DNA of 64,000 nt, taken from contig NZ_CP128647.1 of assembly GCF_030644205.1 (NCBI RefSeq), positions 868,001-932,000 of the forward strand. Direction: 5' to 3'. Source of the DNA: Mogibacterium neglectum (GTDB taxonomy: Bacteria > Bacillota > Clostridia > Peptostreptococcales > Anaerovoracaceae). A model generated the notes under the pieces. The model was not told the origin of the DNA and did not search any database. It saw nothing but the letters and a program-made list of their open reading frames with translations. This document shows, piece by piece, positions 1 to 64,000 of the stretch (positions are counted from its first letter, which is position 1; the number at the start of each line of letters is the position of its first letter). The translations under genes and the position numbers were made by a program.

Positions 1-336
1 GGTGTATTTGCTTTTTCAGATGAAGAGGGTACCTTATCACACAGACTAGATGGAAAGTTACCAGAAGACGTAAAAGAAAATCGCAGAAATATCATAATGG
101 AGCTACAGGTTGGGATAAGTGAGGAGCTTAATCAAAATAAAATAGGAAAGATTTTTGAGGTTATGGTTGACGAAGTTCAGTCCGAGAGTGAATACATAGG
201 TAGAACAAGGTATGACGCACAAGAGATAGACAATGAGGTTAACTTTAATGGTAAGCTCGCGCATAAGCCAGGGGATATTGTACAGGTTAAGATTACAGAA
301 GCCTACGAGTATGATCTCGTAGGTGAGGAGGTTTAG
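1..336 (+). CDS. rimO: RimO, ribosomal protein S12 methylthiotransferase (C-terminal part)
   Basis: The gene runs in from the left edge; 111 codons remain. The first visible residues, GVFAFSDEEGT, match the segment at the end of the RimO radical-SAM domain. The remaining ~60 residues form a TRAM domain (VMVDEV...YIGRTRYDAQEIDN...GDIVQVKITEAYEYDLVGE), which binds the substrate. RimO adds a methylthio group to an aspartate of ribosomal protein S12 using two iron-sulfur clusters; the cluster-binding cysteines lie outside the window. The stop codon directly abuts the pgsA start, and a GAGGAGG ribosome site for pgsA lies inside the rimO end, so the two are probably translated together. The paralogue MiaB also has a TRAM domain, but the YIGRTRYDAQEID stretch fits RimO better. 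Confidence 0.88.
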   Translation, partial: GVFAFSDEEGTLSHRLDGKLPEDVKENRRNIIMELQVGISEELNQNKIGKIFEVMVDEVQSESEYIGRTRYDAQEIDNEVNFNGKLAHKPGDIVQVKITEAYEYDLVGEEV

Positions 337-867
337 ATGAATTTACCCAATAAACTTACAGTTGGCAGAATGATTGCGGTTCCGTTTTTTGTCGCCGCAT
401 TTATGATGCAATATTACATGGTAGCATTTATTATATTTATTGTTGCCTCATTAACTGACCTATTGGACGGGAAAATTGCTAGAGCAAGAGGACTTGTTAC
501 TAACTTTGGTAAGATAATGGATCCTTTAGCGGATAAAATATTGGTATATTCGGCGCTCTGCCTTTTAATAGGTGAAGGAACAATTCCGGCATGGTCACTT
601 ATTGTTATATTAGCTAGAGAATTTGCAGTAAGTGGGATGAGAACAGTTGCAGCCTCAGAAGGGAGAGTAGTTGCCGCTGGCATGAGCGGTAAGATTAAGA
701 CAGTTCTTCAGATGGTCGCAGTCCCTACACTAATTCTTGCACTTACGTTTGATTCAGTATACTTGCTGATGACGATAGGAATGACGCTTTTCTGGGCATC
801 ATTGGTAGCGACAATTTATTCGGGGTGCGAGTATATAATCAAAAATAAAGATGTCTTCTCTATGTAA
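337..867 (+). CDS. pgsA: CDP-diacylglycerol--glycerol-3-phosphate 3-phosphatidyltransferase
   Basis: This membrane enzyme makes phosphatidylglycerophosphate, the committed step to phosphatidylglycerol and cardiolipin. The CDP-alcohol phosphatidyltransferase signature is complete: D41xxD44G45xxA48R49, then G58xxxD62xxxD66, which bind metal and the CDP group. At 176 residues it has the usual family length, with several hydrophobic segments. The ATG follows the rimO stop with no gap and has a good GAGGAGG site just upstream. The order rimO-pgsA-cinA-recA resembles the Bacillus layout. Confidence 0.93.
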   Translation: MNLPNKLTVGRMIAVPFFVAAFMMQYYMVAFIIFIVASLTDLLDGKIARARGLVTNFGKIMDPLADKILVYSALCLLIGEGTIPAWSLIVILAREFAVSGMRTVAASEGRVVAAGMSGKIKTVLQMVAVPTLILALTFDSVYLLMTIGMTLFWASLVATIYSGCEYIIKNKDVFSM

Positions 868-939
868 ATTTCGTGCAATACATACTGTAAAATGTTTGGA
901 TTTATAATATCAAAATAAAAATTTAATATATTAAACTTG

Positions 940-963
940 CTCGGGGTACTAAGGTACGCCGAG
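940..963 (+). other. Hairpin in the cinA 5' untranslated region
   Basis: CTCGG and GTAC are mirrored by GTAC and CCGAG around the loop TAAG, giving a 9-bp stem with one G/G mismatch. No T-run follows, so it is not a standard terminator. It lies 34 bases before the cinA start and could affect cinA translation or mRNA stability. Confidence 0.4.
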
Positions 964-997
964 TAATTGCGTAGTGGGGGAATAAGGGGGATTTAAC

Positions 998-2248
998 ATG
1001 AACGTTTCGATAATAGCGGTTGGAACCGAATTACTTTTTGGCCAGACTGTAAATACAAATGCAACATATATTTCAAATCAATTAAATTTAATGGGATTTA
1101 ATGTCATGTATCACCATGTAGTAGGTGATAATCCTGGAAGGTTAAAAGCGTTAATTAAGTCTACCTTTGTTGAAAGCAATATGATTATATGCACAGGTGG
1201 ACTAGGACCAACTCAGGATGATCTTACCAAGGAAATAGTTGCAGAGGCTATAGGTGTAGATCTGTATTTTGATGAGAGGTGCTATAGGGAAGTAAAGTCA
1301 TATTTTGATGATAGAAATCGTATTATGGCTGAAAATAATCGCAAGCAAGCATATATTCCCGTAGGCGCGGAAGTATTTCATAATGAAGCTGGAACGGCAC
1401 CCGCTTTTGGCATTGAAAAGAACGGAAAATGTGCAATTTGTCTACCCGGTCCACCACGTGAGATGAAATGGTTATTTGAAAACTGCGTTATAGACTATTT
1501 AAAACGATTTTCAAGTAAGCAAATGTATTATAGGGTAATCAGAACTATTGGGATAGGTGAATCTGACCTTGAAACTAAGCTTCTGCCAGTTATTGATAAT
1601 CAAGACGATCCTACAATTGCGACATATGCAAAAGAAGGTGAGTGCACTCTACGTGTAGCGTCACAGCATGAGTCGATTACAGATGCTAAATTAGCTGTGG
1701 ATAATATGATACGTGAAATTGATAAAATAATTGGAGAATATATATATAGTTATAATGATGAGGAACTTGCCGAAGTTGTCGTTAGACAGCTTAGAGAGAA
1801 TAACCTAAAATTATCATCTGCAGAATCATGCACAGGTGGCAAGTTCGCATCTTGTATAACTGATGTGCCAGGCGCATCTAATGTTTTCTCACACGGATTT
1901 GTTACATATAGTGAGGATGCAAAAGTTGGAGTTCTAGAGGTGGACAGACAGATTATTGAAAAATGCTCTGTGGTAAGTTCTGAAGTTGCGATTTTAATGG
2001 CAAAAGGAGCACAAAAGTCTTCAGATAGTGATATTGCCGTTTCTATAACAGGATATGCTGGACCAGAAGCTGATGCAGGACGTGAAAATGGGAATGCCTT
2101 TATTGGATACTCATGTGGTAATAAGCTTGGTAATAAGAGTGGATTTATCGAGATTAATACCAAGAGAAACGACAGAAAATGGAACCGTAATTTTTTCAAA
2201 CTCAGGATGCTTTTAGTTGTTTATAAAATCATTAATGGTTCAATTTAA
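998..2248 (+). CDS. cinA: CinA family protein (damage-inducible, NMN deamidase type)
   Basis: A two-domain CinA of 416 residues, the normal full length. Residues ~1-170 are a MoCF-like domain (IIAVGTELLFGQ, CTGGLGPTQDDLTKE, CLPGPPREM), which in studied CinA proteins acts on ADP-ribose. Residues ~255-410 are the C-terminal amidohydrolase domain with SSAESCTGGKFAS, the motif of nicotinamide-mononucleotide deamidases that recycle NMN. The ATG has an AAGGGGG site upstream. cinA sits directly before recA, as in many Bacillota where both take part in competence and DNA repair, but here recA has its own SOS-controlled promoter. Which of the two activities matters in this organism cannot be told from sequence. 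Confidence 0.9.
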   Translation: MNVSIIAVGTELLFGQTVNTNATYISNQLNLMGFNVMYHHVVGDNPGRLKALIKSTFVESNMIICTGGLGPTQDDLTKEIVAEAIGVDLYFDERCYREVKSYFDDRNRIMAENNRKQAYIPVGAEVFHNEAGTAPAFGIEKNGKCAICLPGPPREMKWLFENCVIDYLKRFSSKQMYYRVIRTIGIGESDLETKLLPVIDNQDDPTIATYAKEGECTLRVASQHESITDAKLAVDNMIREIDKIIGEYIYSYNDEELAEVVVRQLRENNLKLSSAESCTGGKFASCITDVPGASNVFSHGFVTYSEDAKVGVLEVDRQIIEKCSVVSSEVAILMAKGAQKSSDSDIAVSITGYAGPEADAGRENGNAFIGYSCGNKLGNKSGFIEINTKRNDRKWNRNFFKLRMLLVVYKIINGSI

Positions 2249-2429
2249 GTATTCAATATAACAGAGATATAAAATCATTAAATTAGCAGTAGGCGATACA
2301 AAAATCGTATTTAAAATCTAATGCATTTGCAAAATGTATAAAAGTGTGAAAATTTACTGAAAAAGTGGTTTTGTTTTTGATTTATATTCATATTTAATTT
2401 GACCGTTATCGTGTACAGAATATATAATC

Positions 2430-2458
2430 TTGACAAATGAGAGAAGATTTTATACAAT
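2430..2458 (+). promoter_or_regulatory. recA promoter
   Basis: TTGACA (2430-2435) and TACAAT (2453-2458) are separated by 17 bases, a near-consensus sigma-A promoter. The predicted RNA start (~2465) falls inside the SOS box that follows. Confidence 0.75.
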
Positions 2459-2459
2459 G

Positions 2460-2473
2460 CGAACAGATGTTCG
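2460..2473 (+). promoter_or_regulatory. SOS (LexA) box of recA
   Basis: CGAACAGATGTTCG matches the Gram-positive LexA operator CGAACRNRYGTTYG at every position. It begins one base after the -10 element, where bound LexA would block RNA polymerase. recA is therefore predicted to be induced by DNA damage. Confidence 0.9.
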
Positions 2474-2490
2474 AATATATAGGAGGGGCT

Positions 2491-3564
2491 ATGGCAGTTA
2501 AGTCAAGTAAAGACAAGAGTATAATCGGTAATGTTAGTGATAAAGAAAAGGCTCTTGAACATGCTTTAGATGAGATTCAGAAGGCATTCGGCAAAGGTGC
2601 AGTCATGAAGCTTGGAGATGAAGGGCTTCATAATAACATTGAAGGAATTTCTACTGGGTCTATATCTCTAGATGTTGCTACTGGTATTGGTGGTGTCCCA
2701 CGTGGACGTATTGTTGAGATTTACGGACCTGAATCTTCAGGAAAGACCACTCTTACATTGCACTGTATCGCAGAAGCACAGAAGGCTGGCGGTAAGGCAG
2801 CTTTTATCGATGCTGAACATGCTCTGGATCCTGTTTATGCAAAGAATTTAGGTGTAGATGTAGATGACCTTCTAGTATCGCAGCCTGATACAGGAGAGCA
2901 GGCGCTTGAGATTTGCGATATGCTTGCAAGAAGTGGAGCTATTGATCTTATAGTAATTGATTCTGTAGCTGCACTAGTTCCTAAAGCAGAAATTCAAGGC
3001 GATATGGGTGACTCGCATGTTGGTCTTCAGGCAAGACTCATGTCACAAGCTCTGAGGAAGATTGCCGGAACCGTCAACAAGACTAATACATGTGTTATTT
3101 TTATCAATCAGCTTCGTGAGAAAATTGGGATTATGTTTGGTAATCCAGAGACAACTACAGGAGGAAGAGCATTAAAGTTCTATGCCAGTATGCGACTTGA
3201 TGTAAGACGTGCTGATTCTATCAAGCGTGGTGATGAGACAATTGGTAATAGAACCAAAGTTAAAATTGTAAAAAATAAAGTAGCGCCCCCATTCAAAATA
3301 GCGGAATTCGATATAATGTATGGAGAAGGAATTTCTATTGCAGGAGATGTACTAGATACTGCGACCGCTATGAAATTTATTGATAAAGCCGGTTCATGGT
3401 ATAGCTATGAAGGTGAAAGAATAGGTCAAGGTCGTGAAAATGTAAAAGAATTCCTCATATCCCATCCGGAAATCCTTGAAAATCTAAAGGCTAAAATTAT
3501 GGATGCAATTCATGGGAGTGATGAAGAAGAGGTTAAGGTTGATGAAGATGGAGTTGTGATCTAA
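2491..3564 (+). CDS. recA: Recombinase RecA
   Basis: RecA forms filaments on single-stranded DNA, drives strand exchange and stimulates LexA self-cleavage. The Walker A motif GPESSGKTT, the [10 protein letters not shown] Walker B region and the [10 protein letters not shown] loop-2 region are present. I place the start at ATG 2491 (MAVKSSK, 357 residues) because AGGAGG lies at 2481-2486. An in-frame ATG at 2437 would lie upstream of the predicted transcription start and has no ribosome site. The C-terminus is acidic ([11 protein letters not shown]), as is usual. Regulation is by the promoter and SOS box just upstream. A strong hairpin follows the stop. Confidence 0.97.
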
Positions 3565-3575
3565 TAATTATGATA

Positions 3576-3616
3576 TAACATGTTCTAGGATTTGACATAA
3601 GTCCTAGAATATGTTA
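3576..3616 (+). terminator. Hairpin after recA, overlapping the rplU promoter
   Basis: TAACA-tg-TTCTAGGA (3576-3590) is mirrored by TCCTAGAA-ta-TGTTA (3602-3616) around an 11-base loop. The hairpin is strong, but only TATTC follows instead of a T-run, so termination may be partial. The -35 box of the rplU promoter lies in the loop and the -10 starts in the right arm. Confidence 0.5.
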
Positions 3617-3620
3617 TATT
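3592..3620 (+). promoter_or_regulatory. rplU promoter
   Basis: TTGACA (3592-3597) and TATATT (3615-3620) are spaced by exactly 17 bases. Transcription from ~3627 would begin with the L21 leader RNA. Confidence 0.75.
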
Positions 3621-3682
3621 CAGACGGTTAGCCGCACAGGATGGGTTTTTAAGCGTAGCACCCGCAATTCTGGCGAGTCTGG
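3621..3682 (+). ncRNA. Ribosomal protein L21 leader RNA
   Basis: The leader between the rplU promoter and gene is closed by CAGAC (3621) pairing with GTCTG near 3682 and contains inner pairing such as GGGT...ACCC. Its position and general form fit the L21 leader family of Bacillota, which is thought to mediate autoregulation by L21. I assigned it by position, size and closing stem, not by a covariance search. Confidence 0.6.
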
Positions 3683-3699
3683 TTTGAGGAGGAATTAAT

Positions 3700-4179
3700 A
3701 TGTACGCAATTATTAAGACAGGCGGTAAGCAGTATAGAGTACAGGAAAATGATGTACTAAAGGTTGAGAAGCTTAGCGCTGCAGTAGGAGAGACAGTTAT
3801 CTTTGATGAGGTTGTAGCTGTTGGAGGAGACAAACTTCAGGTAGGCACACCACTTGTTGAGGGTTGTGCAGTTCAGGCTGAAGTGCTTGAGCAGGGTAAG
3901 AATGAAAAGGTTATTATCTTCAAGTACAAGGCGAAGAAGGACTACAGAAGAAAGAATGGCCATAGACAGCCATACACTCTTGTTAAGGTTACAAGTATTG
4001 GCGCAACAGCTAAGAAGGCAGCTCCAGCTAAGGCTACAGAGAAGGCAGAGAAGTCTGAGGTAAAGGCTTCGCTATCTATGAAGAAGGAAGAGCTTCTAGA
4101 AATCGCTAAGAATCTCGGAGTTGAAGTTCCTTCAAAGGCTACTAAGGCTGATATTCTTGCAGCAATTGAATCTAAGTAA
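3700..4179 (+). CDS. rplU: Ribosomal protein L21 with C-terminal extension
   Basis: Residues 1-~103 are a standard L21 ([16 protein letters not shown] at the start; [20 protein letters not shown] near the end), a 50S protein contacting 23S rRNA. The usual protein ends near there. This one continues for ~55 residues: an Ala/Lys-rich linker and then a small helical unit ([15 protein letters not shown]...[12 protein letters not shown]) resembling the Rho N-terminal/SAP fold seen at the ends of some L21 and other RNA-binding proteins. The start has a GGAGGAATTAAT site. It heads a short rplU-rpmA unit; the prp/ysxB protease gene often found between them is absent. Confidence 0.95.
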
Positions 4180-4210
4180 TTAAGAATTTCAATATAGGAG
4201 GTGACTAGTC

Positions 4211-4471
4211 ATGTCAAGTAAAAAAGGAGTAGGTAGTTCCAAGAACGGTCGTGATTCCGAGTCCAAACGCTTGGGACTTAAGATAGGTGCGGGACAGTAT
4301 GTAAGTGCTGGTAGCATTCTCGTTAGACAGAGAGGAACAAAGTTCCACCCTGGTAACAATGTTGGTATCGGTGGAGATGACACTCTATTTGCAAAGATTG
4401 ATGGAAACGTTAAGTTTGAGAGATTTGACAAGAAGAGAAAGCAGATCAGCGTATATAGCGAAGAAGCTTAA
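4211..4471 (+). CDS. rpmA: Ribosomal protein L27 (no cleavable N-terminal extension)
   Basis: This 86-residue 50S protein has an N-terminus that reaches toward the peptidyl transferase centre. It begins [22 protein letters not shown] and contains [11 protein letters not shown], both diagnostic. In many Bacillota L27 carries a short extension ending in FAHKKG that the protease Prp removes. Here no extension exists: an in-frame TGA lies two codons before the ATG, and AGGAGG precedes it. This agrees with the lack of a prp gene between rplU and rpmA. Confidence 0.96.
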
Positions 4472-4477
4472 ACTTAT

Positions 4478-4504
4478 TGACCCCTTATTTAAGGGGTCAT
4501 TTTT
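4478..4504 (+). terminator. Intrinsic terminator after rpmA
   Basis: TGACCCCTT (4478-4486) pairs with AAGGGGTCA (4491-4499) around a 4-base loop, followed by five T's. It separates rplU-rpmA from obgE, which starts only 19 bases later, so some read-through to obgE is likely. Confidence 0.85.
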
Positions 4505-4522
4505 AATATATTGGAGAAATAA

Positions 4523-5809
4523 ATGTTTGTAGATAGAGCTGAAATAATCATTACATCTGGAAAAGGCGGAGATGGAGCCGTAACATTTAGAAGAGAGCCT
4601 TACGTTCCAGAAGGTGGTCCAGATGGTGGTGACGGTGGTGATGGAGGTAGTATCGTATTTATTGCCGACAATAACCTTCGCACACTTATGGATTTTAAGT
4701 ATAAGCGTAAATATGAAGCTGAAAACGGTCAGAATGGTATGCGACGTAAGAAATACGGTAAGCGTGGAGAGGATTTAGAGATAAGGGTTCCTGTAGGGAC
4801 GATGATTATTGATAAAGAATCAGGACTTCTGATGAAGGATATGGCGCATAGCGGTGATAAACTTGTAGCAGCAAAAGGTGGAAAAGGTGGAAAAGGCAAT
4901 GTTCATTTCAAGAACTCCATTAGGCAAGCGCCTAATTTTGCTGAGGCTGGAGGTTTGCCTAAAGTTAGAACCGTAATTCTAGAACTTAAACTAATAGCTG
5001 ATGTTGGACTCGTTGGTTTTCCTAATGTTGGAAAATCAACGCTGCTTTCTGTTTCTACATGTGCTAAACCTAAGGTTGCTAATTATCACTTCACGACTAT
5101 AGATCCAAATCTTGGTGTAGTTGACCTATATGACAAAAGCTTTGTAATGGCAGATATTGCTGGTATTATAGAAGGGGCACATGAAGGAATGGGTCTCGGG
5201 ATTAAATTCCTTAAGCATATTGAGCGTACAAAAGTTCTTATTCATGTAGTGGATGTTTCTGGTAGTGAAGGAAGAGACCCGATAGATGATTATAATAAGA
5301 TAATTGATGAGCTTAGAAAGTACGATGAGAAGCTACTTAAAAAACCAATGATTGTAGCTGCAAATAAGATAGATGCTGCTTGTGATGAGGAAAAGCTCGC
5401 AGAGTTTATTGAATTTATTGAGAGCGAAGGCAAAAAGGTATTTAAGATATCCGCTGCGACCAAACAGGGCGTACAAGAACTTCTCAATGTTACAATTAAT
5501 GAGCTAGATAACTATGTAGAAAAAGAAGATGATAAAAATATTGAATACTTTGACTTCGAGAAAGATGAACTCGATGAAGACTTTAAGAAACTTAAGGCCT
5601 ATAGAGCCTTTGATGGCGCTTTTGTGCTAGAAGGTAAGCAGCTTTCTAAGATTTTTAGGTCTACCAATTTTACAGATACTGGTTCCATGCGATATCTGTA
5701 TAAATTTATTGTGGATAGGGGCGGAATTAAGATGCTTAAGAAGATAGGTTTAAAAGAAGGGGATACAGTTAGAATCGAAGACTATGAGTTTGAATACTAT
5801 GATGACTAG
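4523..5809 (+). CDS. obgE: Obg family GTPase (ribosome assembly/stress)
   Basis: Full-length Obg/CgtA of 428 residues. Residues ~1-158 are the glycine-rich Obg fold (GGDGAVTFRRE, GGPDGGDGGDGGS). The GTPase domain follows, with GFPNVGKST (G1), the DIAG switch II motif and NKID (G4). Residues ~350-428 are the C-terminal OCT domain. Obg binds the 50S subunit and links ribosome maturation with GTP/ppGpp levels and growth control. An rplU-rpmA-obgE order is widespread. The start ATG has a TTGGAGAAATAA site. Confidence 0.96.
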   Translation: MFVDRAEIIITSGKGGDGAVTFRREPYVPEGGPDGGDGGDGGSIVFIADNNLRTLMDFKYKRKYEAENGQNGMRRKKYGKRGEDLEIRVPVGTMIIDKESGLLMKDMAHSGDKLVAAKGGKGGKGNVHFKNSIRQAPNFAEAGGLPKVRTVILELKLIADVGLVGFPNVGKSTLLSVSTCAKPKVANYHFTTIDPNLGVVDLYDKSFVMADIAGIIEGAHEGMGLGIKFLKHIERTKVLIHVVDVSGSEGRDPIDDYNKIIDELRKYDEKLLKKPMIVAANKIDAACDEEKLAEFIEFIESEGKKVFKISAATKQGVQELLNVTINELDNYVEKEDDKNIEYFDFEKDELDEDFKKLKAYRAFDGAFVLEGKQLSKIFRSTNFTDTGSMRYLYKFIVDRGGIKMLKKIGLKEGDTVRIEDYEFEYYDD

Positions 5810-5906
5810 GGTGTTAAGTAATTAAACTTTTTATATCTGAATTTTCATGTGGTAAAGATTATATACATACACTATATGATGTGGTTAAAAAATTACTAAC
5901 AATAAT

Positions 5907-5953
5907 AGGTGAATCCATAATTGCATTATTTGCAGTGTGTATTCACCTTTTTT
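5907..5953 (+). terminator. Intrinsic terminator after obgE
   Basis: AGGTGAAT (5907-5914) pairs with ATTCACCT (5941-5948), followed by a run of T's to 5953. The loop is long (26 bases) and may fold further. Confidence 0.65.
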
Positions 5954-6097
5954 GTGTTTAAAATATATATAAAAAATATATATTTTTGCACGTTGGAACT
6001 ATAAGAGATTTAATAGCATTGATTTATCTGGCTTCTAACTATATAAAATAATTACAATTGGTATATAATTATAATGAGATGACTTTTTAAAAGACTG

Positions 6098-6126
6098 TTG
6101 CAAAATATTTTTCTAAATTGTATTAT
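6098..6126 (+). promoter_or_regulatory. comEA promoter
   Basis: TTGCAA (6098-6103) and TATTAT (6121-6126) are spaced by 17 bases, ending 36 bases before the comEA ATG. Confidence 0.55.
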
Positions 6127-6162
6127 CTATGTAGTTGAATCTACCCCCGGAAGGGGTAATAT

Positions 6163-6795
6163 ATGAAAAAAACAAATAATATTCTGTTAAATCGTTTTAT
6201 TGATTGTATTAAATTCCAATTTGCAAATGATAGAAAACTTAAATATAAGGTTGCAATGATTATTATTATCCTTATTGGGGCTATAGGGATACATATGAAA
6301 TCTAGCAATGCCGATACTATTAGGCTTGATAAGACTGAAAAAGTCAAAGAAAAAGAGCATTCACAAACTTCAGATGAGTTTTACATTGATATAAGTGGTG
6401 CGGTTAATTCACCAGGAGTCTATAAGGTAAAGAAAAAAACGAGAGTTTTCGAACTTATTGAAAAAGCTGGTGGATTAAAAACTGATGCAAATCTAGATGC
6501 CTTTAATCAAGCAGAGTTTGTTAAAGATGGTCAGAAAATAGTTATACCGAGCAATGAAGGTGGAGATATAAATAGGGAAATTGATGATAAAACGAACAAT
6601 GATGGTGGAATGATTAATATCAATTTAGCAGATAAGTCAAGGCTAATGAGCCTCCCAGGTGTGGGCGATGCAATCGCACAGAGGATTATTGATTATCGAA
6701 AGGACCATAGGTTTTCAAAAGTTGAAGATTTGAAGCAGGTAAAGGGTATTGGAGACGCTACATTTGAAAAATTAAAAAATATGATTACTGTTTAA
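6163..6795 (+). CDS. comEA: ComEA-like competence DNA receptor
   Basis: ComEA is a membrane-anchored protein that binds incoming double-stranded DNA during natural transformation. The order fits: one N-terminal membrane segment at ~30-46 (VAMIIIILIGAIGIHM), an SLBB domain at ~70-128 (YIDISGAVNSPGVYKVKKK...), an acidic linker, and a C-terminal helix-hairpin-helix pair at ~148-210 (INLADKSRLMSLPGVGDAIAQRI, then LKQVKGIGDATFEKL). Length 210 is normal. comEB and comEC do not follow; the next gene is a Spo0A-C-like protein. Without the rest of the uptake apparatus in view, transformation ability is not shown. Confidence 0.9.
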   Translation: MKKTNNILLNRFIDCIKFQFANDRKLKYKVAMIIIILIGAIGIHMKSSNADTIRLDKTEKVKEKEHSQTSDEFYIDISGAVNSPGVYKVKKKTRVFELIEKAGGLKTDANLDAFNQAEFVKDGQKIVIPSNEGGDINREIDDKTNNDGGMININLADKSRLMSLPGVGDAIAQRIIDYRKDHRFSKVEDLKQVKGIGDATFEKLKNMITV

Positions 6796-6841
6796 TGCTT
6801 AAGTGTGGGTATTAATAATAATGAAAGAAGGAATGATTATT

Positions 6842-7453
6842 ATGAATGACAAGCATAGTCCGATGAAAAATTTTTATTCTATTAAAAATAATGAGTCTAT
6901 TTTATATAGCGCAGAAGATGCGTTATCAATAGTGTTTGCCACTTGTTTGAATCATGATTGTGAAGTTAGCAGATGCACATCTTATAATTATTTCAGAGAT
7001 ATCAAATTAAGAATTCTATATGCTGAAATTAAAAAGGTAATAAAATATATGGATGAAGGAGATCACGATCTAAGTCAATTAATAGATGATCATGTATTGA
7101 GAAGTGCATTTGCCGGTTCTGTTTTTATGAAGGATGGAATGGGAGCAAGCTATTTAATAGAAGCAGTCATAATATGCAAACAGCTGCTTATGCGTCAAAG
7201 CATTATTGTTGCCGGAGAAATATATCGACAAGTTGCAGAGAGATTTCATGTATCTCCTGAGGCAGTAGAAAAAGCTATTAGGTGCTTTACAAAAGAATTG
7301 TGGATGATTTGTAAAAACAAAACTGGTTGTACAGCTGTCTATAATTTTGTGTTTCCAAGTTTAAATTCGTCGCCTACAAATAAAGAAACCATAGTTTTCA
7401 TGGCTATTAAAATGCTCGAAATACAGAAACTATTAGAGTCTACAACTATATAA
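6842..7453 (+). CDS. Orphan protein resembling the Spo0A C-terminal DNA-binding domain
   Basis: About 203 residues from ATG 6842, chosen because AGAAGGA lies ~9 bases upstream; an in-frame GTG at 6803 gives 216. Residues ~95-195 resemble the Spo0A effector domain: a GxxASYLIEAVIIC segment, IYRQVAERFHVSPEAVEKAIRCF (Spo0A: [23 protein letters not shown]), then a W, and near the end PTNKETIVFMAIKML (Spo0A: PTNSEFIAMVADKL). The N-terminal ~75 residues show no receiver domain and none of its phosphorylation-site motifs. If it binds DNA, it is not controlled by the normal Spo0A phosphorelay. It starts 46 bases after comEA and may share its transcript. This is a by-eye alignment, not a profile search. 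Confidence 0.6.
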   Translation: MNDKHSPMKNFYSIKNNESILYSAEDALSIVFATCLNHDCEVSRCTSYNYFRDIKLRILYAEIKKVIKYMDEGDHDLSQLIDDHVLRSAFAGSVFMKDGMGASYLIEAVIICKQLLMRQSIIVAGEIYRQVAERFHVSPEAVEKAIRCFTKELWMICKNKTGCTAVYNFVFPSLNSSPTNKETIVFMAIKMLEIQKLLESTTI

Positions 7454-7481
7454 AGTACAATCTTTAGAACCTTTAATTTCG

Positions 7482-7510
7482 TTGAACGCACTATTGAATC
7501 GTGATAAACT
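7482..7510 (+). promoter_or_regulatory. Possible nifJ promoter
   Basis: TTGAAC (7482-7487) and TAAACT (7505-7510) are spaced by 17 bases, 60 bases before the nifJ ATG. The -10 is a moderate match. Confidence 0.4.
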
Positions 7511-7570
7511 ATAAACATTATATTAATTGTTCAACTTGCTATTAGTATACGAAAGTAAGGGTATGTAAGT

Positions 7571-10500
7571 ATGAGTAGAGTAAAGAGGGTTAAAAAGACT
7601 ATGGATGGCAACACGGCTGCGGCGCATGTTGCTTATGCTTTTTCTGAAGTTTCAGCAATTTACCCAATAACACCATCTTCTGTTATGGCTGAGGTAATCG
7701 ATAAATGGGCTTCTGAAGGGAGAAAAAACTTATTTGGAGAGAAGGTTCGTGTTGTAGAGATGCAATCTGAGGGCGGAGCTGCCGGGGCTGTTCACGGTTC
7801 GCTTAATGCGGGATCTTTGACTAGCACCTATACAGCATCTCAGGGACTTCTTCTGATGATTCCTAATATGTATAAAATTGCAGGAGAACGCTTACCTGGG
7901 GTTTTCCATGTGGCTGCTAGAGCAGTATCAACACATGCACTTTCTATTTTTGGAGATCATTCTGATGTTATGGCTGCAAGGGCGACTGGTGTAGGTATGA
8001 TTGCTGCAAATAGTCCACAGGAGGTTATGGATTTGGCTGCAGTATCGCACTTAGCTTCGATTAAGGCTAGCCTGCCTATCGTGCATTTTTTTGATGGTTT
8101 TAGGACAAGCCATGAACAGCAAAAGATTGAAGTATGGGACTATGAAACGCTTGATTCGATGCTTGATCACGCTGCTGTAGATAGGTTCAAGAAGCATGCC
8201 AATAATCCATGTCATCCACATCTAATGGGTTCTGCAGAACAGCCTGAGACATTTTTCCAGCACAATGAAGCTAGGAATGTATTTTATGCCGAATCTGTAG
8301 ATATAATTAAAAGTGTAATGGATCAGGTCAATGAGAGTATTGGAACTGATTACAAACCTTTTAACTATTATGGTGCAAAAGATGCAACTGATGTAATTAT
8401 TGCCATGGGCTCTGTCTGTGAAACTGCAGCTGAGGTAGTTGACTATCTAAATGAAAGTGGCAGAAAAGTTGGCTTAATAAAAGTTAGGCTATTTAGGCCG
8501 TTCTCTAGTAAGTATTTGTTACAGGAGATTCCTAGAACTGTGAAAAATATCGCAGTTCTCGATAGGACTAAGGAGCCTGGTTCAAATGGAGAACCACTTT
8601 ACCTCGATGTTATATCTGCGCTTGCAGATTCGGATGATTTAAATCCCAGATTAACAAGAGGTCGCTATGGACTTGGATCTAAAGATACTCAGCCTGGTGA
8701 TATTATCGCTGTTTATGACAATATGGCATCTGATAAGCCTAAAAAGGAATTCACTATATCTATCATCGACGATGTTACAAATCTTTCTCTAGAAAGAACT
8801 TCCAACCCAATTGTTTCTGCGAAGGGGACAGTCGCATGTAAATTCTGGGGACTTGGTGCAGATGGAACTGTTGGTGCTAATAAGAATAGCGTTAAGATTA
8901 TCGGAGACCATACTGATAAGTATGTCCAGGCATATTTCCAGTATGATTCAAAGAAATCTGGTGGCGTAACTATCTCCCATCTTAGGTTTGGGGATGAACC
9001 TATCAGATCAACTTATTATGTAAATTCAGCAGATTTCATAGCTTGTCACAGTGCAGCATATATGCATAAGTATGACATTGTTCAAGATGTTAATCCGGGT
9101 GGTAAATTCCTTCTGAATTGCAGCTGGACAGATGAAGAGCTAGAAACACATCTTCCTGATGTAGCAAAGAAATACATTGCTGAGAATAATATTGAATTTT
9201 ACACTTGTGATGCAGTTAAACTTGCCAATCAGGTAGGGCTCGGCTCAAGAAGAACTAATACGGTACTACAGGCAGCTTTCTTTAAGATTGCTAATGTAAT
9301 GCCTATTGAAGCAGCTATTGAATACATGAAATCTGCCATCAAGAAGAGCTACATGAATAAGGGTGAAGATGTTGTAAATATGAACTGTAATGCTGTAGAC
9401 GCTGGGGTTACGCATGTTCACAAAGTCGTGGTTCCTGAGAGATGGAAGGATGTAAAAGTTTCAGAGAATAAGGAACAGCTTCAGTCAGAAAGACCAGATC
9501 TTAAAAAATATCTAAATGATATTTTGACAACTGATGCAGCAATGAAAGGTGATGAAATTTCGACATCTAAATTCTTAGATGTTGCTGATGGAATGATTCC
9601 TGCAGGAACCGCAGCATACGAAAAGCGTGGAATCGCCATAGATGTTCCTCTATGGATTGCTGATAATTGTATTCAATGTAACATGTGTGCATATTCTTGC
9701 CCTCATGGAGTTATTAGAGCGTTTGCATTAAGTAATGCTGATGCAAATGCATCGCAGGCAAACACGTTAAAATCAAAAGCTAATCCAGAGCATAGGTTTA
9801 TGATTTCTATATCTACAGTTAACTGTACAGGCTGTGGATCATGTGTTCAGGTCTGCCCAGCTAAGGAGAAAGCCCTTAAAATGATCCCTTATGAAGATGA
9901 GAGATCATCGGATCAACAGAGGGTATTCGATTATGCTAATGACCATACAGATGAGGATGTATTAGATGGAAATGTAGATACGCCTCGTAACGTGAACTTT
10001 ATTAAGCCACTACTTGAATTCTCAGGTGCTTGTCCAGGTTGTGGTGAAACGCCATATGCTAGACTTGTAACACAGCTATTCGGTGATAGAATGTTTATAG
10101 CGAATGCGACAGGCTGTTCATCAATTTGGGGTGGTAGTGCACCAAGTACCCCTTACACGATAAACCACGAAGGAAGAGGTCCAGCTTGGTCAAATTCATT
10201 ATTTGAAGATAATGCTGAGTTTGGTCTTGGAATGGCGGTTTCGATGAATACTCGCCGTAAAGAAATGAAATCTGCTGTTAAGAGACTAGCAGATAAGAAT
10301 GAATTTTGCGTTGCAGCAATAGACTGGCTCGATGCAATGGAAGATAGTCACAAGGCTGAAATTGCTGCTAAAAAGCTAATAGAAGTTTGCAAAGGCAGTG
10401 ATGATATTGATGCTAAATTTGTTACAAAAAATGCTGATCTTCTTCCAAAGCCTTCTATATGGATATTTGGTGGTGATGGATGGGCTTATGATATCGGATA

Positions 10501-11107
10501 CGGTGGTCTTGACCATGTAATTGCTTCTGGCGAAAATGTAAATATTCTGGTATTTGATACTGAAGTTTACTCAAACACTGGAGGGCAGGCTTCTAAGTCT
10601 ACTCCGACGGGAGCTATAGCACAGTTTGCCGCTTCGGGTAAAGCTGTAGGTAAGAAGAATCTTGCGGAATTTGCAATGGCATATGGTTATGTATATGTTG
10701 CACAAGTTGCAATGGGTGCTAACCCTACACAGACATTGACTGCTTTGAAAGAAGCTGAAGCATATGACGGTCCTTCCATTGTAATTGCTTACTCTCCTTG
10801 TATTAACCATGGTATTAGAGCAGGAATGAACTGTTCGATGAACGAGATGAAAAAAGCTGTTCAGTCTGGATATTGGAACCTCTTCAGATTTGATCCAAGA
10901 AAGGCAAACGAAGGTGATGGTAATCCGTTCACGCTTGATAGCAAGAAACCAACTCTTGAGTATAAAGAGTTCTTAGATGGAGAAGTTCGATACAGAGCAT
11001 TAGAGCAATCAAATCCAGAAAGAGCAAAGAAGCTATTTGAAGAAGCAGCTAAACAAGCTGCAGCAAGATATGAAGAGCTTGTAAAACGAAGCAAGAGATT
11101 TAAATAA
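7571..11107 (+). CDS. nifJ: Pyruvate:ferredoxin (flavodoxin) oxidoreductase
   Basis: This single-chain cytoplasmic enzyme of 1178 residues converts pyruvate and CoA to acetyl-CoA and CO2 and reduces ferredoxin; it is central to anaerobic fermentation. Visible in order: the N-terminal TPP-side domain (YPITPSSVMAE), the gamma domain in the middle (KFWGLGADGTVGANKNS), an 8Fe ferredoxin insert with CIQCNMCAYSCPH and CTGCGSCVQVCPA, and the C-terminal TPP-binding domain with CPGCGETPYARL and GGDGWAYDIGYGGLDHV. The fused architecture and length match the bacterial NifJ family. It appears to be a single-gene unit, with a promoter-like site upstream and a strong hairpin after the stop. It marks the organism as an anaerobe. 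Confidence 0.97.
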   Translation: MSRVKRVKKTMDGNTAAAHVAYAFSEVSAIYPITPSSVMAEVIDKWASEGRKNLFGEKVRVVEMQSEGGAAGAVHGSLNAGSLTSTYTASQGLLLMIPNMYKIAGERLPGVFHVAARAVSTHALSIFGDHSDVMAARATGVGMIAANSPQEVMDLAAVSHLASIKASLPIVHFFDGFRTSHEQQKIEVWDYETLDSMLDHAAVDRFKKHANNPCHPHLMGSAEQPETFFQHNEARNVFYAESVDIIKSVMDQVNESIGTDYKPFNYYGAKDATDVIIAMGSVCETAAEVVDYLNESGRKVGLIKVRLFRPFSSKYLLQEIPRTVKNIAVLDRTKEPGSNGEPLYLDVISALADSDDLNPRLTRGRYGLGSKDTQPGDIIAVYDNMASDKPKKEFTISIIDDVTNLSLERTSNPIVSAKGTVACKFWGLGADGTVGANKNSVKIIGDHTDKYVQAYFQYDSKKSGGVTISHLRFGDEPIRSTYYVNSADFIACHSAAYMHKYDIVQDVNPGGKFLLNCSWTDEELETHLPDVAKKYIAENNIEFYTCDAVKLANQVGLGSRRTNTVLQAAFFKIANVMPIEAAIEYMKSAIKKSYMNKGEDVVNMNCNAVDAGVTHVHKVVVPERWKDVKVSENKEQLQSERPDLKKYLNDILTTDAAMKGDEISTSKFLDVADGMIPAGTAAYEKRGIAIDVPLWIADNCIQCNMCAYSCPHGVIRAFALSNADANASQANTLKSKANPEHRFMISISTVNCTGCGSCVQVCPAKEKALKMIPYEDERSSDQQRVFDYANDHTDEDVLDGNVDTPRNVNFIKPLLEFSGACPGCGETPYARLVTQLFGDRMFIANATGCSSIWGGSAPSTPYTINHEGRGPAWSNSLFEDNAEFGLGMAVSMNTRRKEMKSAVKRLADKNEFCVAAIDWLDAMEDSHKAEIAAKKLIEVCKGSDDIDAKFVTKNADLLPKPSIWIFGGDGWAYDIGYGGLDHVIASGENVNILVFDTEVYSNTGGQASKSTPTGAIAQFAASGKAVGKKNLAEFAMAYGYVYVAQVAMGANPTQTLTALKEAEAYDGPSIVIAYSPCINHGIRAGMNCSMNEMKKAVQSGYWNLFRFDPRKANEGDGNPFTLDSKKPTLEYKEFLDGEVRYRALEQSNPERAKKLFEEAAKQAAARYEELVKRSKRFK

Positions 11108-11125
11108 ATAGTTTTAAACAAATGG

Positions 11126-11161
11126 CATGTCATACTCGCTGTGCGGGTATGGCATGTTTAT
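11126..11161 (+). terminator. Hairpin after nifJ
   Basis: A 14-bp stem (11126-11139 with 11143-11156, including two G:U pairs) with a 3-base loop is followed by TTTAT. The stem is very stable but the T-run is short. The next gene starts 37 bases later. Confidence 0.6.
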
Positions 11162-11192
11162 CTAATTAGAAAAATAGGAGGAAGGTATTATA

Positions 11193-11360
11193 ATGATAAA
11201 AGAGAAAATCAATAGAATTAATGAGCTTGCAAGAAAAAGCAAAAGTGAAGGTTTAACAGTCGAGGAAACGTTGGAACAAGCAGAGCTTCGCAAGGAGTTT
11301 TTAGCTGATATTAAAAAAGATGTAAAAAGTCAACTCGAAAGCATAGAAATTGTTGATTAA
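11193..11360 (+). CDS. DUF896 (YnzC-like) small protein
   Basis: A 55-residue protein with the ribosome site AGGAGGAAGG. The sequence starts MIKEKINRINELARKSK and continues ...SEGLTVEETLEQAELRKEFL, the full DUF896 signature (two helices, then an LRKEFL-type segment). In Bacillus subtilis ynzC belongs to the SOS operon with yneA. Here it lies alone between nifJ and alaS with no SOS box visible in its short upstream region, although a yneA-like SOS gene exists elsewhere in this window (21.8-22.1 kb). The molecular role of the family is not settled. Confidence 0.88.
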   Translation: MIKEKINRINELARKSKSEGLTVEETLEQAELRKEFLADIKKDVKSQLESIEIVD

Positions 11361-11448
11361 TTATAATTCTTAATGCTCTAATTGCTTGTGAATATCGATT
11401 TTTCAGTATAAAATATAAGCATTGTATATAAAGGGAGATTTTTTTTAA

Positions 11449-14049
11449 ATGGAAAAACTTGGTCTTAATGAAATAAGAGATTTATTTCGCGATTTTTTTA
11501 TTAGTAAGGATCACTATGCAGCAGGAAGTGCATCTTTGATTCCCCAAAATGATAAAAGCTTGCTTATTATTAATTCAGGTATGGCGCCATTAAAGGCATA
11601 TTTTGCAGGAGTGGAGACACCACCATCTAAACGAATGACGACTTGCCAGAAATGTATAAGGACTGGAGATATCGATAATGTAGGGAAGACTTCACGTCAT
11701 GGTACTTTTTTTGAGATGCTTGGAAACTTCAGCTTTGGAGATTATTTTAAGGAAGAGTCGTTGACGTGGGGATGGGAGTTTATTACCGAACATCTGAATA
11801 TGCCTAAAGACAAACTTTGGGCGACTATATATCAGGATGATGATGAAGCATATGACATTTGGATAAAACTTGGCATGCCTGCTGAAAGAATAGTAAGGCT
11901 TGGGAAAGAAGATAACTTCTGGGAGATCGGACTTGGACCATGTGGACCTTGTTCCGAGATTTACTATGATAGAGGTGAAGCATATGGATGTGGTGCTCCA
12001 GATTGTAAACCAGGTTGTGAATGTGACAGATATATAGAATTCTGGAATCACGTATTTTCACAGTTTTCGAAGGAAGAAGATGGATCATATTCAAATTTAG
12101 CACACCCAAATATTGATACGGGTATGGGTTTAGAAAGACTGGCTTGTATTATGCAGGATGTCGATTCTATATTTGATATAGACACCATTAGAAAGATTCT
12201 TGACTCAGTTGCACAGATGGCAGGAGTTGACTATCAAGCTGGAAATGAACAGAATGATATAAGTTTAAGAATTATTACTGATCATTTGCGCTCTATGGTA
12301 TTTATGATCGCAGATGGGATTATGCCAAGCAACGAAGGAAGAGGATATGTTTTAAGGCGTCTTATCAGAAGAGCTGCTAGGCATGGGCGACTTCTTGGGA
12401 TTGAAGAAAAGAATTTTCTCGCCAAACTCATGGATTCTGTAGTAGAGGTTTCAGGCGTAGCCTACCCTGAATTAGTTGATAAGCATGACTACATAAAGAA
12501 GCTTATAGCTATAGAGGAAGAACAATTCGCAAAGACCATGGATAATGGTATAGGAATTCTCGAAGAATATATTGCAAAACTTGATAAAACGGATAAGATG
12601 GTATTAGACGGTGCAGATGCATTCAAGTTATATGATACATACGGATTTCCTATAGAGATGACTGAGGAAATTTTGGCTGAGCGAGGTATTACAGTTGATA
12701 TGGAAGGGTTCAAGAATAATATGAACCACCAAAAGGAGCTTGCTCGTCAAGGTCAGAAATCCACAGAAGATGTAGCTTGGAAAGATGCAGCTGATTACGA
12801 TAAATTGCCGAAAAGTAAATTCCTTGGCTATACGGATTTTGAGTCTGACGCCAAAGTTTTATACGTAAACAGTGATGGGAATAAAAATCTCCTTATTTTC
12901 GACAGAACTCCTTTCTATGCTACAGGTGGAGGTCAGCTACATGATACCGGTGTTATTATCGTAGCTAATAGAAAATATCACGTAAACGATGTAACAAAGG
13001 AAAATGATATATTTCTACATTTCGTTGATGAATCGGTTGATAATATAAATGTCGGGGATCTTGCGGAGTTAAAGGTTGATGCAGCCAATAGAAATAGAAC
13101 CGCTAGGGGGCACAGTGCAACACACATCCTCCAGCAAGCTCTTAAGGATATTCTCGGAGAGCATGTATCCCAGGCCGGCTCTTATGTGGATAACCATTAT
13201 CTTAGATTTGATTTTAATCACTTCGATGCTATGACTCTGGAACAGATTAAAAAGGTCGAAGATATTGTTAATGACAAGATTGATGCATTCCTTCCTGTTG
13301 TGATGCAGGAAATGCCAATTGAGGAAGCTCAGAAAATGGGAGCTACAGCTATCTTTGGTGAAAAGTATGGTGAAATTGTCCGCGTTGTAAGCATGGGAGA
13401 CTACAGTGTTGAATTCTGTGGTGGAACACATATTGATAATACTGGCAAAATTGGTGCATTCAAAATTATTTCTGAAGCAGGTATTGCATCTGGTATTAGA
13501 AGAATTGAAGCGATTACTGGAACTCAAGTTATCGGTTACACTGAAGATAAAGAGTCTGTAATTTCAAGTATTTGTGCAACACTTAAGTCTAATGCTAGCG
13601 ACCTTGAAAAGAAGGCAGCCCAGCTGGTTGCTGATAACAAAGAGCTCGAAAAGACAATTAAGTCCCTTAAGGCTGATGAAATCGCAGGTTCGCTCGATGA
13701 AGTTATCTCATCTGGTATTGATATTAATGGCATTAGACTAATAACAAAGAGATTTGATAACACTGATGTTACTCAGCTTAGAGAGATGGCAGACGCTATA
13801 AAGTCCAGAGAAAACAAATCTATATTCGTAGCTGCGTCTGTTAATGAAGGTAAGATTGCAATTCTCGTTTCTGTAAGTGATGAGCTTGTAAGCGAAGGTT
13901 TCCACGCAGGCAAACTCGTTAAGGAGATTGCTCAGGTTGCTGGCGGTAATGGAGGCGGAAAAGCTGGAATGGCGCAGGCTGGAGCAAAGGATGAACGCAA
14001 ATTAAAGGAAGCTCTAAAATTAGCAGAGACTCTAGTTGCAAATAAATAA
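11449..14049 (+). CDS. alaS: Alanine--tRNA ligase
   Basis: Full length (866 residues) with the complete architecture: class II catalytic core at the N-terminus (motif 2 region with RHGTFFEMLGNFSFGDYF), tRNA-recognition domain, editing domain with the zinc-binding HSATHILQQAL and CGGTH motifs, and the C-Ala domain ending GGNGGGKAGMAQAGA. It charges tRNA-Ala and clears mischarged Ser/Gly. AAGGGAG lies before the ATG; no T-box leader fits in the 88 bases upstream. The order alaS-ireB-ruvX is conserved in Bacillota. Confidence 0.97.
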   Translation: MEKLGLNEIRDLFRDFFISKDHYAAGSASLIPQNDKSLLIINSGMAPLKAYFAGVETPPSKRMTTCQKCIRTGDIDNVGKTSRHGTFFEMLGNFSFGDYFKEESLTWGWEFITEHLNMPKDKLWATIYQDDDEAYDIWIKLGMPAERIVRLGKEDNFWEIGLGPCGPCSEIYYDRGEAYGCGAPDCKPGCECDRYIEFWNHVFSQFSKEEDGSYSNLAHPNIDTGMGLERLACIMQDVDSIFDIDTIRKILDSVAQMAGVDYQAGNEQNDISLRIITDHLRSMVFMIADGIMPSNEGRGYVLRRLIRRAARHGRLLGIEEKNFLAKLMDSVVEVSGVAYPELVDKHDYIKKLIAIEEEQFAKTMDNGIGILEEYIAKLDKTDKMVLDGADAFKLYDTYGFPIEMTEEILAERGITVDMEGFKNNMNHQKELARQGQKSTEDVAWKDAADYDKLPKSKFLGYTDFESDAKVLYVNSDGNKNLLIFDRTPFYATGGGQLHDTGVIIVANRKYHVNDVTKENDIFLHFVDESVDNINVGDLAELKVDAANRNRTARGHSATHILQQALKDILGEHVSQAGSYVDNHYLRFDFNHFDAMTLEQIKKVEDIVNDKIDAFLPVVMQEMPIEEAQKMGATAIFGEKYGEIVRVVSMGDYSVEFCGGTHIDNTGKIGAFKIISEAGIASGIRRIEAITGTQVIGYTEDKESVISSICATLKSNASDLEKKAAQLVADNKELEKTIKSLKADEIAGSLDEVISSGIDINGIRLITKRFDNTDVTQLREMADAIKSRENKSIFVAASVNEGKIAILVSVSDELVSEGFHAGKLVKEIAQVAGGNGGGKAGMAQAGAKDERKLKEALKLAETLVANK

Positions 14050-14057
14050 GTTAGATA

Positions 14058-14095
14058 GCTAATAGGTGAGTTCATTTTTAAAATTACCTATTAGC
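14058..14095 (+). other. Hairpin between alaS and ireB
   Basis: GCTAATAGGT (14058-14067) pairs perfectly with ACCTATTAGC (14086-14095). No T-run follows, so it is more likely an mRNA stability or processing element, or a weak terminator. Confidence 0.45.
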
Positions 14096-14137
14096 GCTAA
14101 ATATATCTCGCTACATTCTATAAAATAGGAGGAAGAT

Positions 14138-14389
14138 ATGAGCAAGGATACAATTTTGTTTGAAAGTGCAAAGATCAAACAGATTTCCAACAAAGAAGCG
14201 ATGCACCAGATTTATTCATCTCTTCAGGAGAGAGGGTACAATGCAATCGATCAGATGGTTGGATACTTAACATCTGGAGATCCATCTTATATAACAAGCC
14301 ACAATGACGCGAGAAACCTCATTCTCAAGATTGATAGAGATGAGTTACTCGAGGAAATTCTAAAGTCCTATCTAGAGCTTGACAAGTAG
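14138..14389 (+). CDS. IreB family regulatory phosphoprotein (UPF0297)
   Basis: 83 residues, with an ATAGGAGGAAGAT site. The sequence shows the family hallmarks: FESAKIKQISNKEAMHQIYSSLQERGYNAIDQMVGYLTSGDPSYITSH and DARNLI. In Enterococcus IreB is phosphorylated by the PASTA kinase IreK and affects cephalosporin tolerance. No PASTA kinase is in this window. The conserved place between alaS and ruvX supports the call. Confidence 0.93.
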   Translation: MSKDTILFESAKIKQISNKEAMHQIYSSLQERGYNAIDQMVGYLTSGDPSYITSHNDARNLILKIDRDELLEEILKSYLELDK

Positions 14390-14401
14390 GTTTTATCTTA
14401 A

Positions 14402-14836
14402 ATGAGAAAAATAGGACTTGATGTCGGTGAAAAGACTATAGGAGTTGCTGTAAGTGATTTACTAGATATTACAGCCCAGGGAGTCACAACGATTGAGCGT
14501 GTTGGTATTAGAAAAGATACTACCAAGGTGCTTGATTTAGTGCGCGAATATGAGTGCGATACAGTTGTCGTTGGACTTCCTCTAAGCCTTGATGGTACCG
14601 ATAGCGTACAGACACAAAAGGTACGTGACTTCCGCACTATGTTTGAAAATAAGTTAAGAAGCTCTGGACTTGCTCATGTAAAAATCGAATGGCAGGACGA
14701 GAGATTTACGACGAAGTTGGCGGAAAATATCCTTATTGCAGGTGATGTTAAGAGAAACGACCGCAAGAAGGTTATTGATAAGCAGGCAGCAATTTTAATA
14801 TTACAGAGTTATTTAGACAAGGTGAGCAATGAATAA
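14402..14836 (+). CDS. ruvX: YqgF/RuvX family putative Holliday junction resolvase / pre-16S rRNA nuclease
   Basis: A 144-residue RNase H-like fold protein. The N-terminal IGLDVGEKTIGVAVSD gives the first catalytic aspartate; VVVGLPLSLDGTDS and the WQDERFTT segment follow, as in YqgF. The family has been linked both to Holliday junction resolution and to 16S rRNA 5' end processing. The ribosome site is weak, and the start lies 12 bases after ireB, so coupling is likely. The 3' end overlaps the next gene by 8 bases. Confidence 0.92.
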   Translation: MRKIGLDVGEKTIGVAVSDLLDITAQGVTTIERVGIRKDTTKVLDLVREYECDTVVVGLPLSLDGTDSVQTQKVRDFRTMFENKLRSSGLAHVKIEWQDERFTTKLAENILIAGDVKRNDRKKVIDKQAAILILQSYLDKVSNE

Positions 14837-15539
14837 GACACACATTTATGAACTTAGTTTTCTCGCTTCTAATGACTATTGGGGCAGGGGCATCCTTATT
14901 GGAAGAACATCAAATAAGATTGCCGTTGCCTATTTTATAATGGGAAGAAGCGAAAATAGTTGTAATAGAATCTTTTATCAAGAAGATGATAGAGTAGCAA
15001 TTGCACCTTATGATAAGGATGCAGAAATTGATCCAACCTTAATTATCTACTATCCAATTAAGACCCACGGTAAGAATTTGATTGTAACTAATGGAGACCA
15101 AACGGATACAGTTGAGGAGTTTCTAAGCAAAGGCCTTACATTTGAGGACGCTTTGAGAACTAGATGTTTCGAACCTGACGCCCCTCATTTTACACCGAGA
15201 ATTAGTGGAATTTTGAACCTGGTTGATGGTTCATATAAGATGAGCATTCTTAAAGACTCTGATGGACAGGGGACAGACTGCCACAGGTATTTTTATGAAT
15301 ATCCTTTGCGTTCTAACCACGCTCACTTTATTCATACATACGAAGGCAACGATTCACCACTTCCAACATTTGAGGGAGAACCTAAGCTTGTAAGAATTCC
15401 AGACTGTTTTGAGGAGTTTAGCAAAACAATTTGGAATAGCCTCAACGAAGACAATAAAATTTCTCTATGCACTATGATGATCAATACGGATACTCTAGAC
15501 AGAGAAGTTAAGATTTTTAACAAGAGAATGGGGGATTAA
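14829..15539 (+). CDS. IMP cyclohydrolase, PurO-like
   Basis: The 236-residue protein resembles archaeal-type PurO along its length: GRGILIGRTSNKIAVAYFIMGRS (PurO: [20 protein letters not shown]), an IIYYPIKTHGKNLIVTNGDQTDTV segment and FTPRISGIL. PurO closes the ring of FAICAR to IMP, the last step of purine synthesis. It overlaps ruvX by 8 bases and is joined to purB by TAATG. A formyltransferase-only PurH homologue follows purB, so this gene likely supplies the cyclohydrolase domain missing there. Confidence is good for the family; activity is inferred from context. Confidence 0.85.
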   Translation: MNKTHIYELSFLASNDYWGRGILIGRTSNKIAVAYFIMGRSENSCNRIFYQEDDRVAIAPYDKDAEIDPTLIIYYPIKTHGKNLIVTNGDQTDTVEEFLSKGLTFEDALRTRCFEPDAPHFTPRISGILNLVDGSYKMSILKDSDGQGTDCHRYFYEYPLRSNHAHFIHTYEGNDSPLPTFEGEPKLVRIPDCFEEFSKTIWNSLNEDNKISLCTMMINTDTLDREVKIFNKRMGD

Positions 15540-16975
15540 TGGAAAACAATAGATTGCAGTATATGTCGCCACTATCTTCTCGATATGCGAGCAAGGAGAT
15601 GAAGTATATTTTCTCCGAAAAAAAGAAATTTACTACTTGGCATGAGCTATGGATTGCTTTAGCAAAGGCAGAGAAAGAACTTGGACTTGATATCACTGAT
15701 GAACAGATCCAGGAAATGATTGATAACAAGGATATAGTTGATTTTGAGACAGCCGAAGCTAGGGAAAAGGAAGTTCGTCATGACGTAATGAGTCATGTAT
15801 ATGCATTTGGAAAGCATTGCCCTAAAGCTGAAGCTATCATTCACTTAGGAGCAACCTCTTGCTATGTCGGTGATAATACAGATGTTATCCTAATGAAAGA
15901 GGCTCTCGAGCTTATAATAGAAAAGACTGTTCAGGTTCTAGTAAATTTAAAGAAATTCTCTAGAGAATATAAGGAGATGCCTTGCCTAGGATATACACAT
16001 TTACAGCCTGCACAGCTTACTACTGTTGGTAAGAGGACTTCTTTATGGATGTATGAACTCTCACTGGACGTGGTTGAGCTTGAAAGAAGGTTGAATGATC
16101 TCAAGATGCTTGGTTCAAAGGGTACAACAGGTACTCAGGCAAGCTTTATGGACCTCTTCAACAACGATGAGTCTAAGGTAAAGAGGCTTGATGAGATTAT
16201 TGCAAAAGAATTCGGAGTATCTGGTTGTGTTCCGGTATCTGGACAGACGTATTCTCGTAAAGTAGACGCTAATATATTATCGTCGCTTTCTGGAGTTGCA
16301 CAGAGTGCTTCTAAGTTCTCAAACGACCTTAGAATACTTCAGTCATTTGGAGAGATGGAAGAGCCTTTTGAAAAGAATCAAATCGGGTCTTCTGCTATGC
16401 CATACAAGAGAAATCCAATGAGATCAGAGCGTATTACATCTCTTGCTAGATATGTAATCGTTGACTCACTAAACCCCGCAATTACTGCTGCAACGCAGTG
16501 GTTTGAGAGAACATTAGATGACTCTGCAAATAAGAGAATTTCCGTTCCTGAAGCTTTTTTAGCACTAGATGGTATTCTTAACCTGTATATCAATATAACA
16601 AGTGATATGGTGGTATATCCTAAGGTTATAAACGCCCGCACTATGGAAAAGCTTCCATTCATAGCAACTGAGAATATAATGATGGAAGCTGTTAAGAAGG
16701 GTGGAAATAGGCAAGAGTTACATGAACAGATAAGAGTTCATTCTCATGAGGCTACGCTAAGAGTTAAGAGAGATGGACTTAATAATGATCTCGTCGATAG
16801 AATTGCTGCCGATAAGACATTTGGACTTTCTAAAGAAGAGATTCTATCAGCTATGGATCCAATTCTATATGTTGGAAGAAGCCCATCTCAGGTTGAAGAA
16901 TTGATTACTGAGGTTATTGATCCAATTATCGAACGTCATCCTCAGAAAAATATCGAGACAGAAATTAATCTTTAA
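15539..16975 (+). CDS. purB: Adenylosuccinate lyase
   Basis: A 478-residue member of the fumarase/aspartase superfamily. The signature loop GSSAMPYKRNPMRSERI (catalytic Ser region) and the histidine region LGATSCYVGDNTD are present. It cleaves SAICAR to AICAR and adenylosuccinate to AMP, releasing fumarate. The ATG overlaps the preceding stop (TAATG). AICAR is the substrate of the formyltransferase encoded next, so the three genes cover the last steps to IMP. A 6-bp hairpin follows the stop. Confidence 0.95.
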   Translation: MENNRLQYMSPLSSRYASKEMKYIFSEKKKFTTWHELWIALAKAEKELGLDITDEQIQEMIDNKDIVDFETAEAREKEVRHDVMSHVYAFGKHCPKAEAIIHLGATSCYVGDNTDVILMKEALELIIEKTVQVLVNLKKFSREYKEMPCLGYTHLQPAQLTTVGKRTSLWMYELSLDVVELERRLNDLKMLGSKGTTGTQASFMDLFNNDESKVKRLDEIIAKEFGVSGCVPVSGQTYSRKVDANILSSLSGVAQSASKFSNDLRILQSFGEMEEPFEKNQIGSSAMPYKRNPMRSERITSLARYVIVDSLNPAITAATQWFERTLDDSANKRISVPEAFLALDGILNLYINITSDMVVYPKVINARTMEKLPFIATENIMMEAVKKGGNRQELHEQIRVHSHEATLRVKRDGLNNDLVDRIAADKTFGLSKEEILSAMDPILYVGRSPSQVEELITEVIDPIIERHPQKNIETEINL

Positions 16976-17016
16976 GATTACTTTGTAAATATTTATAAAT
17001 AATATGAAAAATGATT

Positions 17017-17040
17017 AGAGGCTAATTTATGGCCTCTTAT
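17017..17040 (+). terminator. Possible weak terminator after purB
   Basis: AGAGGC (17017-17022) pairs with GCCTCT (17032-17037), followed only by TATC. The purine formyltransferase gene may still be reached by read-through. Confidence 0.35.
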
Positions 17041-17089
17041 CTAGCTTATGTGAGAAAGAAATTTTGCACAATTGCAAGTGGGAAAAGAA

Positions 17090-18277
17090 ATGAACAAAAT
17101 CGAATTAAAATACGGATGTAACCCAAATCAAAAGCCAGCTTCTGTTTATATGGAGGACGGGTCAGAATTGCCTTTTGAGGTTTTAAATGGCAAACCTGGA
17201 TATATTAACCTTCTAGATGCTTTAAATGGATGGCAGCTAGTAAGTGAGATAAAGGAGGCGACTGGTAAAGCTGCAGCAGCTTCTTTTAAGCATGTAAGTC
17301 CTTCGTCTGCTGCTGTTGGAAGAGTTATGAGCGATAAGCTTAAAAAAACTTGTTTTGTAGATGATATCGCTGGCCTAGATGAATCTCCGATTGCAACAGC
17401 ATATGCGAGGGCTCGTGGGACCGACCGTATGTCATCATTTGGTGATTTCATTTCTTTGAGTGATACATGCGACGAAACATGTGCGAAGCTAATTAAGAGA
17501 GAAGTTTCCGATGGTGTAATTGCTCCAGATTTTACTGACGCAGCACTAGAGGTATTGAAGCAGAAGAAAAATGGAAATTATCTGATTCTCAAAGTGAATG
17601 AGAATTTCAGAGCACCTGAAGTTGAGACAAAGCAGGTATTTGGAGTTACTTTTGAACAGAAGCACAATGATATAAAGATAGACAAGACTTGTCTTAATGA
17701 AGTAGTGACTGAAATCAAGGATATTCCAGAAGATGCTAAGGATGATTTGGTAATTGCTCTAATAACACTTAAGTATACACAGTCAAATTCTGTTGCATAT
17801 GCAGCAGATGGTCAGACAGTTGGAGTAGGAGCTGGTCAGCAGTCGAGAGTTCACTGCACTCGTCTTGCTGGCTCAAAGGCTGATAATTGGCATCTCAGAC
17901 AGTCTGAAAAGGTACTCAATCTACCTTTTAAGGAAGGGACAAAGAGACCAAACAAGGATAACTTTATAGATAGATATATAGCTATGGAGGATACGCCTGA
18001 AGCTAGAGGGGATTTTGACTGGAAGGAATTATTCTCGGAGAAGCCTGAAGTTTTTACAGTTGAAGAAAAAAGACAGATTCTTGATGCGATTACAGGCGTA
18101 TCAGTAGCATCAGATGCATTCTTTCCATTTAGCGATAATATCGACAGAGCTCATGTAAGTGGTGTTTCGTATATTGCTCAGCCTGGAGGCTCGACCCGCG
18201 ATGATCTAGTTATTGATTCTTGTAACAAGTATGGGATAGCAATGGTATTTACAGGCTTCAGACTGTTCCATCACTAA
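17090..18277 (+). CDS. AICAR formyltransferase without IMP cyclohydrolase domain (PurH C-terminal type)
   Basis: About 395 residues from ATG 17090; an in-frame TTG at 17072 lacks a better ribosome site. The active-site Lys-His is visible in ASFKHVSPSSAAVG, followed by PIATAYARARGTDRMSSFGDF, YTQSNSVAYAADGQTVGVGAGQQSR and AQPGGSTRDDLVID. These are hallmarks of the AICAR transformylase domain. Standard PurH (~510 residues) has an N-terminal IMP cyclohydrolase domain, which is absent. The PurO-like gene two positions upstream can fill this gap. The enzyme transfers a formyl group from 10-formyl-THF to AICAR. Confidence 0.92.
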   Translation: MNKIELKYGCNPNQKPASVYMEDGSELPFEVLNGKPGYINLLDALNGWQLVSEIKEATGKAAAASFKHVSPSSAAVGRVMSDKLKKTCFVDDIAGLDESPIATAYARARGTDRMSSFGDFISLSDTCDETCAKLIKREVSDGVIAPDFTDAALEVLKQKKNGNYLILKVNENFRAPEVETKQVFGVTFEQKHNDIKIDKTCLNEVVTEIKDIPEDAKDDLVIALITLKYTQSNSVAYAADGQTVGVGAGQQSRVHCTRLAGSKADNWHLRQSEKVLNLPFKEGTKRPNKDNFIDRYIAMEDTPEARGDFDWKELFSEKPEVFTVEEKRQILDAITGVSVASDAFFPFSDNIDRAHVSGVSYIAQPGGSTRDDLVIDSCNKYGIAMVFTGFRLFHH

Positions 18278-18532
18278 GTTTCCTCGTTTTAATACTAAAT
18301 TTGTTGATTTGAATGATTAAAGAAAAAGCACTTGTTACGCTAAAGAATGATATAGAGGTAGAATATCCGTTTTCAGATGATTTACCCACGATCTTTTACC
18401 GTATAAATTGAATATTATAGAAATAAAGAGAAAGTGCTTCGTAAAACGTAATATAATGAAATAGAATCACCGAGAAGTCTCGGAGAAAGGAAAATCCAGA
18501 TTTTTATCAGGTAACTGGAATATACGCGTGTT

Positions 18533-19417
18533 ATGAACGACCTTCAAATAGATTATTTTATGGCCGTAGCTACTAATTCGAGCTTTACCAAGACATCGGA
18601 AGAACTCTTTGTATCTCAGCCTGCAATTTCCAAGCAAATTGCACTTCTAGAAAGAGAGCTAGGGGTTAAGCTATTCATTAGAAATAACAGGAGAACAGAA
18701 CTTACAGAGGCTGGAAAGAGATATTTTGATTTTTTTAGTCGATATAAGACTGAAATGGGCAATATTAAGCACGAAGTATCCGAATTAGATGGCATTACTG
18801 CTCAGACAATAACCATCGGAATACTTGAAGGGTGGGATTTTGCATCATGGCTTACGAATGTTATAAAAAAGTATAGAGATTCACATGGTTATGTAGATAT
18901 ATTGATTAATTATGTCGGTGCCAAGGAAGTATCAACGCTGCTCCTTACAGATGAGATTGACATTGCAATCTCTCTGAAAAACACTTTTGATACTTTTGCA
19001 GAGATTGAATCACATAATATACTCGAAGCCAGAAAGAAACTCGTATACAACAAGCAAAATACGTTGGCTATGAAAGAAAATCTCAGTCCAGCAGATTTTG
19101 CTAATGAAAAATTTTTTGCTCCCTGGAGTATCATGGATGATACAGTTACAAAGAGCATTAACATGTATATGCAGCCGTATGGTATCAGGCCAAATATTCA
19201 GTTCGTAAATAATTTCGAATCGATGATTAACTGTGTAAGATATAACCTTGGTGTTGCAATTTGCGATGGATTTACAGGATATCTCAATGATAAAAATTTA
19301 CAATCAATTGATTTACAGGAAAAAGAATTTATCTGTGCTGGAATGATTAAGAATAGCACTAATGACGAGGTTAGGGAATTATATGACCTGATTCTATCTT
19401 GTTCAGTTGATTCATAA
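18533..19417 (+). CDS. LysR family transcriptional regulator
   Basis: 294 residues. The N-terminal winged helix-turn-helix is typical (DYFMAVATNSSFTKTSEELFVSQPAISKQIALLERELGVKLF), followed by a periplasmic-binding-like effector domain (~90-290). It points the same way as the three membrane/unknown genes downstream and is separated from them by a terminator-like hairpin, so it may control them. The 255-base upstream region is AT-rich and carries a distant inverted repeat (AAGCACTT 18326-18333, AAGTGCTT 18432-18439). Effector unknown. The ribosome site is weak. Confidence 0.9.
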   Translation: MNDLQIDYFMAVATNSSFTKTSEELFVSQPAISKQIALLERELGVKLFIRNNRRTELTEAGKRYFDFFSRYKTEMGNIKHEVSELDGITAQTITIGILEGWDFASWLTNVIKKYRDSHGYVDILINYVGAKEVSTLLLTDEIDIAISLKNTFDTFAEIESHNILEARKKLVYNKQNTLAMKENLSPADFANEKFFAPWSIMDDTVTKSINMYMQPYGIRPNIQFVNNFESMINCVRYNLGVAICDGFTGYLNDKNLQSIDLQEKEFICAGMIKNSTNDEVRELYDLILSCSVDS

Positions 19418-19462
19418 CAACGCGGTTATGCAGAGCATACCTAATATTCAATTATACAAAGA

Positions 19463-19502
19463 GACCTTGTTTGTTTAAAATATAGACAAACAAGGTCGTT
19501 TT
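19463..19502 (+). terminator. Terminator after the LysR gene
   Basis: GACCTTGTTTGT (19463-19474) pairs perfectly with ACAAACAAGGTC (19486-19497), followed by GTTTTG. It separates the regulator from the next gene and could also act as an attenuator for it. Confidence 0.7.
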
Positions 19503-19557
19503 GATTTTAACGATTTTGAGCTATGGATTGTTTTTATTATGGATGGAGGGTATTACA

Positions 19558-19902
19558 ATGCCAAAGAGTAAGAAACTAACTGCAGTATATGCACTCATTA
19601 TGGATTTACCACTCAGCATCGTTGTTACTATGGTAGCACTTGCACTAGGTGGTAATCTGACAATGGAAAGATTTATTCCGAGCTTCTGCTTAGCTTATGT
19701 ACTTACATTTTTTATTAATTTTCTGCCTGTTGGTATGATAGGTTTTAAATTCGCAAGTAAGTATGCAGAAGATAATACATTCAAGTTTGGACTTCTTGCA
19801 AATGTTGCTGGCTTTATACCATGTTATATTCCAACACTAATTATAGCGATGATATGGTATCCCGTAGCAGACAAGGCTTCAAGAGCAATTTGTCATGAAT
19901 AA
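19558..19902 (+). CDS. Small membrane protein, DUF2798-like
   Basis: 114 residues from ATG 19558, chosen because GGATGGAGGG lies just upstream. It has three hydrophobic segments (~9-30, ~38-60, ~75-97) and a lysine-rich N-terminus (MPKSKKLT) predicted to be inside the cell. The pattern of a proline-containing first helix (ALIMDLPLSIVVTMVAL) recalls DUF2798 proteins; I hold that assignment loosely. It is the first gene of a three-gene unit downstream of the LysR regulator. Function unknown. Confidence 0.6.
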   Translation: MPKSKKLTAVYALIMDLPLSIVVTMVALALGGNLTMERFIPSFCLAYVLTFFINFLPVGMIGFKFASKYAEDNTFKFGLLANVAGFIPCYIPTLIIAMIWYPVADKASRAICHE

Positions 19903-19917
19903 ATAGGAGGTGTTAGT

Positions 19918-20790
19918 ATGAATAGACCAGAATTCTATCCAGTCAGAAGTCTAATATACGTCGATCTTGCCCATGAGGATTATAGGATAAAGCTTGAGAA
20001 TTGGTTATACAGATACCATATTCCAGATAGTATTTCGCAATTTGGACCGTATGTGTCAAAGTATGCATTTTATCAGGCTCTTCCAACACCTCCAGGTGGT
20101 GAAAGATTTGGTACTGTAAGAATGCAGATGACAGAGCACTACTGGCTAGCAAATCCAAATGATATTAGAAATTTCGTACATCATAAGGCACTGACAGAGT
20201 ATTTTCCTAAGGATGTACTAATATGGCAAAATAATATGCCTGATGAGGGGAACTCTCATAAAATTAATAAATCCGAAGAGGTTAATTTTGAAGGTGATGA
20301 TGCGAGAGCTACAAAAGGGAGCGAAGAATTAGGTACAGTTCCATTTATATTTGCATTTATTCCGGTATGGTGGGAAGAAGACTTTAAGGGTGAAGGCAGA
20401 ACTGTTGAAGATGGACCAAACTATAGATGGCAGTTTATGGTTCATTACCCTGAGGGGGTTACTCTTGAAGAAGGAGATAAGTGGCTTAAGGAAGAATTCT
20501 TACCAGCCTATACAGAACAGGATGAAGTAATAAGATGTTTATCTAGCAAGATAATAAAAGAAATAAATGGCTGTGATTTTGATCGTGTTGTTGAAATGTG
20601 GTTCCCATGTCAGTCCGCGTGGGTAGCAGCGACAGAAAAGGCTGCTAAAATAGTAAGAAAGCCATCTTGGGGAGAAACTACGGATTTCCCATATCTCAAA
20701 AAGTCATATGGAATCTCGGGAATTTTCTTATCAGATATAGCAAGATCAGATAATATGACTGGTTATCATGGTTATATTACAATGAGGTAA
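19918..20790 (+). CDS. Unknown protein with two ferredoxin-like halves, EthD-like
   Basis: 290 residues, soluble, no signal peptide, ribosome site ATAGGAGGTG. It seems to contain two related alpha/beta units: residues ~10-135 (YVDLAHEDYRIKLENWLYRYHIPD...PYVSKYAFYQALPTPPGGERF...EHYWL) and ~160-275 (YRWQFMVHYPEGVTLEEGDKWLKEEFLPAY...RCLSSKII...FDRVVEMWF). The pattern of a strand, a 'W..HIP' helix, 'RY/RCLS', then a strand with 'EMWF' is that of dimeric alpha-beta barrel proteins such as EthD. Members of that fold include small-molecule enzymes and heme or polyketide-related proteins, so the substrate cannot be predicted. It lies between two membrane-protein genes under a LysR regulator. Confidence 0.5.
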   Translation: MNRPEFYPVRSLIYVDLAHEDYRIKLENWLYRYHIPDSISQFGPYVSKYAFYQALPTPPGGERFGTVRMQMTEHYWLANPNDIRNFVHHKALTEYFPKDVLIWQNNMPDEGNSHKINKSEEVNFEGDDARATKGSEELGTVPFIFAFIPVWWEEDFKGEGRTVEDGPNYRWQFMVHYPEGVTLEEGDKWLKEEFLPAYTEQDEVIRCLSSKIIKEINGCDFDRVVEMWFPCQSAWVAATEKAAKIVRKPSWGETTDFPYLKKSYGISGIFLSDIARSDNMTGYHGYITMR

Positions 20791-20803
20791 GAACGGAAAT
20801 AAT

Positions 20804-21331
20804 ATGAGTAAAAGGGAAAACCTAAATCGCGACAGTGGCAAGGGTAAGTATAAAGAGGTGCTTACCCTTGCTCTCTTAGTTGGAATTCTTCCTCCAACAT
20901 GGGCTTTAATAAGCCCATATATAGGAGTGCACGTTGGACCAATAGCTCTTATTGCTGCTGGCATATATGGTGCAAATGGGAATAAATTCGAAGACTCTTT
21001 TAAAATAGCAGCTGGATATATCGCTGGAGAAATATGGTCATTAATTACCACAGTCCTGATGCAAAAAACGTCTTTTAATGCGAATCTTACACTTTGGTTT
21101 ACTTTATTTATACTAGGATTTATTGCAGTAATAATATCTGCAAAATTTCCCAGGTATGTATATCTGCCAAGTTTCCTAGCAGGATGGGCGATAGCGATGC
21201 TATCGATGAATCTAGATGAAACAACTTCATTAATTAGGATGACAATTGAAATCGGAGTAGCGATGATTGTGGGTGTATATTACGTTGGAGCTTTGATAGA
21301 TAAGATACACAAGATAGTAAATAATAGATAG
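20804..21331 (+). CDS. DUF1097 family membrane protein
   Basis: 175 residues with about six hydrophobic segments (starting TLALLVGILPPTWALIS, then VGPIALIAAGIYGANG, and a PSFLAGWAIAMLS stretch), matching the DUF1097 pattern, the family of E. coli YcdZ. No molecular function is established. It follows the EthD-like gene by 13 bases and is the last gene before a strong terminator, so it belongs to the LysR-linked unit. Confidence 0.7.
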   Translation: MSKRENLNRDSGKGKYKEVLTLALLVGILPPTWALISPYIGVHVGPIALIAAGIYGANGNKFEDSFKIAAGYIAGEIWSLITTVLMQKTSFNANLTLWFTLFILGFIAVIISAKFPRYVYLPSFLAGWAIAMLSMNLDETTSLIRMTIEIGVAMIVGVYYVGALIDKIHKIVNNR

Positions 21332-21424
21332 AGATACCAAGTGTAATTTTTAGTCCATGATGACTATGAGATGCTTCGAAATATATTAAATGTTTCTGTA
21401 ATTGATATGTTGCGAATGATAAGG

Positions 21425-21459
21425 AAACTACCTGAACAATTTAGTTTAGGTAGTTTTTT
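21425..21459 (+). terminator. Terminator of the LysR-linked unit
   Basis: AAACTACCT (21425-21433) pairs with AGGTAGTTT (21448-21456), ending in a T-run. It closes the plus-strand genes. Confidence 0.85.
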
Positions 21460-21562
21460 ATAAACAAAATAATTAAAAAAGATAGAAATATATGTAAAGA
21501 AAATAAATGCATTATCATAGTGAAGCAAATAAGTATCGATGGGGAAATGAATCTAATGAGAT

Positions 21563-21600
21563 ATAACTATTCCTAAAATCATAATTTTGGGAATAGTTAT
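21563..21600. repeat. Long inverted repeat, unknown role
   Basis: Two 17-base arms starting ATAACTATTCC and ending GGAATAGTTAT pair throughout, with one G:T position and a 4-base centre. No T-run follows on either strand, so it is not a plain terminator. Confidence 0.6.
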
Positions 21601-21700
21601 GAAACAAGAAATATGGCTGCCTTGATGGCAGCCTCGTAAATGGAGCTTTATGTATTTGACAACAAGTGATATAACACTGTACCAATACCTATGTAATAAT

Positions 21701-21759
21701 AAGGGATATATACTCTGTATTCGAATACCTTCCATAACATGGAGGTGTCATATATCCTT
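21701..21759. other. Predicted branched RNA structure
   Basis: An outer stem (AAGGGATATAT at 21701 with ATATATCCTT at 21750-21759) encloses a palindrome GTATTCGAATAC (21717-21728) and a hairpin ACCTTCC/GGAGGT (21727-21746). It can form on either strand. It could be a small RNA or part of the 3' region of the yneA-like transcript. I do not recognise a known riboswitch core. Confidence 0.4.
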
Positions 21760-21806
21760 ATCTCATAAAAAAACGTCTCTAAGGCGAAATTTCGGTCTCA
21801 CTTTTT

Positions 21807-22109
21807 TTATGACTCTACTGGAATTAAAATAGTATCTCCTGGCTTTACATCAGAAGCAGATATACCGTTAAGTTCGCATATCTTATTAACTGTGGTGCGA
21901 GGATCAACATATTTACCACTATACTTATTAGCAATAGACCAAAGTGTATCGTTCTGTTGAACTTCAACTTGTCTATATGTATCTGAAGTACCAGCTTCAG
22001 TTGTAGCGAAACCTAGTAAACTGTACACGAGCATAGTCATGCTTAATACTGTTACTAGGACAAATATAAAAAATCTAACTGGTGAAACAATTTTGTATTT
22101 CTTTTTCAT
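21807..22109 (-). CDS. YneA-like SOS cell-division inhibitor (LysM protein)
   Basis: 100 residues: short basic N-terminus, one membrane segment at ~12-34 (FFIFVLVTVLSMTMLVYSLLGF), and one LysM domain at ~47-97 (QVEVQQNDTLWSIANKY...KICELNG...VKPGDTILIP). This is the layout of Bacillus YneA, a membrane-bound, peptidoglycan-associated protein that delays septation during DNA damage. The regulation fits: its promoter (22207-22235) has SOS boxes on both sides. In Bacillus yneA is divergent from lexA; here lexA is not adjacent. The ribosome site CGGAGGTAATC is strong. The family call rests on architecture plus SOS control, since LysM alone is common. Confidence 0.75.
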   Translation of the reverse strand: MKKKYKIVSPVRFFIFVLVTVLSMTMLVYSLLGFATTEAGTSDTYRQVEVQQNDTLWSIANKYSGKYVDPRTTVNKICELNGISASDVKPGDTILIPVES

Positions 22110-22177
22110 AATGATTACCTCCGTATATATGATACTAGCAGCTTATAGCTATGGTATTAATTATCTCTGAATTAAAA

Positions 22178-22191
22178 AGAACAGATGTTCT
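22178..22191 (-). promoter_or_regulatory. SOS-like box 1 of the yneA-like gene
   Basis: AGAACAGATGTTCT is a perfect palindrome matching the inner 12 positions of the LexA operator (GAACRNRYGTTY); only the outer C/G pair differs. It lies just downstream of the -10 element. Confidence 0.75.
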
Positions 22192-22206
22192 GTTTGTGAT
22201 GTTCAT

Positions 22207-22235
22207 AGTATAACCCCTTCTATATTCAAAGTCAA
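22207..22235 (-). promoter_or_regulatory. Promoter of the yneA-like gene
   Basis: On the minus strand TTGACT (22230-22235) and TATACT (22207-22212) are spaced by exactly 17 bases. Confidence 0.7.
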
Positions 22236-22243
22236 TAAGAAAA

Positions 22244-22257
22244 AGAACAAATGTTTG
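22244..22257 (-). promoter_or_regulatory. SOS-like box 2 of the yneA-like gene
   Basis: The plus strand reads AGAACAAATGTTTG, matching GAACRNRYGTTYG apart from the first base. It lies 8 bases upstream of the -35 box. Confidence 0.6.
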
Positions 22258-22301
22258 AAAAAATAAAAAAAGATGCTGAAAGTTAGTCTTTACAACATCT
22301 T
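22258..22301 (-). terminator. Intrinsic terminator after ybaK
   Basis: On the minus strand AAGATG..TAAAG pairs with CTTT..CATCTT (about 13 pairs with one bulge and one G:U), followed by TTTTTTATTTTTT. It ends the long minus-strand group right next to SOS box 2. Confidence 0.85.
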
Positions 22302-22394
22302 AAGGATGATAAGTTATTCGAAATAATAATAGATTTTACTTGCTTTATTGCTTGGAAAGATATGTATGTTAGATATTATGTGAGCATTAGACTT

Positions 22395-22883
22395 TTATGC
22401 TGTTATATCTGCAAAAGACGCATTGATAAACTTAGCTAGTTTTTCTCCATTAATTATTATCTGTGCGCCCCTCTTTCCTGCCGATATATATATCTGATCA
22501 TACAGTATTGCAGTTTCATCAATGAAGGTCGGGAAAAGTTTTTTCATGCCTATTGGAGAGCAGCCACCTCTAACATAGCCTGTTAGCGGAAGTAGCTCTT
22601 TTACATGAATCATCTCTATTTTCTTGACACCTGCTGCAGATGCTGCTTTTTTAAGATTTAACTCAGATGCAACCGGAATTACAAATACGAAATATTCTCC
22701 AGTATTTGAATGGGTTACCAATGTTTTGAAAATTTCTTCCTCAGATATTCCTAGTGCTGCAGCAACGTGTTCTCCAGAGAGATCAGATTCATCATAATCA
22801 TACTCACTGATATCATGGTAAATACCAGCGCTATCTAGCTGCCTCATCGCATTAGTTTTTTCAATCTTTTCTTTTTTAGCCAT
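22395..22883 (-). CDS. ybaK: YbaK/EbsC-type aminoacyl-tRNA deacylase
   Basis: 162 residues of the YbaK/ProRS-editing fold. Features: an alternating Val-rich core (LVTHSNTGEYFVFVIPVASELNLKKAASAAGVKKIEM), then GYVRGGCSPIGMKK and the C-terminal AGKRGAQIIINGEKL. Family members hydrolyse Cys-tRNA-Pro made in error by prolyl-tRNA synthetase. It is the last gene of a run starting at miaA or earlier, and a strong terminator follows. The subgroup substrate is not proven by sequence. Confidence 0.9.
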   Translation of the reverse strand: MAKKEKIEKTNAMRQLDSAGIYHDISEYDYDESDLSGEHVAAALGISEEEIFKTLVTHSNTGEYFVFVIPVASELNLKKAASAAGVKKIEMIHVKELLPLTGYVRGGCSPIGMKKLFPTFIDETAILYDQIYISAGKRGAQIIINGEKLAKFINASFADITA

Positions 22884-22895
22884 AATCGAAACCTC

Positions 22896-23702
22896 TTAAT
22901 TATCTTCCGAATCTTCATATGAGTCAATAAATTTAAGTAATACGTCACGTTTTATATAGCATACCAGCAAAATAATGATGCTAGCAATAATCAGCAAAGC
23001 AATACCAAGATAATTTCTATGTGCTAAAAATGTTCCGAATAGCAAGCTTTCAAGAACTCCCGGAGATCTTCCAAGTATCGATAGAAATATAAATGGTCTT
23101 AGTTTAATATTTGAAATACCAGCAATATAGCTGGTGAAGTCTTTTGGAACACCAGGTATTAAATACAGGAGAAATATTATCACATAAGCACGTCTACTAT
23201 TTAGTTTTCTCACATATGATTTAACTTTTTCTTCGCCAAATATAATATGAAGAGCGTCTCTACCAAGAAATTTTGCAAGGTAGTAAGTGATAACTGTTCC
23301 AATGAAAGCTCCTACTAGTGAAATTAAGAAACCACCTAGTATCCCGTATAAGTAACTTGATGCGAACTGTATTGGTTGACCTGGTATGATACAGATGACG
23401 ATTTGGATAACTTGCAGGAATATTAGAGGTATAAATGCAAACCCTTTAAAATCATCAAGTTTATTTTGTATATTTGACAAATAAGCCTTATTAAACAACG
23501 TATCTTTATATAAGAGATATAGCACGAGTGGAACAATAATTAATATAGCAAAAAGCAAAAATAGCTTACCAAAGGCGATTAACCGTTTAGAAATAGAGAT
23601 ATTACATGTATTAGCATGTGCCTCTTGTTTTAAATCAGTTATTGCAGCTTTCGCTGTACATTCAATCTTATATTCTGTTTTCTCCTTGTGCTTTGTTGAC
23701 AT
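22896..23702 (-). CDS. TVP38/TMEM64 (VTT domain) membrane protein
   Basis: 268 residues. After a ~45-residue hydrophilic start, membrane segments begin at ~46. The VTT/DedA-like core is visible in GQPIQFASSYLYGILGGFLISLVGAFIGTV (residues ~109-138) with YYLAKFLGRD, and a later LYLIPGVPKDFTSYIAG re-entrant-like motif. Relatives move lipids across membranes in other organisms; the bacterial role is unclear. Its 5' end overlaps the 3' end of the YnbB-like gene by 35 bases, and no later in-frame ATG exists before the membrane region, so the overlap is probably real. Confidence 0.85.
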   Translation of the reverse strand: MSTKHKEKTEYKIECTAKAAITDLKQEAHANTCNISISKRLIAFGKLFLLFAILIIVPLVLYLLYKDTLFNKAYLSNIQNKLDDFKGFAFIPLIFLQVIQIVICIIPGQPIQFASSYLYGILGGFLISLVGAFIGTVITYYLAKFLGRDALHIIFGEEKVKSYVRKLNSRRAYVIIFLLYLIPGVPKDFTSYIAGISNIKLRPFIFLSILGRSPGVLESLLFGTFLAHRNYLGIALLIIASIIILLVCYIKRDVLLKFIDSYEDSEDN

Positions 23703-24987
23703 CTATTAAGCCTCTGTTCACTAGCTCCTGCAAGCTTTTTATGATACCGAATCTAGCATGTTCATAAGTAAGACCGCCTTGATAGTAAGCAATATAAGGC
23801 TCTCTGAGTGGAGCATCAGCACTTAATTCAATGGAAGAACCTTGTACAAAGGCACCAGCTGCCATAATCACTTGGTCATCATAACCAGGCATATCCCATG
23901 GAATTGGGGTAACGTATGCATCGATTGGTGCAGCAGACTGAATTGCCTGAATAAAGGCTATCGCTAAGTCAGGATCCCTGAATTTAATTGCCTCGACTAT
24001 GTCGCTTCTCTCTGAAGAAACTGGCGGGCAAACCTCATATCCCAGCATATCGTAAACAGTACCGCATAACATAGCTCCTTTTAGCGCTGCATTTACAATC
24101 TTAGGAGCAAGGAAAATTCCTTGAAGAACAGAACGATTTTGTCCAAAGGTTAATCCGCATTCTGAACCAATGCCTGGACACGTGAGGCGATATGAGATTA
24201 TCTCTATTAGATCTTTTCTTCCGCAGATATATCCACCAGAAAGCGCTAGCCCACCACCTGGATTCTTGATAAGAGAACCTGCAATTACATCCACACCAAA
24301 ATCAGTCGGCTCCTCTGCACTTACGAATTCACCATAGCAATTATCTACCATAACTATGATATCTGGGCGAATTTTGTGTATAAGATCAGTGACTTTGCGG
24401 ATACTGTCCAAGGTTATCGCTGGTCGCCAGTCGTACCCTGTTGAACGCTGCATTGCAACTACACGTGTATTCTCGTGGAGTGAATTTTTTATTGCTTCTA
24501 AATTAACATCCAAGTTATCATTTAACTCAACTTCGCTGTACTCTATGCCATAATCCGTCAAAGTTCCCATATAATCATGGTCATTAATACCGATGACTGT
24601 CTGTAAGGTATCATATGGTCGACCTGTCACGTAAATTAGTTCTTCACCTGGTTTTAGTATGCCAAAAAGCGTCGTAGAGAGCGCATGTGTTCCGTTGACG
24701 ATATTTGGTCTTACAAGAGCTGCCTCTGTATTGAAGATGCTAGCATACACTTTTTCAACGGCTTCACGACCTACATCGTCATATCCATATCCGGTGTTCC
24801 ATGCAAAGTGTGAATCGCTGATTTTATTATCTTGAAATGCACCTAGAACTTTGAGCTGGTTAATAGCACATATATCCTCTAGTTCAGTAAATTGTTTTTT
24901 CAGCTGTTCCTCTGCCCTATTTACTAAGTCTAGAACAGCGGGCTTTATACCAAAATTCTTTATGAGATGCTCATTATAGCTAGTCAT
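23668..24987 (-). CDS. YnbB-like PLP enzyme (methionine gamma-lyase family / 'aluminum resistance protein')
   Basis: 439 residues from ATG 24987, which overlaps the recombinase stop as TAATG; a longer in-frame start at 25017 is less likely. It is a fold-type I PLP enzyme: NGTHALSTTLFGILKPGEEL (cofactor phosphate region), MVDNCYGEFV (aspartate contacting the ring) and GSLIKNPGGGLALSGGYI (lysine for the Schiff base). These match the YnbB group, often labelled aluminum resistance or methionine gamma-lyase-like. The true substrate is not known to me. In Bacillus ynbB also lies near miaA. Confidence 0.85.
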   Translation of the reverse strand: MTSYNEHLIKNFGIKPAVLDLVNRAEEQLKKQFTELEDICAINQLKVLGAFQDNKISDSHFAWNTGYGYDDVGREAVEKVYASIFNTEAALVRPNIVNGTHALSTTLFGILKPGEELIYVTGRPYDTLQTVIGINDHDYMGTLTDYGIEYSEVELNDNLDVNLEAIKNSLHENTRVVAMQRSTGYDWRPAITLDSIRKVTDLIHKIRPDIIVMVDNCYGEFVSAEEPTDFGVDVIAGSLIKNPGGGLALSGGYICGRKDLIEIISYRLTCPGIGSECGLTFGQNRSVLQGIFLAPKIVNAALKGAMLCGTVYDMLGYEVCPPVSSERSDIVEAIKFRDPDLAIAFIQAIQSAAPIDAYVTPIPWDMPGYDDQVIMAAGAFVQGSSIELSADAPLREPYIAYYQGGLTYEHARFGIIKSLQELVNRGLIDVNKAQGENRI

Positions 24988-26150
24988 TAATCGTTGTCCT
25001 TTCTCTCTATCTCCCACTCCATATCTTTCACCAAATCTCGCTTTACATTCATCTTATGTGAAGCATAAAGCTGAGTCGTTGTTACTTGCTCGTGATCAAG
25101 CAGAGCCTGTACATCATAGATGGAGTTTCCGCGCCCTATGAGACTAGTTGCCGCTGTTGCACGTAGCTTGTGCGGGCTATAACCGTTGTGTTTTGTCGTG
25201 TTTAGCGCGATTGCAGTATATTTTTTTACCAGCTCTCTTATCGACCTTGAGGTCATACGTCTTCCTTGCAAAGATAGAAATAACGCATCCTCGTCAGCTT
25301 CCGTTTCTTCAGCAATCGATGAACGTTCGTTGTTGATATAACCCTGAACAGTCATTTGTACTGACTGATTAATCGGCATGCTTGATTCTTTACCTCTTTT
25401 GCGATAAATGATAAATTCGCCACGAGAGAAGTTAAATGAAGAAATGTTGAGCTGCTGAAGCTCTGAAAGTCTAAGCCCATACGTTAAGAAAAGCATCAGA
25501 ATCGCTTTGTCACGAAGCTTCGTCTTCTCCCAGTACTTGCGCTCATGTGGAGTCATGTTTGAACCAGTGCTTACTGCGTCAAGCATAATCATTACCTCAT
25601 CGTCCTGAAGTGCCTTTATCTCGCGTTCACCAGGTTTCGGAACTTTTATTGGATCAAATCCATCAGTTATGTTGTTTTCAATGAATCCATCGCGATAAAG
25701 ATGTTTAAACATGACTGATAGAGATGATTTCTTACGTGCGAGCGTCTTGTTGTTGTTCTCATAAACGATTATCTTATCACCATCATCTACAGTGTACTTG
25801 CGGCAGAAATCGATAAAGAGATTTACATCCATAGATGTTATCTCGCGGATTTCTTCAAGCTTTATATCTTTGGCAACTTCAGCATCTGTGAGAGAAGTAT
25901 TGCTTATAAGATAATCGAAGAAAAATCGAATATCTTGCAGATATGCAAGCCTAGACATAGGAAGAACATTTCCTTTTAGATATACAAAATATGAACGCAA
26001 AAAACTAGGTAGTTCGCGTTCAATTGCCTCACATTGCATATATATTTCGTTTTCCTTTTCAATCACATTATCTGGTTTGTCAGATTTATTGTGGATTTTA
26101 AGCCGCTTTGCCTCGCTGGTAGCGGCTCCAATCGTTCTTTTGATAGCCAT
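24987..26150 (-). CDS. Tyrosine recombinase, XerS-like
   Basis: 387 residues with N-terminal SAM-like core-binding domain (~45-160) and C-terminal catalytic domain. All catalytic residues are present: R227 (TYGLRLSEL), K254 (KRGKESSMPI), H327 and R330 (SPHKLRAT), H353 (LLDHEQVT) and Y362 (TTQLYAS). The extra N-terminus and the long spacer after residue 180 (ALQDDEV...PHERKYWEKTKLRDKAI) resemble XerS, the single dimer-resolution recombinase of streptococci, more than XerC/XerD. It is embedded in a core operon (miaA upstream, ynbB-like downstream, TAATG coupled), which favours a chromosomal housekeeping role over an integrase. Confidence 0.85.
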   Translation of the reverse strand: MAIKRTIGAATSEAKRLKIHNKSDKPDNVIEKENEIYMQCEAIERELPSFLRSYFVYLKGNVLPMSRLAYLQDIRFFFDYLISNTSLTDAEVAKDIKLEEIREITSMDVNLFIDFCRKYTVDDGDKIIVYENNNKTLARKKSSLSVMFKHLYRDGFIENNITDGFDPIKVPKPGEREIKALQDDEVMIMLDAVSTGSNMTPHERKYWEKTKLRDKAILMLFLTYGLRLSELQQLNISSFNFSRGEFIIYRKRGKESSMPINQSVQMTVQGYINNERSSIAEETEADEDALFLSLQGRRMTSRSIRELVKKYTAIALNTTKHNGYSPHKLRATAATSLIGRGNSIYDVQALLDHEQVTTTQLYASHKMNVKRDLVKDMEWEIERKDND

Positions 26151-26158
26151 GGTTCCAA

Positions 26159-27085
26159 TTATTTACTAGCCTCTAAAATTTCATCAACTACATTTCCAAC
26201 CATCTGTCCCTTCTGAATCTCGACCCAGTGGGCGTTTTCGTAGCGCTTAAACCACGTCAACTGACGTTTTGCATAGTGGCGAGTATTCGTTTTAATGTTA
26301 TTTACAGCTTCTTCTAGTGTAGCTTTACCGTCAAGATATGATAGGAGTTCTTTGTATCCAATACCTTTCATCGCAGGTGTTTCGCTATTATATCCTATAG
26401 ACAGAAGATGTTTAACCTCTTTGAGTAAGCCCTCTTCCATCAGCTTATCTACACGTCTATTTATACGAGTATAAAGCCATTCACGTTCCATATTAACTAT
26501 ATTAATCTTGAAATCGTACTTATTGTTAGGTTCAAGCTTATCCATTGATTCCAATTTTGAGCCTAGCTCGTAAGCTTCGATTGCCCTGATGATCTTTCTT
26601 ATGTTATTAGGGTGGATTCTTGCAGCAGCATCAGGATCTACTGCCGATAGAAGTTCAAATAGATATTCCTTACCTCTTATCTCTGCAAGGTGCTCTAGCT
26701 CTTCTCGACGCTTTAGGTTAATAGGCTTAGCTGCAAATGACATCTTGTATATAAGCGAATTTAGATATAGTCCCGTTCCACCGACAACTATTGGGGTGTT
26801 ACCGCGTACTAATATTTCATCTATCTTCTCAAATGCGAGTTCCTGATACTGCGCCACTGTTATATCGTCGGCTGGATCAACGAAACCATAGAGATGATGT
26901 GGAATAGCTTTCATATCTTTTTGAGAAGGCTTAGCACTTCCTATATCCATGTACTTATAAAGCTGGACAGAATCGCAGTTTACAATTTCCCCCTTAACTC
27001 TCTTAGCGAGATAAAGTGCAACAATGCTCTTTCCAGCGGCAGTCGGACCGCCTATTATATAAACTTTCTTATTACCTATGGTCAT
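26159..27085 (-). CDS. miaA: tRNA dimethylallyltransferase
   Basis: MiaA prenylates A37 of tRNAs that read codons starting with U. It has a P-loop GGPTAAGKS, VNCDSVQLYKYMDIGSAKP, the GTGLYLNSLIY segment and the C-terminal TRHYAKRQLTWFKR motif, all typical. Length 308 is normal. It follows mutL by 23 bases with an AGAAGGG ribosome site; mutS-mutL-miaA is a common Bacillota order. Confidence 0.96.
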   Translation of the reverse strand: MTIGNKKVYIIGGPTAAGKSIVALYLAKRVKGEIVNCDSVQLYKYMDIGSAKPSQKDMKAIPHHLYGFVDPADDITVAQYQELAFEKIDEILVRGNTPIVVGGTGLYLNSLIYKMSFAAKPINLKRREELEHLAEIRGKEYLFELLSAVDPDAAARIHPNNIRKIIRAIEAYELGSKLESMDKLEPNNKYDFKINIVNMEREWLYTRINRRVDKLMEEGLLKEVKHLLSIGYNSETPAMKGIGYKELLSYLDGKATLEEAVNNIKTNTRHYAKRQLTWFKRYENAHWVEIQKGQMVGNVVDEILEASK

Positions 27086-27108
27086 AACAATTTCCCTTCT
27101 GTATATAG

Positions 27109-29043
27109 TTAGCGCTTAAATGCGCGTGAAATTTCGGATAGAGTAAACCTGATGAATGTAGGTCTTCCATGAGGACAGCTGAATGGATTGACGCAGTTCT
27201 TCAATTGCTCGAGTAGTTCCTCAATCTCCATAATGCTGAGCTTATTATTTCCCTTTACAGCAGCTTTGCACGAACGCATGATAAGTTTATCGACAACGGT
27301 CGTATTTCCTCTATCGGATCTTGATTCTGGATCTTCTATGTATGTGTGAAGAAAAAGCTCTGCTTCACCTCTGTCCATGTAGGTTGGAATCCCTCTAACG
27401 ATAAAAGTGTTATTTCCAAAATCATCGATATCGAAACCAAGCTTGATAAGATCATCCATCCAGAATCTTTCAGCACCGTATATATCACTCGATGTCTCAA
27501 GAGAAAAAGGCATAAGCATCGGTTGCGATACGTGTTCTGAGTCATTGTACATATTGATAAAACGCTCATACATTATACGCTCATGTGCAGCATGTTGATC
27601 AACTAGATATGCCACATCATTTGACTGCATGATAATATAGGTGTCAAATAGGTATCCCTTATATACTAATGATTCAAAATCAAATGCTTTTGCGGCAGGC
27701 GCTTTAAGTTGAATTTGCTTTTTTATTATAACATTATCTTTGTCAATATCATTGATTTTTAATTTTTGATTTACAATATCAAAACTATCTTTCTGCTGTG
27801 TATCATCTAAAAAAATCTCTTTAGAATCATAGTTATCTCCAGAGGAAGTATGTTTATTAGAATCATAGGATTCATCATTATCTGATACTCGTGTTTTCGA
27901 TTCCAAATAAGTCTTGATATCAAGCTGAGCGCTTGTATCTTCATTCTTATCGGTAAAAGAAGTATGAGTGTCTGATGCTCCAGATGTGTTTGTCCCTGAA
28001 GAGGCTTTGTCATTCACGGCCGAAGATGAAAATATATCAGAACTACATTCGGATCTAAGGCCCATTGCTGAAGGAATTGTATTCTCTGAATTAATTACAC
28101 GTTTAATAGCATTTTCAATATCTTTGACTATATCATTTTCCTGCAGGAATTTTATTTCTTTCTTGTTGGGATGTATATTAACATCTATAGTTTCTGGGTT
28201 AACTTCGAGAAACAAGATGCAAATCGGATAACCGGAGAATACTCTATCTCCATATCCTTTTGTAATACCCTTTTCGATAGTAGAGCTGCTGATATATCTG
28301 CCATTAACGAAGAAAATCTGTCCTCTTTTATTACTCTTTGTACTTCCTGGATCTGAGATAAATCCATGAACATAATCACCATTAATTTCTATTAATTCGC
28401 GGTAAGATGGATATATAGACTGAATAGTAGTTAGTATATCTCCAGTACCAGGTGTTGCAATAACTGTCTGTTTGTTGTTGATAAGTCTGAAAGCAATGTT
28501 CGAATAATAGATGGCCAACTTCTGAATCATATCAATGATTACAGTAGCTTCAGCAGCATCGCTCTTCATGAATTTTCGCCTAGCCGGAGTATTGTAAAAT
28601 ACGTCCTCAACCACCATGGTGGTTCCGGTATTCATGCCTGTTTTCTCTAAGCCTACAGTGGTTCCACCCTGCATTTTAAGCTTAGTGCCAAGTTCGGAAT
28701 CTGCTGTCTTTGTATAAACTGTAAGTCTTGAGATAGCAGTAATGCTAGCTAATGCTTCACCTCTGAAGCCAAGGGTATTTATGTGATCTAGATCACTTAG
28801 TTTTGAAATCTTACCTGTTGCGTGTCTTTCAAATGCTAGCTCAACTTCATCGGTAGCTATTCCTGAACCATTATCGGTTACTCTGATGTATGATTTACCA
28901 CCATTCTTGATTTCGATTACTATCTGTGAGGAGTCGGCGTCAATAGAGTTCTCGATTAGCTCTTTGACAATTGAAAGCGGGCGTTCAATAACCTCACCTG
29001 CAGCTATTTTATCAGCGATAAACTCATCAAGGATTCTTATCAT
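27109..29043 (-). CDS. mutL: DNA mismatch repair protein MutL (endonuclease type)
   Basis: 644 residues. The N-terminal GHKL ATPase shows IAAGEVIERPLSIVKELIENS(ID), DNGSGI and TLGFRGEALASI. A long, low-complexity linker (~310-440, rich in Ser, Asp, Asn) follows. The C-terminal domain has the endonuclease motif DQHAAHERIMYE and the zinc-site region CPHGRPT. Such MutL proteins nick the new strand themselves, as expected in an organism without MutH. It lies 12 bases after mutS with a TAGGTAGGAGT site. Confidence 0.96.
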   Translation of the reverse strand: MIRILDEFIADKIAAGEVIERPLSIVKELIENSIDADSSQIVIEIKNGGKSYIRVTDNGSGIATDEVELAFERHATGKISKLSDLDHINTLGFRGEALASITAISRLTVYTKTADSELGTKLKMQGGTTVGLEKTGMNTGTTMVVEDVFYNTPARRKFMKSDAAEATVIIDMIQKLAIYYSNIAFRLINNKQTVIATPGTGDILTTIQSIYPSYRELIEINGDYVHGFISDPGSTKSNKRGQIFFVNGRYISSSTIEKGITKGYGDRVFSGYPICILFLEVNPETIDVNIHPNKKEIKFLQENDIVKDIENAIKRVINSENTIPSAMGLRSECSSDIFSSSAVNDKASSGTNTSGASDTHTSFTDKNEDTSAQLDIKTYLESKTRVSDNDESYDSNKHTSSGDNYDSKEIFLDDTQQKDSFDIVNQKLKINDIDKDNVIIKKQIQLKAPAAKAFDFESLVYKGYLFDTYIIMQSNDVAYLVDQHAAHERIMYERFINMYNDSEHVSQPMLMPFSLETSSDIYGAERFWMDDLIKLGFDIDDFGNNTFIVRGIPTYMDRGEAELFLHTYIEDPESRSDRGNTTVVDKLIMRSCKAAVKGNNKLSIMEIEELLEQLKNCVNPFSCPHGRPTFIRFTLSEISRAFKR

Positions 29044-29055
29044 CGTTACTCCTAC

Positions 29056-31653
29056 CTAATCTAATTTTTCCTGAATTTCTTTTAGTATTAACATAGCTTC
29101 CATCGGTGTGATGTTATCAAGATTTATATCTTTGATTTCATCTATAACTTCGTCGTACTCTTTCTCTTCTTCTGCAATGACGTTCTGACCGAAGAATGAT
29201 ATTTGATCACTCGATAATGGCGATGTATTAGATCCAGCCTCAAGTTCCCTAAGCTTTGAAGCAGCTTTTTTGCGAATTTCAGATGGGATTCCGGCAATCT
29301 TTGCAACATGAATACCATAACTCTTACTAGCTGGTTGCTCCGTTATCTTATGTAAAAATACTATATCGCTGCCCTGCTCACTTACGGAGACAGAGAGATT
29401 CTTTACGTTTGCGTACTTGCTTTCGAGCACCGTTAACTCGTGATAGTGAGTAGCGAACATGGTCCGAATACAGTTTCCTGGTTTTGACAAATATTCTATA
29501 GTAGCCCATGCAATTGAAAGACCATCGAAAGTACTCGTACCCCTGCCAATTTCATCGAGTATGATAAGACTACGCTCTGTTGCATTTCTAAGGATATTCG
29601 CAAGCTCGCTCATCTCTATGTAGAAAGTAGATTGCCCATGAGATAAATTATCGGATGCACCTATTCGGGTGAACACTCTATCTACTGCACCAATATGTGC
29701 ATGTTCACAAGGAACAAACGATCCGATTTGTGCCATCAGCACTATTATTGCAGTTTGGCGCATATAAGTAGATTTACCAGACATATTAGGACCTGTAATA
29801 ATCAGCATGCTGCGTGATACCGTATCAAGTAGCGTGCTATTTGATACGAATAGTCCTTCTCCTATCATCTGTTCTACTGCCGGGTGACGACCTTCCTTAA
29901 TATCTATGACATTTGAATTATCGACAATAGGCTTTACGTAACCATATCTTGAGGCCACATCGGCAAGAGAAGTTAACACATCGAGAAGTGCTACGGAAGC
30001 AGATGCCATTTGAAGTCTCGCAAAATAAGGCTCAATAGAAGATCTAATCTCTTTAAAAATCTCATATTCTATATTATTAATTTTAGCCTCCGCTGATAAG
30101 ACAAGACTCTCCTTCTCCTTTAGCTCAGGTGTTATATATCTTTCGTTATTAACTAGTGTTTGTTTTCTTATATAGTCATCCGGAACAAGCGGAAGATTAG
30201 ATTTACTAATATCAATATAGTATCCAAATACTTTATTGAATCCAACTTTCAGGTTCTTAATACCTGTACGCTCTTTTTCTCTAGTTTCAAGACCTGTAAT
30301 CCACTCCTTTGCATCTTTGATTGATAATTTTAGATTATCAAGTTCTTCAGAGTAACCAGGTTTAATTAGTTCTCCATCCGTGATCGTAAATGGTGGCTCT
30401 TCAACGATAGAACTCTCGATAAGATTCTCTAGTTCGGAAAAATCATCAAGAGATGAATAGATCTCATTTAGTAGAGACGTATTGATATTAAGGAGCTCTT
30501 CCTTTATTGACGGGAGCTCTCTGAGAGTAGTCTTAAGTGCTATTAGATCTTTGCCATTAGCTCTCATGCTAGCTATTCTAGCTGTTAGACGCTCAAAATC
30601 ATATACATGCTTGAGTGATGATACTATATTCGCCCTATTAAGTGGCAAATCAACTAGTGCTTCAACAGCATCTAACCTTTTATTGATTGAATCGCTATCC
30701 TTGAGAGGTTCTTTAATAAATCTTCTGATAAGTCTCCCACCCATCGCGGTATGAGTCTTATCTAAAACGTCAAGTAAAGATCCCTTTTGGCTCTGATTAT
30801 ATTGTGTTTCTAGCAGCTCAAGATTTCGCATAGTTGCTCTATCTAGAATCATGCTTAGACCAGGTTCCTTTAAAATTAAATGGTTAATCTGTGGAGACGC
30901 ATGCTTTTCAGTTTCCATCAGATACAGGAGAAGCGCTCCGGAAGCAATCGTAACCTCTCTTTTATCCTGTATGTCAAGAGGTATGAGTGAAGTTACTTCA
31001 AATTGTGACATCAGCATATCTTCACAAGATGAATATTTGAAATAAGATTCATCTATAGAGTTTATATAAGTATGAGGTGATGCCTTGGAATATTTATCGA
31101 TAAAGTCTGAAGAGGTTTCATCAAAGTAAATAATTTCCTTTGGGGCTATTCTTGAAAGTTCTGAGATTAACTGCTCGTTTTCATGATTTTCGCGGACTTC
31201 AAGTGCTGTAAACTCTCCGGTGGTAATATCGGTGTATGCTATTCCACTTGTTTTTTTAGTAATGTATACAGAGGCTAAGTATAAGTTGTCCTTAGCATTT
31301 GTAGACTCATCTATATCAATTGTTCCGGGGGTAATTATTCTGATTACTTCTCTCTTTACAATGCCTTTTGCCTCTTTTGGGTCTTCTACCTGTTCACAAA
31401 TTGCAACTTTGTATCCTTTCGCTACGAGTTTAGAGATATATGAATTTGCAGCATGGAAAGGGACACCACACATAGGTGCCCTCTCTTCAAGACCGCAATT
31501 CCTGCCAGTTAACGTTAGTTCCAATTCACGTGATGTTGTCAGAGCATCGTCAAAGAAAAGCTCGTAAAAGTCTCCTAGTCTATACATTAGTAGGCAGTCT
31601 TTGTACTGTTCTTTTATGTCGAAATATTGTTTCATCATCGGTGAAAGACCCAT
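29056..31653 (-). CDS. mutS: DNA mismatch recognition protein MutS
   Basis: 865 residues from ATG 31653 (MGLSPMMKQYFDIK), preferred because AAGGGGG lies 7 bases before it; an in-frame ATG at 31671 has the purine-rich site downstream of it. Domains: mismatch-binding N-terminus (YRLGDFYELFFDDA, with F and E of the wedge motif), connector, lever/clamp, and C-terminal ABC ATPase with GPNMSGKSTYMRQ and DEIGRGTSTFDG. It works with the MutL encoded next. Confidence 0.97.
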   Translation of the reverse strand: MGLSPMMKQYFDIKEQYKDCLLMYRLGDFYELFFDDALTTSRELELTLTGRNCGLEERAPMCGVPFHAANSYISKLVAKGYKVAICEQVEDPKEAKGIVKREVIRIITPGTIDIDESTNAKDNLYLASVYITKKTSGIAYTDITTGEFTALEVRENHENEQLISELSRIAPKEIIYFDETSSDFIDKYSKASPHTYINSIDESYFKYSSCEDMLMSQFEVTSLIPLDIQDKREVTIASGALLLYLMETEKHASPQINHLILKEPGLSMILDRATMRNLELLETQYNQSQKGSLLDVLDKTHTAMGGRLIRRFIKEPLKDSDSINKRLDAVEALVDLPLNRANIVSSLKHVYDFERLTARIASMRANGKDLIALKTTLRELPSIKEELLNINTSLLNEIYSSLDDFSELENLIESSIVEEPPFTITDGELIKPGYSEELDNLKLSIKDAKEWITGLETREKERTGIKNLKVGFNKVFGYYIDISKSNLPLVPDDYIRKQTLVNNERYITPELKEKESLVLSAEAKINNIEYEIFKEIRSSIEPYFARLQMASASVALLDVLTSLADVASRYGYVKPIVDNSNVIDIKEGRHPAVEQMIGEGLFVSNSTLLDTVSRSMLIITGPNMSGKSTYMRQTAIIVLMAQIGSFVPCEHAHIGAVDRVFTRIGASDNLSHGQSTFYIEMSELANILRNATERSLIILDEIGRGTSTFDGLSIAWATIEYLSKPGNCIRTMFATHYHELTVLESKYANVKNLSVSVSEQGSDIVFLHKITEQPASKSYGIHVAKIAGIPSEIRKKAASKLRELEAGSNTSPLSSDQISFFGQNVIAEEEKEYDEVIDEIKDINLDNITPMEAMLILKEIQEKLD

Positions 31654-31672
31654 GATTTCCCCCTTTTTCATG

Positions 31673-32467
31673 TTAACAATCGAGCTCCCTGTGAGCTATA
31701 TTTACAATCTCCTGAGGTAAGACTTTCTCGGACGGTTCAGTCTTCTTAAGATATAGTAGATATTCAATATTACCTTTAGTCCCCTTGACAGGAGAATAAT
31801 CTAATCCATGTGGATATAGACCATTGACTGCAGCATATCCGATGACCTTATCTATAACCTCGACGTGAACTTTCTTATCACGCACGATACCTTTCTTTCC
31901 TACCTGTGCCCTACCTGCTTCAAACTGAGGCTTAATGAGACACATAATTGATCCAGTATCTTTGAGAAGTTCAGCTGCTACTGGAAACATATGCCTCAAA
32001 GAAATAAATGAAACATCGATGGAGATAAAATCTATTGGCTCTTCGATAAGACTTGTATCGAGATAACGAATATTTGTTTTCTCCATGTTGATTACTCGTG
32101 GATTAACACGAAGCTTATAGTCGAGCTGACCATAACCTACATCTAGGGCATAGACCTTCAATGCACCGTTCATGAGCATACAGTCTGTAAATCCACCTGT
32201 TGAAGCCCCCATATCGACAGTGTAAAATCCTTCGAGATTAATATCAAACGATTCTATAGCCTTCTCTAGTTTAAGACCACCACGGCTAACATATTTAAGG
32301 AGCTTATCCTTTACGTTAAATTCGCTATTTACATCGAATTTCTGACCAGACTTAGTCTCAACAACACCATCAACGGTAACAAGTCCAGCCATGATTGTAC
32401 GTTTTGCATTATCACGTGATGAAGCAAGCCCCATATTTACAAGTATGACATCAAGCCTTTCTTTCAA
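31673..32467 (-). CDS. tlyA: TlyA family rRNA 2'-O-methyltransferase / hemolysin
   Basis: 264 residues. The N-terminal S4 RNA-binding domain (MKERLDVILVNMGLASSRDNAKRTIMAG) is followed by an FtsJ-like methyltransferase with SAM motif VDMGASTGGFTDCML. TlyA methylates ribosomal RNA cytidines in some bacteria and affects capreomycin sensitivity. The start is TTG at 32467 with AAGGAGCA upstream, overlapping the dxs end by 17 bases, so it is probably coupled to dxs. Confidence 0.93.
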   Translation of the reverse strand: MKERLDVILVNMGLASSRDNAKRTIMAGLVTVDGVVETKSGQKFDVNSEFNVKDKLLKYVSRGGLKLEKAIESFDINLEGFYTVDMGASTGGFTDCMLMNGALKVYALDVGYGQLDYKLRVNPRVINMEKTNIRYLDTSLIEEPIDFISIDVSFISLRHMFPVAAELLKDTGSIMCLIKPQFEAGRAQVGKKGIVRDKKVHVEVIDKVIGYAAVNGLYPHGLDYSPVKGTKGNIEYLLYLKKTEPSEKVLPQEIVNIAHRELDC

Positions 32468-34328
32468 AGTATTCAGTTGCTCCTTTCACTATGTCATTAG
32501 ACGTGATTCCGCATTCGATTCGAAGCTGATCCACAGAACCTTGTTCGATGAACTTGTTTGGAACACCCAACGTAATTAACCCATAATTATTTCCTGCCTC
32601 AATTGCTTTAGCAGCAAATAATTCTCCAAATCCTCCGCGAATAACGTTATCCTCTATGGTAATTACAAGCTTAGTATCTATTTTAGCAAGGTCTTCTTCA
32701 AATGGACTAACGACACATACGTTTGTAACACCAACATTGTAACCCATTACCATTAGTTCCCGTGCAGCTTCAAGTGTGGTATCAAGCATATTTCCAACTG
32801 CAAATATTGTAATATCAGAGCCTTCGGAAAGCTTAATATTTTTACCCACAAAGGCTTTTAGCTTGAGATGATCGAATTTGGATGTACCACGAGGATACCG
32901 GATAGCAACTGGAGAACTCATGTCATTTATAGCATACTCAAGCATCTCTTCTAACTGGGTTCCATCTGCTGGTGCGAACACGGTCATATTAGGGATACTT
33001 GAAAGGTAACTAAGGTCGAAAATACCATGATGAGTTTCACCGTCTGCACCGACAAGTCCAGCTCTATCAACGCCAAATACAACATGCTGATTCTGGATAC
33101 AGACATCTTCAATAATTTGGTCATAAGCTCTCTGTAAAAATGATGAATATATAGGTACAACTGGAATCATGCCTGCTTTTGCAAGTCCTGCGGCAAATAG
33201 TACAGCATGTTGTTCAGCTATACCGACATCAAAGAAACGATTTGGAAGCTCATCATAAAATGGACCTAGCCCTGTAGCAGTTCCCATAGCTGCTGTAATA
33301 GCAACTATTCGTTTATCTTCTTTTGCTAACTCTAGTAACTTATTACCAAATACTTCTGAGAATGAAACCTCACCCGACGGGCTATTCGACGATAATAAAT
33401 TACCGTCATCAATACTGAATGGGCCGACTCCGTGGAATTTTCTAGGAAATTTTTCAGACCATGAATAGCCCTTTCCTTTTGTTGTAATTACATGAACAAG
33501 AGTTGGTCCATCGACTGCGTTTGCTGCATTAAATGCTTCTATGAGCTTAGGGATGTCATATCCATCAATAGGACCAATATACTTAATTCCCAGTTCCTCG
33601 AAAAGTATTCCTTGTTGATCGAGCACAGAAAGCTTAATCCGCGATTTTGTACGGCTTATTCCGTTAGAAATAGATTTTCCTATAAGCGGAACTCTATCTA
33701 ATGATGTTCGAACGGATTTTTTTACATTTATGTAACTAGAAGAACTACGAAGCCGTTGCAAATGCTTTGATATAGCTCCCACGTTGTGTGCGATAGACAT
33801 ACCGTTATCATTCAGTATTATTCGTACCCTAAGCCTGTTAGAACCGATGTTATTTAAAGCTTCATAAACCAATCCACCGGTCATGGCGCCATCTCCTATT
33901 AGAGCAACTACTTCGTTGTCATCTCCTCTTAAGTTACGAGCCACAGCATAGCCAGCTGCCGCACCAAGTGAAGTACTGCTGTGACCAGTATCGTAAGCGT
34001 CATGCACGCTTTCATATGCCTTTGGAAAACCGCTTAGCCCTTTAAACTTACGCAGTTTATCAAATTGATCAGCTCTACCGGTAAGTATTTTATGGACATA
34101 AGTTTGATGACCGACATCATAGATCATTTTGTCATTTGGGCTGTTATAAACTCTATGCATGGCAACAGTAAGCTCAACTACACCGAGATTTGATGCAAGA
34201 TGTCCACCTGTCTTAGAGACTTTCTGAATCAAAAATTCCCTAATGTCATTACATAATTGCTCGAGTTGATTCTCGTCAGCTGATTTTATAATAGATATCA
34301 GATCTTCATGTTCAAGATCGTATTTCAT
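32451..34328 (-). CDS. dxs: 1-deoxy-D-xylulose-5-phosphate synthase
   Basis: The first enzyme of the MEP isoprenoid pathway, joining pyruvate and glyceraldehyde-3-phosphate with TPP. 625 residues with ASNLGVVELTVAMH, the GDGAMTGGLVYEALNN TPP site and the pyrimidine region DVGIAEQHAVLFAAG. It is joined to the prenyl synthase gene by TAATG with GAGGAGAG as ribosome site. It completes an isoprenoid pair, and Dxs product also feeds thiamine and PLP synthesis where those pathways exist. Confidence 0.97.
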   Translation of the reverse strand: MKYDLEHEDLISIIKSADENQLEQLCNDIREFLIQKVSKTGGHLASNLGVVELTVAMHRVYNSPNDKMIYDVGHQTYVHKILTGRADQFDKLRKFKGLSGFPKAYESVHDAYDTGHSSTSLGAAAGYAVARNLRGDDNEVVALIGDGAMTGGLVYEALNNIGSNRLRVRIILNDNGMSIAHNVGAISKHLQRLRSSSSYINVKKSVRTSLDRVPLIGKSISNGISRTKSRIKLSVLDQQGILFEELGIKYIGPIDGYDIPKLIEAFNAANAVDGPTLVHVITTKGKGYSWSEKFPRKFHGVGPFSIDDGNLLSSNSPSGEVSFSEVFGNKLLELAKEDKRIVAITAAMGTATGLGPFYDELPNRFFDVGIAEQHAVLFAAGLAKAGMIPVVPIYSSFLQRAYDQIIEDVCIQNQHVVFGVDRAGLVGADGETHHGIFDLSYLSSIPNMTVFAPADGTQLEEMLEYAINDMSSPVAIRYPRGTSKFDHLKLKAFVGKNIKLSEGSDITIFAVGNMLDTTLEAARELMVMGYNVGVTNVCVVSPFEEDLAKIDTKLVITIEDNVIRGGFGELFAAKAIEAGNNYGLITLGVPNKFIEQGSVDQLRIECGITSNDIVKGATEYFERKA

Positions 34329-35221
34329 TATGCTCTCCTCTGTTCCAGCTTAAGAGCTAGATCCGTAAAGAATTTTTTATCTGGTGCTTCAAATCTTTCG
34401 ATTGATTCGATAGCTGTGACTGTAAGCCTGTGAAGCTCTTGGCGAGCTTGCTCTATACCATTAACTATGGCAAAGTTTGCTTTCTCCTGTTGAGAGTCCT
34501 TTCCAGGTGTCTTACCGAGGTCTTCTGCGGAACCTATCATATCTAGAATATCATCTGATATCTGGAAAGCTTTACCGATGCATCTAGCATAAACGGTGAA
34601 TGCATCAACGATTTCCTTTTCAGCTCCGCCGATGCCTAGTCCGGCGATGATGGGTGCGCTGATAAGAGCCCCTGTCTTATTCTCCTCAATAAAGTCAACG
34701 AACTCATGTGAGCAGTCTTTATTGTTATTTTTCACATCAACAACTTGGCCGGTAATCATTCCATTGACACCTGCGGCCTTTGCAATTGCAAGTCCTGCGT
34801 AACAGTGCCTCTTAAGCTTGGAAGGATTATCAAAGTGATAAGTAAAATCCTTGAACATGAGTTCCATAGCAGTATTTAAAAGTGCATCACCGCCTAGGAT
34901 CGCGATATCTTCGCCAAATACTTTATGGTTAGTTGGATTACCACGACGTAAGTCATCATCATCCATCGCAGGTAAATCATCGTGAATGAGTGAATACGTA
35001 TGAATATATTCAATAGCACATGCATATGGAAGAGCTTCATATATATCCCCTCCTGCAAAATCACATGCGGCCAATAGCATCACTGGACGTAGTCGTTTAC
35101 CTCCGCCCATAACACTATATTTCATAGAATCAAAAAGAATTTTAGCTTTAGTATCAATCTTAGGAATGTAATCGAGCAAATGCTTTTCGATAATCGCTTT
35201 ATATTCGTCGTAACTATACAT
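34328..35221 (-). CDS. ispA: Short-chain polyprenyl diphosphate synthase (farnesyl/geranyl type)
   Basis: 297 residues of the trans-isoprenyl synthase family. The two aspartate-rich motifs are present: DDLPAMDDDDLRRG (first) and DDILD (second), plus GGKRLRPVM near the N-terminus. The short length and the residues before the first motif (YIHTYSLIHDDL) point to a C15 (FPP) product for undecaprenyl phosphate synthesis, though chain length cannot be fixed by eye. It follows xseB, as in many Bacillota. Confidence 0.92.
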   Translation of the reverse strand: MYSYDEYKAIIEKHLLDYIPKIDTKAKILFDSMKYSVMGGGKRLRPVMLLAACDFAGGDIYEALPYACAIEYIHTYSLIHDDLPAMDDDDLRRGNPTNHKVFGEDIAILGGDALLNTAMELMFKDFTYHFDNPSKLKRHCYAGLAIAKAAGVNGMITGQVVDVKNNNKDCSHEFVDFIEENKTGALISAPIIAGLGIGGAEKEIVDAFTVYARCIGKAFQISDDILDMIGSAEDLGKTPGKDSQQEKANFAIVNGIEQARQELHRLTVTAIESIERFEAPDKKFFTDLALKLEQRRA

Positions 35222-35229
35222 GTTGGTCT

Positions 35230-35430
35230 CTAATTTTCTTCCTTAGTGTACACTTCGATTTTTTGTTCTGCCTCATCGAGCATCTTGTTGCATAGTTTCG
35301 CATCCTTCATTCCTTCATCGAATAATTTCAAAGACTCATCAATCGAAGTTGTCTGTTTTGTAATATTAGATGCAGCATCTACCAAGCCTTGGTATGCTTC
35401 CATAAAGGTTTTATCTATATTCTTTTTCAT
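35230..35430 (-). CDS. xseB: Exodeoxyribonuclease VII small subunit
   Basis: 66 residues from ATG 35430, which has AAAGAGGTG upstream; a longer start at 35484 would run into xseA. It is all helical (MEAYQGLVDAA...SIDESLKLFDEGMKDAKLCNKMLDEAEQKIE), the XseB pattern. Several XseB copies assemble with one XseA to form ExoVII, a single-strand DNA nuclease. It lies 1 base after xseA. Confidence 0.93.
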   Translation of the reverse strand: MKKNIDKTFMEAYQGLVDAASNITKQTTSIDESLKLFDEGMKDAKLCNKMLDEAEQKIEVYTKEEN

Positions 35431-35431
35431 A

Positions 35432-36580
35432 TCACACCTCTTTATTTTGCGTTTTAGACGTAGTTTTAGCTTCAAATGATCCATCGGCCATAACTACTCT
35501 ATAAGTCTCATCTAAATCGATATTTGATACCTCTGAAACTATATAATTGTCTTTAATAACTAGCGCGTAACCCTTGCTGAGAATATTAGTCGGATTATTC
35601 TCTCTAAGTGTTATAACCGCTTTGTCGACATTAAGTTTCATCTCGCGAATTTTACTGCTCATAACGTGATTGAGATGATCTCTTTGAATTTTGATGTTGT
35701 TACGTTCCATCTTAATTTTATATGCGATGGATTGTTTTAACTCCTGCTCACTTTTATCGATTTGTTCTCTAAGTTCGAATGTATTGATAGCCGCCATATT
35801 AGCTGCTGCCGTTGGTGTCTCAGCTCTAGCATCGGCAACCCAGTCAGATATTGATACATCTGATTCATGACCAACTGCACTTATGATTGGAATCTCTGAC
35901 GCGAATATCGCTCTTGCAACGCCTTCATCGTTAAATGCTGCTAAATCCTCCGCTGATCCACCGCCACGACCTACAATGAGTACATCTATATGCTTTCCTG
36001 ATTCATTAACTAAATTTGCAGATTCAATGCTTTTTATAATGCTTGCAGGTGATCCTATTCCTTGAACGAGCGTCGGAAAGATAATTATATCAGCATAATT
36101 ATTCTTAGTTGTGATTATCTTCTTAATATCTTCAATAGCTGCACCAGTATCTGACGTGACAACGCCTATTCTTCTAGCAAGTCTTGGAATTGGCTTCTTG
36201 TGTTCTCTGGCGAATAAGCCTTCTGACTCGAGTAACTTTTTTACGCGATTATACTCCTTCGCAAGATCCCCTTCACCAAAACTCTCAACCATGCGGATAG
36301 AAAAAGAATAGTTACCACCACGAGCATATGCGCTTATATCACCTAGCACTACTATTTTACTACCATTCTGAATAAGAGTTGTGTCGATTCTCGAAATATT
36401 ATTCCTCCATATTACTGCACGAAGTACACTGTTTTCGTCTTTCAGAGAGAAGTACATATGACCACCACTCATGGATATGCCTGAGACTTCACCTATTAAG
36501 GGTAAATTCTTGAGGTTAAGGTCGCTATTGAGTTTTTTCGACACATATTCATTAAATTGTGTTATTGAAAATGGATTCAT
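35432..36580 (-). CDS. xseA: Exodeoxyribonuclease VII large subunit
   Basis: 382 residues, somewhat shorter than the usual 400-450. N-terminal OB-fold (LPLIGEVSGISMSGGHMYFSLKDE...), then the catalytic domain with RIGVVTSDTGAAIEDI, GRGGGSAEDLAAFND and SAVGHESDVSISDWVADARAETPTAAA, then a coiled segment. It partners the XseB encoded next. It overlaps the upstream Kae1-like gene by 29 bases. Confidence 0.96.
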   Translation of the reverse strand: MNPFSITQFNEYVSKKLNSDLNLKNLPLIGEVSGISMSGGHMYFSLKDENSVLRAVIWRNNISRIDTTLIQNGSKIVVLGDISAYARGGNYSFSIRMVESFGEGDLAKEYNRVKKLLESEGLFAREHKKPIPRLARRIGVVTSDTGAAIEDIKKIITTKNNYADIIIFPTLVQGIGSPASIIKSIESANLVNESGKHIDVLIVGRGGGSAEDLAAFNDEGVARAIFASEIPIISAVGHESDVSISDWVADARAETPTAAANMAAINTFELREQIDKSEQELKQSIAYKIKMERNNIKIQRDHLNHVMSSKIREMKLNVDKAVITLRENNPTNILSKGYALVIKDNYIVSEVSNIDLDETYRVVMADGSFEAKTTSKTQNKEV

Positions 36581-37532
36581 TTAATGCTTTTCCTCCGAGA
36601 AGAGCTATGCCTACTGCGTTATCGCCAGATAGCTCTGGGTTACCAAAATTTATCGTGAAAGAACTATTCTCGTGCATGAGTTCTCTTATCTTTATTCTAA
36701 AATACGTGCTCGATGCAACGCCTCCAGCCATATAAATTTTTTTGACGTCATACTTATCTGCTAGGTATTTTGATACATCAAAGAGAAGTGTTGATACTCT
36801 TTCCATAAGCTCGACAGCAACTTCTGTTCCAGATAATTCTATAGCCTTTAAAACCTGATACTCAGTACCCGACAAGTTAAACCAACCATCATCATTCTTA
36901 ATCTTTGTTAGATGTTTTGAACCGTTATATCCAGAGTTTAAGGCGAGTTGATCAATGTATTTACCTGCTGGAAAATCGTAACCTAGTTTTACTCCTGTTC
37001 TATCTAGTAGTTTACCGACACTTATGTCCTTTGTTCCGCCAACTATTTCAAACTCATAATGAATGCCATCAATAGATGCAAGAAGGGCTTCTGTTGTACC
37101 TCCACTGAGATGAATGAATATTGCTTTTTCATCTGATGAGCCTGTATAAAAAGATTTTAGAACTGCAGCAACGTGCCCCTCCTGGTGAGAAAATGTATAA
37201 AGTGGTACAGCCAGACTGCTGCTTAGAATTTTAGCAGCATTATATCCTGCCATAAATACGGGCATGTATGAACCTTCAACTCGTCTTGGGGCATCAGAAA
37301 CGGAAATGCAACAAATATTCCTTATATCAACTGCAGAAAGCGCCTCCTCAATAAATGAAGGCAGAACATTTACTTGCTTAAAGAAAGCAATAGACTGTCT
37401 CAGTCCAAGCGTACCGTGTTCAACCTCCAAGAATTCAGATTTTTCAAATATTATATTGTTATGCTCATCGGTAATCGCTACCGACGTTTTATAATTAGAT
37501 GTATCTATGCCTAGACAATACCTATTGCTCAT
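36552..37532 (-). CDS. Kae1/TsaD-like paralogue, role unknown
   Basis: 326 residues of the ASKHA fold. It resembles TsaD (tRNA threonylcarbamoyladenosine synthesis): LGIDTSNYKTSVAI at the start, a metal-binding pair H116/H120 in SHQEGHVAA, FIHLSGGTTEALL, and AGGVASSTYFR near the end. TsaD proper has HLEGH and a different N-terminus, so this is a divergent, second-type copy that many Clostridia carry. No TsaB or TsaE lies nearby; it is between nusB and xseA and overlaps both (11 and 29 bases). It may act in tRNA modification or elsewhere; I cannot say. Confidence 0.75.
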   Translation of the reverse strand: MSNRYCLGIDTSNYKTSVAITDEHNNIIFEKSEFLEVEHGTLGLRQSIAFFKQVNVLPSFIEEALSAVDIRNICCISVSDAPRRVEGSYMPVFMAGYNAAKILSSSLAVPLYTFSHQEGHVAAVLKSFYTGSSDEKAIFIHLSGGTTEALLASIDGIHYEFEIVGGTKDISVGKLLDRTGVKLGYDFPAGKYIDQLALNSGYNGSKHLTKIKNDDGWFNLSGTEYQVLKAIELSGTEVAVELMERVSTLLFDVSKYLADKYDVKKIYMAGGVASSTYFRIKIRELMHENSSFTINFGNPELSGDNAVGIALLGGKALNESIFNNTI

Positions 37533-37923
37533 TTAACTCCCTGTTAATCTTACCAAGCACTGAATTTATAAATGCGTAAGATCTTTCATCTCCATAAGTC
37601 TTACCTAGTTCAACAGCTTCATTGATAGATACATTAGCTGGAATTGAATCTACATATAGAATCTCAGCAAGTGCAGTTCTTAATATAGCGAGATCAGCTT
37701 TAGGAAGTCTGTTTATATCCCAGTTATCGATATTCTTAGAAATAAGCTTATCTATTTCACCGATATGATCTCTAATAGAGCTTAGTGTTTCTAATGCCTG
37801 CTTTTGTTTTAGCGCTTTCTCTGCCTCTTCGACACAGGTGAGTTGCTCGTAATCGAAATTATCAGTTAAATCCATTTGATAAACGAACTGCATTATGTTT
37901 TCTCTAATTGTTCTTCTATCCAT
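37522..37923 (-). CDS. nusB: Transcription antitermination factor NusB
   Basis: 133 residues. It starts MDRRTIRENIMQFVYQMD and ends with the conserved SINEAVELGKTYGDERSYAFINSVLGKI, both clear NusB features. With NusE it binds BoxA of rRNA leader transcripts to prevent early termination. It is coupled to the Asp23 gene (TAATG) and overlaps the Kae1-like gene by 11 bases. The asp23-nusB-xseA-xseB-ispA-dxs order is conserved in Bacillota. Confidence 0.95.
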   Translation of the reverse strand: MDRRTIRENIMQFVYQMDLTDNFDYEQLTCVEEAEKALKQKQALETLSSIRDHIGEIDKLISKNIDNWDINRLPKADLAILRTALAEILYVDSIPANVSINEAVELGKTYGDERSYAFINSVLGKINRELNEQ

Positions 37924-38279
37924 TAATCATTCTCCTGGTCGATTCCTTCTACACTTATATTTACAGCATCTACTTTTAGTCCAGTAAATTCTTCAATTGC
38001 AGTTTTAACTGCACTTTGAATTTCATAAGATAACTGAGGAATGTTGTAACCATAATACACTATAATATGCAGGTTGATAGAGATATTGTCGCCATTCCGA
38101 CTGATTCGTACACCGTTCATGCCACTATCGCGGCCAAATATATTTTTTGAAAAACTATCAGAAATACTTGAAATCATTTTGCTTACGCCCTTGATCTTGT
38201 GTATTTCATCTGTAATATATCCAACAATAACCTGATCATCTATCGTGATATTACCATTGCTAGTATTGAAGTTACTCAT
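37923..38279 (-). CDS. Asp23/Gls24 family envelope stress protein
   Basis: 118 residues with the Asp23 pattern: GNITIDDQVIVGYITDEIHKIKGVSKM, a central segment that differs between members, then INLHIIVYYGYNIPQLSYEIQSAVKTAIEEFTGLKVDAVNISVEGI. Relatives sit at the inner face of the membrane and respond to cell-wall stress. It overlaps the upstream CNNM gene by 8 bases. Confidence 0.92.
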   Translation of the reverse strand: MSNFNTSNGNITIDDQVIVGYITDEIHKIKGVSKMISSISDSFSKNIFGRDSGMNGVRISRNGDNISINLHIIVYYGYNIPQLSYEIQSAVKTAIEEFTGLKVDAVNISVEGIDQEND

Positions 38280-39597
38280 CTAAATTATCGTCCTTCTTGG
38301 TATTATTATCATTCTCATCTATTGTAATGCGAATCTTTTCGATACGTCTATCCTTAACCTCCAAAATCTGGAAAGTAACATTACCATATTTTATAGGCTT
38401 ATAAGTGGAGTTCTCTTTAGGAATCTCACCGATATAATCAATTATAAATCCTCCCACAGTTTCACTGTTTTCAGATTCAAGATTAATACCTATCTCTTCA
38501 TCAAGATCATCAAGATATACGTTCCCATCAACGATGTACTCTGATTCTGAAACCTTTTCTATGATTCTATCCTCATCGTCAAATTCGTCATCGATATCTC
38601 CAACTATCTGTTCGATAATATCTTCAATCGATACGATTCCGCTAAAACCCCCATACTCGTCGATTAATATAGCAATATGTTGTTTTGTCTTTTGCAGTTC
38701 TACAAAAAGGGAGTCGATATTCTTGGTTTCTGGTACCAAATAAGGTTCTCGCATTATCTCTCTAATATTAATATTGTCAAAACCCGAAGAAGCACCTTTT
38801 AGCAAATAATCCTTAACTAAGAGAAGCCCTATTATGTTGTCAGTATCGCCATCACATATTGGTATGCGTGAGTGACGAAGTTCCATAAGTTCTTCGAAAT
38901 ACTCTTCTTTGTCATCCTGTAGGTCAATCATAAAAACATCGGTTCTTGGCGTCATAATCTCATATGCAAGCAAATCATCGAATTCGAATATACTATCAAT
39001 CATTCGACGACCTTCCTCTTTGAGATCACCGCTTTCCTGACCCTTATCGAGCATTGACCTTACATGATCCTCAGAAAACTGCGCATCATCAACATCAATA
39101 TCTTTTCTCATCACGAGAAGAAGTAAATTGGCAACGCCTAAACATAGCTTTGTGATAGGAAATAGCGCAATACATATAAATCGCTGCATTTTAATTAATC
39201 TTAGAGCATATGAATCAGAAGATTGTGCGGCGAGTTTCTTTGGGAGAATATCAGCTATCGCAAAATAAATAGTTGCAAAGATGATATTTGCTATAAGTGG
39301 AAGAAACCTATACGTACTGAGTCTACTGTAAAAGCCAAAATTAAAAATAATTATGACAATTATTGCCATCGAATACATAAAAATCCTGTCTGGATATTGG
39401 TATTTTGATGGTTTCTTTATGAAATTGTGGATGAGCTCCACACTCTTGTTGTTGGGTTCATCTTCTAAAATTTCGTTTAGTTTATTTCTATCTACACAAT
39501 CAAGTGCATATAACGAAGCAGAAACTAGTCCGTTTAAGATTAGAATTGCGAAAACTATAAGTACATATGTGGTCCAACTAACGGGGTCAGATGACAT
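38272..39597 (-). CDS. CNNM/CorC-type hemolysin-family membrane protein
   Basis: 441 residues. Residues ~1-185 are a DUF21/CNNM transmembrane domain with several hydrophobic helices. Two CBS domains follow (~205-330; YEIMTPRTDVFMIDL, IREIMREPYLVPE, ILIDEYGGFSGIVSIEDIIEQIVGDIDDEFD) and a CorC_HlyC domain ends the protein (~345-430). Relatives export Mg2+ or other divalent metals; older names call them hemolysin-like. Substrate not proven. Confidence 0.93.
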   Translation of the reverse strand: MSSDPVSWTTYVLIVFAILILNGLVSASLYALDCVDRNKLNEILEDEPNNKSVELIHNFIKKPSKYQYPDRIFMYSMAIIVIIIFNFGFYSRLSTYRFLPLIANIIFATIYFAIADILPKKLAAQSSDSYALRLIKMQRFICIALFPITKLCLGVANLLLLVMRKDIDVDDAQFSEDHVRSMLDKGQESGDLKEEGRRMIDSIFEFDDLLAYEIMTPRTDVFMIDLQDDKEEYFEELMELRHSRIPICDGDTDNIIGLLLVKDYLLKGASSGFDNINIREIMREPYLVPETKNIDSLFVELQKTKQHIAILIDEYGGFSGIVSIEDIIEQIVGDIDDEFDDEDRIIEKVSESEYIVDGNVYLDDLDEEIGINLESENSETVGGFIIDYIGEIPKENSTYKPIKYGNVTFQILEVKDRRIEKIRITIDENDNNTKKDDNLDE

Positions 39598-39647
39598 GAT
39601 TTTCTCCTTGTAAAATTTAATTAGTATGAATACGCGATATTCTACTT

Positions 39648-40886
39648 TTAAAACTCTTTTTTCTTTCTAAGTATAAAATCAGAGGAATATACTTTACTAA
39701 GTTTAACTTTAATAATCTGCTGAGGATGAGGTGCTGATTCAATAGGATTATTATCTTCATCATACATCTCTCTAACTATTTCATCAGTGTATTCTGTACG
39801 AGGTCCAAATACTTCAATGTCATCGCCAACACAGAATTTATTGCGCTGCTCGACAATAGTTAGACCGCTATCAGGCTCATTGCCTCTTACAACACCAATA
39901 AACGAGTATTCGCGAGTATAATCGCTACTAGAGTAGTTCTGTCCGCTGCTATCAGGCTTAGAATAATAGAAACCATGATAGAATTCTCTATGACTTGCTT
40001 TGCAAAGCTCTTTATACCATTTATCTTGAAATTTATAGTTATCAGGATCCTCAAGGCATGCATCTAGTGCAGCTCTATATGCATAAACAACGGTTGCTAC
40101 ATAAAATGGGCTCTTCATACGTCCTTCGATTTTCAGTGAATAAATTCCAGCATCTATTAAATCAGGGAGTTTATCAAGCATGCATAAATCACGTGAATTC
40201 ATGATATAGCTGCCACGATCGTCTTCCTCAACTGGATAGTATTCCCCTGGTCTCTTCTCTTCGACTAGTGAGTATTTCCATCTACATGGATGTGTGCATG
40301 AACCTCTGTTAGCATCTCTACCAACCATAAAATTGCTAAGCAAACATCTACCTGAGTAAGACATGCACATAGCTCCATGAACGAATGCTTCTATTTCAGT
40401 ATCAGGGGGAAGAACTTTCCTCATTTCTCTAAGCTCTTCAAGGCTCATCTCTCTGGCAGCAACGATTCTTTTTGCGCCCATCTGGTCAACCCAAAATGCT
40501 GCAGTCATATAGTTGGTAGTATTCGCCTGTGTACTGATATGAATCTCTGCATCAGGGATTATACCTTTTACTATGGTCATGACACCCGGATCTGAGACGA
40601 GGAATGCATCAATAGGTATGTCCTTTATCTTTTCGAGATATTCCTTCAGTGGAAAAATATCATCATTGTGCGGATAAATATTGATGGTCATATATCCTTT
40701 TGCATCGTGTTCATGGATAAAGTCCATCGCCTCTTTAATTTCATTTATAGATAAATTTCCTGCTCCGGCACGAAGACTGAACAGTTCGCCTCCAAAATAA
40801 ACTGCATCAGCACCGTATATAATAGCTATTTTAAGCTTCTCAATATCGCCAGCTGGAGCAAGTAGCTCAATTTTCTTCTTAGTCAT
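39648..40886 (-). CDS. U32 family protein (TrhP/YrrO-like tRNA hydroxylation)
   Basis: 412 residues. The U32 signature is clear: EAFVHGAMCMSYSGRCLLSN with the cysteine-rich RDANRGSCTHPCRWKY. In Bacillus and E. coli related proteins (YrrO, TrhP) help hydroxylate U34 of tRNA using prephenate. The methyltransferase encoded just upstream (8-base overlap) is of the TrmR type that methylates ho5U to mo5U, which supports a joint tRNA wobble-modification role. The partner YrrN is not present separately here. Confidence 0.88.
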   Translation of the reverse strand: MTKKKIELLAPAGDIEKLKIAIIYGADAVYFGGELFSLRAGAGNLSINEIKEAMDFIHEHDAKGYMTINIYPHNDDIFPLKEYLEKIKDIPIDAFLVSDPGVMTIVKGIIPDAEIHISTQANTTNYMTAAFWVDQMGAKRIVAAREMSLEELREMRKVLPPDTEIEAFVHGAMCMSYSGRCLLSNFMVGRDANRGSCTHPCRWKYSLVEEKRPGEYYPVEEDDRGSYIMNSRDLCMLDKLPDLIDAGIYSLKIEGRMKSPFYVATVVYAYRAALDACLEDPDNYKFQDKWYKELCKASHREFYHGFYYSKPDSSGQNYSSSDYTREYSFIGVVRGNEPDSGLTIVEQRNKFCVGDDIEVFGPRTEYTDEIVREMYDEDNNPIESAPHPQQIIKVKLSKVYSSDFILRKKKEF

Positions 40887-41541
40887 TCAGTTTAATTATA
40901 GCAAGACCATCTCCACAGCTTAACAAAGAAATGGTCAAGTCCTTTCTACCCTTTAAATACTCTAAAAACTCTTTCATTCTCTTGACACTTGTCCTGTGTC
41001 TACGTCCAGGATCTATTGTTGAACCCGTTAAATAACCATGAATCAATATATTGTCACATATGATTGTTGCACCTGGTTTTGCTAATTTCTCAGCTCTGTC
41101 AAAGAACTCACGATAATGACTCTTAGCGGCATCTATAAAAATAAGATCGAATCGGGATTCTAGTGAATCATTTTTAATCAAAGAATCTAGTATGCCGTTT
41201 GCATCACCGAATTTCAAGTCAATTAGGCTTTCAAAACCAAGGGATTTTACATTAGAAACCGCATAATCATACATATGAGGGGATCTCTCTATCGTTGTGA
41301 TATGTGCCCCCTCACAAGCAGTTGCAAAATAACACGCTGAATATCCGTAAGCCGTTCCGAGCTCAAGGATATGATCTGGCTTCGCTATCTTCAAAAAAGT
41401 ATTTAAATAACTTTCTGTTTCACGTAGTATCAGCGGTACGTTGTCATCCTCACAAAATAATCTAAGCTTTCCTAAATTTTCAGATATTGGTGAGTAAAAT
41501 GAGTCTAAGAGATTAACGATTTTTTCGTCAGTTATACTCAT
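40879..41541 (-). CDS. trmR: SAM O-methyltransferase, TrmR/YrrM-like
   Basis: 220 residues, a class I SAM methyltransferase of the catechol-O-methyltransferase type: ILELGTAYGYSACYFA (SAM site), FDLIFIDAAKSHYREFFDRA (metal-binding Asp) and ICDNILIHGYLTGS. Bacillus TrmR uses this fold to make 5-methoxyuridine at tRNA wobble position 34. The link to mltG (TAATG) and the U32 gene is as in Bacillus (yrrL-yrrM-yrrN-yrrO). Confidence 0.88.
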   Translation of the reverse strand: MSITDEKIVNLLDSFYSPISENLGKLRLFCEDDNVPLILRETESYLNTFLKIAKPDHILELGTAYGYSACYFATACEGAHITTIERSPHMYDYAVSNVKSLGFESLIDLKFGDANGILDSLIKNDSLESRFDLIFIDAAKSHYREFFDRAEKLAKPGATIICDNILIHGYLTGSTIDPGRRHRTSVKRMKEFLEYLKGRKDLTISLLSCGDGLAIIKLND

Positions 41542-42581
41542 TATTTGTTCTTCTCCGCTAAAGCTTTTGAATATGCTTCTTTATCTTTTAAGAACTTATT
41601 ATAGTCCTTACTAAAGTTATGCGTTCCATCTAGCTTCTCACTTACAACATAGTACAAGTAATCGGTGCTCTCAGGATAAAGAGCAGCTTTAATAGAAGCC
41701 TTTCCAGGTGAACAGATAGGTCCAGGTGGCAGACCCTGATTAGTATATGTATTGTATGGTGAATCAATCTTAGTATCGGCAATTGAAAGATTCTCTTTAG
41801 GTTTCCCTAGTGCGTACTGAATAGTCGCATCAATTTGAAGAGGCATGCCAGCTTTTATTCTGTTATAAATAACACTTGCAATTTTAGCTCTGTCACCATC
41901 ATATTGGGATTCTCGCTCGATTAGAGAAGCGATAATGATTATTTCATTTTCACTCAGATTAAGTTGTTTGGCACGTTTCTTATACTTCTTGGTAAATACC
42001 TTATCATATTGATTTAGCATTGTAGTAATAACCTGAGTTTCATCAGCATCCAAGTCTACCGCATAAGTGTCTGGATAGAGGTAGCCTTCAAGATGATTTT
42101 CACCTGACTGAGCTCCCTTAAGAAAAGAAAATTTGCTAAAATCACCATGCTTAGCTACTTCAAGGAACTTGTCTTTATTGACAATTCCCTCTTTGTCTAA
42201 TTTAGTAGCGGTCTGCTCAATAGTATATCCCTCAGGGATTGTAAAAGTCTTTGTACTTGAAACGCCCTTAACGATAGTCTGTGCTATATCACTAGACCTC
42301 ATGCTAGGAGAAATAGAAAAGCTTCCAGCCTTGTATTTGCCATCATAGCGCCAAATCTTTGATACCAGCTTATATTTAGATACGCTACTGATGACCCCTT
42401 TTTTGTAAAGCTCTTTCGCAATATCGTCAGTTGATGAACCTTCTTTAATCTTAACGACTACAAATGTGTTATCAGCTCTATCTTTTGGCTTGTTAATTAT
42501 AAGAAGTGATGCACTTAAAGCGATAAGGATAAGCAATAGAGCGATAAGAATGCCTAAAGCTTTCTTTACTGATTTCTTCAT
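41541..42581 (-). CDS. mltG: Endolytic transglycosylase MltG
   Basis: 346 residues from ATG 42581, which has GTAGGAGGT upstream; a longer start at 42644 would run through the leader hairpin. One N-terminal membrane helix (~8-30), then a LysM-like subdomain (VVVKIKEGSSTDDIAKELYKKG) and the YceG catalytic domain with the Glu in ASLIERESQYDGDRAKIASVIYNR, and a conserved SPYNTYTNQGLPPGPICSPG. It cuts nascent glycan strands and sets their length outside the membrane. It heads a unit with trmR and the U32 gene. Confidence 0.95.
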   Translation of the reverse strand: MKKSVKKALGILIALLLILIALSASLLIINKPKDRADNTFVVVKIKEGSSTDDIAKELYKKGVISSVSKYKLVSKIWRYDGKYKAGSFSISPSMRSSDIAQTIVKGVSSTKTFTIPEGYTIEQTATKLDKEGIVNKDKFLEVAKHGDFSKFSFLKGAQSGENHLEGYLYPDTYAVDLDADETQVITTMLNQYDKVFTKKYKKRAKQLNLSENEIIIIASLIERESQYDGDRAKIASVIYNRIKAGMPLQIDATIQYALGKPKENLSIADTKIDSPYNTYTNQGLPPGPICSPGKASIKAALYPESTDYLYYVVSEKLDGTHNFSKDYNKFLKDKEAYSKALAEKNK

Positions 42582-42604
42582 ATTACCTCCTACAACTAGG
42601 AATA

Positions 42605-42644
42605 TTGTTAGCCAATATCGATTCAAATTGAAATTAGCTAACAA
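42605..42644 (-). repeat. Inverted repeat in the mltG leader
   Basis: TTGTTAGCCAAT (42605-42616) and ATTAGCTAACAA (42633-42644) pair at 11 of 12 positions. It ends 24 bases before the mltG start. Without a T-run it may be an operator or leader RNA hairpin, not a terminator of efp. Confidence 0.5.
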
Positions 42645-42689
42645 TCTTGTTACACAATATTTAAATAAATAATTAAGATAAAAGTTATA

Positions 42690-43253
42690 CTACTTAGCTC
42701 TTCCTAAGTATTCTCCACCATCTCTTGTATCTATCTGTATAACCTCTCCCTCTTCGATGAAGATTGGAACCTGAATTACAGCACCTGTTTCAACGGTAGC
42801 AGCCTTAGTAACATTTGTTGCTGTATCTCCCTTAATGCCAGGCTCAGTTTCGATAACTTTGAGATCTACGAAGTTTGGAGCTTCAACAGCAAAAGCATTT
42901 CCCTGATAGAACTTAATAGTAGCAGTATCATTTTCTCTAATAAACTTTACAGCATCTTCAACGAGATCTGCACTTAGAGGGACCTGATCGAATGTTTCCT
43001 GATCCATGAAGTAATAGAGCTCTCCGTCGTTATATAGATACTGCATGGTCTTTGTTTCGATGTGTGCCTTTGGGAACTTATCGTTAGGGTTAAACGCTTC
43101 TTCTCTAGTAGCACCTGTAAGGATATTTCTATACTTAGTCCTTACGAAAGCTGCGCCCTTACCGGGCTTTACATGCTGAAAGTCAAGAACAACATGCGGT
43201 TCTCCGTTCATCTCAAAAGTTACACCTTTTCTGAAATCTCCTGCACTAATCAT
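42690..43253 (-). CDS. efp: Translation elongation factor P
   Basis: 187 residues; EF-P relieves ribosome stalling at proline runs. The tip loop reads [15 protein letters not shown], the form with lysine at position ~32 (Bacillus type), where a modified lysine acts. The end, [15 protein letters not shown], is characteristic. A hairpin-free AT-rich leader with an extended -10 site lies upstream. Confidence 0.97.
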
Positions 43254-43323
43254 ACTTATTCTCTCTTTCTGTGATATTAAATTAAAAATTATTATCTTAT
43301 CATTACAAACGTATATTAACTAT

Positions 43324-43332
43324 ATTATATCA
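43324..43332 (-). promoter_or_regulatory. Possible extended -10 promoter of efp
   Basis: On the minus strand TGATATAAT fits the extended -10 consensus TGnTATAAT, about 70 bases before the efp ATG. No clear -35 box. Confidence 0.4.
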
Positions 43333-43342
43333 AATATCAAAA

Positions 43343-43675
43343 TTAAATATTAATTTTAATAACATCTGAAAGAATTTCATATACGTCTTTCATCATTATA
43401 GCAAATCTCGCCTCTGCTTGCATATATTCAGCTGCTTTAGGGTTAGAGGACATCATTGCATACATAGATTGCATCTGTGCCATAGATTCCTGTCCTACTT
43501 CTTCTCCACTTAGCTGTTTTGCTTGAATTTCAATCTGACGCTTTTGAATGTCGTTAATCATCTGATTAAGAGTTGGATCTTGTTCAACCTCTTTGCGAAG
43601 CTTATCATAATCTATAAATTCATTGCTTGCTTTAATAGCAGAAGCAAGTTCATGAGCACTAGAATAAACATTCAT
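43343..43675 (-). CDS. YlbF/YmcA family protein
   Basis: 110 residues from ATG 43675, with GAGGAGGTATTTC upstream. It is all helical: YSSAHELASAIKASNEFIDYDKLRKEVEQDPTLNQMINDIQKRQIEIQ, typical of the YlbF family. In Bacillus YlbF, YmcA and YaaT form a complex that guides RNase Y and affects competence and sporulation. Here it lies just after the RNase J gene, which suggests a link with RNA decay. Confidence 0.88.
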   Translation of the reverse strand: MNVYSSAHELASAIKASNEFIDYDKLRKEVEQDPTLNQMINDIQKRQIEIQAKQLSGEEVGQESMAQMQSMYAMMSSNPKAAEYMQAEARFAIMMKDVYEILSDVIKINI

Positions 43676-43706
43676 TTGAAATACCTCCTCAAAATTAAGC
43701 AAATGT

Positions 43707-45761
43707 TTATATGTCTAAAATCACTGGCAGAATAACTGGACTTCTGCGAGTTTTCTTGTAGATGAATCCCCTCATATCGTCTTTGATGATACTCTTAAGG
43801 GCATTTACATCATCTAATCCGATGTTATTCCATTTGTCAATAGACTCATACACAATTTCAGTTGCTTCGTTGATGAGAGGCATATTCTCTTTTACGTAGA
43901 TAAATCCACGAGTTATAAGCTCTGGCCTGGAGGCAAGCAGACCTGAATTGCTGTCAATTGAAACGGCAATAACTATAAGGCCCGACTCGGATAACTGTTT
44001 CCTGTCGCGCAATACTACATTGCCAACGTCACCAACTCCATAACCATCAACGAGTACATCTTCTGCTGGTGCTGCCTCTGGTTCAACTTTTGCCTGCTTA
44101 CCAGTTATGCGAAGCGCATCTCCATTGTTCATGACGAAGATATTGCCTCTATCCATTCCAAGCGATTCAGCAAGCCGCGCATGTTCGCGTAGGTGACGGT
44201 ACTCACCATGTGCAGGAATAAAGAATCTAGGTCTAACAAGTGAATGTATAAGTTTTAATTCCTCTTTGCAGGCATGTCCTGAAACATGTATATCGACAAA
44301 GTCTGATAAGAATACATTAACTTTTTTCTCGTAAAGCTTATTAACTATATTGGTTACTGCCTTTGCATTGCCAGGAATTGGCGATGACGAGAAGACGACA
44401 GTATCTCCGGCTTTTAATTTAACTGCTCTATGCGAGTCATTTGCCATTCTTGTCAGTGCGGACATAGGTTCCCCCTGACTTCCAGTGGTAATAATTGTGA
44501 TATTTGCATCTGGAATATTTCCAATTTTCCTTATATCTACAAAAGCAGATTCTGGAAGGTTGAGATATCCAAGTTCTCTTGCAAGAGTTACTACATTTTC
44601 CATCGAACGACCAGATATTGCAATCTTACGCCCATACTTTATCGAAGCCTCCATGAAGTACTTGATTCTATATATGTTAGAGGAAAATGTTGCTATAATT
44701 AAACGCTTCTCCGTCTTTGCAAAAATCTCGTTCATAGAATCCACAACAACTCGCTCTGATGGAGTATATCCTGGTCTTAAAACATTTGTACTATCGCAGA
44801 GAAGAACATCTACGCCTTCTTGTCCAAGTTGGGCAAACTTTGCAAGATCGATTCTCTTGCCATCTAGTGGAGAGTAGTCAATCTTAAAGTCACCAGTGTG
44901 AACAAGATGACCTCCGGGACACTTTATCGAATAAGCCATTGAATCTGCAATACTATGATTAGTATGAATCGCTTCAACTCTAAAAGCACCAATATTGAAG
45001 ATATCACCAGCTTCAATAACGTGTTCTTCCATTGATAAGCCATGTTCTTTGAGCTTATTTCGTATAAGACCCATAGAGAGTGGAGGTGCGTATACAGGAA
45101 CATTTATCACCTTAAGAAGGAATGGTACGCCACCGATATGATCTTCGTGACCATGCGTTATGATAAGTCCCTTAATTTTTTCCTTATTTTCCTTAAGATA
45201 TGTGAAATCAGGAATCACGACGTCTATACCAAACATCTCATCTTCAGGAAACGAAAATCCACAGTCGATTATAAGAATATCATTTTTATATTCAATGAGA
45301 GTAATATTCTTCCCAATTTCCTTGAGACCACCTAAAGGCATAATCCTCATAGTTTCAAGCGGTGCTTTAGGTCGCTTCCTTTGATTATTATTTTGGTTAT
45401 TCGAAGAATGATTTTTACCTTGCAAATTTTTGCTACTCTTTCCAAGATTTTTATTTTGGCTAGTATTTATCTTTGTGTCAGTGTTCTTCGTATTATTGTT
45501 TCTTGAGGTAATATTATCGTTGCTAAACCTATTGTTTCTTTTTTGAGTTCTATTTGTAGAGTGTTTATTTTGCCTATTGTTAATAGATGTTTTTACCCCT
45601 TTAGCTCTAGAACGAGAATTATCACTTACCTTAAATTTGCTATTACGTGGCGATGATTCACCGCCACGATTATTATCAATCTTATTTCTTGTTCCTGATA
45701 AATTTGAACTATCTGATTTCTGGAACTTTTTACTATTTCTGTTTTCTATTCCCATATTCAT
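43707..45761 (-). CDS. rnj: Ribonuclease J with long N-terminal extension
   Basis: 684 residues. From ~138 on it is a standard RNase J: MRIMPLGGLKEIGKN, the metallo-beta-lactamase motif THGHEDHIGG, HTGDFKIDYSP, the beta-CASP region and the C-terminal domain. RNase J has endo- and 5' exonuclease activity and is central to mRNA turnover and rRNA maturation. The first ~135 residues are an unusual low-complexity tail rich in Asn, Lys, Arg and Ser (for example NNRQNKHSTNRTQKRNNR), probably disordered and basic. The start at 45761 has only a weak ribosome site, so the extension's exact length is unsure. Confidence 0.93.
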   Translation of the reverse strand: MNMGIENRNSKKFQKSDSSNLSGTRNKIDNNRGGESSPRNSKFKVSDNSRSRAKGVKTSINNRQNKHSTNRTQKRNNRFSNDNITSRNNNTKNTDTKINTSQNKNLGKSSKNLQGKNHSSNNQNNNQRKRPKAPLETMRIMPLGGLKEIGKNITLIEYKNDILIIDCGFSFPEDEMFGIDVVIPDFTYLKENKEKIKGLIITHGHEDHIGGVPFLLKVINVPVYAPPLSMGLIRNKLKEHGLSMEEHVIEAGDIFNIGAFRVEAIHTNHSIADSMAYSIKCPGGHLVHTGDFKIDYSPLDGKRIDLAKFAQLGQEGVDVLLCDSTNVLRPGYTPSERVVVDSMNEIFAKTEKRLIIATFSSNIYRIKYFMEASIKYGRKIAISGRSMENVVTLARELGYLNLPESAFVDIRKIGNIPDANITIITTGSQGEPMSALTRMANDSHRAVKLKAGDTVVFSSSPIPGNAKAVTNIVNKLYEKKVNVFLSDFVDIHVSGHACKEELKLIHSLVRPRFFIPAHGEYRHLREHARLAESLGMDRGNIFVMNNGDALRITGKQAKVEPEAAPAEDVLVDGYGVGDVGNVVLRDRKQLSESGLIVIAVSIDSNSGLLASRPELITRGFIYVKENMPLINEATEIVYESIDKWNNIGLDDVNALKSIIKDDMRGFIYKKTRRSPVILPVILDI

Positions 45762-45770
45762 ACCCGAAGA

Positions 45771-48251
45771 TTACTTAACAACGAAGTTTACTAGTTTGCC
45801 TGGAATTACAATAGCTTTTACGATATTTAAATCGCCTATAGATTCCTGAACCTTCTCACTGTTTTTTGCAGCTTCTTCGAGCATTTCCTTTGATGAATCC
45901 TTTGACATTGTGAGCTTATCCTTCAATTTACCATTCACTTGAACGATAATCTCTACATCATCAAGAACCAATGCTGACTCATCAAATTCTGGCCATAGTG
46001 CACTATATATACGCGATCCCTCGCCTAATTCCGACCAAAGCTCTTCGCATATATGAGGAGTGAATGGACTTAGAACTAAAATCGTACTCTTAATAGCCTT
46101 GTTGAGAAGAGGCATATTAACATTTTTAAGCTGCTTATACTTGTAAAGTTCATTAACTAGTTCCATTATCGAGCTAATTGCAGTATTGAAGCTGAATCTA
46201 CCGCCAACATCATCTGATACTTTCTTAATAGTTTTATTTAATTGATAGTTGAGAGCTTTGTCTTCAGGAGTAACTGCAACTACATCACCAGAAACTGCAT
46301 CAATATCTCTGATATCTGTTACATAATCATATACAAGTCTGTAAACTCTATTAAGGAATCTATAGCTTCCTTCTACGCCGGCGTCTGACCAATCGAGCTC
46401 CTTTTCTGGTGGTGCAGCAAATAGTATGAATAATCTAGCAGTATCTGCCCCATATTTCTTCTGAATTTCCTCAGGGCTAACTACGTTGCCGAGTGACTTA
46501 CTCATTTTAGCTCCATCCTTAATAACCATACCTTGAGTAAGAAGATTCTGGAATGGCTCTCTAGCTGAAACAAAGCCAAGATCTGCTAGTACCTTCTGGA
46601 AAAATCTTGAGTAGAGAAGATGAAGAATTGCGTGTTCAACTCCTCCGATATACTGGTCAACATTCATCCAATAGTCGACTTTATCTCGGTCAAATGGCTT
46701 TTTGCCATTGTGAGGATCGCAGTACCTTAAAAAATACCACGATGAATCCACAAACGTATCCATAGTATCAATCTCTCGTCTAGCTGGCTTTCCACAGCAA
46801 GGACAAGTTGTATCAATAAAAGTTGAACTAGTAGCTATTGGTGATTCGCCCTTACCTGTAAATTCGATATCAGTAGGAAGCTTTACTGGAAGATTCTCTT
46901 CTTTTTCAGGTATCCAGCCACATTCATCACAATAAACCATCGGTATAGGGCATCCCCAGTACCTCTGCCTTGAAATTAGCCAGTCCCTTAGCTTAAAGTT
47001 AATTGACTTCTTTCCGATTCCTTTTTGTTCAATATAATCAATAACCTTAGGAATTGATTTAAGATTATCTAGACCATTGAATTCACCTGAATTGATTAAT
47101 TTACCTTCTGCAGGAGCAGCCTCTTTGAGGTCGTATAAATCAACTTCAGGGTCATTGACGTCTACTACTGGAACAATTTCTAGGCCAAATTTCTTTGCAA
47201 ACTCAAAGTCCCTCTGATCATGGGCAGGAACCGCCATTACAGCTCCAGTTCCGTAGTCCATAAGTACGTAATCTGAAATGTAAATAGGAATCTTCTTGCC
47301 AGTAAACGGATTTATACAGTAACGCCCTATGAACACACCGGTTTTCTCCTTTGTAAGTGAAACTCTCTCAATTTCGCTCTTATGTGCACATTCTGCAATG
47401 TATTCATTTGTTGCTTTTTCGTATTCGGTTCCTAGAGTTAACTCCTTAACATAAGGATGCTCTGGAGCCATGACCATAAATGTTACACCGTAAACAGTAT
47501 CACATCTCGTCGTATATACATTTAGAGCATTATCTGTTCCATCTATCTGAAATCTGATTTCAGCTCCTGTCGATTTACCAATCCAATTCTTTTGCATAAG
47601 CTTAACTTTATTTGGCCAACCATCAAGCTTGTCAAGATCTTCAAGCAATGCATCAGCATAATCAGTAATCTTTAAATACCATTGAGATAGATGCTTTTTT
47701 GTTACTGGTGTATGACAACGCTCACAAGCCCCTTCAACTACCTGCTCATTAGCGAGAACTGTCTTGCATGAAGGACACCAATTTACAGGATTCTCCTTCT
47801 TATAAGCGAGTCCTTTCTTCTGAAATTGAATAAATAACCACTGCATCCAGCGATAATAATCCTCTTTGCAGGTTGCAACTTCTCTATCCCAGTCATAGCT
47901 AAATCCAAGTGCAGATAGCTGTTTACGCATCTCGGCAATGTTGTTATCAGTCCAAATCGCAGGATGAATACCGTTCTTTATAGCTGCATTTTCCGCAGGA
48001 AGCCCAAACGAATCCCAGCCCATTGGATGAAGTACATTAAAGCCCTTCATTTTCTTAAATCTTGCAATAGCATCTCCAATAGAATAGTTACGCACATGTC
48101 CCATATGGAGCTTACCCGATGGATATGGGAACATCTCGAGTGTATAGTATTTTTCTTTGGTATTGTCATCACTTGTTTTAAAAGCCTGTTCATCAGACCA
48201 AATTTTTTGCCACTTTGATTCTATTTCGCCGAAATTGTATTTTTCGTTCAT
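45771..48251 (-). CDS. leuS: Leucine--tRNA ligase
   Basis: 826 residues from ATG 48251 ([14 protein letters not shown]), preferred because GAAAGGG lies 8-14 bases upstream; an in-frame ATG at 48278 would overlap rsfS. Class I motifs: HIGH as HMGH in [14 protein letters not shown] and KMSKS in [12 protein letters not shown]. The CP1 editing domain and a zinc-type Cys cluster ([12 protein letters not shown]) are present. It aminoacylates tRNA-Leu. It follows rsfS. Confidence 0.97.
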
Positions 48252-48267
48252 AATCGTGCCCTTTCTT

Positions 48268-48612
48268 TTATTTTTCAATGAATACTATTTCGCAATCACT
48301 CCAAATCTTATCAAGAGTGTATTTGTCTCTAGTCTCTGCCGTAAATAGATTTATAATTATATCCCCGTAGTCTGCGAGAATCCATCCGGAACCTTGAATC
48401 CCTTCAACGTTTTTCTGCTCAAGTCCTAGCTCTGCTGCCTTCCCTTCTGTGAAGTCAAGAAGTGCACTAAGCTGCCTGTCAGAACCTGCGGTTGCATTGA
48501 TGAAAAAATCTGCAAATGAGGATTTTTCAGCAATATTAATAACTGTAATATCACGAGCTTTTTTCTCGGATAAAACCTTAGCTATTTCAATTGCGTTACT
48601 TTGCATTGTCAT
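48268..48612 (-). CDS. rsfS: Ribosome silencing factor RsfS
   Basis: 114 residues. Family features: [38 protein letters not shown] and [17 protein letters not shown]. It binds L14 and keeps 50S and 30S apart under nutrient stress. It lies 2 bases after yqeK; nadD-yqeK-rsfS is a well-conserved order. Confidence 0.95.
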
Positions 48613-48614
48613 AA

Positions 48615-49196
48615 TTAACCCTTCCTTTCGGTAATTTTATCAAGAATGAAACGTTTCGCTTCGTATGTATCATCGTCTACTGAAATTCCTCGTCTACCTA
48701 GCAATTCGATGCTGTAATCGATTATCTCAAGACAAGCCGTATCTAGATCTTTTTTTGCAAGCTCCCTAAGCTCCGCTACCTCTGGATATGTCCTATTAAC
48801 CTCAATAGCATCAGCTACATATACAATTTCTTCAAGCATACTCATCCCATAACGACCTGCGGTATGAGATGAAACGGCCATCAAAATATCGGGGTCGTCG
48901 ACACCAAAATCTTTTCTAAGCATTGAAGCACCGACCTTCGAATGAGCAAGTTCAGGCTTGTTGTAATATTTTAAGTCGACACCGTATGTCCTTATCAAGC
49001 GGTTCATAGCCTCGCATGAGTAGCATTTTGCTATATCGTGAACTAATCCTGCAAATCTAGCTTTTTTTACATCAGCTCCATATATAGATGCTAACTCACC
49101 AGCCATATCTACCACCCCTAATGAGTGAATATATCTTCGAGGTTTAAGTACATGCTTCAGATAATCATCAATCTCTCTAGTCTTTGTATAATCCAT
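48615..49196 (-). CDS. yqeK: YqeK-type HD hydrolase (symmetrical Ap4A hydrolase)
   Basis: 193 residues. The HD metal-binding residues are visible: H of RYIHSLGVV, HDIAKC, and HSKVGA / SSHTAGRYGM. Studied YqeK proteins split diadenosine tetraphosphate to two ADP. It overlaps the end of nadD by 20 bases. Confidence 0.93.
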   Translation of the reverse strand: MDYTKTREIDDYLKHVLKPRRYIHSLGVVDMAGELASIYGADVKKARFAGLVHDIAKCYSCEAMNRLIRTYGVDLKYYNKPELAHSKVGASMLRKDFGVDDPDILMAVSSHTAGRYGMSMLEEIVYVADAIEVNRTYPEVAELRELAKKDLDTACLEIIDYSIELLGRRGISVDDDTYEAKRFILDKITERKG

Positions 49197-49779
49197 TTTT
49201 AATTATATATTCCTCAACATTAGCGTCTACTAGACCTGCAATCGATTCACCTTTTTTACACAGCGCACGTATCTGAGATGAAGAGCAGTCAATTGGAGGC
49301 ATGTGCAGAATATGTATTGCAGCATCGTATGCTTCACGATATTCAGCTATTTTCTGTGTACCCCAAGTATCATCAATTCCTGGTCTTACAGCAGTAATAA
49401 GGGCGAACTCACTTAATATATCCGTTCCTCTATACCATGAATCAACAGCAACTACAGAATCGTATCCTAATACGAAGTATAGGTGTGCATCATATATAGC
49501 TGAGAGCTCACTTAGCGTATCATATGTATATGAAATCCCTTTTTTTTCGATTTCATATCGAGTCATATCTAGACGCTCATCAGATGCTATGGCTAGTTCA
49601 ATCATGTTGCATCGATGTTCAGCTGAAGATATTTTTGCATCTAGCTTGAATGGTGAAACTGAATTGGGCATGAATACTAACTTATCTAAACCTAATTCAT
49701 TTAAAGCCGTCTTTGCCAGTGTAATATGTGCAATATGAATAGGATCGAATGTACCGCCAAATATCGCTATTTTTTTCAT
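49177..49779 (-). CDS. nadD: Nicotinate-nucleotide adenylyltransferase
   Basis: 200 residues from ATG 49779 (TTG at 49782 is also possible; AGGAAATAA lies upstream). Nucleotidyltransferase motifs: GGTFDPIHIAHI (HxGH type) and DCSSSQIRALC (ISSTxIR type). It joins ATP and nicotinate mononucleotide in NAD synthesis. Confidence 0.95.
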   Translation of the reverse strand: MKKIAIFGGTFDPIHIAHITLAKTALNELGLDKLVFMPNSVSPFKLDAKISSAEHRCNMIELAIASDERLDMTRYEIEKKGISYTYDTLSELSAIYDAHLYFVLGYDSVVAVDSWYRGTDILSEFALITAVRPGIDDTWGTQKIAEYREAYDAAIHILHMPPIDCSSSQIRALCKKGESIAGLVDANVEEYIIKNGLYKD

Positions 49780-49818
49780 CAAGATTATTTCCTATAACTA
49801 AAATTTATTGGCGTATAA

Positions 49819-51597
49819 TTATTTTTGTTCGTACTTGGTCACAACAGCTAGTCCTAATTCTTCAAGCTGAACAGAATCTGCCTTTCCAGGAGCTTCTGAA
49901 ACAGGGCATTCTGCATTCGCATTCTTAGGAAATGCAATTACTTCTCTGATGCTACTCTCACCAAGTAAAAGCATTACCATTCTATCAAGTCCATATGCGA
50001 GCCCTGCATGAGGGGGTACACCATACTTAAACGCCTCGATAAAGAATCCGAACTTTTCCATCCTTTCATCTTCTCCGAGACCAAGAACCTGAAACATCTT
50101 ATCCTGAAGTTCTCTATCGTGAATTCTGATTGACCCACCACCTAGTTCAACTCCGTTTAAAACAATGTCATATGCATCTGCATTTAAAGATAGTATATCT
50201 CCATCGAGCTTATCTAATTCATCGAGCTTTGGTTGCGTAAAAGGATGGTGCATAGCTTTAAGATTTCCCTCATCGTCCTTTTCAAACATCGGAAAATCTA
50301 CTACCCACAGGAAGTTAAACTTGGCGTCGTCAAGAAGCCCGAGGATTCCTGCAATCTTCCTTCTCAACCACCCCAAAGTGTCAAATACTACCTTTGGCTG
50401 TGCAGATACGATAAATATTATATCACCTATTTTAGAGCCGCAACGTTCAGCTACTTTAGTTAATTCTTCATCTTTAAGAAACTTACTTGCCGAAGAAGAA
50501 AATCCATCTTCTTCAACTTTTATCCAGAGAAGCCCCCTTGCCCCATAGTGCTTTGCCTCATCTGTCAGCTTGTCAATTTTCTTTCTTGAGAATTCTGTAG
50601 CACCGCCAGGTACTGAAATACCGCGTATGTCTCCACCAGTTTCAAGAGCATCCTTAAATACTTTAAATTCGCTATCTTCAAATATATCGTTTAATTTGTT
50701 TAATTCTATATTAAATCGCGTATCTGGCTTGTCGGAACCGTATCTTTCCATAGCCTCTTTATATGTTAATCTTGGGAACGGAGTATCAATGTCGATACCT
50801 TTTAGGTCTCTCATGATGCACTTCAGTAAACCTTCCTGCATACTTATTACATCATCAGAATCTGCAAAAGACATCTCAAGATCTATTTGCGTAAACTCTG
50901 GCTGTCTATCAGCTCGAAGATCTTCATCTCTGAAGCACTTTACGATTTGAAAATACCTATCTGTTCCTGACACCATAAGAAGCTGCTTGAACATCTGAGG
51001 TGACTGAGGTAGTGCATAAAATGAACCTTGATTAACCCTACTAGGAACCAGATAGTCTCTCGCTCCTTCTGGTGTTGGTTTAATCAGCATTGGCGTTTCA
51101 ACTTCAGTAAACCCATTTTCGTCAAAGTAGTCACGCACGAGTTTCGTAAGTCTGTGACGGAATGTGAGATTTCTTTGCATCTTACTCTTCCTCAGATCGA
51201 GATAACGGTATTTAAGTCTGAGGTTTTCATCTACGTTATCGTCATCCTTGACGTATATTGGCGGAGTATCGGCTTCAGAATATATAACAAGGTCATTTGC
51301 AAAAACTTCTATTGATCCGGTTGGGATACTATCGTTTTTCGAAGATCTTTCCTTTACCGTACCGGTAACCCCTATAACATACTCGGATCTGAGGGATTTT
51401 GCTTTCTCTAGAAGTTCTTCTGGGATATCCTCGTTAAATGTAATCTGCGTAATTCCAGATTTATCTCTGATGTCGACAAACACAAGACCTCCAAGGCTTC
51501 TTGCCTTAGCAACCCAACCGTTTAGGACAACCCTTTTACCTACGTCATCTTGTCTTAGCTCACCACACATGTGTGTTCTTTTAAGTAATTTAGACAT
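49819..51597 (-). CDS. aspS: Aspartate--tRNA ligase
   Basis: 592 residues from ATG 51597 (MSKLLKRTHMCGELR), 1 base after the hisS stop; a TTG 12 bases upstream would overlap hisS. It has an N-terminal OB-fold anticodon domain (residues ~10-110), the bacterial GAD insertion and class II motifs (FRDEDLRADRQPEFTQIDLEMSF, GLAYGLDRMVMLL). The bacterial-length form may be discriminating or not; no gatCAB is in view. Confidence 0.96.
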   Translation of the reverse strand: MSKLLKRTHMCGELRQDDVGKRVVLNGWVAKARSLGGLVFVDIRDKSGITQITFNEDIPEELLEKAKSLRSEYVIGVTGTVKERSSKNDSIPTGSIEVFANDLVIYSEADTPPIYVKDDDNVDENLRLKYRYLDLRKSKMQRNLTFRHRLTKLVRDYFDENGFTEVETPMLIKPTPEGARDYLVPSRVNQGSFYALPQSPQMFKQLLMVSGTDRYFQIVKCFRDEDLRADRQPEFTQIDLEMSFADSDDVISMQEGLLKCIMRDLKGIDIDTPFPRLTYKEAMERYGSDKPDTRFNIELNKLNDIFEDSEFKVFKDALETGGDIRGISVPGGATEFSRKKIDKLTDEAKHYGARGLLWIKVEEDGFSSSASKFLKDEELTKVAERCGSKIGDIIFIVSAQPKVVFDTLGWLRRKIAGILGLLDDAKFNFLWVVDFPMFEKDDEGNLKAMHHPFTQPKLDELDKLDGDILSLNADAYDIVLNGVELGGGSIRIHDRELQDKMFQVLGLGEDERMEKFGFFIEAFKYGVPPHAGLAYGLDRMVMLLLGESSIREVIAFPKNANAECPVSEAPGKADSVQLEELGLAVVTKYEQK

Positions 51598-51598
51598 C

Positions 51599-52852
51599 TT
51601 ATTTTTCAATCTCCTTAGTTATATCTATGGCTTTAATTTCTTTTTGCTCACCGCTCTGCATGTTTTTAAGTATCACTATACCTTTTTCAATCTCGTTTTC
51701 ACCAATAACGACGGAGTATCGTGCATTTAGCTTATTAGCGTATTTCATCTGACCTTTGAGATTTCTGTTTAGAGTGTCTATAATTGCAACAACTCCGCGC
51801 TCTCTTAACTTATGTACTAGATTTAACGCATAAAGTCTAGCATTATCACCTATGAAAGAAACGGATATATCTGGGATACTTGGATCATCTACGATAATAT
51901 CGTTCTGTTCCATAAGAATAAGTAATCTTTCTTTACCTAACCCAAATCCAACGCCTGGAATTGAAGGTCCACCAATTTCTTCTACCAGATGGTCATATCT
52001 ACCACCACCACAAATAGTTCCTTGAGCGCCTATCTTCGTTGTTACAAATTCGAATGAAGTCTTTGTGTAATAGTCAAGACCACGCACGATTCTTGGATCA
52101 ACAATATAGTCAATACCCATAGCATCAAGATTAGACTTTAATGATTCAAACGCGGATTTACAATCATCACATAGGTAATCGAGTATGTATGGTGCATCTT
52201 TAGCAATTTGCTGATCTGTGTGATCCTTGCTATCGATGATGCGCATAGGATTTGCTTCAAATCGATCTTTACTTATATCTGACAACTCTTCATAATACGG
52301 TCTTAGATAATCCTGAAGAGCCTTTCTGTATACCGGCCTACATTCACGGCATCCAACACTGTTTATTCTTAGTTCAACATCTTCAATTCCAATTTTTTTT
52401 ATAAAATCAGATGCAAGCGCTATAACCTCAGCATCGGCCATCATATCTGGAGTTCCAAAATTCTCCACGCCGAATTGGTGAAATTCACGAAGTCTACCCG
52501 CCTGCGGTCTCTCATATCTGAAACAAGGCGTATCATAATAATACTTAGTTGGCTGCATCTCCGCATAGTCATGACTTTCTATAAATGCTCTAACAGCAGG
52601 AGATGTCCCCTCAGGCTTCAAGGTGATGCTGCGATGTCCAAGATCCTCAAATGTATACATTTCTTTCTGTACTATATCTGTAGTCTCACCAACACCTCTG
52701 TTGAAAAGCTCTGTGCTTTCAAACATAGGTGTTCTCACTTCTCCAAACCCATAAAGGCGACAAAGTTCCGAAAATTCCTTTTCTATATATTGCACTTTGT
52801 ATGAATCCCTAGGCATCGTATCCTTGGTTCCTTTTGGTGCTTTTATTGCCAT
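51599..52852 (-). CDS. hisS: Histidine--tRNA ligase
   Basis: 417 residues. Class II motifs: motif 2 region FRYERPQAGRLREFHQFGVE, the histidine signature VRGLDYYTKTSFEF and the C-terminal anticodon-binding domain (VVIGENEIEKG). The start has AGGAGGAG upstream. It pairs with aspS in an operon, as in many Bacillota; no T-box leader is present. Confidence 0.97.
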   Translation of the reverse strand: MAIKAPKGTKDTMPRDSYKVQYIEKEFSELCRLYGFGEVRTPMFESTELFNRGVGETTDIVQKEMYTFEDLGHRSITLKPEGTSPAVRAFIESHDYAEMQPTKYYYDTPCFRYERPQAGRLREFHQFGVENFGTPDMMADAEVIALASDFIKKIGIEDVELRINSVGCRECRPVYRKALQDYLRPYYEELSDISKDRFEANPMRIIDSKDHTDQQIAKDAPYILDYLCDDCKSAFESLKSNLDAMGIDYIVDPRIVRGLDYYTKTSFEFVTTKIGAQGTICGGGRYDHLVEEIGGPSIPGVGFGLGKERLLILMEQNDIIVDDPSIPDISVSFIGDNARLYALNLVHKLRERGVVAIIDTLNRNLKGQMKYANKLNARYSVVIGENEIEKGIVILKNMQSGEQKEIKAIDITKEIEK

Positions 52853-52874
52853 AATCTCCTCCTAAATAGTGATT

Positions 52875-54254
52875 TCAATCAAAATATTTATGCTTTCTAG
52901 CAATTATGTTATCAATCCGTTCTACGTACATTCTATAGTCGTTTATATTAGGTATTCGTTCTAACCGGTTTTCTGATGGAAAATATCGTTTTCCAATCGC
53001 CCCTGCACCAAGCCCGATAATTGTCTGCATTTCCTCCATAATTCTTATGTTATACAAAGAATGCAGACCAGGGATACACCAACCTGTATTTTCAAACGCT
53101 CCCATCTGATGCTTCTGTCTATATACATAATAAGGTACAAAGCCAGCACCATGAAGCATGCGAGATGCTGTATCTAGCATCATCTCCACTTCTTTCACCC
53201 CTCTCAAATAGTAATCAGGGTTTTCTTGCTTAAGTTTAGAGCCACGTTTTACAGATAATGTATGCACAGTGATATTATTAGCACCTATATCTATTAATTT
53301 TTGAATAGTACTTGCTATATCATTAGTAGTTTCACCAGGAAGACCTACTATAACATCAGAATTTATGACTTCAAATTCATAATCATGAGCTAGCTTAAAC
53401 GCGTTCCTTATATCATTACTTGAATGAGATCTACCGATTTTCCTTAACGTCTCATCGTTCATAGATTGGGGATTGATACTAATACGCCTTACACCGTATT
53501 TTTTTATTGCATTTAATCTGTCTTTATCTATAGTATCTGGTCTACCAGCTTCAACCGTAGTTTCTATATCTCTAAGTTTAATGTCAAAAGATTGTTCAAT
53601 TGAATCAAAAAGTGCAACTAGTTCACTAAAGTTTAAAGATGTCGGTGTGCCACCACCAAAATATACACTTTCAATACTCTTGCTACTTTTTTTAAAGAGC
53701 CGTCCACATTCAGATATCTCCCTTTGAAGTTTGGGAAGATATCTGAGAATTGATTTCACTCTAGCAAGTTCTGAACCAAATGAACAATAAGAACAGATAC
53801 TGGGACAAAATGGAATACTAGTATATATGGACCAATTGTTGTCATCAGCCACTGGCACGTTTTCAATCTGATATCTGAGAATCTCATCTATAAGCTTTCG
53901 CTTACTATCCGATACGATATATATATCAGATAAGCCTTTGTCAACTTCGTTTAAATCAGATACAGCTAGATAGAGATTCATCGCTGGTTTAAGAGGTTTT
54001 ACACCTGTCAAAGTTCCCCATTCGGGAGTTTTACCAGTTATAATTGATAATCTTTTAAATATATCACGCTTTATTTGATCTCTATCCTGTTTGAGATCAG
54101 CATTGAAAACAAGGCTATTATGACCGAGAGCTAAACCATCAGCATTTTCAATATTAATTGGTATAACTTCATATTCATTATCGGCAAAAAACTCACGAGC
54201 TAACTCAGAATAATGGTGTTCATTATGTATTCCATTAACATACAATCTATACAA
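52875..54254 (-). CDS. hemZ: HemZ-like radical SAM coproporphyrinogen III oxidase family protein
   Basis: 459 residues. The radical SAM cluster motif is CPSICSYCSF (CxxxCxxC), preceded by an N-terminal ~130-residue domain as in HemZ, followed by YFGGGTPTSL and EAGRPDTI. HemZ/HemN-type enzymes decarboxylate coproporphyrinogen in heme synthesis, but many clostridial HemZ proteins occur without full heme pathways and may do other chemistry. Start TTG at 54254 overlaps the MBL gene end by 8 bases. Confidence 0.88.
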   Translation of the reverse strand: MYRLYVNGIHNEHHYSELAREFFADNEYEVIPINIENADGLALGHNSLVFNADLKQDRDQIKRDIFKRLSIITGKTPEWGTLTGVKPLKPAMNLYLAVSDLNEVDKGLSDIYIVSDSKRKLIDEILRYQIENVPVADDNNWSIYTSIPFCPSICSYCSFGSELARVKSILRYLPKLQREISECGRLFKKSSKSIESVYFGGGTPTSLNFSELVALFDSIEQSFDIKLRDIETTVEAGRPDTIDKDRLNAIKKYGVRRISINPQSMNDETLRKIGRSHSSNDIRNAFKLAHDYEFEVINSDVIVGLPGETTNDIASTIQKLIDIGANNITVHTLSVKRGSKLKQENPDYYLRGVKEVEMMLDTASRMLHGAGFVPYYVYRQKHQMGAFENTGWCIPGLHSLYNIRIMEEMQTIIGLGAGAIGKRYFPSENRLERIPNINDYRMYVERIDNIIARKHKYFD

Positions 54255-54870
54255 AAGGATTTTCCCTCATCTCTAGGTCAATAGTAGTAGATGGTCCGTG
54301 CCCTGGGTATACAATCGTATTGCCATCTAGTTTAAATAGTTTATTTTGAATTGAATCTTTGAGATCTCCCCAGTTCCCACCATACAAATCTGTTCTTCCG
54401 ACACTCCTGAAAAACAATGTATCACCACTGAATAAATTGCCATCAGCTAGTATGCACATACCGCCCTTAGTATGACCAGGTGTTGTGATGAACTTCAGTG
54501 TTGTGTCACCAAGCTTAAGCTCTTCGTTATCAGCAATGTAAATATCAGCCTCTAAAGCAACATTTTCACTAGTGTACTGTGCAGTTCCGTTAATTGATGA
54601 ATCTGTTATCATCTCATGCTCGTCAAAATTAACAACGAGCTTTGCACTAGGATATTTTTTCTTATATTCATTAAGAGCAATAATATGATCCCAATGTGCG
54701 TGAGTAAGGATAATATAAAATAAATTATTCTCTCCTCCGATAAAATTATCAATTAAATCGTTATGACAGCCGGGATCAATTACTGCACAAGATTCCGTTG
54801 AATCATCTTTTATTATGTAGGTGTTTTCCCCTATTGGAGCACACTCAATTCGTTTAATGTTTATACTCAT
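54247..54870 (-). CDS. MBL fold metallohydrolase, glyoxalase II-like
   Basis: 207 residues with the zinc site THAHWDHI, a TPGHTKGGMC histidine and a late YPGHGPSTTID segment. This is the common small hydrolase found between rel and hemZ in Clostridia. Glyoxalase II cleaves S-lactoylglutathione, but the actual thioester substrate here is unknown. It is coupled to rel by TAATG. Confidence 0.88.
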   Translation of the reverse strand: MSINIKRIECAPIGENTYIIKDDSTESCAVIDPGCHNDLIDNFIGGENNLFYIILTHAHWDHIIALNEYKKKYPSAKLVVNFDEHEMITDSSINGTAQYTSENVALEADIYIADNEELKLGDTTLKFITTPGHTKGGMCILADGNLFSGDTLFFRSVGRTDLYGGNWGDLKDSIQNKLFKLDGNTIVYPGHGPSTTIDLEMRENPFV

Positions 54871-57068
54871 TATGATCTAGCCCTATATACCTCTGAAATA
54901 CCGGGAACATTTCTAAGTGCGATTAGAAGTCGCTGCATCTGATGTGTGTCCGATATAGATACTGTTAATGTACATGTAACATTGTTATCTTCAGCTGGTC
55001 TCATATTAACTCCAGATAGTTTTATATCTAGATCTTCGCACACCTTAGATATATCACTAAACAGTCCTTTCCTATCCTGTCCGGAAACAAGAACGTCTGC
55101 ATAGTATGTCTGTCCGAGTTTAGGTGTTTCCCATTCTACTTGGATAAGTCGTCCTTTCTCATCATTCGGCAAACTCAATATATTGGTGCAGTCTTTTCTG
55201 TGGACTGTGATACCTCTACCTTTTGTAATAAAGCCAATTATATCGTCACCAGGCACTGGATTGCAGCATCGAGCAACTTTAATAAGAAGATTATCAGAAC
55301 CTTTAACCGTAATTCCGGGCGTACATGAATTAGATTCACGTTTTATAGATTTCTTTTTAATTATCTCTTCGGCCCTTTTTTCTTCTTTATGAGTATCTTC
55401 GATATAATAATCGATAAGCCTCTGACCAAGTCTAACCTGAGCAGCTCCACCACCTGAGATAGAAGAATATAATTCATTTATATTATTCATACCTAAATCT
55501 TTAACAGCCTTTAGCAAGTATGAATTTTTTGCAACAAGTGCGGGATCATATCCCTTTTTTCTAATATAGTTAGTGATATTATTTTTACCTTTTTCAACTA
55601 CATTAGTTTTATCAGCTTTTCGTAACCAATTTCTTATCTTGTTTTTAGCTTGGGAACTCTTTGCAATATTGAGCCAATCCATACTAGGACCAGTAGAATT
55701 TGCTGAAGTAATAATTTCAACGATATCACCAGTGTTAAGTTTGTGGTCAATTGTGACCATTTTTCCGTTTACTTTCGCTCCTACGCATCTTACTCCTACA
55801 TCTGTATGAATTTTAAACGCAAAATCAATAGGTGTAGATTCAGCAGGAAGCTCAACAACATCACCATGTGGTGTAAAAACGAACACCTGATGGTCGAATA
55901 AATCAACCTTTAATGTTTCAAGGAATTCGAGAGAGTCATCAGTCTCCTTTTGCCACTCAAGAGCTTGTCTTAGCCACGCTAACTTCTTTTCATCTTCATC
56001 TTCAGCACCAACAGTTTTACCTTCTTTGTACTTCCAATGAGCGGCAATACCATATTCAGCAATACGGTGCATCTCCTTAGTCCTAATCTGAATCTCGAAA
56101 GGATTACCATTATCATCTAATACAGTTGTATGTATCGATTGATACATATTTGGTTTCGGCATTGCAATATAATCTTTAAATCTGCCAGGAATAGGAGTCC
56201 ATTTGGTATGGACAAGTCCAAGCGCAGCATAGCAATCTTTCACACTATCCACGATAATTCTAATGGCTGTTAAATCAAAAATTTCATCTAACTGCTTTTT
56301 TTGTATTACCATTTTCTTGTAAATGCTGTAAAGGTGTTTAGAGCGACCCATTACTTCGCATTCAATATGTGCATTATTCAGCCCTTCTTTTATTTCAGAA
56401 ATTAATCGCTGAACAACACTTTCTCTACTCTCTCTTCTTTGGCTTACTTTACTAGATAGTTCCTTGTATTCGTTTGGATGAAGATACATAAGCGCTAAAT
56501 CTTCCAACTCAAACTTTATGCTATAAATACCAAGTCTTCCCGCAAGCGGAGCATAAATTTCAAGTGTTTCTAAAGCTTTTTCTTCACGTTTTTTTGTTGG
56601 CATATACTCTAAAGTTCTCATGTTATGAAGCCTATCTGCGAGCTTAATAATGAGAATTCTAATGTCTTTTGACATTGCTAAGAACATCTTACGAAAATTC
56701 TCAGCTTGAAGTTCTTCTTTTGAATCGTATTTGATATTTCCTAACTTTGTAACACCATCAACAAGAAGTGCTATTTCTTCACCAAAATCTTCAACTAATT
56801 GTTCGCGAGTATATGGAGTATCTTCGACAACATCATGCATTAGTCCAGCAACAATTGTTTCTGTGTCCATGCCGAAATTTGCCAATATAAAACTGACAGC
56901 AATAGGATGGATTATGTACGGTTCCCCACTTTTCCTTAGCTGACCTTTATGTAGGCTATTAGCTATTTCATATGCCTTAACCACAAGTGGCGAATTATAC
57001 TTGTGGTTAAGACTTTCAAGCTTAGCTATAAATTCTTCAGTTGTCATAACTACAGCTTTTGACTGCAA
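54870..57068 (-). CDS. rel: Bifunctional (p)ppGpp synthetase/hydrolase Rel
   Basis: 732 residues, full-length long RSH protein. HD hydrolase domain (~45-150, HPIAVSFILANFGMDT, GLMHDVVEDT), synthetase domain (~230-345, AMPKPNMYQSIHTTVL), TGS (~385-450, VFVFTPHGDVVELP), zinc-finger-type region (VARCCNPVPGDDIIGF) and a C-terminal ACT domain. It makes and breaks (p)ppGpp in response to starvation. The start is TTG at 57068 with GGAGG upstream; ATG 57047 is an alternative. Confidence 0.97.
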   Translation of the reverse strand: MQSKAVVMTTEEFIAKLESLNHKYNSPLVVKAYEIANSLHKGQLRKSGEPYIIHPIAVSFILANFGMDTETIVAGLMHDVVEDTPYTREQLVEDFGEEIALLVDGVTKLGNIKYDSKEELQAENFRKMFLAMSKDIRILIIKLADRLHNMRTLEYMPTKKREEKALETLEIYAPLAGRLGIYSIKFELEDLALMYLHPNEYKELSSKVSQRRESRESVVQRLISEIKEGLNNAHIECEVMGRSKHLYSIYKKMVIQKKQLDEIFDLTAIRIIVDSVKDCYAALGLVHTKWTPIPGRFKDYIAMPKPNMYQSIHTTVLDDNGNPFEIQIRTKEMHRIAEYGIAAHWKYKEGKTVGAEDEDEKKLAWLRQALEWQKETDDSLEFLETLKVDLFDHQVFVFTPHGDVVELPAESTPIDFAFKIHTDVGVRCVGAKVNGKMVTIDHKLNTGDIVEIITSANSTGPSMDWLNIAKSSQAKNKIRNWLRKADKTNVVEKGKNNITNYIRKKGYDPALVAKNSYLLKAVKDLGMNNINELYSSISGGGAAQVRLGQRLIDYYIEDTHKEEKRAEEIIKKKSIKRESNSCTPGITVKGSDNLLIKVARCCNPVPGDDIIGFITKGRGITVHRKDCTNILSLPNDEKGRLIQVEWETPKLGQTYYADVLVSGQDRKGLFSDISKVCEDLDIKLSGVNMRPAEDNNVTCTLTVSISDTHQMQRLLIALRNVPGISEVYRARS

Positions 57069-57101
57069 ATTAATGCCTCCAATAGATTTATCTATAAATA
57101 A

Positions 57102-59375
57102 TTATTTTATTATACCGTCATTCTCGCGTTTAGCTCGTTCTATTCTCTTGCGCTGCTTTTCGTTTTGCTCTATCCGTTTAGCATATTTTGACATGTTCTG
57201 TTTACGCATGGACTCATAAAGGAGTGGGCTGCATAAGAAGATAGATGAATAGGTTCCTACCGATACACCGATGATTAGTGGTATCAAGAACTGCCTAATT
57301 TCAGATGAAACTAGGAAGAACAGAGGAATCATAACAACAATAGTTGTAAGTGATGTCATAAGCGATCTTGATAGAGTCTGGTTGATACTGTCGTTGATGA
57401 GTCCTAAAACTTCTTTACGCTTATAGAACTTTGTGTTCTCTCGTATTCTATCAAAAACTACGATAGTGTCATTTATGGAATAACCTACAACTGTTAATAT
57501 ACCAGCTATAAACGGATTATTTATTGTAAATCCAAATATTGCATAAATCGCAAGTGTAACTAATACGTCATGAGCAAGTCCGCTTACAGCAGCAAGTCCA
57601 TAGTTCCAGTTCTTAAATCTAAATCTTATATAGATAAGCATACAGAACGTCGCTATGAGCACCGATTTAACAGCATTGTGTCTAAGCTCTTTTCCTACTG
57701 TTGGTCCAAACTCTTCAGAGGAAAGAACTGCACCCTTCTTCAAACCGTACTTTGAATCAATAGTATTGATTACTTCCTGTCGTTTATCAGCCTTAAGTGC
57801 TTTTATAGTTCTAATTACAATTTGATTGTTTTTATCACCAGCATATACAATCTGAGGATCTAGCTTATGTTTTGCAATCGTTTTCTTAACTTCTTCAATA
57901 TTGACCTTCTTACCCATGTCAAGCTGAATAGTTGTACCACCAGTAAAGTCAATACCGTAATTAAAGCCCTTAAATCCTGCGCATGCAATTCCAATAATGA
58001 TTACACAGAGTGAAAGCGCGTAGAATTTCTTGCGATTTCCAATAAAGTCGAATTGATGTTTTAGCTTGAACCTAGGTGAACCATCTTCATTTACACCGAA
58101 ATACTTATTATGACCGAATTTCTTGCTATCAGCAAGCAGTGTAACGTATAACTGAGTAATGATTACAGCTGTAAAAATACTAAAAACAGTACCGAGCATA
58201 AGGGTAAGCGCAAACCCCTTTACGGCTGTTGTACCAATCAGATACAGAACGATTGAAGCAATCAAGGTAGTAGTCTGAGAGTCAACAACCGTCGATAATG
58301 CAGATTTAAATCCTGCGTCAACCGCTGCTCTAATCGATTTGCCTTTTGATATCTCTTCCCTGATTCTAGTAAAGATAATTACATTTGAATCAACTGCCAT
58401 ACCTATTGATAAAATTATACCAGCGATACCAGGAAGGGTCAGTACTGCTCCAAGTGCCGCCATAGCTACTAATACTATGAGAACATATAGTGAAAGTGCA
58501 AGGTCGGCAATTAATCCTAGTAGTCCATAAGCTACAAGCATAATCAGGAAAACAATAGCAAGACCTATGATACCTGCCTTAACTGATTTTACCAGCGCAT
58601 TCGCTCCAATCGTCGCAGTCTCAACAGAGGAGTTAACTTCAGTTAGCGATGCAGGGAGCGCACCTCCTCTAATGAGAGATGATGTCTGCGAAGCTTCTTC
58701 CTTTGAGAAACCACCTGGTCTAGTAATCTCACAACTCCTGCCATTTATCACACTTTTAGCTGTAGGTGCAGATATAACCTTGTCATCAAGCATGATGATG
58801 ATTGACTGTGCATCGAACGTTCTTCCATCAGAATTTTTTAAAGTAGCTGTTACAGCACCTTGAGACGTTTTTTCGGTCGCTTTTGCAAATTTTTGTGATC
58901 CTGCAGAGGTAAAGTCGATAGTAATCTTATACCCACCACCATTTGAATCTGTGCTAAACGATGCATCCTTAATATCATTACCGTTCATAATCTGTGTGCC
59001 ATCAGCAAGTAGAAATCTGAGCTGAGCAGTTTTGCCTATTTGCTTAATAGCGGTGTCGGCATCATCTACTCCCGGCATCTCAACACGAACTTTATTAGTA
59101 CCTTCTACAGAAACTGTAGCTTCAGAAATACCCATCGCGTTAACACGATTTTCGAGCACTGATTTAGTCTGATCCATTAGCTTGCTAAGATCAGATCCAG
59201 TTGCTTTTGTATCTGCCTGAAGTAATACATACACACCACCGTTAATATCAAGACCGTATTTGAGCTGTTTGTTAATGCTCTTAATAGGGCCAGCTCCATT
59301 AATAGCTATAGCCCATCCAATAATGATAATAACTGTCACTAATACTGCTAAAAACTTTTTTGTTCCAGTTTTCAT
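57102..59375 (-). CDS. secDF: Fused protein translocase subunit SecDF
   Basis: 757 residues from ATG 59375, which has GGAGGAAGGG upstream; a longer start at 59444 is unlikely. The N-terminal SecD half (one helix, large external domain with LDINGGVYVLLQAD, then helices with GMAVDSNVIIFTRI) is followed by the SecF half (GIDFTGGTTIQLDM, GYSINDTIVVFDRI). SecDF uses the proton gradient to pull exported proteins across the membrane. SecD and SecF are fused, as in Bacillus. Confidence 0.96.
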   Translation of the reverse strand: MKTGTKKFLAVLVTVIIIIGWAIAINGAGPIKSINKQLKYGLDINGGVYVLLQADTKATGSDLSKLMDQTKSVLENRVNAMGISEATVSVEGTNKVRVEMPGVDDADTAIKQIGKTAQLRFLLADGTQIMNGNDIKDASFSTDSNGGGYKITIDFTSAGSQKFAKATEKTSQGAVTATLKNSDGRTFDAQSIIIMLDDKVISAPTAKSVINGRSCEITRPGGFSKEEASQTSSLIRGGALPASLTEVNSSVETATIGANALVKSVKAGIIGLAIVFLIMLVAYGLLGLIADLALSLYVLIVLVAMAALGAVLTLPGIAGIILSIGMAVDSNVIIFTRIREEISKGKSIRAAVDAGFKSALSTVVDSQTTTLIASIVLYLIGTTAVKGFALTLMLGTVFSIFTAVIITQLYVTLLADSKKFGHNKYFGVNEDGSPRFKLKHQFDFIGNRKKFYALSLCVIIIGIACAGFKGFNYGIDFTGGTTIQLDMGKKVNIEEVKKTIAKHKLDPQIVYAGDKNNQIVIRTIKALKADKRQEVINTIDSKYGLKKGAVLSSEEFGPTVGKELRHNAVKSVLIATFCMLIYIRFRFKNWNYGLAAVSGLAHDVLVTLAIYAIFGFTINNPFIAGILTVVGYSINDTIVVFDRIRENTKFYKRKEVLGLINDSINQTLSRSLMTSLTTIVVMIPLFFLVSSEIRQFLIPLIIGVSVGTYSSIFLCSPLLYESMRKQNMSKYAKRIEQNEKQRKRIERAKRENDGIIK

Positions 59376-59454
59376 AATTATGAATTGCCCTTCCTCCGTC
59401 ATTTGATGAGGACATATGCCCCAGATTATTAAATAATACTTCAAAACATTTTAC

Positions 59455-59483
59455 ATTATATAGGTGATTTCTTCAAGTGATAA
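59455..59483 (-). promoter_or_regulatory. secDF promoter
   Basis: On the minus strand TTATCA (59478-59483) and TATAAT (59455-59460) are spaced by 17 bases. It lies downstream of the yajC terminator, so secDF has its own promoter. Confidence 0.55.
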
Positions 59484-59559
59484 ATCCGTTGATAAATAGC
59501 GATTTTGAGCATTATATAAAATAAAATTATATATGTTTTATTATGTCGTTAATTTTAAT

Positions 59560-59620
59560 AAAATTTCAGTAAAAACAAATAAAAAAATTTAAGGTGTGCA
59601 GCATGCACACCTTAAATTTT
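59560..59620 (-). terminator. Intrinsic terminator after yajC
   Basis: Two 16-base arms (59584-59599, 59605-59620) pair perfectly, with a 5-base loop. The minus strand then reads TTTTTATTTGTTTTT. It starts 3 bases after the yajC stop. Confidence 0.9.
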
Positions 59621-59622
59621 AA

Positions 59623-60039
59623 CTATTCAGCATCGTTTTCAGCTTCTCCCTCACTCGCAGCTTTTTTTGTTCCGAGTTTCTTTGGAGTAACCTTCTTAGA
59701 TCTGTTAACATGTGTCTCTTCTGCAGGTTCAGCCTTTCCTTCAGGTTGTTTATCTTCCTTTTTGTCAGTTTCCTGCTTACCAACAACGCTGCCTACAGCA
59801 GATTTAATAATCTCCATCTTAGTCTTACCTGAACCAGTTTCGATAAGAATTCTATCATCCTTAATTCTAACAATTTTACCGACGATACCACCAATTGTGA
59901 CGATATTATCACCAGGTTTAAGAGCGGCTCTCATGCTAGTAACTTCTTTGTCACGTTTTCTCTGTGGTCTAATCAACATAAAGTAGATAAGTGGTATAAA
60001 TACCAGTATTAAAACGATATTGTATAAACCTGTCTTCAT
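59623..60039 (-). CDS. yajC: Preprotein translocase auxiliary subunit YajC
   Basis: 138 residues. One N-terminal membrane helix (NIVLILVFIPLIYFMLIRPQRKR, then the conserved charged stretch) and the soluble core KPGDNIVTIGGIVGKIVRIKDDRILIE. The last ~55 residues are a charged, Lys/Glu-rich low-complexity tail. It works with SecDF, encoded next but separated by a strong terminator. The two tRNA-Leu genes lie upstream with no terminator between. Confidence 0.94.
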   Translation of the reverse strand: MKTGLYNIVLILVFIPLIYFMLIRPQRKRDKEVTSMRAALKPGDNIVTIGGIVGKIVRIKDDRILIETGSGKTKMEIIKSAVGSVVGKQETDKKEDKQPEGKAEPAEETHVNRSKKVTPKKLGTKKAASEGEAENDAE

Positions 60040-60084
60040 CTCTGACCTCCAATATTTTCGTTATAGTGAAAATGAAAAATTAGT

Positions 60085-60171
60085 TGGTGCCGGCGATGGG
60101 GGTCGAACCCATACGGTATTACTACCACGGGATTTTGAATCCCGCGTGTCTGCCAATTCCACCACGCCGGC
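60085..60171 (-). tRNA. tRNA-Leu (CAA)
   Basis: The minus strand folds as a class II tRNA: acceptor GCCGGCG pairs with CGCCGGC, the TTCGA T-loop is present, and the CGGGA/TCCCG anticodon stem has loop TTCAAAA, giving anticodon CAA (codon TTG). The variable arm is long, as in Leu tRNAs. CCA is encoded. Confidence 0.93.
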
Positions 60172-60198
60172 AAAATTTTTATTTTTTTGTAAAAAAAA

Positions 60199-60280
60199 TG
60201 GTGTGGCTGACTGGACTCGAACCAGCACGGTCTCCCACATGCCCCTCAAGCATGCGCGTCTGCCATTCCGCCACAGCCAC
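60199..60280 (-). tRNA. tRNA-Leu (GAG)
   Basis: Acceptor GTGGCTG pairs with CAGCCAC. The anticodon stem CATGC/GCATG has loop TTGAGGG, giving anticodon GAG (codons CTC/CTT). GGTTCGAGTCC T-arm; CCA encoded. A good promoter lies 12 bases upstream. Confidence 0.92.
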
Positions 60281-60291
60281 ACGACTATTTA

Positions 60292-60320
60292 AATATACAG
60301 AATAATCAATTTGATTGCAA
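60292..60320 (-). promoter_or_regulatory. Promoter of the tRNA-Leu pair
   Basis: On the minus strand TTGCAA (60315-60320) and TATATT (60292-60297) are spaced by 17 bases, ending 11 bases before the tRNA-Leu(GAG) 5' end. Confidence 0.65.
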
Positions 60321-60427
60321 GTAAAATATAAAAAAACTTAAAAATTAATCTATAATATAAATCAATATACCAAGAAAGAATTAAATAAATTACTTACTTT
60401 TATCAAATTAAATTTTTATATACTATG

Positions 60428-61147
60428 CTAATAATAAAAACCTGTCTTTTCATCAGTATACTGCTTAAGTCTTAATTCATAAGCAGCCTTAGCCGTTTCG
60501 TAATAGGCTGGTATAAATTTAGACAAACCAATTTCATTCGCATAAACAATTGTAAAATCTGGATTAAGAACCAATAAAGGTCCTAGCAAATATGTGCCCA
60601 TAAAATTTTTATAATGAACACCCTCACGTGTTTCTTCTATGTTAAAACCGGGACCTCTGATTGTATTGAAAAGCGGCTCAATGTCGCTATCGTAGAAACT
60701 ATGACCAAATTGGCTTTTAAATCCAACTATCTTAATATCTTTATATATACCAACATAAAGAGAGTTAAAACGTTTGGCAAGGATATCTCTCTCTGTATGG
60801 AAGTTAAAAACTTCAAGACAGTCTATCTTCTCTCCAGACTTATCAATTATATAATTGCCAAAAACTTCAACAGCATTACCAGTCACTAAGAAACGTTGCC
60901 CTTGTTCTATTGATTCCTTTAATTCGTTAATATATATTGATAAATTATCTATAAAAAGCCTTTGACCGCGTTCGGTCATAGTCCCCCTGTACACAAGATC
61001 AACTTCACCCTTATTAAGAAATGCGGGACGTTCACCGATATTCGTTTCTATAATTTCTATTCCAGGATAAGAATCCATAAGATACTTAATATTTGCTGAA
61101 TCACCATACAGGTTGCTGAGCTCTGGATAGAGCATTTCGATAATCAT
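60428..61147 (-). CDS. gatD: GatD-like glutamine amidotransferase homologue lacking catalytic residues
   Basis: 239 residues. The fold match to GatD (glutaminase of the lipid II isoglutaminyl synthase) is clear: MLYPELSNLYGDSANI, VGFKSQFGHSF, GVHYKNFMGTYLLGPLL. In typical GatD the nucleophile is Cys in ICGGYQ and the His is in GTYLHGPLL. Here the first position reads LVTGNAVEVFG (T89 for Cys) and the second GTYLLGP (L188 for His). The protein is thus predicted unable to hydrolyse glutamine. It directly follows murT (TAAATG), so the pair has kept its operon. It may be a structural partner of MurT or have a new role. Confidence 0.8.
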   Translation of the reverse strand: MIIEMLYPELSNLYGDSANIKYLMDSYPGIEIIETNIGERPAFLNKGEVDLVYRGTMTERGQRLFIDNLSIYINELKESIEQGQRFLVTGNAVEVFGNYIIDKSGEKIDCLEVFNFHTERDILAKRFNSLYVGIYKDIKIVGFKSQFGHSFYDSDIEPLFNTIRGPGFNIEETREGVHYKNFMGTYLLGPLLVLNPDFTIVYANEIGLSKFIPAYYETAKAAYELRLKQYTDEKTGFYY

Positions 61148-62536
61148 TTATTCTACCTTCTCGTTATTATCAATACTATTTAGATATCCTTCTAGGAGTT
61201 TTCTGACCTTTCGTGCTGGAGAAAACGGATCAGTGCCATAGAGCAAAAATATGGTCTCCCCTTTTATAAACTTTAACTCTTTAATGCAATCAAAAGGTTC
61301 AATAACATATTTAATCTTATCTTCTTTAACTCCAGCTGAAAGTAGTCTGAGTTTAAAATCCAGCCCTCTAGATCCGGTCGTTACTATAGTTTTAATTCTA
61401 TCATCTGCAAGCAGTTCAAAATCCGCATCGTAAAGCCAGCACATATTCTCTGACCATGTAGTATCATCCTGAAAGTTGTTATTGAACAATAATAGCTCTT
61501 TTTCTCCAGGTTGTGCTTCAATATATTCAAATACTCTCGAACTCGCATAAGCGTTTCTATCTTTGCATAGAACAGAACTTAACTTAATCCCTCCAGCTTC
61601 GAATTCATTTAATCTTTCTTTTGTTATATTAACATTGTCTACTGCTGCTTTTATCTCATCAACTGAATATTCTAATTCACTAAGAGTTGCTATTAAAGTT
61701 AATTCATTATAAATATTGAAAGTTCCATTATTGAATAACTTAAATCTGCACTTCTCACCTTCAAGAGACACATTCATTGTCATGGAATCAAGATTAACAT
61801 CTGTGGCTAAGTAATCAGCAGCATATGATTTAAAATTACAATTAGGACAGTATGCCCTACCTATATTGCTATATCTATTTTTTGTATACTTCAATTTGGA
61901 ATTACAAATTGGACAAATTGGACAATCGTCAATCAGATTTGTGCAGGACTCTTTGTCAATAGCAAGTGAAGCGATGCCAAAAAAAGCTCTTTTATTGTCG
62001 GGACACATCAGTGAAGATATAAGATCATCTGCATTTAAAATCAGTCTGGTTGATTTATCGATATACGATTCTAGAATAGATCTCATATATTCTGGATGTC
62101 CGTTTCTCATAATTGAGTCACGAGATAAATTAGTGACCACTAAATAATCAATATGAACATAGGGAAATATTCTTCTTGAAGAAAGCTCGTCTATTTCAAA
62201 TACCGCCGTACCGTATTTATGTTTTCCAGTCAAACTTACACTTCTTATAAGAGATGTTGTAATACCGGTGATTGTATTAGAACCGGCAGAATTATTAAGC
62301 ACCTTCTCCCCTAAAAAAGTAAGAGAATCATTTAGTAAATTGGAGCATGTAGTTTTGCCGTTAGTCCCAGTTATCCCAATTATTCTATTAGGTAATTCAA
62401 TGTACCTGAGAAAATTTGGACATATTCTAATAGCAACTATACCGGGAAAGTTAGTGCCATTATGCCTAGTAATCTTAAGCGCGATAATAGATAGCTTTGC
62501 GACTAAGAGAGCGCAAAAAAAGCGCAATTTACCCAT
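61148..62536 (-). CDS. murT: MurT-like Mur ligase (lipid II isoglutaminyl synthase subunit homologue)
   Basis: 462 residues. Mur ligase ATP site ITGTNGKTT (residues ~55-63), a zinc ribbon inserted at ~205-233 (CPICPIC...CPNC) and a C-terminal DUF1727 domain, the MurT order. MurT activates the D-Glu carboxyl of lipid II; GatD supplies ammonia from glutamine. In MurT proteins a conserved DxSW-type segment precedes W(I/L)WDxDFE; as I recall it provides the Asp of the glutaminase triad (D349 in S. aureus). Here the segment reads SENMCWLYDADFE, with Asn 364 at the Asp position. The usual RDQLDRYGE motif is also changed (SRDSIMRNGHPEY). Divergence matches that of its GatD partner. Confidence 0.85.
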   Translation of the reverse strand: MGKLRFFCALLVAKLSIIALKITRHNGTNFPGIVAIRICPNFLRYIELPNRIIGITGTNGKTTCSNLLNDSLTFLGEKVLNNSAGSNTITGITTSLIRSVSLTGKHKYGTAVFEIDELSSRRIFPYVHIDYLVVTNLSRDSIMRNGHPEYMRSILESYIDKSTRLILNADDLISSLMCPDNKRAFFGIASLAIDKESCTNLIDDCPICPICNSKLKYTKNRYSNIGRAYCPNCNFKSYAADYLATDVNLDSMTMNVSLEGEKCRFKLFNNGTFNIYNELTLIATLSELEYSVDEIKAAVDNVNITKERLNEFEAGGIKLSSVLCKDRNAYASSRVFEYIEAQPGEKELLLFNNNFQDDTTWSENMCWLYDADFELLADDRIKTIVTTGSRGLDFKLRLLSAGVKEDKIKYVIEPFDCIKELKFIKGETIFLLYGTDPFSPARKVRKLLEGYLNSIDNNEKVE

Positions 62537-62583
62537 TGATACGTGTCAACCTTTCTTTGTTATCAGTTAAGCATAAATATAAA

Positions 62584-63618
62584 TTATTTTCGGAGCTCAT
62601 CCTTGAAGCTAGGTACAAGCTTTAGAATATCAGGGATAACTCCAATTCTACTAGGATTCTGATATGGAAGCTGCATGTAGTCATAAGCAGTATAATCATT
62701 TCCTTCAACAATCTTAGGTCCCTTATTAGTTACAGCGACGTCCCATCCTACATACCTCATCTCAGGAACCTTCATTGCTGCACGAAGAATCATGTCTTTT
62801 GCTTCTTTGAACATTGGTACCTCATAATTTGTTAAATCGTATCCAGTATCAGGATGTTTTGTATATATCAAATCTGTATCGGTATTTCCGCTATGAAAAG
62901 GAAAATGAACAACGCCTTTTTCTAAATCAATTGGAGCATGGATTCCATGAACATCGATAAATCGACCATCTACACCAAATTTTTGCGCGGCAAAGAACAA
63001 ATGTGGTTCTTTATCATCTCCGATAATCGTAATCATACGCATAGTATTGAGCGCTGGTTCATACACTTCACGAATCTTATCATGATTTATAAGATACTCT
63101 TCAACAACTCCAAATCCCTTTTCTTTTATATAGTCATAAAATTTTCGTGCATCTTCGAAGTCTGAAATTCTGATGATTTCAGCACCCTTCCCACATGAAA
63201 GATCAAGCATTTTACCAAATCCGACTTCATTTTCATTATAAAACCGCGTTGCCTCATCAAGATTGCAGTTAAGTGCATCAAGAAAATCTCTATCGATGAA
63301 CTCTTTAAAAACTTCATCGAATTTATTCTTATTATCGAAAATCTTTGCCTTTTCTGGGTTATTTAGGAAAGTGATTAATTTTTTACTTCGCATACGTGTC
63401 ATATACGTATCACGTGTTTTGTCGTCTAGCTCATAAAAATGATAAGTTATATAATCATAGTAACCGCTGCCGAATAATCTGTAGCAGTGGTAAATATCTC
63501 TTATAATGCTAGACCTACTTTTTCCACATCTTCGGTTAATCTCGGTAGCTACCTCATTTAATTTTGAGAATTTAGCTCCTGAAAGTACTCTAAGTTTATA
63601 ACGTAAATTTACACTCAT
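62584..63618 (-). CDS. ATP-grasp protein, sugar-transfer associated type
   Basis: 344 residues. The N-terminal ~80 residues are basic and helical, followed by an ATP-grasp-like domain: KMLDLSCGKGAEIIRI, a GFGVVEEYLINHDKI segment (nucleotide-binding hinge), PALNTMRMITIIGDD, and late VGWDVAVTNKGPKIVEGND (metal-binding D, E, N). This fits the 'sugar-transfer associated ATP-grasp' (alpha-L-glutamate ligase-related) group. It likely joins an acid to an amine, but the substrates are unknown. It lies 47 bases upstream of murT in the same direction, which suggests a cell-envelope role. GAGGTAGAGTT precedes the ATG. Confidence 0.75.
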   Translation of the reverse strand: MSVNLRYKLRVLSGAKFSKLNEVATEINRRCGKSRSSIIRDIYHCYRLFGSGYYDYITYHFYELDDKTRDTYMTRMRSKKLITFLNNPEKAKIFDNKNKFDEVFKEFIDRDFLDALNCNLDEATRFYNENEVGFGKMLDLSCGKGAEIIRISDFEDARKFYDYIKEKGFGVVEEYLINHDKIREVYEPALNTMRMITIIGDDKEPHLFFAAQKFGVDGRFIDVHGIHAPIDLEKGVVHFPFHSGNTDTDLIYTKHPDTGYDLTNYEVPMFKEAKDMILRAAMKVPEMRYVGWDVAVTNKGPKIVEGNDYTAYDYMQLPYQNPSRIGVIPDILKLVPSFKDELRK

Positions 63619-63677
63619 AACTCTACCTCACGTAAATCGAGACATATAATTTTATCACAAATATTACTCGCTCTCAA

Positions 63678-64000
63678 TTAAGTCTTGAGTTTGTATTTGT
63701 CTAGAAGTATGTTAACTGCGATCTTCAAATCATCAACTGCGGAATTATTCTCAATAATATCAGTTGCAAGTACACATTTTTCTTCATCACTTAACTGCGA
63801 ATCGATAATTCTTGTAATCATTTCATTATCAAGTCCATCTCGTTCAGCTACTCTAGTTATCCTTTTATCTTCATCTGACACAACTAACCATACTGCATCA
63901 AATTCATCTTCCATATCATATTCAAACAGGAGAGGTGCTGCGACGAAAACTACATTTTTCCCTGATAGTTCATAGACTTTTAAAATACGATTAATGGTAT
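63678..64000 (-). CDS. coaE: Dephospho-CoA kinase (C-terminal part)
   Basis: The gene extends beyond the right edge. Reading the frame past the first internal ATG to the edge gives the CoaE signature VVFVAAPLLFEYDMEDEFD, then VWLVVSDEDKRITRVAERDGL (lid region) and the C-terminal helix. The P-loop is outside. CoaE phosphorylates dephospho-CoA in the last step of CoA synthesis. Confidence 0.88.
   Translation of the reverse strand, partial: TINRILKVYELSGKNVVFVAAPLLFEYDMEDEFDAVWLVVSDEDKRITRVAERDGLDNEMITRIIDSQLSDEEKCVLATDIIENNSAVDDLKIAVNILLDKYKLKT

Follow-up and report, generated by a model that had tools for sequence, protein, structure and literature searches.

The 64,000-nucleotide stretch of the Mogibacterium neglectum genome analysed here (the window) encodes a MurT/GatD-like pair from which, as judged by alignment, the glutaminase triad is gone while the MurT ligase residues checked remain. 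The altered pair is a conserved family rather than a product of decay, and what it joins to a cell-wall precursor is probably not the nitrogen of glutamine. Glutamine-dependent amidation is the activity that defines MurT/GatD, which has been proposed as an antibiotic target. The altered pair is a widespread subfamily in the host family, is tied to an ATP-grasp ligase and is sometimes fused. Among the matches listed in our literature search, the titles and abstract openings described no glutaminase-dead MurT/GatD.

The window genome (1.75 Mb) is congeneric with Mogibacterium pumilum and M. timidum. Three genes are transcribed from the minus strand in the order ATP-grasp ligase, murT-like, gatD-like, with the following features.

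60085-60280: two tRNA-Leu genes (CAA, GAG), directly downstream of the gatD-like gene
60428-61147, minus strand: gatD-like gene, 239 aa, putative pseudo-glutaminase subunit; ORF confirmed
60584-60586, minus strand: Leu188 codon of the GatD-like protein, His189 position
60878-60880, minus strand: Gly90 codon of the GatD-like protein, position of the nucleophile Cys94
60881-60883, minus strand: Thr89 codon of the GatD-like protein, paired with Ile93 of the S. aureus nucleophile elbow
61148-62536, minus strand: murT-like gene, 462 aa, with P-loop GTNGKT, ExDE, four zinc-ribbon Cys and a MurT_C domain; ORF confirmed
61445-61447, minus strand: Asn364 codon of the MurT-like protein, Asp349 position (DTSW to NMCW)
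62096-62122, minus strand: RDSIMRNGH loop of the MurT-like protein, residues 139-147, in place of RDQLDRYGE
62584-63618, minus strand: ATP-grasp ligase gene (PF14397), 344 aa, 47 bases upstream of the murT-like gene on the same strand
63649-63677, minus strand: weak promoter-like match, some 30 bases ahead of the ATP-grasp gene; the region has 11 such matches against 18.0 +/- 4.7 in shuffles

The two genes remain paired and both members can still be recognised by sequence, which bears out the first-pass annotation to that extent. The GatD-like protein matches solved GatD (5n9m and 6gs2, E about 3e-17; 6fqb, E 2e-15) and the MurT-like protein matches solved MurT (7q8e and 6gs2, E about 3e-44), with a MurT_C domain at 70 bits against a cut-off of 25. 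Scores against the NCBIfam equivalogs are far below their cut-offs, at 74 and 73 bits for the GatD models (cut-offs 450 and 400) and 160-177 bits for MurT (cut-off 800). The third protein matches ATPgrasp_ST (PF14397) with 115 bits against a gathering score of 31.4; no solved relative of it was found by sequence, and a literature search on the family name gave no matching paper. A defence-system reading was rejected, as PADLOC gave one weak match, over the zinc ribbon of the MurT-like protein. Compared with the MurT/GatD isoglutaminyl synthase of S. aureus and S. pneumoniae, the window pair has the same homologous subunits, gene order, P-loop, Mg residues, four zinc-ribbon Cys and GatD GP..NP segment. 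It differs in carrying Gly, Leu and Asn for Cys94, His189 and Asp349, a rewritten RDQLDRYGE loop, extra residues before the DxSW place and an ATP-grasp neighbour.

In S. aureus, the replacements C94G or C94S and H189A in GatD abolish glutamine-dependent or glutaminase activity (PMC6113224, PMC5871853, PMC3266927). The HMMER alignment and the MAFFT alignments of 83 and of 128 GatD rows all pair Cys94 with Gly90 and Ile93 with Thr89. The first-pass annotation had put Thr89 in the place of the nucleophile, which is off by one residue; its view that the GatD-like subunit has no nucleophile stands, as do its pairings of Leu188 with His189 and of Asn364 with the MurT Asp (Asp349 in S. aureus). It had also named this Asp as the third triad residue. 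This is published for S. aureus, where D349N abolished activity in vitro according to the figure legend or severely reduced it according to the text (PMC6113224), but the S. pneumoniae variant D355A is reported to keep 28 +/- 10% of activity (PMC6085368).

To follow these positions across genomes, we sorted MurT proteins into five types, set by MurT loop motifs only, with GatD not used.

Type I: canonical RDQLDRYGE
Type II: RDSxxRNxH, the window's type
Type III: KDQVQRNG[DE]P
Type IV: RDQxTRNGH and RDQPPRQG
Type V: RD[SNT]FxR[NS]A[NT]P, in Actinomycetota

At the Cys94 position of 128 GatD rows, Cys was found in 45/45 rows beside a canonical MurT and in 0/83 beside an altered MurT. His occupies the His189 position in 42/42 type I rows and 0/82 others, counting rows with a letter there. 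In this 128-row set, class II collects the rows left over once the other loop patterns are assigned, and L044, L047 (the L159 and L164 places), L048 (partial) and L226, L257 and L258 (the L056, L043 and L175 places) were left out of the counts. Thr stands at the Thr89 position in all 57 class II GatD rows, and Asn directly follows the former Cys position in 68/68 rows of types II, IV and V. The Asn364 column is more variable (N 39, T 14, D 2 and S 1 among 56 class II MurT rows). A second reading of 91 GatD rows found Cys in 4 canonical rows and in 0/87 others; here six rows fitted no pattern, and RDQIDRYGE with Cys and His was counted as canonical, KDQAQRNG as type III and the rest as altered. 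The two readings overlap in many loci, so their counts are not additive.

A conserved Cys and His elsewhere in GatD would have spoken against the first-pass annotation, but the invariant and 90% columns of 13 GatD-like orthologues contain no such substitute, and the Cys-His dyad of class I glutamine amidotransferases is absent from the window protein. Two candidate rescues were rejected. Thr89 as a replacement nucleophile falls opposite Ile93 and lacks a conserved His partner. A DTTW near Asn364 might be read as a shifted DxSW; relatives have DDATW, DDVKW or DAKHW there, and most share S-E-N-x-x-W. The glutamine-capturing Arg128 is ambiguously kept, as R126 or K125, since the alignments differ by one column, and it was therefore set aside as proof of amino-acid binding.

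The ligase half gives a different picture. The P-loop, E114/D116/E117 and C208/C211/C230/C233 are invariant in 12 MurT-like orthologues. Among the 84 altered MurT rows, 82 keep the P-loop Lys (one row is truncated and one deviates), 83 the first Glu, all 84 the DE pair and D136, 83 R140 and 82 the hinge Arg. Largely kept as well are the N-terminal segment with GTNFPG and the GxN loop; the DNAAD stretch, proposed to contact the stem peptide (PMC6113224), is replaced. The changes in MurT cluster at the GatD contact, namely in the 135-143 loop, which work on S. pneumoniae describes as a potential path for ammonia, and at the negative-gate Asp, D355 in that species (PMC6085368). The loop residues D139, Y141 and E143 near this path and the gate Asp are replaced in altered MurT. 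The altered loop noted by the first-pass annotation is indeed RDSIMRNGH, conserved among relatives, with His147 and Asn145 as new conserved residues, each in 53/56 class II rows.

Substitution rates show constraint on both proteins. Between the window and M. pumilum, pN was 0.10-0.15 and pS 0.70-0.75 for the pair, and dN/dS was 0.05 for MurT, with dS saturated in 8/9 comparisons. Three changed catalytic positions could suggest decaying pseudogenes or a sequencing error. These data refute that explanation and leave it practically no probability: the same changes occur in dozens of genomes with open frames, under constraint, in agreement with the earlier judgement that this is not simple decay. 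A sequencing error at these codons is excluded, as M. pumilum, M. timidum and dozens of further genomes carry identical substitutions.

To see how widely the altered pairs are distributed, we searched relatives, 296 genomes of the host family, two phylum sets of 398 and 299 genomes, and 296 Actinomycetota genomes. A MurT match was present in 138/296 genomes of the host family, and the 125 that were read comprised 114 with altered and 11 with canonical MurT and none with both. These 125 are the 67 genomes with a match of at least 330 bits plus 59 with 229-293 bits (G569 is in both groups); 13 genomes with weaker matches were left out. The search scored the best five candidates per genome, so that further MurT could be missed; in 61 genomes with every candidate scored, none had both canonical and altered types. 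All 88 matches in the 67-genome group are altered (type II, with a few type IV or unassigned but Cys-less), and the second group consists of 46 type III, 11 canonical and 2 type IV genomes (G639, G569). Type III forms a second glutaminase-dead branch in 46 genomes of the host family (loci L046, L049, L050, L156-L158, L164, L165, L167, L169-L172, L174 and most of L328-L363). As 114 of the 125 genomes read have an altered MurT, a D-isoglutamine prediction based only on MurT homology would probably be wrong for this family.

Altered pairs are rare outside the host family. Among 398 phylum genomes there were two GatD matches above 200 bits, both from the host family, and the best 30 loci held one more altered pair (G129, type IV); the 299 phylum genomes held one type III above 600 bits. 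At least eight of the 296 Actinomycetota genomes held altered pairs, and the next-best 17 loci read were all canonical. In a MurT tree of 65 rows, made with a quick method and unrooted, type I formed one side of a branch (support 100), types II and V grouped together (99), and types III (100) and IV (93) each formed one group, with the attachment of III and IV not resolved.

The ATP-grasp gene, a conserved neighbour of the window's MurT/GatD type that the first-pass annotation left unmentioned, is the best functional lead. GatD adjoins MurT in 51/51 loci of this type. Of these loci, 28 have an ATP-grasp gene at most 1.3 kb away, 26 of them on the same strand; it is missing in the other 23, and some contigs end nearby. 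The 25 loci examined for types I, III and IV all lack this neighbour (type III, 0/14), and none was found near the Erysipelotrichaceae (L054-L056) or Actinomycetota (L281-L288) loci. By genome, ATP-grasp orthologues of at least 270 bits, a cut-off chosen after the scores were seen, occur in 56/67 genomes with the window's MurT type versus 9/229 others (odds ratio 124, p 2e-39, uncorrected for kinship). The remaining 11 of the 67 fall short of the cut-off, with weaker matches in G667 (260 bits), G672 (246 bits, adjacent) and G663 (218 bits). Because seven of the nine genomes with the ATP-grasp gene and no match to the window's MurT type form one genus group, the ATP-grasp enzyme can stand without this MurT; another of the nine, G639, has a type II GatD cut by the contig end beside its ATP-grasp gene. 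The window genome also has a second ATP-grasp paralogue away from any MurT (G000 C1:1226701-1227711, in L295; 420 bits), as do G001 and G003.

Some loci depart from the simple pair. MurT and GatD are fused in one ORF of 741-759 residues, MurT first, in three Actinomycetota genomes (L283, L284, L285). Two pairs share a locus in L041, L130, L135, L144, L145, L149, L174 (type III), L311 and L312. In L130, L135, L144 and L145 a single ATP-grasp gene lies between two type II subtypes, and L311 and L312 also hold two type II subtypes with an ATP-grasp gene. A MurT-like frame with a degenerate P-loop (GTDDAADTS) lies at the contig start in L041 (2-1216), beside an intact altered pair, and is either a contig-edge artefact or a dead ligase.

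It is very likely that these proteins form a glutamine-independent ligase complex with the GatD-like subunit as obligate partner. This claim is strong because the S. aureus GatD-C94G/MurT mutant lost glutamine use and kept NH3 use at pH 8.5, and still needed GatD, neither subunit working alone (PMC3266927). The same result offers a reason why a dead GatD would be retained: MurT would need it physically even with ammonia supplied. The laboratory mutant shares with the window pair the Gly at the nucleophile and the proposed physical need for GatD; the window pair is natural and conserved, also lacks the His and Asp, and has a changed MurT loop. An archaeal MurT-like branch reported in PMC11915815 is likewise without a working GatD, but there GatD is absent, whereas altered pairs keep it, even in fused form.

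The first-pass annotation had offered ammonia, another amine or a changed substrate, and these remain the right set of options. Mogibacterium ferments amino acids, and amino-acid fermenters produce ammonia in quantity. Ammonia is the conservative choice of amine; D-isoglutamine would then still be made on lipid II, with the GatD-like subunit as scaffold only. In its favour, the C94G mutant shows this activity at pH 8.5. Nearly all altered rows also keep D136 and R140, the loss of which cuts activity in S. pneumoniae to 10 and 13%, respectively (PMC6085368). Against it, no ammonia use was seen with the S. aureus enzyme at pH 7.5 (PMC3266927), different but conserved residues now occupy the loop and gate positions, and the double pairs and ATP-grasp partner are left unexplained. 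We regard an ammonia-dependent amidase as unlikely, though a serious contender. That glutamine is still the source, hydrolysed by a glutaminase in trans that feeds ammonia to MurT, can be put forward as a possibility; the GatD-like subunit fills the glutaminase place, covalently in three genomes, and the window genome encodes a single MurT_C protein, which makes this highly improbable.

We lean towards an amino acid as the amine, for three reasons. New conserved residues have taken the place of those near the ammonia path. The double pairs and the ATP-grasp partner suggest a ligation in steps, of the peptide type. Finally, the window's MurT type is almost never found in one genome with another MurT type (one overlap, G569, in 296 genomes; Fisher p 1e-6, uncorrected), as if the types served one carboxylate. 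We infer the substrate, the amine and the order of steps as follows. MurT would phosphorylate a carboxylate with ATP, most likely the D-Glu alpha-carboxyl (or an equivalent acid) of a membrane-bound lipid precursor, as the kept residues suggest. GatD would not hydrolyse glutamine, and its reshaped elbow (Thr or Ser, mostly Gly, then Asn) may help to form the amine entry. With an amino acid as amine, MurT would again act as an ordinary Mur ligase, and the ATP-grasp ligase would add a further residue in the same pathway. Taken whole, a glutaminase-dead, ligase-competent branch that uses an amino-acid amine, extended by an ATP-grasp ligase, is a tentative reading to which we give slightly less than an even chance. 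Counting against this reading are the sufficiency of ammonia alone for C94G at pH 8.5 (PMC3266927), the ambiguous Arg128, the ATP-grasp gene's absence from 23/51 loci, from 11/67 genomes at the 270-bit cut-off, and from the Erysipelotrichaceae, Actinomycetota and type III loci, and its presence in genomes with no match to the window's MurT type.

A changed acceptor would alter this scheme, with the amine ligated to another membrane-linked acid, such as a wall polysaccharide or peptidolipid precursor. The name of PF14397, 'Sugar-transfer associated ATP-grasp', and the replaced DNAAD stretch are consistent with it. We consider it improbable, as the GTNFPG segment, D136/R140 and the GxN loop are largely kept, the MurT types seem to serve one site, and the ten recurrent neighbours scanned look housekeeping, transport or regulatory, with no polysaccharide gene among them.

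Returning to amino-acid ligation at D-Glu, group B walls carry a residue bound at the D-Glu alpha-carboxyl. Glycine in this position is reported for the wall of Intrasporangium calvum (PMC3035309), and ATP-grasp ligases form D-amino-acid cross-links in Gram-positive-type walls (PMC2922099). The window ATP-grasp protein is likewise tied, genetically, to a wall-type ligase, but differs from those enzymes as a PF14397 member with no solved relative found by sequence. The matches listed in our searches included, as far as titles and abstract openings tell, no paper naming an enzyme for the amino-acid step at the D-Glu alpha-carboxyl; on group B wall enzymes only PMC3266927 and PMC3035309 were useful among them, and on Mogibacterium wall chemistry nothing was usable. 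The dead pairs could be the missing amino-acid ligases of glycine-substituted or group-B-like walls, with GatD as an amine-binding pseudo-enzyme and the ATP-grasp ligase extending the branch, a proposal that we put forward with considerable doubt.

A separate observation concerns MurE. The MurE of the window genome (L208:8717-10252; G000 C1, about 1163716-1165251) carries EHNRFEP in place of the D[DN]P[RNA] motif of DAP or Lys enzymes. EHNRFEP also occurs in G001 and G003, and HNRSE in G048. Going by MurE, the stem peptide in the window genome may be unusual at position 3. Unlike Mogibacterium, other hosts of type II pairs retain DPR in MurE.
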